Source: Variovorax paradoxus (lineage in GTDB: Bacteria; Pseudomonadota; Gammaproteobacteria; Burkholderiales; Burkholderiaceae_C). Taken from it: 64,000 nt of DNA. Location: contig CP063166.1 of the NCBI GenBank assembly GCA_016806145.1, positions 868,001 through 932,000 of the forward strand, written 5' to 3'. Positions within the stretch are counted from its first letter, which is position 1, and every line of letters begins with the position of its first letter. Below the pieces are notes generated by a model that saw nothing but the letters and a program-made list of their open reading frames with translations, was not told the origin of the DNA and made no database searches. The position numbers and the translations under genes are program-made. Positions 1-64,000 of this stretch are shown piece by piece.

Positions 1-546
1 TCGCCCGACGACGCCGACTACCTCTACGACGCCAGCCGCTTCGCCGACTACGCCGGCCGCGCGCTGGCCTGGAAGCGCAGCCAGGTGCGGCAGCTGTTCG
101 CGCAGTGCACGCCGCGCGCCGAGGCCTTCGGTCCCGCCTCGGCCGGTGCCGCGCTGCGCGTGCTCGAGGCCTGGATGGCGCAGAAGGGCAAGGCCGCGGG
201 CGAGGCCGACGAGGCGCCGTGCCGCGAAGCCATCGCCGACGCGGCGGCGCTCGGGCTCGAGGGCTTCGTGCATTTCGCGCACGACGAGCCGCTGGGCTTC
301 GTGCTCGCGCAGGAACTGCAGCCCGGCGTGTTCGCGATGCGCTTCGCCAAGGGGCTCGACAGCCACGCGGGCATCTACCCGCACATGTTCCAGCACTTCT
401 GCCGGCAGTTCGAGGCCCGATTCGGCCGGCCGGTGCGCTGGCTCAACTTCGAGCAGGACATGGGCATCGCGGGCTTCCGGCGCAGCAAGCGTTCGTATGC
501 GCCGGCGGCGATGGTGCAGAAGTTCAGGGCACGGTTATTGCGCTGA
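1..546 (+). CDS. DUF2156-family protein (phosphatidylglycerol lysyltransferase C-terminal-like), 5' end missing
   Basis: The frame is open from the first base, so the start lies outside the window; 181 residues are visible. The visible part begins with an aromatic YLYDASRF segment followed by AGR and KR residues. It ends with a [17 protein letters not shown] run near residues 146-164. This 'N-x-E-x-D-x-G-x-x-x-x-R-x-x-K' signature is typical of DUF2156, the GNAT-like domain found in aminoacyl-phosphatidylglycerol synthases and in stand-alone soluble proteins. No membrane segment is visible in this part. Whether it modifies lipids or has another acyl-transfer role cannot be told. It ends 67 bases before the next gene on the same strand. 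Confidence 0.7.
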
Positions 547-613
547 GCCGGCGTGGCGGCGGGTATTCTTCCACCGCCCACCGTACCGACCGCACCCGCC
601 GCGAGGAGCCCGC

Positions 614-1522
614 ATGACCCGGACCACCGATTCCCTTCATCGACGCTGGACGCGCGCCGCGCTGGTCGCTGTCGCCGCCAGCCTCGCAGTCGCGGCCCAC
701 GCGGCCGACTACACCGGCCCGCTGTTCGACACCCACCTGCACTACAACGAAGAGGCCTGGAACGGCAGCAGCGGCCCGTTCCCGCCGGCCGAGGCGCTCG
801 CGCGCATGCAGCGCAACGGCGTGCGTGCCATCGTCGGCAACTCGCGGCCCAACGACGGCACGCGCACGCTCGCGGCGCTGCGCGAGACCCGCGAGGCCGG
901 CGTCACCGTGGTGCCCTTCGTGCGGCTGTACCGCAACCGCGCCGACTACAGCAACTGGTTCCGCGACGAGAGCATCCACGAGATGGTGCTGGCCGAACTC
1001 GAGCGCGGCACCGCGAGCGGGCCCTACCGCGGCATCGGCGAGTTCCATCTCTACGAGAGCGCCAATGCCAACGGCCCGGTGGCCAAGAAGCTGATGGTGC
1101 TGGCCGAGCGCAGGCAGCTCGCGGTGCTGGCACACGTGGACGACGAGGCGGTCGACCTGCTGATGGCGAACACGCCGAGCCAGGGCCGCGACACGCGGCT
1201 GATCTGGGCCCACACCGGCATCGGCGGCACGCCGGTGGCGCGCGTGCGCCAGATGCTCGAGCGCTATCCGAAGCTGATGGGCGAGCTGTCGTATCGCCCG
1301 GGCCTGGTCTGCGAGGGCGGCACGCTGTGCGCGCCGTGGCGCGAGCTGATCCTGGCCTTTCCCGACCGCTTCCTGATCGGCTCCGACACCTGGGTCAACC
1401 AGCGCTGGAGCGCCTACGACGAGCTGATGCGCGGCTACCGCGGCTGGCTCGGCGAGCTGCCGCCCGCGGTGGCGCAGCGCGTGGCGTGGGACAACGCGGC
1501 CGGGCTGTTCGGCGTGCGCTGA
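614..1522 (+). CDS. Exported amidohydrolase-family (TIM-barrel metal-dependent hydrolase) protein
   Basis: The product has 302 residues. The start is the ATG at 614, preceded by a GAGGAG ribosome site at 603-608. The N-terminus is basic (RRW) followed by a hydrophobic A/V-rich stretch ending AAHAAD, which looks like a cleavable signal peptide of about 30 residues, so the protein is probably periplasmic. The mature part opens with FDTHLHYNE, matching the D-x-H-x-H metal motif of amidohydrolases. Further candidate metal ligands are His in LAHVDDEA, His in WAHTGIG and Asp in IGSDTWV. The substrate is unknown. An imperfect CGCCC/GGGCG hairpin at 1545-1558 lies after the stop. Confidence 0.75.
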
Positions 1523-1591
1523 TCCCCAGCCACTGGGCACAAGACGCCCCGAGGGGCGCTGCCTAAGCTGCCATGGACTCTTCCGCAGACC

Positions 1592-3214
1592 ATGGCCACC
1601 ATCGAATCGACCCTCTCCCCCCACGGCGAAGCCTTCCAGGCCAATCGCGCCCACATGCTCGCGTTGCTCGAGCGCGTACGCGGCTGCGAGCAGCGCGCCG
1701 CCGCCACCTCGGAGCGTTCGCGCGAACGCTTCGAGAAGCGCGGCCAGCTGCTGCCGCGCGAGCGGCTGTCGCTGCTGCTCGACCCGGGCACGCCCTTCCT
1801 CGAACTCTGCTCGCTGGCCGGGCTCGGCCTGGACAACCCCGACCTCGACAAGAGCGTGCCCGGCGGCGGCGTGATCGCGGGCATCGGCCAGGTCTCGGGC
1901 CTGCGCGTGATGGTCAATGCCTCCGACTCGGGCATCGACGCCGGCGCGCTGCAGCCCATGGGCATTCCGAAGCAGCTGCGCATCCAGGAGCTCGCGCTCG
2001 AGAACCGGCTGCCCTACGTGCAGCTGGTCGAGAGCGCGGGCGCCAACCTCATGACCTACAAGGTCGAGGAATTCGTGACCGGCGGCAGCCTGTTCCGCAA
2101 CCTCGCGCGGCTGTCGGCCGCCGGCTTGCCGGTGCTGACGGTCACGCACGGTTCCTCGACCGCGGGCGGCGCCTACCAGACCGGCCTGTCGGACTACATC
2201 GTGATGGTGCGCGACCGCTCGCGCGCCTTCCTCGCGGGGCCGCCGCTGCTGAAGGCCGCCACCGGCGAGATCGCGACCGAGGAGGAACTGGGCGGTGCGC
2301 TCATGCACAGCTCGGTGTCGGGGCTCGGCGACTATTTGGCCGAGGACGACCGCGACGCGATCCGCATCGCGCGCGAGATCCTCGCCCACATCGACTGGAA
2401 CCGCGAGCTGCCGGCGCCGCCGCCGCGCCGCTTCAAGCCGCCGCGCTTCGATGCCGAGGAACTGCTGGGCATCATGCCGGCCGACCTCAAGCGGCCGGTC
2501 GACATGAAGCAGGTGATCGCGCGCATCGCCGACGACTCCGAGTTCCTCGAGTTCGGCGCCGGCTACGGCAGCGCCACCGTGGTGGGTCACTTCAAGATCG
2601 AGGGTCTGCCCGTGGGCGTGGTCACCAACAACGGCCCGATCGACAACGCGGGCGCCACCAAGGCCGCCCATTTCATCCAGGCCTGCTGCCAGTCGCGCAC
2701 GCCGATCCTCTACCTGCAGAACACCACCGGCTTCATGGTCGGGCGCGCGCACGAGGAGGGCGGGATGATCAAGCACGGCTCGAAGATGATCCAGGCCGTG
2801 ACCAATGCGACCGTGCCGCAGATCACCATCCATTGCGGCGCTTCGTTCGGCGCCGGCAACTACGGCATGTGCGGGCGCGGCTTCCATCCGCGCTTCTGCT
2901 TCTCGTGGCCCAACGCGCGCACCGCGGTGATGGGCGGCGAGCAGGCGGCGCAGACCATGGTCAACGTGACCGAGGCCGCGATGCGGCGCAAGGGCGGCGA
3001 GGTCGACCGTGCGAAGCTCGCCGAGATGGAGCGCCGCATCGTCGAGCGCTTCGACAGCCAGATGAGCGTGTTCACCACCAGCGCGCACGTGCTCGACGAC
3101 GGCGTGATCGATCCGCGCGACACGCGCGCCGTGCTCGCGAAGCTGCTGGCCGTGTGCCGCGAGGCCGAGCTGCGCGAGCCGCAGCCGATGCAGTTCTCGG
3201 TGGCGCGGCCATGA
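1592..3214 (+). CDS. Acyl-CoA carboxylase, carboxyltransferase (beta) subunit
   Basis: The 540-residue product matches the carboxyl_trans family in length and motifs. An N-terminal helical region (LLERVRGCEQ, RERFEKRGQLLPRERL) leads to an acyl-CoA site with SAGANLMTYKVEEF and GSSTAGGAYQTGLSDY. A C-terminal carboxybiotin half carries NNGPIDNAGATKAAHF, GASFGAGNYGMCGRGF and MGGEQAAQTM. With the biotin-carrying subunit next to it, it should transfer CO2 from carboxybiotin to an acyl-CoA. The pairing with an enoyl-CoA hydratase resembles the methylcrotonyl-CoA (leucine) and geranyl-CoA (citronellol, AtuC/AtuF/AtuE) systems. The gene set here cannot decide between them. The stop overlaps an alternative ATG of the next gene (ATGA at 3211-3214). 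Confidence 0.88.
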   Translation: MATIESTLSPHGEAFQANRAHMLALLERVRGCEQRAAATSERSRERFEKRGQLLPRERLSLLLDPGTPFLELCSLAGLGLDNPDLDKSVPGGGVIAGIGQVSGLRVMVNASDSGIDAGALQPMGIPKQLRIQELALENRLPYVQLVESAGANLMTYKVEEFVTGGSLFRNLARLSAAGLPVLTVTHGSSTAGGAYQTGLSDYIVMVRDRSRAFLAGPPLLKAATGEIATEEELGGALMHSSVSGLGDYLAEDDRDAIRIAREILAHIDWNRELPAPPPRRFKPPRFDAEELLGIMPADLKRPVDMKQVIARIADDSEFLEFGAGYGSATVVGHFKIEGLPVGVVTNNGPIDNAGATKAAHFIQACCQSRTPILYLQNTTGFMVGRAHEEGGMIKHGSKMIQAVTNATVPQITIHCGASFGAGNYGMCGRGFHPRFCFSWPNARTAVMGGEQAAQTMVNVTEAAMRRKGGEVDRAKLAEMERRIVERFDSQMSVFTTSAHVLDDGVIDPRDTRAVLAKLLAVCREAELREPQPMQFSVARP

Positions 3215-3231
3215 GCGAGGGGGAACAGTCC

Positions 3232-5217
3232 ATGACCCAGGCCACGCCCTTCCACAAGATCCTGATCGCCAATCGCGGCGAGATCGCGCTGCGCGTGATG
3301 CGCAGCGCGCGCGCCCTTGGCTATCGCACGGTGGCGGTGTATTCGAGCGCCGATGCCAACGCGCGCCACGTGCGCGAGGCCGACCAGGCCGTGTGCATCG
3401 GCGAGGCGCTGCCCGCGCGGTCCTACCTGCGCATCGAGGCCATCGTCGAGGCCGCGCGTCGCACCGGCGCCGACGCGGTGCACCCGGGCTACGGCTTCCT
3501 GGCCGAGAACGCCGCCTTCGCGCGTGCGTGCGCACAGGCCGGGCTGGTCTTCATCGGCCCCTCGGCCGAGGCCATCGAGGCCATGGGCCACAAGGCCGGT
3601 GCCAAGGCGTTGATGCAGGCCGCGGGCGTGCCCTGCATTCCGGGCTACCAGGGCGAGGACCAGGGCGAGGAGCGGCTCGCGCGGGAGGCCGCGCGCATCG
3701 GCTTCCCGGTGATGATCAAGGCCACGGCCGGCGGCGGCGGGCGCGGCATGCGGCTGGTGCCATCGGCCGACGAATTCGCGCCCCTGCTGCGCAGCGCGCG
3801 CTCGGAGGCGCAGAGCGCCTTCGGCGATCCCGAGGTGATCCTCGAGCGAGCGATCGCGCAGCCGCGGCACATCGAGATCCAGGTCTTCGCCGACCGCCAC
3901 GGCCATGCCATCCACCTGGGCGAGCGCGATTGCTCGGTACAGCGGCGGCACCAGAAGCTGATCGAGGAGGCGCCCTCGCCGGCGGTGGACGGCGCGCTGC
4001 GCGAACGCATGGGCGCGGCCGCGGTGGCGGCCGTAAAGGCGATCCGCTACGAGGGCGCGGGCACGCTCGAGTTCCTGCTCGACGGCGGCGGCAACTTCTA
4101 CTTCATGGAGATGAACACGCGGCTGCAGGTCGAGCATCCGGTGACCGAGGCCGTGACCGGCCTCGACCTGGTGGAACTGCAACTGCGCGTGGCCGCGGGC
4201 GAGCCGCTGCCGCTCGCGCAGCAGGACGTGCGCTTCGAGGGCCATGCGATCGAGGTGCGGCTGTGCGCGGAAGATGCGGCGCAGGGCTTCGTGCCGCAGA
4301 GCGGCACGCTCGCGCTGTGGAAGATGCCGCCGCAACTGCGCGCCGAGCATGCGCTGCATTCGGGCGCCGAGGTGCCGCCGTACTACGACTCGATGATCGC
4401 CAAGCTCGTGGCCCATGGCCGCACGCGCGAGGAGGCGCGGCGCAAGCTGGCCACGGGGCTCGAGGACGCGGTGGCGCTGGGCGTGACCACCAACCAGGCC
4501 TTCCTGCGCGCCTGCCTCGTGCACCCGGTGTTCGCGGCGGGCGGTGCCACCACGGCCTTCATCGGCGAGCACCAGGCGGCGCTGCTGCGGGCCGACGAGG
4601 CCGCGGCCGCACGCGCGGCCGCACTCGCGGCGGTGCTGCTGTACGAGCGCGCCGACGACACGCAGGCGCGGCGGCTGCCGCACAAGCTGCCGATCTCGCT
4701 GCGCTTCGAACTCGCGGGACAGACGCGGCATGCGAGCGTCGCGTTGATCGCGTCGCGCCGGTTCCAGGTCAGGCTCGATGCGCAGGCCTTTGCGATCGAA
4801 CTGATCGAGCACGGCGACGACAGCGTGCGCTTCGCCTGCGATGGCGTGCACGAGAGCGCCGCGTACTGGCGCGACGGCACCTTGCTGTGGCTGCAGTACC
4901 GCGACCGTGCGCTGCGCATCGAGGACACCACGCGCGCGGCTTCCGAACGCCAGGGCGTCGCGGGCGGCGGCGACGGCAAGCTGCGCGCCTCCATGAACGG
5001 CCGCGTGGTCGCGGTGCTGGCCGAGCCCGGCCAGGTCGTGCGCGCGGGGCAGCCGCTGCTCACGCTCGAGGCCATGAAGATGGAGCATGTGCATGCCGCG
5101 CCGGTGAGTGGCCGGCTGGCCGCGCTGCATGTGCGCATCGGCGACCAGGTCGAGGCGCGGCGTGTCGTGGCCGAAATCGAGGTCGATGCCCCCGTTGCCG
5201 AAGGAGCCGCTTCATGA
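3232..5217 (+). CDS. Acyl-CoA carboxylase, biotin carboxylase plus biotin carrier (alpha) subunit
   Basis: The 661-residue product opens with FHKILIANRGEIALR, the biotin carboxylase N-terminal signature. It then shows the ATP-grasp glycine loop KATAGGGGRGM, the catalytic stretch MEMNTRLQVEHPVTE and, near the C-terminus, EAMKMEH with the biotinylated lysine at about residue 616. It therefore carboxylates biotin with ATP and carries it to the carboxyltransferase encoded just upstream. The ATG at 3232 is chosen because GAGGGGG lies 9 bases before it; an in-frame ATG at 3211 overlaps the upstream stop but has no comparable ribosome site. The domain order is that of the MccA/AtuF/PccA type. The substrate is not resolved. 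Confidence 0.88.
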   Translation: MTQATPFHKILIANRGEIALRVMRSARALGYRTVAVYSSADANARHVREADQAVCIGEALPARSYLRIEAIVEAARRTGADAVHPGYGFLAENAAFARACAQAGLVFIGPSAEAIEAMGHKAGAKALMQAAGVPCIPGYQGEDQGEERLAREAARIGFPVMIKATAGGGGRGMRLVPSADEFAPLLRSARSEAQSAFGDPEVILERAIAQPRHIEIQVFADRHGHAIHLGERDCSVQRRHQKLIEEAPSPAVDGALRERMGAAAVAAVKAIRYEGAGTLEFLLDGGGNFYFMEMNTRLQVEHPVTEAVTGLDLVELQLRVAAGEPLPLAQQDVRFEGHAIEVRLCAEDAAQGFVPQSGTLALWKMPPQLRAEHALHSGAEVPPYYDSMIAKLVAHGRTREEARRKLATGLEDAVALGVTTNQAFLRACLVHPVFAAGGATTAFIGEHQAALLRADEAAAARAAALAAVLLYERADDTQARRLPHKLPISLRFELAGQTRHASVALIASRRFQVRLDAQAFAIELIEHGDDSVRFACDGVHESAAYWRDGTLLWLQYRDRALRIEDTTRAASERQGVAGGGDGKLRASMNGRVVAVLAEPGQVVRAGQPLLTLEAMKMEHVHAAPVSGRLAALHVRIGDQVEARRVVAEIEVDAPVAEGAAS

Positions 5218-5990
5218 GCACCGCCGCCGTCCTGCACGAGAAGCGCGACCGTGCCTTCTGGATCACGATCAACCGGCCCGACAAGCGCAACGCGCTCAAC
5301 GCCGAGGTGGTGGCCGGCCTGCGCGAAGGCTGGCGCCTCGCGCATGCCGATCCCGAGGTGCGCGCCATCGTGCTGACCGGCGCGGGCGAGAAGGCCTTCT
5401 GCGCCGGCGGCGACCTGCAGCCCGGCGCGGGCTTCGCGTTCGACCTCGCGCAGCCCACGCTCGACTACGCCGACCTGCTGCGCGAGACGCAGGCCGGCAC
5501 CCTGCCGAGCATCGCGCGCATCAACGGCAGCTGCATGGCCGGCGGCATCGGCCTCCTGTGCATGACCGACCTCGCGGTGGCCGCCGACACGGTGCAGTTC
5601 GGCCTGCCCGAAGTGAAGATCGGCCTGTTCCCGATGCAGGTGCTGAGCCTGCTGCAGCGCATCGTGCCGCGCCGCACCCTGCGCGAGTGGTGCCTGAGCG
5701 GCGAGCCCTTCGGCGCGGCCGAGGCGAAGGAGGCCGGCCTGCTGAACCACGTGGTGCCGGCCGATGCGCTCGATGCGAAGACGCAATGGCTGCTCGAGCG
5801 CCTGACCGACAAGTCGCCGACCGCGATCCGCCGCGGCAAGTACGCGATGCGCGCGCTCGAGGCCATGTCCTTCGACGAGGGCATCGCGTTCACCGAGGGG
5901 CAGATCGCGCTGCTCGCGGGCACGCAGGATGCGAGGGAAGGGCTGGCCTCGTTCAACGAGAAGCGCAGGCCGGTCTGGACCGGGCGCTGA
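5214..5990 (+). CDS. Enoyl-CoA hydratase/isomerase-family protein
   Basis: The 258-residue product belongs to the crotonase fold. Motifs are ITINRPDKRNALN at the N-terminus, the oxyanion-hole segment FCAGGDLQ, the second oxyanion segment NGSCMAGGIGLL, and FGLPEVKIGLFP. The glutamate that normally follows the second glycine-rich motif (GGCEL in classical hydratases) is Gly here, while the second acidic residue (P-E-V) is kept. ATGA overlaps the stop of the biotin subunit gene, with AAGGAG at 5201-5206 as ribosome site, so the three genes form an operon. It probably hydrates the product of the carboxylase (a glutaconyl-CoA type substrate), as LiuC or AtuE do. This is inference. Confidence 0.82.
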   Translation: MSTAAVLHEKRDRAFWITINRPDKRNALNAEVVAGLREGWRLAHADPEVRAIVLTGAGEKAFCAGGDLQPGAGFAFDLAQPTLDYADLLRETQAGTLPSIARINGSCMAGGIGLLCMTDLAVAADTVQFGLPEVKIGLFPMQVLSLLQRIVPRRTLREWCLSGEPFGAAEAKEAGLLNHVVPADALDAKTQWLLERLTDKSPTAIRRGKYAMRALEAMSFDEGIAFTEGQIALLAGTQDAREGLASFNEKRRPVWTGR

Positions 5991-6010
5991 GCGCGGCACG
6001 CCGCGCTCAG
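5987..6010. terminator. Hairpin between convergent genes, carrying both stop codons
   Basis: CTGAGCGCGG at 5987-5996 pairs perfectly with CCGCGCTCAG at 6001-6010 across a four-base loop. The left arm holds the TGA of the hydratase gene and the right arm holds the TCA (stop) of the LysR gene on the other strand. No T-run follows on either side, so it is a candidate bidirectional stop signal or a 3'-end stabiliser. Confidence 0.5.
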
Positions 6011-6900
6011 ACGAAGGGCGCGCTGGCCACCTCGTCCATGAGCCACTGCGTGAACGACTGCAGCGCCGCGCTCGGCGCGCGGTCGGCGGGACGCACGAGG
6101 TAGTAGGCGCTCCCCGGATCGACGGTGTGCGCGAACGGCGCCACCAGCAGTCCGGCATCGAGGTCCTCGCGCACCAGCGCCGTGAAGAACAGCGCGAAGC
6201 CATGGCCGTCGAGCGCGGTGCGGCGCAGCGCGTGGGAGTCGTCGATGCGGGTGGTGTCGAGCGGGCCCGCGTCCACGCCCGCCGCCGTGAACCAGGCGCT
6301 CCAGTGCGCGGCATCGAACTCGTGGAACAGGCGGCGGCCGCGCAGGTCGCGCGGCTTGACCTTGCGCGGCAGCGTGGCCAGGAAGGCCGGGCTGCACACG
6401 GGCGTGAGCGTGCCCGGCACGACCAGCCGGGCCTCGACGCCGGGCCAGCGTCCGTCGCCCCAACCGATGCCGGCATCGACCGGATCGCGCAGGAAATCGG
6501 CGGGCTGGTAGGCATGGTGCAGCTGCAGATGCAGCCGCGGATGCCGCGCCCAGAGCCGCCCGAGGCGCGGCGTGAGCCAGCGTGCCGAGAAATACGGGGC
6601 GACGCTCAGCGCCAGGGTGTCGGGCCGCGCGGCGCGGCGCAGCCGGTCGATTGCCGCCTCGAGGCCCTGGAAGCCCTGGGCGCAGTCGGCGCAGAGCTGC
6701 CGTCCTTCGGCCGTGAGCTCGATGCGGCGGTGCGAGCGCAGCACCAGCGGCATGCCGAGCTCGGCCTCGAGATGGCGCACATGGTGGCTCAGGGCCGACT
6801 GGGTGACGTGCAGCTCCTCGGCCGCGCGCTTGAAACTGCCGTGGCGGGCCACCGACTCGAAGGCGCGCAGCTTCGTGAGCAGGAACAGGGGCAGCGGCAT
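6007..6900 (-). CDS. LysR-family transcriptional regulator (GcvA-like)
   Basis: The 297-residue product has a standard LysR layout. A winged helix-turn-helix spans about residues 8-66 (LRAFESVARHGSFKRAAEELHVTQSALSHHVRHLE), followed by a periplasmic-binding-like effector domain starting near residue 95. The very basic recognition segment and the HAYQPADFLRD style of the effector domain resemble GcvA-type regulators. It is transcribed divergently from the ornithine cyclodeaminase-family gene at 7010, the usual geometry for a LysR protein and its target. It may also control the carboxylase operon it faces. Effector unknown. Confidence 0.85.
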   Translation of the reverse strand: MPLPLFLLTKLRAFESVARHGSFKRAAEELHVTQSALSHHVRHLEAELGMPLVLRSHRRIELTAEGRQLCADCAQGFQGLEAAIDRLRRAARPDTLALSVAPYFSARWLTPRLGRLWARHPRLHLQLHHAYQPADFLRDPVDAGIGWGDGRWPGVEARLVVPGTLTPVCSPAFLATLPRKVKPRDLRGRRLFHEFDAAHWSAWFTAAGVDAGPLDTTRIDDSHALRRTALDGHGFALFFTALVREDLDAGLLVAPFAHTVDPGSAYYLVRPADRAPSAALQSFTQWLMDEVASAPFV

Positions 6901-6926
6901 GCGGGCGATCCTAGGAGTGAGTTTGC

Positions 6927-6942
6927 TTCACGTCAACGCGAA
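6927..6942. promoter_or_regulatory. Possible LysR-type binding site
   Basis: TTC-N10-GAA at 6927-6942 fits the loose T-N11-A dyad of LysR boxes and lies in the 109-bp divergent region. A wider TGCTTC (6924-6929)/GAAGCA (6958-6963) inverted pair encloses the region. Only the position and dyad support this. Confidence 0.3.
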
Positions 6943-7009
6943 ACGAATCAATTGAGCGAAGCAGGGCGGCTTCGCAGAATTCCCCTTCACATCAATGAAG
7001 GAGATTCAC

Positions 7010-7999
7010 ATGAGCAACCAGCCCGCCGCGTTCGAGATCGAGAAGGGTCCGCGCTGCGTCATGACGCTGAGCGAAGCCGAGGTGGCGCGCCTTCTCGATC
7101 CGCGCGAGCTGCTCGATGGGCTCGAGGACGGCTTTCGCGCACTGGCACGCGGCGAAGTGCAGTCGCCGGCGCGGCCCGAGCTCACGGTGCCGGGCCAGGG
7201 CTTCTCGCTCGCGATGCCGGCGTGGCGCCCGGGCATGCAGATGGCGATCAAGGTGGTCAACGTCTTCGACGGCAACCTCGCGCTCGGGCTGCCGAACCAC
7301 CTGGCGATGATCCTGCTGTTCGAGCCCGAGACCGGCATGGCCTCGTGCGTGATGGACGGCACCTTCATCACCGGCATCCGCACGGCCGCTTCGGCGGTGC
7401 TGTCGGCGCGGCTGCTGGCGCGCCCGGACGCGCGCGTCGCGACCATCGTGGGCGCGGGCGTGCAGGCGCGCGAGCACCTGCGGCTGCTGCCGCTGGTGCG
7501 CGACCTCGAGCGCATCCATGTCTGCGCGCTGCACCCCGAGGAGGCGCGGCGGCTCGCGGCGCGGCATCCGCTCGCGCGGGCCGGCGAGGACATCGAGGCG
7601 GCGGTGCGCGGCTCGGACATCGTCTGCCTCGCGAGCCACAGCGCCCAGCCCGTGATCCGGCCCGAGTGGCTCAAGCCCGGCGCCCACGTGAGCTCGGTCG
7701 GCTACCACCCGCCGGCGGGCGAACTGCCGGTGGCGCTCGCGCGCGAGGCGCGCCTGTTCGTGGAGACGCTCGATGCCTTCGAGCCCGTGCCCGTGGGTTG
7801 CGCCGAGCTCGCGGGCTGCGATCGCCGGCGCGCGACCACGCTCGGCGAGGTCGTGCTCGGCACTTCGCCGGGCCGGCGCGATGCGCGCGAGATCACGGTC
7901 TACAAGGCCATGGGGATCGCGATGGAGGACATGGTGGCGGCCAACCTGGCCCATGCGGCCGCGCTGCGTGAGGGCGGCGGTGAGGCGATGGCGTGGTGA
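7010..7999 (+). CDS. Ornithine cyclodeaminase / mu-crystallin family oxidoreductase
   Basis: The 329-residue product shows family features: MAIKVVNVFDGN with the conserved lysine, ITGIRTAASAVL with the substrate-binding arginine, and the NAD(P)-binding glycine motif VGAGVQAREHL, followed by SDIVCLASHS and GAHVSSVGYHPP. Members deaminate or reduce amino or imino acids such as ornithine, alanine or ketimines; the substrate here cannot be assigned. The ATG at 7010 is preferred over 6995 because AAGGAG at 6998-7003 lies six bases upstream. The divergent LysR gene is the likely regulator. Confidence 0.82.
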   Translation: MSNQPAAFEIEKGPRCVMTLSEAEVARLLDPRELLDGLEDGFRALARGEVQSPARPELTVPGQGFSLAMPAWRPGMQMAIKVVNVFDGNLALGLPNHLAMILLFEPETGMASCVMDGTFITGIRTAASAVLSARLLARPDARVATIVGAGVQAREHLRLLPLVRDLERIHVCALHPEEARRLAARHPLARAGEDIEAAVRGSDIVCLASHSAQPVIRPEWLKPGAHVSSVGYHPPAGELPVALAREARLFVETLDAFEPVPVGCAELAGCDRRRATTLGEVVLGTSPGRRDAREITVYKAMGIAMEDMVAANLAHAAALREGGGEAMAW

Positions 8000-8051
8000 G
8001 CCACGTCATCCAGCGAGGCTCTGTAAAGTCGCGGGCAGTCTTCGCAACGCC

Positions 8052-8780
8052 ATGAGCCCTTCTTCCTTGAACTCCATCGATTTCGACCTCACCCGCTTCG
8101 ACGCCGCCATCGTCGACCTCGACGGCACCACCATCGACACGCTCGGCGATTTCGCCGTGGCCCTGAACCGCATGCTCGAGGACCTCGGCCTCGCCACGCT
8201 GCCGCGCGAGCGCATCGAGCGGATGATCGGCAAGGGTTCGGAGCACCTGATCCTGTCGGCGCTGCAGCACGTGGCCGCGGCGGACGGTGCCGACACACCC
8301 GGCGCCCTGGCCAGCGCGCAGGCGCGGTTCGACCGCGGCTGGGAGCGCTACCAGCACCACTACCTCGCGATCAACGGCCAGCATGCGGCGGTGTATCCGG
8401 GCGTGGTCGAGGGACTGCAGGCGCTGCGCGACCGGGGGCTGAAGCTGGCCTGCCTCACGAACAAGCCGACCGCCTTCGCGAAGCCGCTGCTGGCCCAGAA
8501 GGGGCTCGATGGCTTCTTCGAACGCGTGTTCGGCGGCGATGCCTTCGAGCGCAAGAAGCCCGATCCGCTGCCGCTTTTGAAGACCTGCGAGGCGCTGGGC
8601 ACGCAGCCCGCGCGCACGCTGATGATCGGCGACTCGAGCAACGATGCGCGCGCCGCGCGCGCGGCCGGCTGTCCGGTGGTGCTGGTCACCTACGGCTACA
8701 ACCACGGCGAGCCGGTGCGCGCGGTCGATGCCGACGGCTTCGTCGATTCGCTGGCCGAACTGGCGGCGCCGCGCGACTGA
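8052..8780 (+). CDS. gph: HAD-family phosphatase, probable phosphoglycolate phosphatase
   Basis: The 242-residue product carries the HAD motifs in order: motif I DLDGTTIDT (nucleophilic Asp) near residue 22, motif II CLTNKP, the lysine of motif III in FERKKPDP, and motif IV MIGDSSNDARAA. This set and length match phosphoglycolate phosphatase, which removes phosphoglycolate formed during DNA repair or oxygenation. In beta- and gammaproteobacteria gph often lies just upstream of trpE, as here, separated only by the convergent gene at 8796. Other small phosphomonoester substrates remain possible. Confidence 0.85.
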   Translation: MSPSSLNSIDFDLTRFDAAIVDLDGTTIDTLGDFAVALNRMLEDLGLATLPRERIERMIGKGSEHLILSALQHVAAADGADTPGALASAQARFDRGWERYQHHYLAINGQHAAVYPGVVEGLQALRDRGLKLACLTNKPTAFAKPLLAQKGLDGFFERVFGGDAFERKKPDPLPLLKTCEALGTQPARTLMIGDSSNDARAARAAGCPVVLVTYGYNHGEPVRAVDADGFVDSLAELAAPRD

Positions 8781-8795
8781 GGCGCTGGCCGCCGC

Positions 8796-9425
8796 TCAGG
8801 ACGGCTTGCCGAGCAGCGCGTCCTTGAGCTTCCAGTCGGCCGGGCTCGGGCCGAGCCAGATGCGCAGCAGCGCGTTGAAGAAGGCGGGCTCCTTCACGGG
8901 ATCGGGCTGCGGCACGCCGCGCACCGTGATCAGCGTGCCGGTGCCGGGCAGCCAGTCGATGGTGAAGGTGTCGCCGGCCTTGAGCTGCTTCTGGTCGGCG
9001 AACATCTGGCCCATGCGCAAGAGGCCGGGGATCAGCTGGCCCATCTCGCTCTTGGGCGAGTTGTCCTCCACGCCCTTGATGAAGAGCTTGCCGAGCTCGT
9101 TGGCGTCGATGTCGCGCAGCATGGTGATCGCCACGCGCTTCGGGCCGGGCACGGCCTGCGCCTCCTCGGGGGTCGAGGCCTTGCGGCCCATGTAGAGGCC
9201 GGCCGTGTAGACCTTGAGGATGGCCTTGTAGCGCACGCCGGCGCCATTGAGTTGCAGCGGCGTGCCGCGCAGCTCGAGGCTGTCGTCGAGCTTGACGCCC
9301 GCGACCTCGACCGGGGCGGCGCGCGCGGGCGCGGCGACGGCCAGCGCCGCCGCGAGACCGGCCAGCAGGCACAGGCGCGCGAGCGGTCGTGACACGAGCG
9401 GAAGTGCGATCGAGCGTGCGGACAA
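8796..9425 (-). CDS. Chalcone-isomerase-like (CHI-fold) exported protein
   Basis: The 209-residue product starts with a signal peptide (arginine, then leucine/alanine-rich to about residue 36, ending ARAAP). The mature part has PVEVAGVKLDD, LNGAGVRYKAILKVYTAGLYM and a later MLRDIDANELGKLF, the pattern of bacterial chalcone-isomerase-like proteins. Bacterial members usually lack the plant enzyme's reaction and have no assigned function; some act as heme-binding or fatty-acid-binding proteins. It faces gph tail to tail and its start lies back to back with the trp leader region. Confidence 0.78.
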   Translation of the reverse strand: MSARSIALPLVSRPLARLCLLAGLAAALAVAAPARAAPVEVAGVKLDDSLELRGTPLQLNGAGVRYKAILKVYTAGLYMGRKASTPEEAQAVPGPKRVAITMLRDIDANELGKLFIKGVEDNSPKSEMGQLIPGLLRMGQMFADQKQLKAGDTFTIDWLPGTGTLITVRGVPQPDPVKEPAFFNALLRIWLGPSPADWKLKDALLGKPS

Positions 9426-9514
9426 GGCGGCCTCCTCTGGAATTTGCGAACGGTCGTGCGAATGTATCTTTTCGTTCTATCGCGCCGGCTCCGGACGAAC
9501 CCTGAAGCGCGGGT

Positions 9515-9546
9515 TTGCGCGCGGCTTCGTTCGCGTGGGCTAAACT
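9515..9546 (+). promoter_or_regulatory. Probable promoter of the trp leader/trpE transcript
   Basis: TTGCGC at 9515-9520 and TAAACT at 9541-9546 are reasonable -35 and -10 boxes, but the 20-base spacing is long. A -10 at this position places the RNA start at about 9553-9556, that is at or just before the leader ATG at 9556. No other candidate closer to consensus was found between the divergent gene and the leader. Confidence 0.45.
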
Positions 9547-9555
9547 CCGGCCCTC

Positions 9556-9639
9556 ATGTTCGTTCATCACATCCATCAAACAGGTGAAGGCAGCCGGGGA
9601 GCCTGGCCCTGGCGTACGCCATCGACGCTGCCTGTTTGA
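9556..9639 (+). CDS. trpL: Putative trp operon leader peptide with a Trp-Pro-Trp run
   Basis: A 27-codon reading frame begins at ATG 9556 and ends TGA 9637-9639. Residues 17-19 are Trp-Pro-Trp (codons 9604-9612), a strong enrichment for a residue that makes up about 1% of proteins. It lies 126 bp upstream of trpE, exactly where an attenuator leader is expected. No Shine-Dalgarno sequence precedes it, and the likely promoter would start the RNA at the ATG, as in the leaderless trpL of alphaproteobacteria. The RNA segments 9578-9594 and 9627-9637 are complementary on either side of the Trp codons, and a further hairpin follows. Regulation by ribosome stalling is inferred. Confidence 0.6.
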   Translation: MFVHHIHQTGEGSRGAWPWRTPSTLPV

Positions 9640-9641
9640 TT

Positions 9642-9691
9642 GCACGGCGCACGCCGTGCGCCCGCGGTTCCGGACGCATCGACGCCGAACC
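9642..9691 (+). promoter_or_regulatory. Candidate attenuator hairpins of the trp leader RNA
   Basis: GCACGGC (9642-9648) and GCCGTGC (9653-9659) form a perfect seven-base stem right after the leader stop. GGTTC (9666-9670) and GAACC (9687-9691) form a second, weaker one before a pyrimidine-rich stretch. Bases 9611-9620 in the leader gene can pair with 9647-9656 (nine of ten bases), which would compete with the first stem. No clean T-run follows, so which helix terminates is not clear. Confidence 0.4.
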
Positions 9692-9765
9692 ACCTCCTCT
9701 GTTTGTGAATGAGACCGCTCCCGGCCGATGAAAGCGCGCCGGGCCGGCTTTCCGGAGAACGACAC

Positions 9766-11268
9766 GTGATCACCGAACTCGAATTCAAGAGCCTCAGCGC
9801 CCAGGGCTACAACCGCATCCCGCTGATGGCCGAGGCCTTTGCCGACCTCGAAACCCCCCTGTCCCTGTACCTCAAGCTGGCCCATTCGCAGGGCGGCGGC
9901 AAGCACAGCTTCCTGCTCGAATCGGTCGTGGGCGGCGAGCGCTTCGGCCGCTACAGCTTCATCGGCCTGCCGGCGCGCACCCTGCTGCGCGCCAGCGGCT
10001 TCGGCGCCGAAGCCGTCACCGAGGTCGTGACCGACGGCCAGGTGGTCGAGACCGCCGCGGGCAATCCGCTGGACTTCGTGGCGCAGTACCAGAAGCGTTT
10101 CAAGGTCGCGCTGCGGCCCGGGCTGCCGCGCTTCTGCGGCGGGCTGGCCGGCTACTTCGGCTACGACACCGTGCGCCACATCGAGCGCAAGCTCGAGAAG
10201 AGCTGCCCGCCCGACACGCTGGGCTGCCCCGACATCCTGCTGCTGCAGTGCGAGGAACTGGCGGTCATCGACAACCTCTCGGGCAAGCTCTACCTGATCG
10301 TCTATGCCGATCCGAAGCAGCCCGAGGCCTATGCCAACGCCAAGCGCCGGCTGCGCGAGCTCAAGGAGAAGCTCAAGTACTCGGTGAGCGCGCCGATCGT
10401 GAAGCCCACGCAGCCGCATCCGGCCGAGCGCAGCTTCGCCAAGGCCGACTACCTCGCGGCGGTGGAGCGCGCCAAGGAGATGATCGCCGCCGGCGACTTC
10501 ATGCAGGTGCAGGTGGGGCAGCGCATCAGCAAGCGCTACACCGAGTCGCCGCTGTCGCTGTACCGCGCGCTGCGCTCGCTCAATCCCTCGCCCTACATGT
10601 ACTACTACCACCTGGGCGACTTCCACGTGGTGGGCGCCTCGCCCGAGATCCTGGTGCGCCAGGAGAACACCGGCGAGGGCGAGCAGAAGATCACCATCCG
10701 CCCGCTGGCCGGCACGCGCCCGCGCGGCGCGTCGATCGAGCTCGACAAGGCGGCCGAGGTCGAACTCATCAACGATCCGAAGGAACGCGCCGAGCACGTG
10801 ATGCTGATCGACCTCGCGCGCAACGACATCGGCCGCATCGCCAAGACCGGCACGGTGAAGGTGACGGAAGCCTTCGCGGTGGAGCGCTACAGCCACGTGA
10901 TGCACATCGTGAGCAACGTCGAGGGCACGCTGAAGGACGGCATGACCGCCATCGACGTGCTCAAGGCCACCTTCCCGGCCGGCACCTTGACCGGCGCGCC
11001 CAAGGTGCATGCGATGGAACTGATCGACCAGCTCGAGCCCACCAAGCGCGGCCTGTACGGCGGCGCCTGCGGCTACATCAGCTACGCGGGTGACATGGAC
11101 GTCGCGATCGCGATCCGCACCGGCATCGTGAAGGACCAGGTGCTGCACGTGCAGGCCGCGGCCGGCGTGGTGGCCGATTCGGTCCCCGAGCTCGAGTGGA
11201 AGGAAACCGAGGCCAAGGCGCGCGCGCTGCTGCGGGCGGCGGAGCTTGTTGAGGAGGGGTTGGAATGA
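9766..11268 (+). CDS. trpE: Anthranilate synthase component I
   Basis: The 500-residue product converts chorismate and ammonia to anthranilate, the first step of tryptophan synthesis. The N-terminal regulatory part has the LLES motif in FLLESVVGGERFG, the tryptophan feedback site. The chorismate-binding part shows GDFMQVQVGQRI, IRPLAGTRPRG, ERAEHVMLIDLARND and the PAGTLTGAPKVHAME catalytic segment. The start is taken as GTG 9766 with GGAGAA seven bases upstream; an in-frame ATG at 9709 lacks a ribosome site and would overlap the leader structures. Its TGA overlaps the ATG of the inserted GxxExxY gene rather than trpG. Confidence 0.95.
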   Translation: MITELEFKSLSAQGYNRIPLMAEAFADLETPLSLYLKLAHSQGGGKHSFLLESVVGGERFGRYSFIGLPARTLLRASGFGAEAVTEVVTDGQVVETAAGNPLDFVAQYQKRFKVALRPGLPRFCGGLAGYFGYDTVRHIERKLEKSCPPDTLGCPDILLLQCEELAVIDNLSGKLYLIVYADPKQPEAYANAKRRLRELKEKLKYSVSAPIVKPTQPHPAERSFAKADYLAAVERAKEMIAAGDFMQVQVGQRISKRYTESPLSLYRALRSLNPSPYMYYYHLGDFHVVGASPEILVRQENTGEGEQKITIRPLAGTRPRGASIELDKAAEVELINDPKERAEHVMLIDLARNDIGRIAKTGTVKVTEAFAVERYSHVMHIVSNVEGTLKDGMTAIDVLKATFPAGTLTGAPKVHAMELIDQLEPTKRGLYGGACGYISYAGDMDVAIAIRTGIVKDQVLHVQAAAGVVADSVPELEWKETEAKARALLRAAELVEEGLE

Positions 11269-11714
11269 ATTCCGAATACGGGCAGCCGGACGCAGAGGAC
11301 GCGAAGGATTCGCGAAGGACGCAAAAGGAAGACAAGAATTTTTTAGATGACTTCTCGCACGACATCATCGGGGCGGCTGTCGAGGTGCAACGAGTGCTGG
11401 GTGTGGGCTTGCTTGAAAGCGCCTACGCAGCGGCGTTGGCGGTCGAATTGAATGAACGAGAGCTCCGGTTCGAACGCGAGGTGCCCATCACCGCGTACTA
11501 CAAGGGCCGTAGCGTGGGTGTTGCGTATCGCGCAGATTTCGTTGTCGAGGACTCAGTGATCGTAGAGCTCAAGGCCATCGATGTCCTGGCCGACCTGCAT
11601 CGCGCGCAACTGTTGTCCTATCTGCGCTTGTCGGGACTGAAGCTGGGGCTGTTGATCAACTTCCACGCATTTCCCGTCGTCAAAGGCATCCAGAGAATGG
11701 TGAACAAGCTATGA
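11265..11714 (+). CDS. GxxExxY-family protein (PD-(D/E)XK nuclease-like)
   Basis: The 149-residue product has the name-giving motif G-L-L-E-S-A-Y at residues 48-54. A nuclease-like D91...E101-x-K103 set follows in YRADFVVED and VELKAID, the arrangement of the PD-(D/E)XK fold. GxxExxY proteins are small, widespread and functionally unassigned. About the first 22 codons are made of the left terminal repeat of the surrounding element and read as charged, low-complexity sequence ([10 protein letters not shown]), so the conserved domain starts near residue 26. Its ATG overlaps the trpE stop and uses GAGGAGGGG at 11251-11259, a site that probably once served trpG. Base composition is clearly lower in GC than its neighbours, suggesting transfer. 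Confidence 0.8.
11273..11330 (+). repeat. Left terminal inverted repeat of the GxxExxY element
   Basis: 58 bases that match the reverse complement of 11752-11809 at 53 positions. Inside, the unit GGACGC recurs three times and CGCGAA-GGA-TTCGCG forms a small dyad, so each end could also fold on itself. This copy lies inside the reading frame of the GxxExxY gene. Confidence 0.85.
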
Positions 11715-11751
11715 GTGGAGCCCTGAATTTTCTTTTTCATTCTTCTTTGAA

Positions 11752-11809
11752 TTCCTTTCGCGTTCTTCGCGAATCCTTCGCGTCCTCTGCGTCCGGAAGT
11801 CCGTATTCG
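11752..11809 (-). repeat. Right terminal inverted repeat of the GxxExxY element
   Basis: Mirror partner of 11273-11330. The five differences lie at the inner and outer parts (for example ACTT against GCAG near the outer end), while the central 24 bases GACGCAGAGG... through the CGCGAA dyad are identical. The repeat ends 11 bases before the trpG ATG, so it replaces the trpG ribosome-binding region. Confidence 0.85.
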
Positions 11810-11820
11810 AAAGGCCAGTC

Positions 11821-12405
11821 ATGAAGCTCCTCATGATCGACAACTACGACAGCTTCACCTACAACATCGTCCAGTACTTCGGCGAGCTGGGCGCGGACGT
11901 GCAGGTGCACCGCAACGACGAGATCACGGTCGCGCAGATCGGCGAGCTGATCGCCTCGGGCGTGACGCGGCTGGTGGTGTCGCCGGGGCCGTGCTCGCCG
12001 GCGGAGGCGGGCGTCTCGGTGGCAGCCATCGAGGCCTTCGCGGGCAAGCTGCCCATTCTCGGCGTGTGCCTCGGCCACCAGGCCATCGGCGCGGCCTTCG
12101 GCGGCAGGATCGTGCGCGCGCAGCAGCTCATGCACGGCAAGACCAGCGAGATCACGACCACGCAGGAGGGCGTGTTCGCGGGGCTGCCGAAGACCTTCGT
12201 CGTCAACCGCTACCACTCGCTGTCGATCGAGCGCGCGAGCTGCCCCGAGGCGCTGGCCGTCACGGCCTGGACCGACGACGGCGAGATCATGGGGGTGCGG
12301 CACACCGGGTATGCGCACGACGTGCGCATCGAAGGCGTGCAGTTCCACCCCGAATCGATACTCACCGAGCATGGCCACGCCATGCTCAAGAACTTCCTGG
12401 ACTGA
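11821..12405 (+). CDS. trpG: Anthranilate synthase component II (glutamine amidotransferase)
   Basis: The 194-residue product supplies ammonia from glutamine to TrpE. It is a class I amidotransferase: the nucleophile Cys83 lies in GVCLGHQ, and His176 and Glu178 lie in HPES. The N-terminus [15 protein letters not shown] is typical of TrpG/PabA. The GKTSEI segment and a linked trpE favour the tryptophan role, though a dual TrpG/PabA role is possible. Upstream of its ATG the inverted repeat leaves only AAAGG (11810-11814) as a weak ribosome site. The native link to trpE is broken by the inserted element. Confidence 0.93.
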
Positions 12406-12409
12406 AGCC

Positions 12410-13468
12410 ATGACCGACCGCAGCGCCATCGTCGACCTTCGCAGCGACACCGTCACCCAACCCACGCCCGCGATGCGCGAGGCCATGATGGCGGCGCCGC
12501 TGGGCGACGACGTCTTCGGCACCGATCCGAGCGTGAACGCGCTGCAGGAGAAGATCGCGGCGCTGCTGGGCTTCGAGGCGGCGCTGTTCGTGCCGACCGG
12601 CACGCAAAGCAACCTCAGCGCGATCCTCGCGCATTGCGGCCGCGGCGACGAGTACATCGTGGGCCAGATGGCGCACTGCTACCGCTGGGAAGGCGGCGGC
12701 GCGGCGGTGTTCGGAAGCGTGCAGCCGCAGCCGCTGGACCATGCGGCCGACGGCACGCTGCCGCTCGCGCAGATCGAGGCGGCGATCAAGCCCGACGACG
12801 CGCATTTCGCGCGCACCCGGCTGCTGGCGCTCGAGAACACGCTGGGCGGCAAGCTGCTGCCCTTCGACTACGTGCAGGCAGCGACCGAACTGGCCGCGCG
12901 CCACGGGCTGCAGCGGCACCTGGACGGCGCGCGACTCTTCAACGCGGCGACCGCGCAGGCTGCGCAGAGCGGAAGCACTGACGTGCGCGCGGAGGCGCGC
13001 CGCATCGCGCAGTGCTTCGACAGCGTGTCGGTGTGCTTCAGCAAGGGCCTGGGCGCGCCGATCGGCTCGGCGCTGGTCGGTTCGCGCGACTTCATCGCGC
13101 GCGCCCACCGCATCCGCAAGATGGCGGGCGGCGGCATGCGCCAGGCCGGGCTGCTCGCGGCAGCGGCCGCGCATGCGCTCGAGCACCACGTCGACCGGCT
13201 GGCCGACGACCATGCGCTGGCGCTGCGCCTCGCGCAGGGGCTCGCGGGCATCGAGGGGCTGAAGCTCGAGATGCCGCACACCAACATCGTCTTCGTCGAC
13301 CTCGAGGGCGAGGCCAAGGCGCGCTCGGCGGGGCTGATCGAGAGCCTCGAGCGCCAGGGCATCCTTGCCACGGGTCTGTACCGGCTGCGCTTCGTGACGC
13401 ACCTCGATGTCGATGCCGCCGGCGTCGACCGCGCGGTGGCCGCGATCCGGGCCTACTTCGCCGCCTGA
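12410..13468 (+). CDS. ltaE: Low-specificity L-threonine aldolase
   Basis: The 352-residue product is a fold-type I PLP enzyme that cleaves threonine or allo-threonine to glycine and acetaldehyde. It begins with [20 protein letters not shown], the family hallmark, followed by [33 protein letters not shown] and [11 protein letters not shown]. The PLP lysine lies in [12 protein letters not shown]. It starts four bases after trpG and is read in the same direction, so it is probably co-transcribed with the trp genes, though no pathway link to tryptophan is evident. Confidence 0.9.
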
Positions 13469-13495
13469 TCCGTCGTTCGAGGAGAGGAGAACGCG

Positions 13496-14155
13496 ATGCC
13501 CGATCTTCCCCATCTGCTGGCCTTCATCGCCGCCGGCTGGCTGCTGAACCTGACGCCGGGTCCCGACGTGCTCTACGTGGTCACCCACTCGCTGCGCTCG
13601 GGCGTGCGCGCCGGCATCGTCGCCGGGCTCGGCATCACCGCCGGCTGCTTCGTCCACATCTTCGCGGCGGCCATCGGCGTCGGCACGCTGATGGCGACCT
13701 CGGCCGCGGCCTTCACCGTGCTCAAGTACATCGGCGCGGCCTACCTGCTGTACCTGGGCGTTCGCATGCTGCTGTCGCGCGCCGCGCCGCCCACCGACCT
13801 GGCGCAGGCCGCGGCCGCCACCGCAACGCGCAGCCTCAAGGCGATCTTCCTCGGCGGCTTCTGGACCAACGTGCTCAACCCCAAGGTGGCGCTGTTCTTC
13901 CTGGCCTTCGTGCCGCAGTTCATCGCGCCCGGGGCCGACCACAAGGCGCTGTACTTCGTGCTGCTCGGCGTGCTGTTCAACCTCAACGCGATCCCCGTCA
14001 ACGTGGGCTGGGCGCTGGCGGCGGGCTGGATGGCGCGCCGCGGTGCCGTGCAGAAGGGCATGCACTGGCTCGACCGCGCCGCCGGCCTTCTTTTCATCGG
14101 CTTCGGCCTCAAGCTCGCGTTCACCGACGCCCCCGCGGCGCGCATCGGCCGCTGA
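13496..14155 (+). CDS. LysE/RhtB-family amino acid exporter
   Basis: The 219-residue product is an inner-membrane protein with about six hydrophobic segments. The family signature [19 protein letters not shown] lies at residues 17-35, and [20 protein letters not shown] follows in the middle. RhtB/LysE proteins export amino acids or homoserine lactones by proton exchange. The gene follows the threonine aldolase by 27 bases with GAGGAGAGGAG upstream, and precedes trpD. Export of threonine, homoserine or an aromatic intermediate can only be guessed from this context. Confidence 0.85.
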
Positions 14156-14176
14156 TTCATCCCGAGGAGACTTTCC

Positions 14177-15199
14177 ATGATCACCCCCCAGGAAGCGCTG
14201 CAGCGCACCATCGAGCACCGCGAAGTCTTCCACGACGAGATGCTGCACATCGTGCGGCTCATCATGAGCGGCGAGTGCTCGCCCGTGATGATGGCCGCGC
14301 TGATCACCGGCCTGCGCGTGAAGAAGGAAACCATCGGCGAGATCACCGCCGCCGCGCAGGTGATGCGCGAGGTGTCGACCAAGGTGGCGGTGGCCGACAC
14401 CACGAACCTGGTCGACATCGTGGGCACCGGCGGCGACGGTTCGCACACCTTCAACATCTCGACCTGCTCGATGTTCGTCGCGGCCGCGGCCGGCGCCAAG
14501 GTCAGCAAGCACGGCGGGCGCAGCGTGTCGAGCAAGTCGGGCAGTGCCGACGTGCTGGAGTCGCTGGGCGTCAACATCAACCTCAAGCCCGAGCAGATCG
14601 CGCGCTCGATCGAGCAGTCGGGCATCGGCTTCATGTTCGCGCCGAACCACCATCCGGCGATGAAGAACGTGGCACCGGTGCGCAAGGAGCTCGGCATCAA
14701 GACCATCTTCAACATCCTGGGCCCGCTGACCAACCCGGCCGGCGCGCCCAACATCCTGATGGGCGTGTTCCATCCCGACCTGGTGGGCATCCAGGTGCGC
14801 GCGTTGCAGCGCCTGGGCACCGAGCATGCGATGGTGGTCTACGGCCGCGACGGCATGGACGAGATCTCGCTGGGCGCGGCCACGCTGGTGGGCGAGCTCA
14901 AGAACGGCGAGATCAGCGAGTACGAGCTGCACCCCGAGGACTTCGGCTTCCAGATGTCGAGCAATCGCGCGCTGCGCGTGGAGACGCCCGAGCAGTCGAA
15001 GGCGATGCTGCTGGGCGTGCTCGACAATCAGGCCGGCCCGGCGCTCGACATCGTGCTGCTCAATGCCGGCGCGGCGCTGTACGCGGCCAACGTGGTCGAT
15101 TCGGTGGCCGCGGGCGTGACGCGTTCGCGCGAGGCCATCGCCTCGGGCGCCGCCAAGGCGAAGCTCGCCGAGCTGGTGCGGGTCACCACCTCGGTCTGA
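14177..15199 (+). CDS. trpD: Anthranilate phosphoribosyltransferase
   Basis: The 340-residue product joins anthranilate to PRPP, the second step of tryptophan synthesis. Visible motifs are the PRPP loop [14 protein letters not shown] near residue 81, [18 protein letters not shown], and the anthranilate-site segment [16 protein letters not shown] followed by NILGPLTNP. It is a stand-alone TrpD, not fused to TrpG. AGGAGA lies upstream of the ATG. With trpC 29 bases downstream it forms the distal part of the trp cluster. Confidence 0.95.
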
Positions 15200-15228
15200 G
15201 CCGGGAATCCAGGAGCAAGAGAGAAGCC

Positions 15229-16029
15229 ATGTCCGACATCCTCGACAAGATCGTTGCCGTCAAGCACCAGGAAGTGGCCGCCGCGAAACGGCGCAGCCCG
15301 CTGGAGGCGGTTCGCTTCGATGCCGAAAGCCGCGTGCTGACGCGCGATTTCGAAGGCGCGCTGCGCGCCAAGATCGCGGCCGGCCACGCCGCCGTGATCG
15401 CCGAAGTCAAGAAGGCCAGCCCGAGCAAGGGCGTGCTGCGCGCCGATTTCATTCCGGCCGACATCGCGCAGAGCTATGCCGAAGGCGACGGGAAGATCAG
15501 CGCGGCCTGCCTCTCGGTGCTGACCGACAAGCAGTTCTTCCAGGGCGGCATCGACTACCTGAAGCAGGCGCGCGCCTCGTGCGAGCTGCCGGTGCTGCGC
15601 AAGGACTTCATCGTCGACGCCTACCAGGTGTACGAGTCGCGCGCGATCGGCGCCGATGCGATCCTGCTGATCGCGGCCTGCCTCGACGATGCGCAGATGA
15701 AGGACTTCGAGGCCATCGCGCACGGCCTGGGCATGGCGGTGCTGGTCGAGGTGCACGATGCGGCCGAGCTCGAGCGCGCGCTGCGGCTCAAGACCCCTTT
15801 GGTGGGCGTCAACAACCGCAACCTGCGCAATTTCGAGGTCTCGATCCAGGCCACCATCGACCTGCTGCCGGGCCTGCCGAAGGAGCGCCTCGCGGTGACC
15901 GAGTCGGGCATCGCCACGCGCGAGGACGTCGCCACGCTGCGCGCCGCGGGCGTCCATGCCTTCCTGGTCGGCGAGGCCTTCATGCGCGCCGAGGAACCTG
16001 GCGAGGCCCTCGCGGCGTTGTTCGAATGA
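15229..16029 (+). CDS. trpC: Indole-3-glycerol phosphate synthase
   Basis: The 266-residue TIM-barrel product closes the indole ring of carboxyphenylaminodeoxyribulose phosphate. Signatures are [13 protein letters not shown] near residue 50 (catalytic Lys), [26 protein letters not shown] and [11 protein letters not shown] with the phosphate-binding FLVGEAFM. It is monofunctional; no trpF is present in the window. AGGAG precedes the ATG and the stop overlaps the start of ung (ATGA). Confidence 0.95.
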
Positions 16030-16733
16030 GCGCCGCGGATCAGCTGTCGAGCAGCGATCCTGCAGACTGGCCGGTGGCGCCTGGTTGGCAGCCGCTGGTC
16101 GACGGCTTCTTCGGCGGTGCCGTGGGGCAGAAGCTGCAGGCCTTCCTGCGCGAGCGCCTCGATGCGGGCACGGTGATCTTCCCGCCGCAGCCGCTGCGCG
16201 CGCTGGCGCTCACGCCGCCCGAGGACGTGCGTGTCGTGATCCTGGGCCAGGACCCGTACCACGGGCGCGGGCAGGCCGAGGGACTGGCCTTCTCGGTGGC
16301 GCCCGGCGTGGCGCTGCCGCCCTCGCTGCGCAACATCTTCAAGGAGCTCCAGCGCGACCTCGGCACGCCGCCGCCGCCGTTCCCGAACCCGGGCGGCAGC
16401 CTGGTGAAGTGGGCGACGCACGGCGTGCTGCTGCTCAACACCTGCCTCACGGTCGAGGAAGCCCAGCCGGCCAGCCATTCGGGCCGCGGTTGGGAGGTGC
16501 TCACGGACGCGGTGATCCGCCATGTTTCCGACGGTCCCAAGCCTGTTGTTTTCATGCTATGGGGCTCGCACGCCCAGAGTAAGCGTGCGTTGATCGACGT
16601 TGGCCGCCATAAGGTGCTGATGTCGAATCATCCGTCGCCGCTCTCGGCGTTGCGCCCGCCCGTGCCGTTCATCGGATGCGGTCATTTCAGCGAAGCGCGT
16701 GCCTGGCGCGAGGAGCACCAGAAGGGGGCCTGA
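16026..16733 (+). CDS. ung: Uracil-DNA glycosylase (family 1)
   Basis: The 235-residue product removes uracil from DNA. The catalytic water-activating motif GQDPYHG has Asp at about residue 76, followed by AEGLAFSV, the [12 protein letters not shown] segment and the C-terminal HPSPLS DNA-intercalation motif. The ATG overlaps the trpC stop, so it is translationally coupled to the trp genes, an arrangement also seen in relatives. A transcript end is not obvious before the tRNA genes. Confidence 0.94.
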
Positions 16734-16806
16734 AAATTCGCGGATAATCGCCCGCAGTTCATTCCTCGAACGGTTTCCTTCGCTCCTTTTGGTGCTCGGG
16801 TTTCTG

Positions 16807-16831
16807 CATAGTCACAAAACCGTGCTATATT
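16807..16831 (+). promoter_or_regulatory. Probable promoter of the tRNA-Tyr/Gly/Thr-tuf operon
   Basis: TATATT at 16826-16831 is a good -10 box 12 bases before the tRNA-Tyr gene. The upstream -35 is poor (around TTCTGC/TTTCTG near 16801-16807). A strong stable-RNA promoter is expected here because three tRNAs and tuf follow. Confidence 0.4.
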
Positions 16832-16843
16832 TCGAGGTTCGCC

Positions 16844-16929
16844 GGAGAGGTGGCCGAGTGGTTAATGGCAGCAGACTGTAAATCTGCCCTCTAACGAGTA
16901 CGCTGGTTCGAATCCAGCCCTCTCCACCA
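16844..16929 (+). tRNA. tRNA-Tyr (anticodon GTA)
   Basis: The gene has 86 bases including an encoded CCA. The acceptor arms GGAGAGG and CCTCTCC pair fully, the anticodon loop reads CTGTAAA and a long variable arm typical of tRNA-Tyr is present. First gene of the tRNA-tuf operon. Confidence 0.96.
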
Positions 16930-16994
16930 GCGATGAATTTGGTTTCTAAGAGCGATTGGATCTAGCGCTTTGGGTGCCTTGAAGTGCCCCCGAT

Positions 16995-17068
16995 GCGGGA
17001 GTAGTTCAATGGTAGAACCCCAGCCTTCCAAGCTGATGACGCGGGTTCGATTCCCGTCTCCCGCTCCA
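16995..17068 (+). tRNA. tRNA-Gly (anticodon TCC)
   Basis: The gene has 74 bases with CCA encoded. Acceptor arms GCGGGAG/CTCCCGC pair, the anticodon loop is CTTCCAA and the T-loop is TTCGATT. It lies between tRNA-Tyr and tRNA-Thr. Confidence 0.96.
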
Positions 17069-17098
17069 GAGACCGAGTTTGATGCAGGTTAGGCAAAA

Positions 17099-17173
<75 letters not shown>

Positions 17174-17250
17174 GTTTTTCCCAGGGGTTGCAAGAGCAGC
17201 GTTGCGACCTTATCTGCGTACGTTGATATCGTTTTTTTCGGAGTCGAAAA

Positions 17251-18444
<1,194 letters not shown>

Positions 18445-18462
18445 GTCGGGCAAGAGTAACGG

Positions 18463-18538
18463 AGGGGTATAGCTCAATTGGCAGAGCGTCGGTCTCCAAA
18501 ACCGAAGGTTGTAGGTTCGATTCCTACTGCCCCTGCCA
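18463..18538 (+). tRNA. tRNA-Trp (anticodon CCA)
   Basis: The gene has 76 bases with CCA encoded. Acceptor arms AGGGGTA/TGCCCCT pair with one G-U, and the anticodon loop is CTCCAAA. It lies between tuf and secE, the usual place in betaproteobacteria. Confidence 0.96.
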
Positions 18539-18561
18539 CCTAGGGTGGCCTCCGAAAACGA

Positions 18562-18613
18562 CCCGCCGGCCTCCGGCGGGAAGGCAAAAAAGCCCGTCGA
18601 GACCCGACGGGCT
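18562..18613. terminator. Two hairpins between tRNA-Trp and secE
   Basis: CCCGCCGG (18562-18569) pairs with CCGGCGGG (18573-18580). AGCCCGTCG (18591-18599) pairs with CGACGGGCT (18605-18613). The second stem has an A-run at 18586-18590 on its left, giving a T-run on the minus strand only. Plus-strand readthrough into secE therefore remains likely; the pair may act in RNA processing behind tRNA-Trp. Confidence 0.4.
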
Positions 18614-18673
18614 TCGCCGTCTCAACGCGGCGACGTGAATTGAGGCCGAGAGGCCGCAGGAAATCAGCCGAAC

Positions 18674-19057
18674 ATGGCCACTTCTCAAATCGAAACCGTG
18701 AGCACCGGTGCCGACAAGGCCAAGCTGGCCGTGGCAGCACTGCTGGCAGTGGGCGCCATCGTGGCGTTCTATCTGCTGTCGCGCCAGGGCTCGCTGGTTC
18801 AGTGGGCCGCGCTGCTCGTGGGCCTGGCCGCCGCCGTGGCGACCTTCGGCAGTTCCGAGAACGGCCGCCAGCTCTGGGCTTTCGGCCGCGATTCGTGGCG
18901 CGAGGTCAAGAAGGTCGTCTGGCCGACCCGCAAGGAAGCGATGCAGATGACGGCTTATGTGTTCGCCTTCGTGGCGATCATGTCCGTCTTCCTCTGGCTC
19001 ACCGACAAAACGCTCGAATGGGTGTTTTTTGACCTCATTCTGGGCTGGAAAAAGTAA
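18674..19057 (+). CDS. secE: Preprotein translocase subunit SecE
   Basis: The 127-residue inner-membrane protein clamps the SecY channel. It has three hydrophobic segments (about residues 18-35, 43-60 and 95-113), the long three-helix form found in many proteobacteria. The conserved amphipathic motif REVKKVVWPTRKEA lies just before the last helix. It starts the secE-nusG-rplKAJL-rpoBC block and is followed six bases later by nusG. Confidence 0.96.
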   Translation: MATSQIETVSTGADKAKLAVAALLAVGAIVAFYLLSRQGSLVQWAALLVGLAAAVATFGSSENGRQLWAFGRDSWREVKKVVWPTRKEAMQMTAYVFAFVAIMSVFLWLTDKTLEWVFFDLILGWKK

Positions 19058-19063
19058 GAACCA

Positions 19064-19666
19064 ATGACCGACGACGCTGTTGAAACCACGCCGCCGGAGG
19101 AAAACGCCTCCGTCCTTGCGCCCGCTGCCAATCCCGATCTGCGTTGGTACGTGGTGCATGCCTATTCGGGCATGGAGAAGGCCGTCGAGCGGAACATCAC
19201 CGAGCGCATCAACCGCGCCGGCATGCAGGACAAGTTCGGCCGCATCCTGGTCCCGACCGAGGAAGTGGTCGAGATCAAGAATGGCCAGAAGCGCACCACC
19301 GAGCGTCGCTTCTTCCCGGGCTACGTGCTGGTCGAGATGATCATGGACGACGAGAGCTGGCACCTGGTGAAGCACACCAACAAGGTGACGGGCTTCGTGG
19401 GCGGCGCCAAGAACCGTCCGGCCCCGATCTCGCAGAAAGAGGTCGAGGACATCGTCAGCCAGATGCAGCAGGGCACCGAGAAGCCGCGCCACAAGGTCGA
19501 GTTCACCGTGGGCGAACTCGTGCGCGTCAAGGAAGGCCCGTTCACCGACTTCAACGGCTCGGTCGAGGAAGTCAACTACGAGAAGAGCAAGGTGCGCGTC
19601 TCGGTCATGATCTTCGGCCGCGCCACCCCGGTGGAACTCGAATTCAGCCAGGTCGAGAAGACCTGA
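19064..19666 (+). CDS. nusG: Transcription termination/antitermination factor NusG
   Basis: The 200-residue product binds RNA polymerase and suppresses pausing, and couples it to Rho or ribosomal S10. The NGN domain has [17 protein letters not shown] and GYVLVEM; the C-terminal KOW domain has [17 protein letters not shown] poorly conserved acidic N-terminal tail of about 25 residues precedes the NGN domain. It sits directly after secE, the standard arrangement. Confidence 0.97.
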
Positions 19667-19803
19667 CGCCCGCCCGGTCTTCGGATCGGGCCCTATTCCG
19701 GCAGCGCGCTATCCGACTCGGCGCGCGGCCTTGATCGAAGAGTCGTTCACCCCGGGGAGCCCAGGCCACAGGCCTCGGCGATATCACCCGCAAGGAGCAA
19801 AGC

Positions 19804-20235
19804 ATGGCGAAAAAAATCGTCGGCTTCATCAAGCTGCAAGTGCCAGCTGGTAAGGCCAACCCGTCCCCGCCGATCGGTCCCGCACTCGGTCAGCGCGGTC
19901 TGAACATCATGGAATTCTGCAAGGCGTTCAACGCCCAGACGCAGAGCTACGAGCCGGGTCTGGCGCTGCCGGTGGTCATCACCGCCTTCGCCGACAAGAG
20001 CTTCACCTTCATCATCAAGTCGCCGCCCGCTGGCGTCCTGATCAAGAAGGCCATCAAGCTCGACAAGGGCTCCGCGCGCCCGCACACCGACAAGGTCGGC
20101 AAGATCACGCGCGCTCAGCTCGAAGAGATCGCAAAGACCAAGATGAAGGACCTGACCGCTGCCGACATGGACGCCGCGGTTCGCACCATCGCTGGTACGG
20201 CCCGTTCCATGGGCGTGAATGTGGAGGGCGTGTAA
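19804..20235 (+). CDS. rplK: 50S ribosomal protein L11
   Basis: The 143-residue protein forms the GTPase-associated stalk base with 23S rRNA. It begins [30 protein letters not shown], the L11 signature with the flexible proline-rich N-terminal domain, and ends with the rRNA-binding C-terminal domain ([14 protein letters not shown]). AAGGAG lies upstream. The stop abuts the rplA ATG without a gap. L11-L1 autoregulation by L1 is usual at this site in other bacteria. Confidence 0.97.
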
Positions 20236-20934
20236 ATGGCCAAGATCACCAAGAAGCAGAAGTCGCTCGAAGGCAAGGTCGACAGCACCAAGCTGTACCC
20301 GCTGACTGACGCGATCACCATCGTCAAGGAAGCCGCCACCGCCAAGTTCGACGAATCGATCGACGTGGCCGTGCAGCTCGGCATCGACGCGAAGAAGTCG
20401 GACCAGGTCGTGCGTGGCGCCGTCGTGCTGCCCAACGGCACCGGCAAGACCAAGCGCGTGGCCGTGTTCGCCCAGGGCGCCAAGGCTGAAGAGGCCAAGG
20501 CCGCCGGCGCCGACATCGTCGGCATGGACGACCTGGCTGCCATGGTCAAGGCGGGCGACATGCCCTTCGACGTCGTGATCGCCGCTCCCGACGCGATGCG
20601 CGTGGTCGGTACGCTCGGCCAGATCCTCGGCCCGCGCGGCCTGATGCCGAACCCGAAGGTCGGCACCGTGACGCCCGACGTCGCGACCGCCGTGAAGAAC
20701 GCCAAGGCTGGCCAGGTGCAGTTCCGCGTCGACAAGGCCGGCATCGTGCACGGCACGATCGGCCGTCGTTCGTTCGACAGCGACAAGCTGCAAGGCAACC
20801 TCGCCGCGCTGATCGATGCCCTGGTCAAGGCCAAGCCGGCCTCGAGCAAGGGTGTCTACCTGCGCAAGGTCGCCGTGTCGTCGACGATGGGCGTGGGTGT
20901 CCGCGTGGACACGCAGACCATCGCCGCTGCCTGA
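20236..20934 (+). CDS. rplA: 50S ribosomal protein L1
   Basis: The 232-residue protein forms the L1 stalk and moves deacylated tRNA out of the E site. Typical segments are [39 protein letters not shown] and [16 protein letters not shown]. It follows rplK directly and ends before the long rplJ leader. Confidence 0.97.
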
Positions 20935-21232
20935 TCCCGGGCAGGAGCGAAGGCAAGAGTAGATTGGCCCGGCCCGGTTCCGCAAGGAACGGGGCAGGGC
21001 GAATGTGGTGGGTCGCGGCGGCTTCGGTTGCCGCGGGCCATCCAAGACCGCTGGTGTGCAGGTCGCCTGCACTTAATCACCCGGCCCCCGCCGGGCAGCC
21101 AGCGCAGATGGCGATCCCGCTGCAAGGAATTCGAGTTTTCTGACGAATGGGTTCCAAAACAGTTGGTCGCTGCATGAGGCGCGGTCCGAGGTTCATGAAA
21201 CAACCGAAGACCGCATTGAAAAGGAGTAGACC
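20935..21232 (+). promoter_or_regulatory. rplJ leader with several hairpins (probable L10(L12) autoregulation site)
   Basis: This 298-base gap has no gene. It contains stable dyads, for example GTGCAGG/CCTGCAC at 21056-21072, CCCGGC/GCCGGG at 21080-21095 and CGCGGCGGC/GCCGCGG-like arms near 21014-21036. Such a structured leader before rplJ binds the L10(L12) complex in other bacteria and represses translation. The specific kink-turn could not be identified by eye. Confidence 0.55.
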
Positions 21233-21769
21233 TTGAGTCTGAATCGCAGTGAGAAAGAAGCGGTCATCGTTGAAGTGACCAGCCTCGCCGCAAAAGCTCA
21301 AACGCTCGTGATGGCGGAATACCGTGGCATCACGGTGGCCGACATGACCAAACTGCGCAGCGAAGCTCGCAGCAAGGGTGTGAGCCTGAGTGTTCTGAAG
21401 AACACCCTGGCCCGCCGTGCTGTGGCTGGCAGCGCGTTTGAGATCGTCGGCGACCAGATGACCGGTCCGCTGATCTATGGCTTCTCCGAAGACGCTGTGG
21501 CCGCCGCGAAGGTGGTGGCCGATTTCGCGAAAACCAACGACAAGCTGGTGATTCGCGGCGGCGCATTCGGTGGCAAGGCCCTGGACGTCGACGGCGTGAA
21601 GCAACTGGCCAACATCCCTTCCAAGGAAGTGCTGCTGGCGCAACTGCTGGGCTTGATGCAATCGCCGATCTCTCGTACCGCCCGCGTGCTCGCGGCGCTG
21701 GCCGAGAAGCGCGGTGGTGGCGAAGCTGCACCCGCCGACGAAGCACCGGCAGAAGCGCAGGCGGCTTGA
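21233..21769 (+). CDS. rplJ: 50S ribosomal protein L10
   Basis: The 178-residue protein anchors L7/L12 dimers to the ribosome. It starts with TTG at 21233, preceded by AAGGAG with a six-base gap, giving [15 protein letters not shown] as in other betaproteobacterial L10 proteins. KNTLARRAV and the C-terminal helices that bind L7/L12 are present, followed by an Ala/Glu-rich tail. The rare start codon may limit expression relative to L7/L12. Confidence 0.96.
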
Positions 21770-21819
21770 TAGCCAAGCCTTGCGTTTGAAAAATTCAACC
21801 CAATTGTTAGGAAACCAAA

Positions 21820-22194
<375 letters not shown>

Positions 22195-22210
22195 TTCAGA
22201 CCCCCTCGAG

Positions 22211-22245
22211 GGCTGGAGGTGCCTGAAAAAGGCCCTCCAGCCTTT
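22211..22245 (+). terminator. rplL-rpoB attenuator hairpin
   Basis: GGCTGGAGG (22211-22219) pairs with CCTCCAGCC (22234-22242), followed by TTT. The stem is strong but the T-run is short. This fits a partial terminator that lets only some polymerases through into rpoBC, as in E. coli. Confidence 0.6.
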
Positions 22246-22283
22246 GCCGCTTTCAGAGCGCACTCAAAAGTCGGCTTGATGCC

Positions 22284-22440
22284 GGCTTTCCCGGAGGCCC
22301 GAAGGACTCCGGAAAAGCCTCACCGAGGCTTTCCCGGAGACCAAGAGGTCCAGGGAAATGCCAAATCAAGACGTTTTTTGAGTGTCTTCTGACCCCGACT
22401 GCAGAAGACCCCTTGGTTCGGGCGATGTGCAACGCATCGC
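22284..22440 (+). other. Tandem hairpins in the rplL-rpoB spacer
   Basis: The 345-base spacer has no gene but holds a row of inverted repeats. These are 22284-22319 (14 of 16 pairs, loop CGAA), a related copy at 22327-22362 that begins with the same GGCTTTCCCGGAG string, GTCTTCTG/CAGAAGAC at 22384-22409, and GCGATG/CATCGC at 22422-22440. A T-run follows the second at 22373-22379. They may be RNase III processing sites or control points between the ribosomal and polymerase genes. Confidence 0.5.
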
Positions 22441-22539
22441 TGTCCGCCAACGGCTGGTAGTGGCCAGCCGCCAAGCAGTGGTGCCGTTCGTCCCGGCATT
22501 GCTGACAAGTCGCTGAAGATCTCAAGCACCGGAGCTCTC

Positions 22540-26664
<4,125 letters not shown>

Positions 26665-26683
26665 ACGAAGGGGATAGAGTCTT

Positions 26684-30913
<4,230 letters not shown>

Positions 30914-30946
30914 CTGGTTAGCATCGCCCGGCCATGACCGGTCGTG

Positions 30947-30982
30947 AACGCCTCCCGGCCCTGGCGGTCGGGAGGCGTTTTT
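30947..30982 (+). terminator. Rho-independent terminator after rpoC
   Basis: AACGCCTCCCG (30947-30957) pairs perfectly with CGGGAGGCGTT (30969-30979), and the T-run extends to 30982. This is the clearest intrinsic terminator of the window and closes the ribosomal/polymerase transcript. Confidence 0.92.
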
Positions 30983-31049
30983 CATGGGGGCGGCGGTTTT
31001 CCGCCGGCCCTTTCCGTCTTCCTTTTCAGCCTTTCATGGAGTGCCGTCG

Positions 31050-31670
31050 ATGAGCGTGTTGCCCGATTCGCTGGCTGGCTGGATCGTCGTGGCCGTGCTG
31101 CTGTTCTGGTTCGTCGGCGCCTACAACCGGCTGGTGCGCCTGCGCGCGGCGGTCCTGCAGGCCTATGCCACGCTGGACGCCGCGCTGGCGCGCCAGCTCG
31201 ACTTCGTGCAGGCCAGCCTGAGCGCGCCGTCGGTGGCCGAGGAATCGACCGAGCCCGCGGTGGGCGCCTCCTCGCTGCAGGCCGCGACCACGCAGATGGC
31301 GACCTTGCTCGGCGCGACCCGCCAGCGCCCGCTCGAGGCCGGCAGCATGTCGGCGCTCGCGACCGCGCTGCAGGTGCTGCTGACCGCCTGGCAGCGCCGG
31401 CATCCCGATGCGGTGACTGCCTTCCATCCCGACGGCACGCTGTCGCGTCCCGCGGGGCAGGCCGCGACGGCGAACGCGCTGGTGCCGGTCACGGCCACCG
31501 GCGCGATCGCGGCCGAGCCCATGGCCTGGCCCGAGCCCTCGGCCGCCGCCGAGATCGCGCGCACCCAGTTCAACCTCGCGGTCGCCAGCTACAACGCGGC
31601 GATCGCGCAGTTTCCGGCGCTGCTGGTGGCATGGGCCGTGCGTCTGAGGCCCGCGGCGCCGCTGCACTGA
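31050..31670 (+). CDS. LemA-family membrane protein
   Basis: The 206-residue product has one N-terminal transmembrane segment (about residues 9-27, GWIVVAVLLFWFVG) followed by YNRLVRLRAAVLQAYATLDAAL. The C-terminus has FNLAVASYNAAIAQFPALLVAW. Both blocks are LemA hallmarks: short N-out segment, then a helical cytoplasmic domain. The central part is more Ala-rich and diverged than typical LemA. Function is unknown; LemA proteins often accompany membrane proteases. The start is the ATG at 31050; a longer open frame upstream runs through the rpoC terminator and is not used. Confidence 0.72.
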   Translation: MSVLPDSLAGWIVVAVLLFWFVGAYNRLVRLRAAVLQAYATLDAALARQLDFVQASLSAPSVAEESTEPAVGASSLQAATTQMATLLGATRQRPLEAGSMSALATALQVLLTAWQRRHPDAVTAFHPDGTLSRPAGQAATANALVPVTATGAIAAEPMAWPEPSAAAEIARTQFNLAVASYNAAIAQFPALLVAWAVRLRPAAPLH

Positions 31671-31745
31671 CTGAACTTCGGCCGCCAATTCCATTCATGA
31701 CATTGCCCGGGTGGCGGACATCCGGGCCCTTTAACATCGCCCGCA

Positions 31746-33116
31746 TTGCCTGCTCTTCCATCTGACCCCTCGCACGGCGGCAACCCGCCGCTGCAACCGC
31801 CGCTCTGGCGCCAACTGCAATTGACCGCGGGGGCGCTGGCGTCGATCCGCGCCGGCACCTCGGGCTCGGTCGCCTTCGAGGCCGTCGAACCGGCGCTGCG
31901 CCCCGGCGTCCAGGCGCTGGGCTTCCAGGTGCTGCGCTGGCTGGGCCGCGCCGAGGCCCTGCGCCGCCACCTCGCCAAGCGCACGCCGCCGCCGCTGCCC
32001 GATGCGCTGCTGTGCACCGCGCTCGCGCTGGCCTGGGATGCGGGGCAGTCGCCCTACGAGCCCTTCACGCTGGTCGACCAGACCGTGGAGGCCGCCAAGC
32101 GCAACCCCGCCACGCGCGCGCAGGCCAGCTTCATCAACGCCTGCCTGCGGCGCTTCCTGCGCGAGCGCGACGAGCTCGTGGCGGCGACCGATGCCGAACC
32201 GGTGGCGCACTGGAACCATCCGCGCTGGTGGATCGAGAAGCTCAAGCGCGACCATCCGCGCGACTGGCAGCGCGTGCTGCAGGCCGACAACTCCCAGGCG
32301 CCGATGACCTTGCGCGTGAACCTGCGCAAGACCGCCGCCGGCCCTTACCGCAACGAACTTGCGGCACTCGACATGCCTGCCACGCCGGTCGCTCTCGGCG
32401 GGCTGCAGCTCGCGCGCGCGCGGCCGGTGCAGCAGCTGCCCGGCTTTGCCGACGGCGCCTGCTCGGTGCAGGACGCCGCGGCCCAGCTGGCCGCGCCGCT
32501 GCTGCTCGACGGGCTCGCGGCGCCGTCGGGCCGGCGGCTGCGCGTGCTCGACGCCTGCGCCGCGCCCGGCGGCAAGACCGCCCACCTGCTCGAGTTCGCG
32601 GGTCCCGATGCGCTCGAACTGACCGCGCTCGAGGTCGACGCCGTGCGCAGCCGCCGCATCGACGAGACCCTGGCCCGCCTCGACCTGCGGGCCAAGGTGG
32701 TGGTGGCCGACGCGGCCCGGCCCGCCGACTGGTGGGACCGCACGCCTTTCGACGCCATCCTGCTCGACGCCCCCTGCACCGCCTCGGGCATCGTGCGCCG
32801 CCATCCCGACGTGCGCTGGCTGCGCCGCGAGAGCGACACCGCCCAGCTGGCGCTGCAGCAGGCCGCGCTGCTGGCGGCGCTCTGGCCCCTGGTCCGGCCC
32901 GGCGGACGGCTGCTTTACTGCACCTGTTCGGTGTTTCGGGAAGAGGGTTCGCAACAGATCGATGCGTTTCTTGCACACAACACCGACGCCCGATTGCTGC
33001 CATCGCCGGGGCATTTGCTGCCTCAAAGCGGGGCGAATGCCCGTGGCGTCCCGGACAATCCCCTGGGTGACCACGACGGCTTTTTCTACGCCCTGCTTGA
33101 AAAGCACCCGGGTTGA
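31746..33116 (+). CDS. rsmB: 16S rRNA (cytosine(967)-C(5))-methyltransferase RsmB
   Basis: The 456-residue product has an N-terminal NusB-like RNA-binding domain (residues about 20-160) and a SAM-dependent methyltransferase domain with LDACAAPGGKTAHLLE for SAM binding. The motif DAPCTASGIVRRHPD and the catalytic motif YCTCSVFREEG (Cys at about residues 392 and 394) follow. It modifies C967 of 16S rRNA. The start is TTG at 31746; no ATG fits the frame nearby. It heads a run of four overlapping genes that ends with the NtrYX-like pair. Confidence 0.92.
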   Translation: MPALPSDPSHGGNPPLQPPLWRQLQLTAGALASIRAGTSGSVAFEAVEPALRPGVQALGFQVLRWLGRAEALRRHLAKRTPPPLPDALLCTALALAWDAGQSPYEPFTLVDQTVEAAKRNPATRAQASFINACLRRFLRERDELVAATDAEPVAHWNHPRWWIEKLKRDHPRDWQRVLQADNSQAPMTLRVNLRKTAAGPYRNELAALDMPATPVALGGLQLARARPVQQLPGFADGACSVQDAAAQLAAPLLLDGLAAPSGRRLRVLDACAAPGGKTAHLLEFAGPDALELTALEVDAVRSRRIDETLARLDLRAKVVVADAARPADWWDRTPFDAILLDAPCTASGIVRRHPDVRWLRRESDTAQLALQQAALLAALWPLVRPGGRLLYCTCSVFREEGSQQIDAFLAHNTDARLLPSPGHLLPQSGANARGVPDNPLGDHDGFFYALLEKHPG

Positions 33117-33735
33117 ACCGCGCAAGCCCCGGTGGCTCGTGCTGCTGGCGCTGTTGGTCGTGCTGCTGCTGACGGTGCTGGCGCCGCCCGTGCTGGCCCA
33201 GTCGCGCAACGCCGCCGCCGTCACCCAGATGCGGCTCGAGCAATCCGACGATGCCGTCTACCTCAATGCCGCCGTGCAGTTCGAACTGCCCACGCTGGTC
33301 GAGGACGTGCTCGACAAGGGCATCGCGATCTATTTCGTGGCCGAGGCCGAGATGTTCCAGGAGCGCTGGTACTGGACCGACCGCAAGGTCGCGCAGGCCA
33401 CGCGCCACATGCGGCTGGCCTACCAGCCGCTGACCCGCCGCTGGCGACTCAACGTCTCGCCGCTGCCGCTGTCGGGCTCGGCCAGCTTCAGCCTGTCGCT
33501 GAACCAGAACTTCGACAGCCTCGCCGACGCGCTCGAGGCCGTGCGGCGCGTGGGCCGGCTGCGCATGGGCGATCCGGCCGAGATCGGCGACGACCCGCTG
33601 CACCAGGTCACCTTCCGCTTCCGGCTCGACACCTCGCAGCTGCCGCGGCCGTTCCAGATCGGTGTGGCCGGCCAGGCCGACTGGAACATCTCCGCCGAGC
33701 GCAGCGCGCGCCTGGCGGTGGAGAAGCAGCGGTGA
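33097..33735 (+). CDS. DUF4390 exported protein
   Basis: The product has about 212 residues if started at TTG 33097, which overlaps the rsmB end by 20 bases. The N-terminus is basic and then hydrophobic (LVLLALLVVLLLTVL) with an APPVLAQ cleavage-like site, so it is probably periplasmic. The mature part is beta-rich (LNAAVQFELPTLVEDVLDKGIAIYF, FRFRLDTSQLP). DUF4390 genes regularly sit between rsmB and an NtrY-like kinase in betaproteobacteria, so a role in that signalling or envelope system is plausible but not shown. Confidence 0.8.
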   Translation: MKSTRVEPRKPRWLVLLALLVVLLLTVLAPPVLAQSRNAAAVTQMRLEQSDDAVYLNAAVQFELPTLVEDVLDKGIAIYFVAEAEMFQERWYWTDRKVAQATRHMRLAYQPLTRRWRLNVSPLPLSGSASFSLSLNQNFDSLADALEAVRRVGRLRMGDPAEIGDDPLHQVTFRFRLDTSQLPRPFQIGVAGQADWNISAERSARLAVEKQR

Positions 33736-36047
33736 GTTCGAAGCCGCGCAGCGGTGCCGCGGCCACGCCCGCCGCGCGCCGCTCGCGCGCGATGCGCTGG
33801 GCCGTGGGTGTCGGCGCCGCGCTGGTCACCGCCATCGGCCTGGTGCTGATGTTCCTGCTGGCCCAGGCCACCAACAACCGCGAGCTCTACGAGCGCTACT
33901 ACGTGCGCCTGTTCGGCATCAACGTCGTGGTGGCGGTGGTGCTGGTGCTGGTGATCGGCTGGGTCGCGTTCCGGCTGCTGCGCCGGCTGCGGCAGGGCAA
34001 GTTCGGCAGCCGGCTGCTGATCAAGCTCGCCGCCATCTTCGCGCTGGTGGGCGTGGTGCCGGGCGCGCTGGTCTACGTCGTGTCCTACCAGTTCGTCGAG
34101 CGCTCGATCGAGAGCTGGTTCGACGTCAAGGTCGAGGGCGCGCTGAACTCGGGCCTGAACCTCGGGCGCGCCACGCTCGATGCGCTGTCCGACGACCTCG
34201 CGGCCAAGACGCGCGCGGCCGGCGGCCAGCTCGCGCAGGTCTCCGATGCCAGCGCGGGCCTCGCGCTCGAACGCATCCGCGACCAGCTCGAGGCCACCGA
34301 CGTGGTGCTGTGGACCAACGCGGGCCAGCTCATCGCCACCGCGGGCGCCTCGCGCTTCCAGCTCAATCCCGAGCGGCCCACGCCGCAGCAGCTGCGCCAG
34401 GTGCGCGCCGACCGCGCGATCGCCCACATCGAGGGACTCGACGAACCGCCGCCGGGCATCCTGCTGCCGCCGGCCACCGTGCGCGCGCTCGCGATGGTGC
34501 AGCGCCCGGGCTTCGACCTCGATGCCGCGCCGCGCTTCCTGCAGGTCACGCGGCCGCTGCCGCCCAACGTGGTGGCCAACGCGCTCGCGGTCGACAAGGC
34601 CAATCGCGAATACCAGGAGCGCGCGCTCGGGCGCGTGGGCCTGCGCCGCATGTACATCGGCACGCTCACGCTGAGCCTGTTCCTCGCGGTGTTCGGTGCC
34701 GTGCTGCTCGCGGTGCTGTTCGGCAACCAGCTCGCGCGGCCGCTGCTGGTGCTGGCCGACGGCGTGCGCCAGGTGGCCGCCGGCGACCTGCGGCCCACGG
34801 CCGTGTCGCAGGGCAAGGACGAGCTCGGCGGCCTCACGCGTTCGTTCGCCGTCATGACGCAGCAGCTGGCCGAGGCGCGCACCGCGGTCGAGAAGACCAT
34901 GGGCCAGCTCGATGCCGCGCGCGCCAACCTGCAGACCATCCTCGACAACCTGACCTCGGGCGTGATCGTGCTCGATGCCGCCGGCACCGTGCTGTCGACC
35001 AACCCCGGCGCCACGCGCGTGCTGCGCGCGCCGCTGGCCGCCTACGAAGGCCAGCCGCTCACCGAGGTGCCGGGCCTGGCCGACTTCGGCGCCGCCGTGC
35101 AGCAGCAGTTCGAGGACTTCCTCGTCGAGCGCATGCAGCATGGCCTCGACCACTGGCAGCATGCCTTCGAGCTGCACGCCACCGGCACCGACCTGCCGCA
35201 GCAGGAGGGCGCCATCAACATCGTGGCGCGCGGTGCCGAGCTGCCCGGGGCCGCGCGGCTGCTGGTGTTCGACGACATCTCCGAGATCGTCTCGGCGCAG
35301 CGCGCGCAGGCCTGGGGCGAAGTCGCGCGGCGTCTCGCGCACGAGATCAAGAATCCGCTCACGCCGATCCAGCTCTCGGCCGAGCGGCTCGAGATGAAGC
35401 TCTCGGGCAAGGTCGCCGCGCCCGAGCAGGCGGTGCTGGTCAAGTCGGTGAAGACCATCGTCGACCAGGTCGATGCGATGAAGCGGCTGGTCAACGAATT
35501 CCGCGACTACGCGCGCCTGCCGGCGGCCGACCTCAAGCCCGTCGACCTCAATGCGCTGCTGGTCGACGTGCTCCATCTCTACAACGCCGAGGCCATGCCG
35601 ATCGCGTTGCGCTTCGAGCCCGACGAGCGCTGCCGCCCGATCCGCGGCGACGCGCAGCAACTGCGCCAGGTCATCCACAACCTGCTGCAGAACGCGCAGG
35701 ACGCCGCCGAGGCCGCGGCCGGTGCCACCGGTCGGCGCGGCGAGGTCGTCATCCGCACGCGGCTCGGCGATTCGGGACAGCGCGTGCGGCTCACCGTGCA
35801 GGACAGCGGACCGGGTTTCGCCGAGAACATCCTCAAGCGCGCGTTCGAGCCCTACGTCACGACGAAAACAAAAGGTACAGGTTTGGGGCTCGCGGTCGTG
35901 AAGAAGATCGCCGACGAGCACGGCGCGCGCATCGAGCTGTCCAACCGCGTCGTCGACGGGGCTATAGCGGGGGCGCAAGTCTCGCTATCATTCGCGCTGG
36001 CAGGCGAGCCGCAGGCAGCGGCCGCTCACACCGAAGATTCGAAGTAA
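33732..36047 (+). CDS. NtrY-like sensor histidine kinase
   Basis: The 771-residue product starts at GTG 33732, overlapping the previous stop. It has about four transmembrane segments (near residues 22-45, 62-82, 98-118 and 310-335) with a periplasmic sensor part between the last two. HAMP, PAS (NLTSGVIVLDAAGTVL) and kinase domains follow. The phosphorylated His is near residue 537 in RRLAHEIKNPLTPIQLSAERL; the ATP site has N-box LLQNAQDA, G1 DSGPGF and G2 GTGLGLAVVKK. The layout matches NtrY. The partner regulator lies 72 bases downstream. The signal is unknown; nitrogen or redox sensing is reported for relatives. Confidence 0.88.
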   Translation: MSSKPRSGAAATPAARRSRAMRWAVGVGAALVTAIGLVLMFLLAQATNNRELYERYYVRLFGINVVVAVVLVLVIGWVAFRLLRRLRQGKFGSRLLIKLAAIFALVGVVPGALVYVVSYQFVERSIESWFDVKVEGALNSGLNLGRATLDALSDDLAAKTRAAGGQLAQVSDASAGLALERIRDQLEATDVVLWTNAGQLIATAGASRFQLNPERPTPQQLRQVRADRAIAHIEGLDEPPPGILLPPATVRALAMVQRPGFDLDAAPRFLQVTRPLPPNVVANALAVDKANREYQERALGRVGLRRMYIGTLTLSLFLAVFGAVLLAVLFGNQLARPLLVLADGVRQVAAGDLRPTAVSQGKDELGGLTRSFAVMTQQLAEARTAVEKTMGQLDAARANLQTILDNLTSGVIVLDAAGTVLSTNPGATRVLRAPLAAYEGQPLTEVPGLADFGAAVQQQFEDFLVERMQHGLDHWQHAFELHATGTDLPQQEGAINIVARGAELPGAARLLVFDDISEIVSAQRAQAWGEVARRLAHEIKNPLTPIQLSAERLEMKLSGKVAAPEQAVLVKSVKTIVDQVDAMKRLVNEFRDYARLPAADLKPVDLNALLVDVLHLYNAEAMPIALRFEPDERCRPIRGDAQQLRQVIHNLLQNAQDAAEAAAGATGRRGEVVIRTRLGDSGQRVRLTVQDSGPGFAENILKRAFEPYVTTKTKGTGLGLAVVKKIADEHGARIELSNRVVDGAIAGAQVSLSFALAGEPQAAAAHTEDSK

Positions 36048-36119
36048 ATCTTCCGCCGCGCGGCGCGACCGAAAGAGGCCGTCGCACCAACACACCAGCG
36101 CACACAACAAGCAGCACTC

Positions 36120-36821
36120 ATGGCAAACATTCTCGTGGTCGATGACGAGCTGGGCATCAGGGACCTGCTCTTCGAAATTCTCAATGACGAGGGCCACAAC
36201 GTCGAACTCGCGGAGAACGCGGCCGAGGCACGTGCCGCGCGCCAGCGTGCGCGTCCCGACCTCGTGCTGCTCGACATCTGGATGCCCGACACCGATGGCG
36301 TGACCTTGCTCAAGGAGTGGTCCACCGCGGGCCTGCTCACGATGCCCGTCATCATGATGAGCGGCCACGCCACCATCGACACCGCCGTCGATGCCACGCG
36401 CATCGGTGCCTTCGCCTTCCTCGAGAAGCCCATCACCCTGCAGAAGTTGCTGAAGGCCGTCGAGCAGGGCCTCGCGCGCGAGAGCGCGCGCCGCGCCGCG
36501 GCCGGTGTCGTGCCCACGCCCACCGGCCATGGCCAGCCCAGCGCCATCACCACCACGGGCGACAGCCTGCTGATGGCGTCGCTCGCATCGGTGCCCGTGC
36601 CCGACCAGGGCCCGCAGTCCACCCAGAGCTTCGATCTCGACCGTCCGCTGCGCGATGCGCGCGACGGTTTCGAGAAGGCCTACTTCGAGTTCCACCTCGC
36701 GATGGAGAACGGTTCGATGACGCGCGTGGCCGAAAAGACCGGCCTCGAGCGCACCCATCTGTACCGAAAGCTCAAACAACTTGGTGTGGATCTTTCGCGA
36801 GGCCGCAGAAGCGCTGTATAA
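36120..36821 (+). CDS. NtrX-like response regulator lacking the AAA+ domain
   Basis: The 233-residue product has an N-terminal receiver domain with acidic pocket VVDDE and phospho-acceptor Asp52 in LVLLDIWMPD. A linker rich in Thr/Pro/Gly (residues 125-175) leads to a C-terminal Fis-type helix-turn-helix (GSMTRVAEKTGLERTHLYRKLKQLGVDL). Classical NtrX proteins have an AAA+ sigma-54 activating domain of about 240 residues between these parts; it is absent here with both flanks intact. It should therefore act as a sigma-54-independent regulator. It pairs with the kinase upstream. A -10 box of the next transcript overlaps its stop codon. Confidence 0.85.
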   Translation: MANILVVDDELGIRDLLFEILNDEGHNVELAENAAEARAARQRARPDLVLLDIWMPDTDGVTLLKEWSTAGLLTMPVIMMSGHATIDTAVDATRIGAFAFLEKPITLQKLLKAVEQGLARESARRAAAGVVPTPTGHGQPSAITTTGDSLLMASLASVPVPDQGPQSTQSFDLDRPLRDARDGFEKAYFEFHLAMENGSMTRVAEKTGLERTHLYRKLKQLGVDLSRGRRSAV

Positions 36822-36822
36822 T
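36793..36822 (+). promoter_or_regulatory. Promoter of tRNA-Phe inside the end of the NtrX-like gene
   Basis: TTTCGC (36793-36798) and a perfect TATAAT (36817-36822) are separated by 18 bases. The TAA stop of the upstream gene is part of the TATAAT box. The predicted RNA start is near 36829, about 77 bases before the tRNA. Confidence 0.7.
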
Positions 36823-36905
36823 CGCAGGCTCCACACTGCAACACAGTGGTTGAACAGGCTCCAAAGCCGGTTTTCCCCCCAGTGAATCGGTGAGGTGCCA
36901 TACCA

Positions 36906-36981
36906 GGCCCGGTAGCTCAGTTGGTAGAGCAGCGGATTGAAAATCCGCGTGTCGGTGGTTCGATTCCGCCCCAGGCCACCA
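36906..36981 (+). tRNA. tRNA-Phe (anticodon GAA) with one acceptor-stem mismatch
   Basis: The gene has 76 bases with CCA encoded, anticodon loop TTGAAAA, and standard D- and T-arms. Acceptor arms GGCCCGG and CCAGGCC pair except at position 5-68, where C faces A. Related tRNAs normally have G there. The gene otherwise looks functional and has its own promoter and terminator. Confidence 0.95.
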
Positions 36982-36987
36982 AATTGC

Positions 36988-37022
36988 AAGGCGCTGCAAC
37001 TTTCCGAGTTGCAGCGCCTTTT
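36988..37022 (+). terminator. Rho-independent terminator of tRNA-Phe
   Basis: AAGGCGCTGCAACT (36988-37001) pairs perfectly with AGTTGCAGCGCCTT (37007-37020) over a five-base loop, and the T-run continues to 37022. The A-rich left flank also gives it terminator character on the minus strand for the gene at 37053. Confidence 0.92.
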
Positions 37023-37052
37023 GCTTTGGGCGTTCGCCCGCGCGGGCCCCGC

Positions 37053-37343
37053 TCAGCGATAGGCGACCAGCAACAGAAGGATCAGCGTGATCCCCGCCGC
37101 GAGCATGCCGGCCTTGAGCAGCCTGCCGCCCAGCCCCTGCTGCGGCAGAAACTGCCGGTCGGCCAGCGAGCGCAGGTCGAGGGCATCGGGATCGAAGCGC
37201 GCCAGGCCGACGCGGCGCCGGGCCTCGGTCTCGAGCAGATGGGCCGTGCCCCTGGCGTGCAGTTCGCCCTCCAGCGCGCGCTTGCGCCAGACGCGTGCCT
37301 GCTCCTCGAGTTCTCGGTCCGACAGTCCCTCTACGTTTCGCAT
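37053..37343 (-). CDS. Small hypothetical membrane protein
   Basis: The 96-residue product begins MRNVEGLSDRELEEQARVW, has a charged helical region rich in Arg/Glu/Leu, and ends with one hydrophobic segment (residues about 78-95, MLAAGITLILLLLVAY) followed by a terminal Arg. It would be a tail-anchored or single-span inner-membrane protein with the bulk in the cytoplasm. No family was recognised. The ATG at 37343 is the first with the compact charged N-terminus; a longer open frame exists but crosses a probable terminator. It converges on the tRNA-Phe terminator. Confidence 0.6.
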   Translation of the reverse strand: MRNVEGLSDRELEEQARVWRKRALEGELHARGTAHLLETEARRRVGLARFDPDALDLRSLADRQFLPQQGLGGRLLKAGMLAAGITLILLLLVAYR

Positions 37344-37421
37344 GCCTGGATTTTGCCTACGGAATCCGGTTGGCGCTGTCATGCGCGCTTTCACGCTCGC
37401 AACGACCAGCGAGCGCGGGCA

Positions 37422-37530
37422 GAAAAAAGAGCCCGCGCGAGGCGGGCTCAAGGGTCCGTACTCGCGTGGGACCAGGAGGAAGCCCACCCGAGGGAGGAGG
37501 AGAGGTGGGCGAAGCGAATTCTGGCGATCG
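37422..37530 (-). ncRNA. Candidate small RNA with an anti-Shine-Dalgarno loop
   Basis: On the minus strand a GCCCACC/GGTGGGC stem (37482-37488 and 37504-37510) encloses a 15-base loop containing TCTCCTCCTCCC. A second unpaired TTCCTCC lies just downstream. A perfect eight-base stem GAGCCCGC/GCGGGCTC (37429-37449) with six T residues follows as a terminator. C-rich CCTCC loops are typical of small RNAs that bind ribosome sites. No good promoter was found and the 5' end is a guess. Confidence 0.35.
37429..37449 (-). terminator. Rho-independent terminator, minus strand
   Basis: GAGCCCGC (37429-37436) pairs with GCGGGCTC (37442-37449). The six A residues at 37423-37428 are T on the minus strand directly after the stem. 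No minus-strand protein gene ends here, which is why a small RNA is suspected. Confidence 0.75.
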
Positions 37531-37602
37531 ATCTGGGAGACATCTTGTCGACGTGGGGCGGTCGAACTTTCATGCCGGTGACCGATACTGCCGCGCTCCG
37601 CC

Positions 37603-38847
37603 ATGAACCCCTCGCAGCAACCCGCCCCCGACCTTCCCGCCGATGAGGGCCACGACACCGCCCGCGCACGCGGCTCGGTGCTCGAGGTCTTCCTCGCCTT
37701 CCTCCAGCTCGGCCTGACTTCCTTCGGCGGACCGGTGGCCCATCTCGGCTACTTCCGCGCGGCCTTCGTCGAGCGCCGCGGCTGGCTCGACGACAGGAGC
37801 TATTCGGACCTGGTGGCGCTGTGCCAATTCCTGCCCGGCCCCGCGAGCAGCCAGGTGGGCATCGCGCTGGGCCTGGGGCGCGCGGGCTGGGGCGGGGCGA
37901 TCGCGGCGTGGATCGGGTTCACGCTTCCTTCGGCCGTGGCGCTCGTGCTGTTCGCGGCCGGCGTCGCGCAATGGTCCGCGCTCTCGCAGTCCGGCGCCGT
38001 GCATGGGCTCAAGGTGGTCGCGGTGGCCGTGGTCGCGCAAGCCGTCTGGGGCATGGCCAGGACCTTGTGTCCCGATCGCCTGCGCGCGGGCGTGGCCATC
38101 GTCGCGGCGCTGCTGGTGCTCGCGGTGCCTTCGGCATGGGGGCAGGTCGCGGCCATCGTCGCGGGCGGCGTGGTGGGACGATGGGCGCTGAAGCTGGTCC
38201 CTCTGCCCGCGGCCCGGCATCGCGACTACGGCGTGCGCAAGACGACCGGCGCCGCGTTGCTCGGCCTGTTCGCCGTGCTGCTCGTGGCATTGCCCCTGGA
38301 GGCGGCCGCATGGCGCTCGCCGGGGCTTGCCGTCGTCGCGGACTTCTACCGGGCCGGCGCCCTGGTGTTCGGCGGTGGCCACGTCGTGCTTCCGTTGCTG
38401 GAGGCCGGGGTGGTGCCGAGCGGACTGGTGTCGAACGATGTCTTCCTCGCGGGCTACGGCGCCGCGCAGGCGGTGCCCGGTCCCTTGTTCACCTTCGCCG
38501 CCTTCCTCGGCGCCGTCATGCCCGGCCCCTTCGGTGGCTGGCTCGGTGGATTGGCCTTGCTGCTCGCGATCTTCCTGCCCGCGTTCCTGCTGGTGGCGGG
38601 TGCGCTGCCGTTCTGGGAGACGCTGCGCCAGCGCGAGGGCGTGCAGCGCGCGATGGCCGGCGTCAACGCGGCCGTGGTCGGCGTGCTGGTGGCCGCGCTC
38701 TACGACCCGGTGTGGACCAGCGCCATCCACACGCGCGCCGATTTCGGATTGGCGCTCGCGGCCTTCGGGCTCTTGGTCTATGCGCGCATGTCGCCGGTGC
38801 TGGTGGTCGTGCTGGCGGCCGTCGCCGGCGGGCTGATGGCGCTCTGA
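37603..38847 (+). CDS. chrA: ChrA-family chromate/anion transporter
   Basis: The 414-residue inner-membrane protein contains two homologous CHR halves. The first has GLTSFGGPVAHLGYFRAAFV near residue 37, the second GALVFGGGHVVLPLLEAGVV near residue 246; each is followed by several hydrophobic segments and PGP motifs (FLPGPASSQVG, AVPGPLFTFA). The two-domain long form exports chromate, and possibly sulfate, driven by the membrane potential. No ChrB-type regulator is adjacent, so a specific resistance role is unproven. It ends one base before the convergent DUF1810 gene's stop. Confidence 0.88.
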   Translation: MNPSQQPAPDLPADEGHDTARARGSVLEVFLAFLQLGLTSFGGPVAHLGYFRAAFVERRGWLDDRSYSDLVALCQFLPGPASSQVGIALGLGRAGWGGAIAAWIGFTLPSAVALVLFAAGVAQWSALSQSGAVHGLKVVAVAVVAQAVWGMARTLCPDRLRAGVAIVAALLVLAVPSAWGQVAAIVAGGVVGRWALKLVPLPAARHRDYGVRKTTGAALLGLFAVLLVALPLEAAAWRSPGLAVVADFYRAGALVFGGGHVVLPLLEAGVVPSGLVSNDVFLAGYGAAQAVPGPLFTFAAFLGAVMPGPFGGWLGGLALLLAIFLPAFLLVAGALPFWETLRQREGVQRAMAGVNAAVVGVLVAALYDPVWTSAIHTRADFGLALAAFGLLVYARMSPVLVVVLAAVAGGLMAL

Positions 38848-38848
38848 A

Positions 38849-39277
38849 TCAGGCGCCGATCAACGCAAGCGTTGCTTCGTCGCGCACCCCGCCGTAGTAG
38901 CGCGCGAGCACCTCGCCGAAGCCCGGCTCGCCGCGCGCGGCGACCTCGAACAGCGTCATGCACGAGCACAGCTTGAGATCGTCGGGCGAGCCGAAGATCT
39001 GGTGCGCGCTCTTGTCCTGCACGTCGAGCACGAGCTGCGTGCACTGCCTCAGTCGCTGCGAGAGCACCGGATGCGCCCAATAGGCCCGCGCCTCATCGAT
39101 GCCCTCGAGCCCGAAGAAGCGCGCCGTCGAACTGCGGCCCAGCGCCGCGAGCTGCGGGAACACGAACCAGATCCAGTGGCTGCGCTTGCGCCCCGCGGCG
39201 AGTTCGGCGCAGACCTCGGCGTACACCGGGTCCTGCGCGTTCACGAAGCGTTCGAGGTCCCACGCGGTCGATGTCAT
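38849..39277 (-). CDS. DUF1810 protein
   Basis: The 142-residue product begins with LERFVNAQDPVYAEVCAELAAGRKRSHWIWFVFPQ, the clear DUF1810 signature, and continues with LGRSSTARFFG, VLSQRLRQC and FGSPDDLKLCSCMTLF. It is soluble and small. DUF1810 proteins have no assigned reaction; an NADAR-like or calpastatin-like annotation seen in databases is not supported by visible motifs. It stands alone, convergent with chrA. Confidence 0.85.
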   Translation of the reverse strand: MTSTAWDLERFVNAQDPVYAEVCAELAAGRKRSHWIWFVFPQLAALGRSSTARFFGLEGIDEARAYWAHPVLSQRLRQCTQLVLDVQDKSAHQIFGSPDDLKLCSCMTLFEVAARGEPGFGEVLARYYGGVRDEATLALIGA

Positions 39278-39368
39278 CTCGCGCTCCTTGCGCCGGGATG
39301 CGGCGCGTGCATGTCCGCATCAGACGCAAGCCCGGCGCGCGCGTCAAGCCCGCGCGCCGGGGGGGCGC

Positions 39369-40349
39369 TCAGGACTTGATGAACGCGAGCAGGTCCGCGT
39401 TGAAACGGTCCTTGTGCGTATCGGTCAGGCCGTGCGGCGCGCCCGGGTAGACGATCAGCTTGTTGTTCTTCACGAGCCTGGCCGAGGCCAGGCCGGCGGC
39501 GCCGATCGGCACGATCTGGTCGTCGTCGCCGTGCACGATGAGCGTGGGCACGTCGAACTTCTTCAGGTCCTCGGTGAAGTCGGTTTCCGAGAAGGCCTTG
39601 ATCGAGTCGTAGGTGTTCTTGTGGCCCCCTTGCATGCCCTGCGCCCACCACGAATCGATCAGGCCCTGCGAGGGCTTGGCACCGGGCCGGTTGAAGCCGA
39701 AGAAGGGACCCGAGGGCACGTCCTTGTAGAACTGCGAACGGTTCGCGAGCTGCGCCGCGCGCAGGCCGTCGAACACCTCGATCGGCAGGCCGCCGGGGTT
39801 GGCGGCCGTCTTGAGCATCAGCGGCGGCACCGCCGAGATCAGCGCGGCCTTGGCCACGCGCTTCGTGCCATGGCGGCCGATGTAGCGCGCGACTTCGCCG
39901 CCGCCGGTCGAGAAGCCGACCAGCACCACGTTCTTCAGGTCCAGCGTCTCGATGACGGTGGCGAGGTCGTCGGCATAGGTGTCCATGTCGTTGCCGTTCC
40001 ACGGCTGGCTCGAGCGGCCATGGCCGCGGCGGTCGTGCGCCACGGCGCGGAAGCCCTGCGAGGCGAGGAACAGCATCTGCGATTCCCAGCTGTCGGAATT
40101 CAGCGGCCAGCCATGGCTGAAGACCACGGGCTGCCCGCTGCCCCAGTCCTTGAAATAGAGCTGCGTGCCGTCCTTGGTGACGATGGTGTTGCCCGAGCCG
40201 CGTTGGCCCTTGACGGCGCGCGCGGGCGCGGCCTCGGCGTTGCGCGCGAGGCCCGCGCCGACGAGGGCACCGGTCGCGAGCGTGGCGGCGCTGCCGGTCA
40301 GCAGGCTGCGGCGCGTGGTGGAGGAAGAGGTGGTCTGGTTCGAGGACAT
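39369..40349 (-). CDS. Tat-exported alpha/beta hydrolase, non-heme haloperoxidase type
   Basis: The 326-residue product starts at ATG 40349 with AAGGAAATCACC upstream. The N-terminus [28 protein letters not shown] is a twin-arginine signal ending near ARNAEA, so the folded enzyme is exported. The hydrolase part carries the nucleophile Ser in [17 protein letters not shown], the acid Asp in [10 protein letters not shown] and the His in [12 protein letters not shown]. The GFSTGGGE motif and surrounding sequence are those of cofactor-free haloperoxidases/perhydrolases, which can form peracids with hydrogen peroxide. The OhrR-like gene upstream and a shared palindrome suggest peroxide-responsive control. 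Confidence 0.88.
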
Positions 40350-40410
40350 GGTGATTTCCTTTGACTGGAGGGGTGGGAACGGGTGGATGGGAGAACTAGC
40401 GCATGAATGA

Positions 40411-40426
40411 ATATCGCATGCGATAT
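40411..40426. promoter_or_regulatory. Palindromic operator of the haloperoxidase-like gene
   Basis: ATATCGCATGCGATAT is a perfect 16-base palindrome, 61 bases upstream of the hydrolase start and between its gene and the MarR-type gene. It shares the 12-base core ATCGCATGCGAT with the site at 40973-40984. A possible promoter (TTCAAG ... TATTCA on the minus strand) overlaps it. Confidence 0.75.
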
Positions 40427-40481
40427 AAATGCCTTGAAAAAAGGCAGCCGGCAACGACTGCCTCGCGAGGGAGTGGAGTGC

Positions 40482-40958
40482 TCATGCGTTCCTGTCGAGG
40501 CTGGCGCGCAGCGTCTGCAGTTGTTCGCGCAGGCCGTCGATCTCTTCGCCCGACAGCTCCATCGCCTGCGCGACGCAGGCCGGGATGGCCTTGGCCTTGG
40601 TGCGCAGCGCGCGCCCCTCGGCAGTGAGCGACACGATGACCTGCCGTTCGTCGAGCGCCGAACGTGCGCGCGCGATGAGGCCGCGGGCCTCGAGCCGCTT
40701 GAGCAGCGGCGTGAGCGTGGTGGTCTCGAGCGAGAGGCGGGTGCAGATCTCGGACACGTTGAGGCCGTCGCGCTCCCACAGCACCAGCATCACGAGGTAC
40801 TGCAGGTAGGTGAGATCGAGATCGCGCAGCAGGCCGCGGTAGACCTTGTTGAGGCTCAACATGGTCGAGTAGACGGAGAAGCACAGCTGCTCGTCCAGCG
40901 TGAGCTTGTCGGCACTGGGGTCGACAGGTCGGGAGGAGGAGCTTCTCTTTGCTGGCAT
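40482..40958 (-). CDS. MarR-family regulator, OhrR-like peroxide sensor
   Basis: The 158-residue product has LDEQLCFSVYSTMLSLNKVYRGLL at its start, with Cys26 at the place of the peroxide-reactive cysteine of OhrR. The family segment LTYLQYLVMLVLWERDGLNVSEI and a winged helix with LTPLLKRLEARGLIARARSALDERQV follow. OhrR proteins repress until this cysteine is oxidised. The ATG at 40958 is chosen because the promoter (TTGCAA/TAATAT) would start RNA at or next to it; longer frames would run through that promoter. The hydrolase gene lies just downstream on the same strand, separated by 132 bases containing the shared palindrome. Confidence 0.85.
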   Translation of the reverse strand: MPAKRSSSSRPVDPSADKLTLDEQLCFSVYSTMLSLNKVYRGLLRDLDLTYLQYLVMLVLWERDGLNVSEICTRLSLETTTLTPLLKRLEARGLIARARSALDERQVIVSLTAEGRALRTKAKAIPACVAQAMELSGEEIDGLREQLQTLRASLDRNA

Positions 40959-40965
40959 GGGCCGA

Positions 40966-40994
40966 ATATTAGATCGCATGCGATTCAATTGCAA
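40966..40994 (-). promoter_or_regulatory. OhrR-like gene promoter with an operator in the spacer
   Basis: On the minus strand TTGCAA (40989-40994) and TAATAT (40966-40971) are spaced by exactly 17 bases. The perfect palindrome ATCGCATGCGAT (40973-40984) fills the spacer, so a bound repressor would block polymerase. The -10 ends seven bases before the ATG, giving a leaderless or nearly leaderless mRNA. Confidence 0.75.
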
Positions 40995-41205
40995 GCGCTT
41001 TATTCGACGAGGTGCGATGCGGTCCACGAACAGGCACGCGCGCCTGCGACGGCGCCGCGCGCCTTTCTCCTACGGCATCGCGCCGTCCGGCCGCTATCTT
41101 GGTGCTTCGCGGCGCAGGCCTTCGGCCTCTTCGAGCCAGGCGGATCCCCGATCCGCCCGCCGGCGCCATTCCCCCGATCTCCCGATCTCAGCCTTTGCAT
41201 CCATC

Positions 41206-41646
41206 ATGAAGACTTCTCGCACCCTCTGGCCCCTGGGCCTCGCCGCCGCGCTCGCGCTCGGCGCCTGTTCCACCGGCACGCCCAAGGTCTCGGCCGTCGA
41301 CAACCAGGCCGAGCCCACCGTGCTGCTCGTGCCGCTGCGCGTCGAGGACCCGGCGCACGGCTCCGGCTGCTGGGCCCAGTTCTATTCGAAGCGCGACTTC
41401 CAGGGCGACGTCGTGACGCTGGTCGGTCCCGCCACCCTCCAGACCCTCGACAAGGGCACGGCGCGCCAACTGCAGCGCGACATCGACAGCGTGACGGTGG
41501 GCCCGCGCGCCACGCTCGAGGTCTACCAGCGCGCGATGTTCCGCGACCGCACCGTGAGCTTCCCCGCCAACAGCCGCGAAGGCGGGCTGATCAGCCGGCT
41601 CGGTTTCGGCGGCCGCATCGAGGCGATGAAGCTCAACTGCAGCTGA
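41206..41646 (+). CDS. Beta/gamma-crystallin-like lipoprotein
   Basis: The 146-residue product has a lipoprotein signal peptide (KTSRTLWPLGLAAALALGAC, Cys at residue 20) and so is anchored in the membrane. The mature part contains CWAQFYSKRDFQGDVVTL, IDSVTVGPRATLEVYQ and MFRDRTVSFPAN. These repeated aromatic 'Greek-key' segments are typical of beta/gamma-crystallin domains, which in bacteria often bind calcium or resist envelope stress. Asp at the second-position of QAMFRDRT-like motifs suggests but does not prove calcium binding. It is transcribed away from the OhrR-like gene with a 247-base gap. Confidence 0.75.
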   Translation: MKTSRTLWPLGLAAALALGACSTGTPKVSAVDNQAEPTVLLVPLRVEDPAHGSGCWAQFYSKRDFQGDVVTLVGPATLQTLDKGTARQLQRDIDSVTVGPRATLEVYQRAMFRDRTVSFPANSREGGLISRLGFGGRIEAMKLNCS

Positions 41647-41664
41647 GCCGCTCAGGCGGTCCGC

Positions 41665-41692
41665 AAAAAAAAGAGCCCGGCATGCCGGGCTC
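41665..41692 (-). terminator. Terminator shared by the crystallin-like and DUF2383-type genes
   Basis: GAGCCCGGCATGCCGGGCTC (41673-41692) is a perfect palindrome. The eight A residues at 41665-41672 give a T8 run on the minus strand, so it is a strong terminator for the minus-strand gene ending at 41715; the plus side has only TTCGT. Confidence 0.85.
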
Positions 41693-41714
41693 TTCGTCAT
41701 TAAGGGCACCGCGG

Positions 41715-42697
41715 TCAACGTGCGTCGCGCTCCGCGTTGCGCAGGTCGCGGATCTGATCGTGGTTTCGTTGCGCACCGCGCGCCTGCGTCTCGACGATCT
41801 CGCGCACGCCCGCCGGCAGCATCTGCTTGAGCGCCTTGCGGTAGCGCGCCACGGCCGTGTCCTCGCCACGCTCGCACTCCTCGAGGATCGACAGCCTGCT
41901 GTTGGCGCCGACCGCGCCCTTCACATGGACCCAGCCGCGGTGCATCGCACCGCTGGCCGTGCCGCCCGCGGCCGGTTGTCCGCCATAGGACTCGACGATG
42001 CGCACCAGCTGTGCCGCCGCGTCGGCGCACTCGACGGCACGCGCGGCGAACACGCGCTTGAGCTGCGCGTCGTCGATCTCCTCGGCGCAGACACGGAAGC
42101 CGTACTCGCCATCGCGGCTGGTCTCGAGCAGGTCGTTGATCACGTCGACCACGTCATCGTTCGCCAGCGGCAGGCCGTCCACCGCGGGAATCGCGCTGTC
42201 CTCGTCGCTGTAGTAGATGCGGTCGGCGCGCTCCCACGCGGCCTGCGACGCGGGACGCGCACGCGTCCAGTCGAGCGTCGAGGCGCCGCGGCGTGCTTCC
42301 CACTCGCGCGCGAGCGAGGGCTCGACGGCCGCGAACTCGTCATGGCCCGAGGCGCGTCCGCTCCAGCCCAGCTCATAGGCCGGCGCATAGTCGTCGTAGC
42401 TGCGGCCGGCTTCGTAGTAGGGCTCGCGCTCGTAGGCCGAGGCCCAGTGCGCGCGTTCCACGCTCGGGTTCACGCGTTCCGCGACGGCCTTGCCGCCCAT
42501 GCCGCCGAGCACGGCGCCCGCGATCAGGCCGGCCGCCGCGCCGCGCCGGGGCCGCCCACCGCGCCGACCGCCGCGCCCGCGAGCGCGCCGCCGGTGGCGC
42601 CGACACCGGTGCCCACCGGATGCGAGCCGGGCTCGCCGGTGATCGGGTCGCGGTGCAGGTTGTTGTTCGTGTCGAGCAGATGCTTTTCCTTGGCCAT
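41715..42697 (-). pseudogene. PA2169/DUF2383-type stress protein with an apparent frameshift
   Basis: Translation from ATG 42697 (AAAGGAG upstream) gives MAKEKHLLDTNNNLHRDP and a Gly/Ala-rich segment, then stops at about 42527. The homologous continuation (LIAGAVLGGMGGKAVAERVNPSVE onward) lies in another frame up to the stop at 41715. A single missing base, or two extra, within the GC-only run around 42527-42560 would join them. The C-terminal half carries a ferritin-like four-helix region (NDVVDVINDLLETSRDGEYGF, VECADAAAQLVRIVESYGGQ) of the DUF2383 type. The clean reading of both parts suggests a recent mutation, a slippage site or a sequencing error. Confidence 0.7.
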
Positions 42698-42819
42698 GTC
42701 TGACTCCTTTCGGTGTGTGCTGTGTGGATGAAGAGGTGAAGAAACTTCATCCTCGGGCCGCACCGGCCGCGCATCGTCGGTGCGCCGCCTGCATCGCTGT
42801 AGGCGAGCGCGCGGGTCGC

Positions 42820-43296
42820 TCAGGCGGGCCCGCTCGTGCGCGCGGTCGCCTTCGACGCGAGCGCCACCGCCGGCGTCGTGCCCGTCGACGCGCCCTCGCA
42901 GAAGCTCAGGAATTCGTTGATCTCTTCGGACTTGTCGAACACCGCGTCGGCGCCGAGTTGCAGGCATTGCTCGCGGTTCGCGCGCGTGGCCGCATTGGTC
43001 AGCGCGATCACCGTGCGGCCGTTCTTCATCGGCGCGAGCCACGACAGCACGCCCAGGCCGGTGCCCTGCTGCAGGAACAGGTCCACCACGGCGATTCGCC
43101 AGGCATCGTCGTGCGCCTGCAGCCACGAGATCGCCTCGGCCTCGCTGTTCGCCGAGCCCACCACCTCGGCGCCGAGGAAGCCGCCGAGCACCACGCGCAG
43201 GCTGTCCTGCACCAGCGGCTCGTCCTCCACCATGAAGATGGAGAGCGGGCCGCGCGGCGGGCGCGCGCGGCGGGTCGTGTTGGATGCGGTGGGCAT
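42820..43296 (-). CDS. Single-domain response regulator (receiver only)
   Basis: The 158-residue product is one receiver domain: acidic pocket MVEDEPLVQDSLR, phospho-acceptor Asp72 in IAVVDLFLQQGTG, the Thr/Ala switch position in VIALTNAA and the Lys in VFDKSEEI. A short Ser/Thr/Ala-rich tail replaces any output domain. The ATG at 43296 gives a compact N-terminus; earlier in-frame starts have no ribosome site. It is the last regulator in the minus-strand alpha-glucan block, 103 bases behind malQ-treY. It may act by protein-protein contact. Confidence 0.8.
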   Translation of the reverse strand: MPTASNTTRRARPPRGPLSIFMVEDEPLVQDSLRVVLGGFLGAEVVGSANSEAEAISWLQAHDDAWRIAVVDLFLQQGTGLGVLSWLAPMKNGRTVIALTNAATRANREQCLQLGADAVFDKSEEINEFLSFCEGASTGTTPAVALASKATARTSGPA

Positions 43297-43399
43297 GGCG
43301 GGGGCGTGGTGCAGTGTGGTGGCACTGTGCGGCCGCGCCGCCGCCCAACGAGGCACCCTTCGTCGCGACAGCGCGTAGGACCGCGCCGCCGCGCGCGAA

Positions 43400-48542
<5,143 letters not shown>

Positions 48543-48553
<11 letters not shown>

Positions 48554-50413
48554 CGGACACCTGCAGGCTCAGATGCACCGCGCCGCGCGCGAGGCGCAGC
48601 CGTTGCGGATGTCCATCGGGTGCGCTCGCGGCATCGACCGCCTCGCCGAGCGCGCCGGCCGAATGCAGCGTCTCGCCCGGCGGCGCGTCGACCGCATGCT
48701 GGTGCTCGCCGAAGCAGGCCAGCAGGTGCAGCACCGCGCCGTCCGACAGCGTCCAGCGCACGCGCAGCAGGTCGTCCTCGACCTCGTAGTCGCCGCCGCG
48801 CTGGCGCCCGCCGAAATGCGGCACCAGCCGCTCGCGGCGCAAGCGCAGCAGCTGCCGCACGCCCTCGAGGTTCTCGCGGTGCGGCGAGCGCTCGCGCTCG
48901 CTCCAGTCGAGCTTGGCCAGCGCGAAGCTCTCGGGCGCGTTGCAGTCGGGGATGGCCGCGCGCGCGGCTTCGTCGGCGAAGGCGGCGAAACGGCCGAACT
49001 CGTCGCGCCGGCCCTGCGACACCGCGGCCGCGAGCTCGGGCCCGAAGTCGCAGAAGTAGGGGAAGGGCGTGGCGGCCGCGTACTCCTCGCCCATGAACAG
49101 CATCGGCGTGTGCGGCGACAACAGCAGGCAGGCGCGCGCGGCGCGCACCAGCACCGGGTCGGCCAGCGCGTCGATGCGTTCGCCGAAGGCGCGGTTGCCG
49201 ACCTGGTCGTGCGTCTGCAGGTAGGACACGAAGGCGCCCGAGGGCAGGTTGGCGCTCGGCTCGCCGCGCGTCTCGCCCTCGCGGAACACCGAGGCCTGGC
49301 CCTGGTAGACGAAGCCCTCGGCCAGCGCGCGCGCGAACAGCTCGAGCGGCTGCTGCGCATAGTCGGCGTAGTAGCCGTCGCGCTCGCCGGTCAGGAGCAC
49401 GTGGGCCGCATGGTGCAGGTCGTCGTTCCATTGCGCGGTGGCGATGCGCGGCCGGCCTTCCTCGTCGCGCTCGAGCAGGTGCGCGAGGTTGCGGTCCTCT
49501 TCCAGCACCACGTGCACTTCGCGCGTGCGGCCCGGTCCCTCGCGCAGCGCGGCGCAGATGGCCTGCACGATGCCCACCGGCGAGTCGTCGCGGATCGCGT
49601 GCACCGCGTCCATGCGCAGGCCGTCGGCATGGAACTCCTCGACCCAGTAGAGCGCGTTGTGGATGAAGAAGTCGCGCACGGTCGCGCTGCCGGGCCCGTC
49701 GTAGTTGATCGCGGCGCCCCAGGGCGTGCGGTGCGCGTCGTTGAAGAACTGCGGGCAGCAGGCATGCAGGTAGTTGCCTTCGGGCCCGAAGTGGTTGTAG
49801 ACCACGTCGACCAGCACCATCATGCCGAGTGCGTGGGCCTCGTCGATCAGCGCCTTGAGCGCCTCGGGCCGGCCGTAGACGGCATCGGGCGCGAAGGGCA
49901 GCACGCCGTCGTAGCCCCAGCCGCGCCGGCCCGGGAAGTCCGCCAGCGGCATCAGCTCGATGGCCGTGATACCGAGCGCCGCGAGCTCGGGCAGCCGCGC
50001 GCGCGTGGCGTCGAAGGTGCCCTCGGGCGTGAAGCTGCCCACGTGCAACTCGTAGATCACGGCCTCGGACCAGGGCCGGCCGCGCCAGCCGCCGTCGCGC
50101 CAGGCGTAGGCGGCCGGGTCGATGACCTCGCTCGGGCCGTGCACGTCCTCGGGATTGAAGCGCGAGGCCGGGTCGGGCACCTGCACCCCGTCGGGCATGC
50201 GGAAGCGGTAGCGGTCGCCGGCGCGTGCCTGCGCGAGCCGCAGCCGGTGCCAGCCCTCGGCATCGCGCGCCATGGCATGCGCCGCGGTGCCGAGTTCGAG
50301 CAGCACCTGCGGCGCATCGGGCGCCCAGAAGCGGAAGTCGACGCCGCCGGCGGGATTCGGCAAGGCGCCGAAGGGCATCGCGTGCGTGCGTGGCTGCGTG
50401 AGGATCGCGTCGT

Positions 50414-50417
<4 letters not shown>
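48543..50417 (-). CDS. treZ: Maltooligosyl trehalose trehalohydrolase
   Basis: The 624-residue GH13 enzyme cleaves trehalose from the maltooligosyl trehalose made by TreY. An N-terminal CBM48-type domain (FGALPNPAGGVDFRFWAPDA) precedes the barrel with VIYELHVGSFTPEGTF, nucleophile near residue 268 in LRMDAVHAIRDD, acid/base Glu in VVLEEDRN and the third Asp in LQTHDQVGNRAFGERI; the last segment is TreZ-specific. Its ATG overlaps the glgX stop. Its end overlaps the malQ-treY start, so both trehalose enzymes are translationally coupled. Confidence 0.93.
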
Positions 50418-52558
<2,141 letters not shown>

Positions 52559-52628
52559 GAATGGGTCAATGCGAGGGATCGGTCGGGGTCGGGAAACACG
52601 AAAAAGGTCAGGGTGCCGATGGCCGCGT

Positions 52629-53504
52629 TCAGCGCGGTGGCGGCCAGCGCTCGCCGCTGTCGTACGGGCCCGGCGCGTGGTCGCTGCGCGGTGCCACGGG
52701 CTGGCGCACGGAAGGCGCTGGAGCGCTCTCGGTGCCGGCGGCGGCGGCAGGCGCCGAGGGCGTGGCGGGCGCGGTGGGCGTCAGCGGCGCGGCCGGCGTC
52801 ACCGGCGTGCGCACCGGCGCCACCCCAGGCCCGCGCGGGCGTTCGCGCGGCCACCAGTGCTCGATGCGCTCGGCCGCCCAGTCCTTGCCCGCGAGGCCGA
52901 AGGCCAGTGCAAGAGCAAGAACGATGCCGGCGAGCATCACGAGGAAGGTTTCGCGCACGATGTCGCCGCCCACCTTGACCTGGTCGAGCGCGATCAGCAC
53001 CACGAACACCATCACCGCATACTGCGCGGCCTTGCCCAGCAGCTGGCCGTCCTGCATGCCGGCGTTGCGGCAGTAGGTCTGCACCGCGCCGCCGACGAAG
53101 CGCGCGAAGTAGGCGCCGAAGGCCAGCACCAGCAGCGCGATGAAGATGTTGGGCACGAACCAGACCGCGCGCCCCAGCAGGTCGGCGATGTAGCTCAGCC
53201 CCAGCCCGTTGAAGGCGATCAGCAGCGCGGCCAGGATCACCACCCAATAGAACAGCGCGCCCACGATCGCCGAGGTGTCGCTCATGAGCCCGCCCTGGCG
53301 CCAGAAGTTGTCCAGCCCCGAGCGCTCGGTCAGCACGTTGAAGTTGAACGCGCGCAGCGCCTTGATGACCGCGAAGCGCACCACCTTGGCGATCAGCCAG
53401 CCCGCGAACACGACCACCAGCGCCACCAGCAGCCGCGGCAGGTAGGCGCCGATCTGGTAGAGGATCGCGCGCAAGGGTTCCAGGTGGAAGCCGAAGTTGT
53501 CCAT
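52629..53504 (-). CDS. Mechanosensitive-channel-like membrane protein (TM-helix repeat, CmpX type)
   Basis: The 291-residue product has about five hydrophobic segments, including AYLPRLLVALVVVFAGWLIAKVV, FYWVVILAALLIAFNGLGL and AGIVLALALAFGLAGKDWAAERIEHWW. These match the conserved TM_helix repeats that precede the pore in small mechanosensitive channels, with the terminal GLAGKDWA motif. The soluble beta-domain of MscS is absent. A Pro/Ala/Thr-rich tail of about 70 residues follows. It lies between treS and glgX on the same strand, so a role in osmotic response is inferred. Confidence 0.78.
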   Translation of the reverse strand: MDNFGFHLEPLRAILYQIGAYLPRLLVALVVVFAGWLIAKVVRFAVIKALRAFNFNVLTERSGLDNFWRQGGLMSDTSAIVGALFYWVVILAALLIAFNGLGLSYIADLLGRAVWFVPNIFIALLVLAFGAYFARFVGGAVQTYCRNAGMQDGQLLGKAAQYAVMVFVVLIALDQVKVGGDIVRETFLVMLAGIVLALALAFGLAGKDWAAERIEHWWPRERPRGPGVAPVRTPVTPAAPLTPTAPATPSAPAAAAGTESAPAPSVRQPVAPRSDHAPGPYDSGERWPPPR

Positions 53505-53534
53505 GATGAGTTCCTCCTTCTGTGGACCGTCGCG

Positions 53535-56882
<3,348 letters not shown>

Positions 56883-56893
56883 CGCTCTCTCCC

Positions 56894-59103
<2,210 letters not shown>

Positions 59104-59107
<4 letters not shown>

Positions 59108-61011
59108 CGTTGGCCCTCGGATTGCAGGATCACGGTGGACAGCGGCGGCAGCGTGAGGCTCAGCGAGTGGCGCCGGCCGTGCGCGCGCACGGGCGATGCC
59201 TCGACCTCGCCGAAGTTGCCCCAGCCCGCGCCGCCGAATTCGGTGGCGTCGGTGTTGAGCACCTCGCGCCAGGTGCCGTCGCACGGCACGCCCACCAGCA
59301 AGTTGGTGCGCGGCACCGGTGTCATGTTCACGGCCACCAGCACGGGCGGGCCGTCGTGCGCGGGCTTGCGCAGGAACAGGAACACGCTGCGCTCGGCATC
59401 GTCGGCATCGATCCATTCGAAGCCCGCGGGCGTGAAGTCCTGGCTGTGCAGCGCCGGCTGCTCGCGGTAGACGCGGTTGAGCTGGCGCACCATGCGCTGC
59501 AGCCCGGCATGGGCCGGCAGGCCGCAGAGCCACCATTCGAGCTCGCCGTCGTGCGTCCATTCGCGGCGCTGGCCGAACTCGGCGCCCATGAACAGCAGCT
59601 TCTTGCCCGGATGCGCCCACATGAGGGCCAGCAGCGCGCGCAGGTTGGCGAACTGCTGCCAGTCGTCGCCGGGCATCTTGTTGATCAGCGAACCCTTGCC
59701 GTGCACCACCTCGTCGTGCGAGAGCGGCAGCACGAAGTTCTCGTGGAAGGCATAGACCAGCGAGAAGGTCAGCGCGTGGTGGTGGTGGCGGCGATGCACC
59801 GGGTCGTGGCGCATGTAGTCCAGCGTGTCGTGCATCCAGCCCATGTTCCACTTGAGGCCGAAGCCCAGCCCGTCCATCTCGATCGGACGCGACACGCGCG
59901 GCCAGGCGGTCGATTCCTCGGCCACGGTGAAGGTGTCGGGATGGTCGCGGTAGACCGCGCGGTTGAGCGTGCGCAGGAACTCGATGGCCTCGAGGTTCTC
60001 GCGCCCGCCGTGGCGGTTGGGCACCCAGCCGCCGGGGCCGCGTGCGTAGTCGAGGTAGAGCATCGAAGCCACCGCGTCCACGCGCAGGCCGTCGATGTGG
60101 TACTTGTCGAGCCAGAACAGCGCCGACGACACCAGGAAGCTGCGCACCTCGGGACGGCCGTAGTTGAAGATCGCCGAATTCCATTCGGGATGGAAGCCCT
60201 GGCGCGGATCGGCATGCTCGAACAGGTGCGTGCCGTCGAAGAAGGCGAGGCCATGCGCATCGGTCGGGAAGTGCGAGGGCACCCAGTCCAGCAGCACGCC
60301 GATGCCGCGCTGGTGCAGGTGGTCGACGAAGTACATGAAGTCCTCGGGCGTGCCGTAGCGCGCGGTCGGCGCGAAGTAGCCCGTGGTCTGGTAGCCCCAG
60401 GAACCGTAGAACGGATGCTCGGTCACGGGCATCAGCTCGACGTGCGTGAAGCCCATGTCGTTCACGTAGTCGGCCAGTGCGTGGGCCAGCGCGCGGTAGC
60501 CCATGAACTGGCCGTCCTCGCGCCGCCACGAGCCCAGGTGCACCTCGTACATGGCCATCGGCGCGTCGAGCGCGTTGCGCGCATGGCGCGTCGCCATCCA
60601 CTCGCCGTCGGCCCAGTCGTGGCCCTCGCCGAGCCGGTGCACGCGCGAGGCGGTGGCCGGCGCGAGCTCCGACGAGAAGGCGAAGGGGTCGGCCTTGTCC
60701 TCGACATGGCCGCGCAGGCGCGAGCGGATGCGGTACTTGTAGGTCTGGCCCGGCCGCACGTCCTCGACGTGGCCGCGCCACACGCCGCTGTCGCCGGGCA
60801 CGGGGCTCAGCGGATCGGCGTCGCCGTTCCAGCCGTTCCAGTCGCCCACCACCGAGACCGACTCGGCATTGGGCGCCCACACCGCGAAGTCGGCGCCGCC
60901 GTCCTCATGGGGATGGCAGCCGAGCTTGTCGAACAGGCGGGCGTGGGTTCCTTCGCGAAAAAGATAGGCGTCGGTGTCGTCGAAGACGACGGGGGAATGG
61001 ACAGCAAGCAC
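59104..61011 (-). CDS. glgB: 1,4-alpha-glucan branching enzyme
   Basis: The 635-residue product introduces alpha-1,6 branches in glycogen. CBM48 region: [22 protein letters not shown]; barrel: [18 protein letters not shown], nucleophile near residue 311 in [14 protein letters not shown], acid/base Glu in VAEESTAWP and [17 protein letters not shown] 61011 is chosen because AAGGAA lies five bases upstream; an ATG at 61062 adds 17 residues but has no ribosome site. It heads the alpha-glucan gene run and has a palindrome 75 bases upstream. Its stop overlaps the glgE ATG. Confidence 0.92.
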
Positions 61012-61080
61012 GGTATTTCCTTGGAGCGGCGTTCCCGGGCGCGAACCTCTTTGCGAGTCCATGGCCGAAGATCGTTAGGC

Positions 61081-61101
61081 GGGGAGAAATGCATTTCCCC
61101 C
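61081..61101. promoter_or_regulatory. Palindrome upstream of glgB (possible operator)
   Basis: GAAATGCATTTC (61086-61097) is a perfect 12-base palindrome, flanked by GGGGA on the left and CCCC on the right, so the dyad is wider. It lies 70-90 bases upstream of the chosen glgB start. A weak -10 (TAACGA on the minus strand, near 61073-61078) lies next to it. The binding protein is unknown. Confidence 0.4.
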
Positions 61102-61256
61102 GAAGCGCGACGGCTTGCGTCGAAGCGTTCACCGCTTCGATTTGTCGGAGAAGAAGCCGTCCGGAAAAATGAAACACCGGTGCAGTGCGCTCGCGCGGTC
61201 GGCGAGCCGGAACGAAAGGAAGAAGGCGTGCCGCGCGGGCCCTTGCGCGGCCAGGC

Positions 61257-61733
61257 TCAGGCCGCGTCGCGCACCGGGCCCGAGCAGGCGCGCGCGAGCG
61301 CGCGGGCCAGGTCGTCGAGCGCATAGGGCTTGCGCAGCCACACGCTGCCGGCCGGCGGCTGCGCGGGCTCGGGTTCGCCCGAGGCGAAGATCACCGGGAT
61401 GCGTTCGATCGCCATCAGCTTGGCCGCGAGGTCCTTGCCCGAGAGGCCCGGCAGGCCCACGTCGAGCATCAGCAGGTCGAAGGCGCCGCGCATGTAGCGC
61501 GTGATCGCCGCCTCCGCGCTGCGCACGCCGGTGGCCCAGTGCCCGATCGCGCGCAGGGCCTCGAGCGAGGTGGCCATCGCGTCCGCGTCGTCCTCGACCA
61601 CGAGGATGCGCAATCGGTTCGGGTCGGCGGACGGTGATGGATCGGAGGACAAGGAGGAAGGGCGTTCGACGAAGCGGGGTGCGTTCGCGGAGGGTGCCGA
61701 AGGTGCTGAGGGCGTGCTGGCGGTGGCGTTCAT
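61257..61733 (-). CDS. Single-domain response regulator at the head of the alpha-glucan block
   Basis: The 158-residue product has a disordered Ser/Ala/Pro-rich N-terminal tail of about 40 residues, then one receiver domain: ILVVEDDADAMATSLEAL, phospho-acceptor Asp91 in LLMLDVGLPGLSG, VIFASGE and the Lys in WLRKPYALDDL. No output domain follows. It lies upstream of glgB on the same strand with a 245-base gap and is divergent from the LuxR-type regulator at 62165. Together with the receiver at 42820 it brackets the carbohydrate genes. Confidence 0.82.
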   Translation of the reverse strand: MNATASTPSAPSAPSANAPRFVERPSSLSSDPSPSADPNRLRILVVEDDADAMATSLEALRAIGHWATGVRSAEAAITRYMRGAFDLLMLDVGLPGLSGKDLAAKLMAIERIPVIFASGEPEPAQPPAGSVWLRKPYALDDLARALARACSGPVRDAA

Positions 61734-62164
61734 GTCGGGATGACGGAAGTGCCGTGCACCCGGGGCTTCGGCGCGGGACGTCGACGCGACAGGCGGCAGG
61801 GCGTTGCCGAATGAATGTGTGTGGTGGATGAAGGGATTGCATCCCAAGCTAACCACCGTAAGAAGATGCGTCTGTCGGACGGCACCGCGTGCCCGCGCGG
61901 GCAAGGCGCCGCGAACCCGACGGCCCCGCGCAGCCGAGCCTGCGTGCCAATGGCCACGGACTTCCGCGCTTGCGACCCTTTTCGAAGCGGGAGGGGGTGC
62001 CGTGTCGGCGCAGTCCGTCGTTCCCGCAAGACGCCGTTCCATTCGCGTGCAGGACAAGGGCCCGTGTTGGGGGCGAGGCCTGCCGCGCGGGCCTTTGCTA
62101 TGGCATCGTTGCGCCCTGCCCGAATTCCGGGCGCCTCATGTGAATGGACCAGGAGAAACGCATC
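61734..62164. other. 431-base divergent intergenic region
   Basis: The region separates two response-regulator genes read away from each other and should hold both promoters. I see one small dyad GGGAT-TGC-ATCCC (61833-61845) but no convincing -10/-35 pair, tRNA or conserved RNA. Short reading frames in it have no ribosome sites and no recognisable motifs. Confidence 0.4.
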
Positions 62165-62797
62165 ATGATCAAGATCGGAATAGTGGATGACCATGCCGTG
62201 GTTCGCGAGGGCCTGAAGGCGCTGTTCTCGGGTTTCGTCGAATTCCGCGTCGCCGGCGAGGCCTCGTCGGGCCGCGAGGCGATCGACCTCGTGCGCACCA
62301 CCGAACTCGACGTGCTGCTGATGGACCTCTCGATGCCCGGCCAGAGCGGCATCGACGCGCTCGGCATGATCCGCGCGAAGGCGCCCGACCTCGGCATCCT
62401 CGTGCTGAGCGCCTACCCCGAGGAGCACTATGCGGTGAACCTGATCCGCCAGGGTGCCTCGGGCTACCTCAACAAGGACTGCGAGCCCGAGGAGATCGCC
62501 AACGCGATCCGCACCGTGGCGCTGGGCCGGCGCTACATCACGCCCTCGGTGGCCGAGATCCTCGCCAACCAGCTCGACCGCAAGGACGACGCGCCGCCGC
62601 ACAAGCACCTGTCGGAGCGCGAGTTCCAGGTCTTCCTGAAGCTCGCCAAGGGCGAATCGGTGGGCAGCATCGGCGATGCGCTGTCGCTGTCGGTCAAGAC
62701 CGTGAGCACCTACCGCACGCGGCTGCTCGAGAAGCTGCACCTCAACACGAACAGCGACCTCACCTACTACGCGATGAAGGCGCAGCTGATCGACTGA
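62165..62797 (+). CDS. NarL/LuxR-family response regulator
   Basis: The 210-residue product has an N-terminal receiver (KIGIVDDHAVVREGLKALF, phospho-acceptor Asp54 in LLMDLSMPGQSGIDAL, switch residue in VLVLSAYPEE, Lys in YLNKDCEPEE). A C-terminal LuxR helix-turn-helix follows (residues about 147-195, LSEREFQVFLKLAKGESVGSIGDALSLSVKTVSTYRTRLLEKL). The ATG at 62165 follows AGGAG; an in-frame ATG at 62144 has none. No kinase is adjacent. Being divergent from the alpha-glucan block, it may regulate that block. Confidence 0.88.
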   Translation: MIKIGIVDDHAVVREGLKALFSGFVEFRVAGEASSGREAIDLVRTTELDVLLMDLSMPGQSGIDALGMIRAKAPDLGILVLSAYPEEHYAVNLIRQGASGYLNKDCEPEEIANAIRTVALGRRYITPSVAEILANQLDRKDDAPPHKHLSEREFQVFLKLAKGESVGSIGDALSLSVKTVSTYRTRLLEKLHLNTNSDLTYYAMKAQLID

Positions 62798-62812
62798 AGC
62801 CAACGGCTTCAG
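62794..62812. terminator. Hairpin between convergent genes, carrying both stop codons
   Basis: CTGAAGCC (62794-62801) pairs perfectly with GGCTTCAG (62805-62812) over a three-base loop. The left arm holds the TGA of the response regulator and the right arm holds the TCA (stop) of the permease gene. No T-run follows. Confidence 0.5.
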
Positions 62813-63570
62813 CACCAGATGCGCGCCGCGTAGTACGCGCTCATGAAGAGCCCGGCCGCGATCACCGCGCGCCGCACGGCCCGCGCGGGCAGCACCCGCA
62901 CCAGGTGACCGCCGGCCCAGCCGCCCGGCACCGCGCCGGCCAGCATCGCGAGCGTGGCGCCCCAGTGCACCGCGCCCTGCACCACGAAGATGACGATCGC
63001 CGCCAGGCTCACGGCCGTGGCGAGCAGGTTCTTCATCACCTTCACGCGCCGGATGTCGTCGGGGTCCTCGATCGCCAGCAGCGCGCTGAGCATCACGCCC
63101 AGTCCCGCGCCGAAGAAGCCGCCATAGACCGAGACGGCGGCGAGCGCGGCCGTGCCCGCGAGCGCGCTCGGCGCCGCGCCTTCGCGCCGCCGCGCGGCCC
63201 AGGCCTGGATTCGTGGCGCGAAGGCGAACAGCGCGGTCGCGAGTCCGATCAGCAGCGGCACCGGCTGCAGGAAGGCGGCCTCGGGCAGCGCGAGCAGCAG
63301 CAGCGCGCCCGCGATGCCGCCGAGCGTGGCGGCGGCCAGCGAGAGCGCGAGCCGGCGATCGGCCGCGGGCAGCTTCGCGCGATCGGCCACGGCCGCGAGC
63401 AGGTGGCCCGGCGAGATCGCGACCGCGTTCGATGCATTGGCCACCACCGGCGGCAGGCCGGCCGCGAGCATGGCCGGAAAGGTGATCAGCGTGGCGCCGC
63501 CCGCGATCGCATTGACCACGCCGCCCGCCGCGCCGGCCGCGAACAGCAGCGCCATGACCTTCGGTTCCAT
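62809..63570 (-). CDS. TauE/SafE-family membrane permease
   Basis: The 253-residue product is an inner-membrane protein with about eight hydrophobic segments. It begins MALLFAAGAAGGVVNAIAGGATLITFPAML, a motif found in the first half of the family, and repeats a similar YGGFFGAGLGVMLSALLA segment in the second half. Relatives transport sulfite, sulfoacetate or other organosulfur anions, but many are uncharacterised. The ATG at 63570 fits the first membrane segment. The next gene upstream on the same strand is an AraC-type regulator. Confidence 0.85.
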   Translation of the reverse strand: MEPKVMALLFAAGAAGGVVNAIAGGATLITFPAMLAAGLPPVVANASNAVAISPGHLLAAVADRAKLPAADRRLALSLAAATLGGIAGALLLLALPEAAFLQPVPLLIGLATALFAFAPRIQAWAARRREGAAPSALAGTAALAAVSVYGGFFGAGLGVMLSALLAIEDPDDIRRVKVMKNLLATAVSLAAIVIFVVQGAVHWGATLAMLAGAVPGGWAGGHLVRVLPARAVRRAVIAAGLFMSAYYAARIWC

Positions 63571-63622
63571 CGCCCACTTCCCGTGCAAAAGACGGGATGC
63601 TAGGAACGCGCGCGGCTTCGAT

Positions 63623-64000
63623 CTAGGACGTTTGTGAGGGAGGCCGCATGCCGCGCCGGTAGCGGCCCGGCGAGACGCCGAACACGCGGCGGAAGTGGCG
63701 CCCCAGGTGGCTCTGGTCGGTGAAGCCCAGCTCGAGCGCGAGCTCCGCCAGCTCGGCATCGCCGCGCAGCCGCTCGCGCGCGACGTTGAGCCGGTCGACC
63801 AGCCGCCAGGCATGCGGCGGCAGCCCGGTCTGGGCGGCGAAGCGGCGCGTGAAGGCCTCGCGGCTCAGGCCGAGGCGCCGCGCGATCCTCGACACCGGTT
63901 CGTGCCATGCGAGCGCGTCGAGCGCCTGCCCGTCGAGCACGCAGGCCGCGCCCATCCGCTCGGCCGGCGCGTAGACGTTGAGGCAGACCGTGCCCGCGTG
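63623..64000 (-). CDS. AraC-family regulator, N-terminus outside the window
   Basis: 125 C-terminal residues are visible and the frame is open to the window edge. The DNA-binding domain has two helix-turn-helix motifs: EPVSRIARRLGLSREAFTRRFAAQTGLPPHAW and DAELAELALELGFTDQSHLGRHFRRVFGVSPGRYRRG. The visible upstream part ends in a short cupin-like strand (TVCLNVYAPAERM), as in AraC proteins with an N-terminal sensing domain. The downstream permease gene on the same strand is a possible target or co-transcribed partner. Confidence 0.85.
   Translation of the reverse strand, partial: HAGTVCLNVYAPAERMGAACVLDGQALDALAWHEPVSRIARRLGLSREAFTRRFAAQTGLPPHAWRLVDRLNVARERLRGDAELAELALELGFTDQSHLGRHFRRVFGVSPGRYRRGMRPPSQTS

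Follow-up and report, generated by a model that had tools for sequence, protein, structure and literature searches.

A GxxExxY nuclease-family gene between inverted arms at a Variovorax paradoxus trp junction, and its possible part in the spread of REPIN-like palindromes

Between trpE and trpG of Variovorax paradoxus lies a small gene of the GxxExxY family set between two long inverted repeats, an arrangement that raises the question of what gene and repeats have to do with each other. We addressed this question in a 64-kb window, the whole stretch of DNA analysed, which corresponds to positions 868,001..932,000 on the forward strand of contig CP063166.1; coordinates below are those of the window. 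The layout given in a preliminary description of this DNA holds: trpE, an ORF for anthranilate synthase component I (9709..11268, plus strand) that also adjoins GxxExxY in relatives, is followed by the 149-amino-acid GxxExxY ORF (11265..11714, plus strand), whose ATG overlaps the trpE stop codon in an ATGA, and then by the intact trpG ORF (11821..12405, plus strand). GxxExxY is indeed the sole gene of the cassette: the other ORFs there are mechanical antisense ORFs, none of them gene-like.

The inverted repeats are present as well, at a length other than that proposed. The best ungapped arms are 66 nt each, identical at 58 of 66 positions (88%) and separated by 411 nt; the originally claimed 53 matches in 58 positions were not reproduced, a guessed 58-nt register yielding 51. 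The left arm (11270..11335, plus strand) encodes residues 2-24 of GxxExxY and contains the type II end (GGGCAGCCGGA; 11280..11290, plus strand), and the right arm (11747..11812, minus strand) contains the type I end at 11792..11803, which reads CGGACTTCCGGA on the minus strand. Each arm comprises 3-4 short repeat units, CGCAGAGGA / CGCGAAGG in this cassette. Local alignment of one cassette flank against the other (locus L124) scored 46.0, compared with at most 12.5 in 40 shuffles, and the arm motif, at two or fewer mismatches, matched three times in the window, always inside the two cassette arms, a count that 0 of 100 shuffles of the window equalled. These data indicate that the arms are not a product of chance.

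The protein scored 139.7 bits against TIGR04256 (cut-off 35) and 135.6 bits against PF13366 (cut-off 22), in agreement with its earlier assignment to a family of predicted PD-(D/E)XK nucleases. PF13366 is its sole Pfam match, and it contains no Y1 transposase domain (PF01797). The predicted structure (mean pLDDT 88) runs helix, strands, helix, strand, which we take to be the order of the PD-(D/E)XK superfamily; residues 12-22, within the arm-encoded part, have pLDDT values below 50. The search for a solved structure related by sequence gave a best match at E 0.13, which is not credible. Across 46 aligned homologues, E51, the glutamate of GxxExxY (codon 11415..11417, plus strand), is invariant, as are E101 and K103 of the ExK motif (E101-L-K103; 11565..11573, plus strand), and D91 (11535..11537, plus strand) is nearly so. 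We rejected identity with a known defence gene, as matches to Cas4 (E 0.007-0.03) and PD-T4-6 (0.0055) were weak. Phage cargo was also rejected: the protein matched none of 50,697 phage records and 7 of 72,556 plasmid records, each at under 60% identity. PHROGs returned one weak match (E 0.06).

The left-arm sequence recurs in palindromes dispersed through the genome. We found 73 arm matches, forming 34 inverted pairs that all have their arms facing inward, and 33 of these pairs enclose no gene; five matches were unpaired, four of which gain a second arm under a looser motif. Gene-less palindromes of about 145 bp, the elements, thus number 33 or more in this genome, which has a single PF13366 gene. 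That most copies of the repeat are gene-less palindromes elsewhere had escaped the preliminary description. A short element consists of end II, an arm, a loop of mostly 10-25 nt, an arm and end I, and the one that we folded (L056) forms a long hairpin (z -9.0). Both ends could be classed in 21 of 26 elements examined: 18 combined types I and II, three carried two type II ends and none two type I ends, a pairing bias with a permutation p of 0.001 (two of the labels were set by hand). The gene cassette, in the order II-gene-I, has the same two distinct ends as most of the dispersed elements. At two sites (L035 and L057) the element comes directly after a stop codon. A known RNA family was also rejected, there being no Rfam match at gathering scores in seven loci.

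Among relatives, the orthologous sites of these elements are variously filled and empty. Site L035 is empty in six relatives and L044 and L050 in five each, and all three are occupied in G024 and G048; L053 is empty in four relatives, G048 included. In addition, L035, L044, L050 and L057 are filled in the non-sister genomes G000/G024 and G048. Decayed copies occur at L044, L050 and L057 in G009, whose GxxExxY gene lacks arms, and the L057 site of G044 is a 155-nt spacer without recognisable arms. No target duplications were evident at the inspected sites, where the flanks have diverged. Because filled sites are common to non-sister genomes, loss of old elements elsewhere is as possible as new insertion.

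Do the arms accompany the gene elsewhere? Inverted arms flank GxxExxY genes at other loci in several phyla: they were found at 48 of 65 GxxExxY loci (43 of 59 once identical copies were removed) vs 1 of 121 control ORFs. The remaining 16 distinct loci scored below 16 and have no clear arms; several have an intact ExK motif. The arm sequences differ strongly between phyla although the gene family is the same. In a survey of 299 genomes of the taxonomic family, with an arm pattern derived from the arms of gene-positive loci, at least 24 hits were present in 11 of 21 gene-positive genomes and in none of 278 gene-negative ones, each of which had at most one hit (Fisher 1e-14, not corrected for phylogeny); such contrasts appear inside genera g14, g65, g88 and g91. 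The copies on our list are similar to the arms beside the gene in the genome they come from (permutation p 5e-5, phylogeny not removed): own arms were nearest in 6 of 10 genomes and not in G117, G147, G160 and G332. Gene and elements also come apart. In G077 and G207 both the gene and its arms are present, with only 2-3 hits; G088 and G276, from another genus (g29), have 59 and 48 hits of a looser CACAGAG-type pattern (29 and 24 for the reversed-pattern control) and no PF13366 gene; and the 858 hits in G367 are of a CGCGAAG type that differs from the arms flanking its own gene, L175. Within the genus, the four genomes with an arm-flanked gene had 120, 93, 34 and 18 hits and 51 of the 57 others had none, yet G001 and G009 carry 32 and 10 hits with only an arm-less gene that has lost catalytic-motif residues; a second PF13366 gene that might account for their elements was sought and not found. 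Together, these results uphold the proposed unit of nuclease gene and inverted repeats and the link between repeat and protein.

The cassette did not stand up as a recent insertion. Its gene occurs in 53 of 61 genus genomes, always at the trpE-trpG junction, a junction also occupied at 34 of 68 surveyed GxxExxY loci (copies of one genome counted apart); it is thus an old resident, and we rejected recent insertion. Residence is short of universal: among the eight gene-negative genomes the junction is short and gene-free in six, as the suggested comparison of empty sites had envisaged, and in the other two trpG was not found. A divergent GxxExxY gene with CACAGAGG arms (L122, G071) likewise sits between trpE and trpG. 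The arm-flanked allele occupies two places on the single-locus trp tree of the genus, the protein tree splits the arm-flanked genes between two clades, and the trp flanks of these alleles resemble those of arm-less sisters; cassette exchange within the genus, by insertion or by homologous replacement, is therefore likely on these phylogenies.

The arm-less copies differ in their residues. The E/D/E/K set is intact in all four arm-flanked genus genes and in none of 49 arm-less ones, each of which has lost at least one residue, although the arm-less copies form one clade of the protein tree and these are not independent counts. D91 is replaced by G or A in 42 of the 49, and purifying selection still acts on them. 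Judged by sequence, the arm-less branch is probably domesticated and nuclease-dead, and its members would then serve a different function linked to trpE-trpG.

On balance we lean towards the view that GxxExxY is a PD-(D/E)XK nuclease that acts on REPIN-like palindromes much as RAYT transposases do, with a domesticated and probably inactive branch besides. The cassette would be the gene-carrying member of a palindromic element family, on whose inverted arms the nuclease would act in cis and in trans. A short element could fold into a long hairpin, the nuclease would cut at or near the element ends, and short gene-less copies would then spread to other sites or be rewritten there, in the way proposed for REPINs and their RAYT transposases. 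That the protein cuts the arms and that cutting drives the spread is what we infer; the pairing of gene and palindromes in many related bacteria points to a role of the nuclease in spreading or maintaining the palindromes. We advance more tentatively, and at somewhat short of even confidence, the broader claim that stand-alone PD-(D/E)XK nucleases of this family form a second, unrelated REPIN-type mobilising class, which has spread palindromes with lineage-specific arms, and rewritten them where they stand, in several phyla, with a domesticated, probably nuclease-dead descendant in the Variovorax trp operon.

It is unlikely that the palindromes are instead MITEs or REPs moved by another transposase, with GxxExxY a passenger between two arms. 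The separability of gene or arms and elements in G001, G009, G088, G276 and G367 would fit a passenger, and nuclease activity is a prediction from sequence; however, a passenger would not be expected between very different arms in several phyla, and in the 299 family genomes the CGC-type pattern reached high counts only where the gene was present. Nor does a Y1 transposase track the elements: all 11 genus genomes tested have this RAYT-family gene, whether or not they contain elements, so that RAYT was rejected as their driver, and the arm motif had no hits at six Y1 loci. Slightly less probable still is a structure-specific nuclease of hairpins or cruciforms, retained where palindromes are many, the palindromes being kept as terminators or chromosome-structure sites. 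The hairpin of L056, the stop codons directly before the elements at L035 and L057, the purifying selection on arm-less copies, and the retention of orthologous elements in arm-flanked genomes with decay in arm-less G009 all suit such a role, but it leaves unexplained why the gene lies between arms and why dispersed copies have the same two ends.

We consider very improbable a homing-like process in which cleavage of the empty trpE-trpG junction by the nuclease is followed by copying-in of the cassette through recombination, dispersed copies being a by-product. The two trp-tree places with sister-like flanks, and the CACAGAGG-armed gene at the same junction, are what homing would leave; on the other hand, neither trpE nor trpG lies beside the gene at L159-L185 and L188 within the stretch examined, and in the genus the site is mostly occupied already by an arm-less copy. 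An ordinary inherited gene with unlinked, terminator-like flanks has the common junction in 53 genomes in its favour and is contradicted by the arm, family-count, residue and own-arm association tests, which leaves it barely credible.

Published mentions of TIGR04256 GxxExxY or PF13366, in the available portions of the literature covered, which included few subscription papers, are passing ones that give no function or repeat partner. With the same coverage, no literature was found on the CTCTGTG repeat, DEXK proteins with inverted or extragenic palindromic repeats, Comamonadaceae miniature inverted repeats or Variovorax trpE/trpG, and a term search of the accessible part of a paper on tagged palindromic repeats found no mention of Variovorax or Comamonadaceae. 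If RAYT-like action on palindromes is correct, a widespread protein family without an assigned role would gain a function and a substrate, and hairpin repeats left unexplained by RAYTs would gain an enzyme. A single small protein and a short palindrome are enough to test the prediction directly, and the arm-flanked, arm-less and empty alleles of a single genus would offer a natural experiment on the domestication of a mobile nuclease in a core biosynthetic operon.

Three known systems invite comparison. Homing endonuclease cassettes are small units that hold a nuclease gene at a single conserved site, and our locus shares these features as well as empty and filled junction alleles; it differs in that its arms are inverted and numerous copies without the gene are scattered elsewhere. 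MITEs of insertion sequences are short, gene-less and have both ends in common with a gene-carrying element. The 18 of 21 classed elements that pair a type I with a type II end, as the cassette does, recall them, whereas GxxExxY is no known transposase, a single gene-carrying copy is present here and target duplication was not seen at the inspected sites with their diverged flanks. The third system is REPIN-RAYT, in which, according to the available text of PMC3116915, REP doublets form hairpins and are associated with REP-associated tyrosine transposases. As that text presents it, the likeness extends to a matching repeat beside the gene, many extragenic inverted hairpin doublets elsewhere, a correspondence between repeat type and gene, and mobilisation in trans that is inferred (PMC3116915). 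Relative to the system so described, the enzyme here is a PD-(D/E)XK protein (PF13366) rather than a Y1 transposase, the arms are about 60 nt long and made of 8-11-nt units, and the gene itself lies inside one inverted pair.

The trp operon of the window holds a 149-aa ORF (11265-11714) whose start codon lies in the ATGA overlap; it stands between the ORFs of trpE (9709-11268) and trpG (11821-12405), and a profile search assigned it to TIGR04256 (139.7 bits) and PF13366 (135.6 bits). Inverted arms of 66 nt, identical at 58 positions, lie either side of this GxxExxY gene (11270-11335 and 11747-11812); alignment of one flank with the other scored 46.0, and 40 shuffles reached at most 12.5. The left arm is part of the ORF, where it codes for residues 2-24 of the protein. 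Because this stretch has low pLDDT (<50 at residues 12-22 of the predicted model), we read it as probable DNA end sequence that is translated by chance. The gene is the only PF13366 gene in the genome, and the protein was absent from the phage records and rare among the plasmid records that we searched, which is what one would expect if the gene resides in the chromosome.

A search of the same 9.44-Mb genome with the left arm yielded 73 matches, which form 34 inverted pairs, every one with its arms inward, and leave 5 matches without a partner. The arms are 10-25 nt apart in 29 pairs, 46-108 nt in 4 and 411 nt in the gene-bearing pair. The 30 loci that we retrieved (L032-L061) include 26 distinct gene-less elements, with a core mostly of 90-102 bp (125-186 bp in four) and a length with ends of ~145 bp. 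Their ends are of two types, I (CGGACTTCCGGA) and II (CAGCCGGA): where both ends could be classed, 18 of 21 elements are I/II, 3 are II-II and none is I-I (permutation p 0.001; two labels were set by hand), and the cassette itself reads II-gene-I. Since the dispersed copies bear the same two ends as the cassette, they look like gene-less derivatives of one element. The single element that was folded, of 148 nt, is predicted to form a long DNA hairpin (z -9.0). Three elements (L042/L043, L045/L052 and L051) have a loop that contains an additional GC-rich insert of ~80 bp (GGTGGGCTG...), which looks like either a second repeat that inserted there or cargo acquired by the element.

We found that presence of the GxxExxY gene predicts elements. 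Among 299 genomes of the wider family, each at least 90% complete, 21 carry the gene. A pattern built from the arms of gene-positive loci had 24-180 matches in 11 of the 299 (G000, G073, G093, G117, G124, G147, G160, G247, G291, G311 and G332), all 11 gene-positive. Counts were low in gene-positive G077 (2) and G207 (3) and gene-negative G165 and G343 (1 each), and zero in the remaining 284, eight of which are gene-positive: four with arm-less copies (G031, G044 and G319, of the window's genus, and G070) and four with arms of other sequence (G071, G339, G262 and G150). The reversed pattern, our control, matched 11 times in G160, once each in G117 and G095, and nowhere else. The association is strong within this family (Fisher p 1e-14, on counts uncorrected for phylogeny), and genera g14, g65, g88 and g91 each include a gene-positive genome with matches and a gene-negative genome without. 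Two GxxExxY genes, L132 (G262) and L143 (G311), contain an in-frame stop; their inverted arms are still recognisable.

We also applied a looser pattern to 22 selected genomes. Gene-positive G071 had 69 matches (reversed control 28) against 0 (1), 0 (0) and 2 (0) in its genus mates, and G311 and G150 had 239 (13) and 25 (0) against 3 (2) in G241. In genus g29, gene-positive G339 had 169 (83), and gene-negative G088, G276 and G200 had 59 (29), 48 (24) and 2 (3); a PF13366 gene was sought in these three and not found. The CACAGAG-type repeats of G088 and G276 are possibly relics; alternatively, repeats of this type may be independent of the gene.

Outside the family the association is moderate. 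Scanning genome contigs, we recovered 45 GxxExxY loci that belong, judging by record titles, to several phyla. Over the family and multi-phylum scans, inverted arms (score at least 16) were present at 48 of 65 testable loci, or 43 of 59 once identical copies were dropped, versus 1 of 121 control ORFs called mechanically on contigs of the multi-phylum scan. Among L159-L188, which include a Ramlibacter locus (L186), 15 of 27 distinct loci passed; L161 and L162 fell just below 16, and L165 (G363) had no arms. Arm sequences are lineage-specific (CACAGAGG, CACGGAGA, CACATAGG, CGCAGATTA, CGCCAAGG) despite a common build of 3-4 short units. In 11 genomes with such loci (G357-G367), the looser pattern gave 48 (1), 73 (1), 71 (2), 44 (19), 29 (18), 57 (12), 62 (19), 142 (46), 58 (0), 5 (0) and 858 (45) matches. 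The arms of L172 (G366) and L175 (G367) fall outside this pattern; the 858 matches in G367 therefore belong to a repeat other than its GxxExxY arms. Contig C4 of G367 has a one-strand tandem array of arm-unit-like matches every ~82 bp (2413-3003). Elsewhere, contig SOIB01000131.1 holds two closely spaced GxxExxY genes (L168/L171), with CACAGAG-type units nearby.

We searched the joined flanks of 12 element sites in 8 relatives and then read the sequences at some sites. The L035 site spans ~180 nt in the window's genome; in G050, G059, G009, G015, G044 and G058, six relatives whose gene copies have no arms, it measures 32-44 nt and is empty. The L044 and L050 sites are empty in G059, G050, G015, G044 and G058 and hold a shortened element in G009. 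The L057 site is empty in G058 (where the stop codons of the two genes abut), G015, G059 and G050, with a 110-nt remnant in G009 and an unrelated spacer in G044. All four are filled in G024 and G048. The L040 element is present in G024; the L053 site is empty in G044, G048, G009 and G050, and the L048 site is perhaps empty in G024, judging from match coordinates with a poorly aligned left flank. No clear target duplication was seen at the sites inspected.

G000/G024 and G048, non-sisters by the trp tree, have four filled sites in common; in G009 these four are decayed or empty. Two accounts would fit this distribution: shared old elements that each genome has rewritten, or insertion more than once at a given site. 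The G048 copies orthologous to L035, L044 and L050 (L292-L294) have their own arm sub-type (TCGCAGAAG), which resembles the arms of G048's own gene, as if same-site elements had been converted in place. Better cases of insertion are L053 and perhaps L048.

Within the genus, probably Variovorax judging by named homologues such as P0106 and P0119, 53 of 61 genomes carry the gene; trpE adjoins it in 53 of 53 copies, and so does trpG wherever that side was retrieved (all but L098). Four genomes are arm-flanked (G000, G024, G010 and G048). Most of the arm-less copies listed end in a stop codon that overlaps the start of trpG, so that a right arm would have no space (L097 and L099, with 20 nt, are exceptions). 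These copies form one clade on the protein tree (support 100/98), so the arms were probably lost once. In an alignment of 46 homologues, E51, E101 and K103 never vary and D91 hardly does; within the genus, each of the 4 arm-flanked copies retains all four residues, and none of the 49 arm-less copies does. Position 91 is G in 37 of the latter, A in 5 and D in 7, and those seven have lost E101 (6) and/or K103 (4). That the losses differ between copies suggests several separate losses of catalytic residues after the arms had gone. With no stop codons and a median dN/dS of 0.166 (1171 usable pairs), a sign of purifying selection, the arm-less copies are evidently retained for something: we regard them as a domesticated branch of GxxExxY and as candidates (L006-L031, for example) for a possible function in the trp operon. 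The arm-flanked genomes have 120, 93, 34 and 18 arm-pattern matches, arm-less G001 and G009 have 32 and 10, four others have 1-3 and the remaining 51 have none. The trp tree makes arm-flanked G010 the sister of G009, and the G009 elements appear decayed, a pattern that fits recent loss.

On the trp tree, a single locus, the arm-flanked genomes require at least 2 changes, and their copies fall in two clades of a protein tree with many unresolved forks. When arm-flanked copies are compared with close arm-less ones (L004 with L096 and L025; L005 with L094), trpE and trpG identity is 88-100% in 60-bp bins right up to the cassette. Together these patterns make exchange of the cassette at the junction likely, whether by insertion or by homologous replacement. 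In 6 of 8 gene-negative genus genomes trpE and trpG are adjacent with no gene between; in the other two (G012 and G046) trpG was not found at threshold. L122, a divergent GxxExxY with CACAGAGG arms, likewise lies at trpE-trpG, which hints that this junction is a favoured site.

We propose that GxxExxY, a predicted PD-(D/E)XK nuclease, would recognise the paired arms, might cleave near the element ends, and so could disseminate or convert short palindromes in trans, a role like that of a RAYT (REP-associated tyrosine transposase). It is not itself a RAYT: the defining RAYT feature is a Y1 transposase, which the GxxExxY protein lacks. All 11 genus genomes tested have one Y1 gene, with or without elements. 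The likeness is to the RAYT-REPIN pairing of transposase and REP doublet, as portrayed in PMC3116915, and by this analogy the GxxExxY protein may work on its palindromes as a RAYT does.
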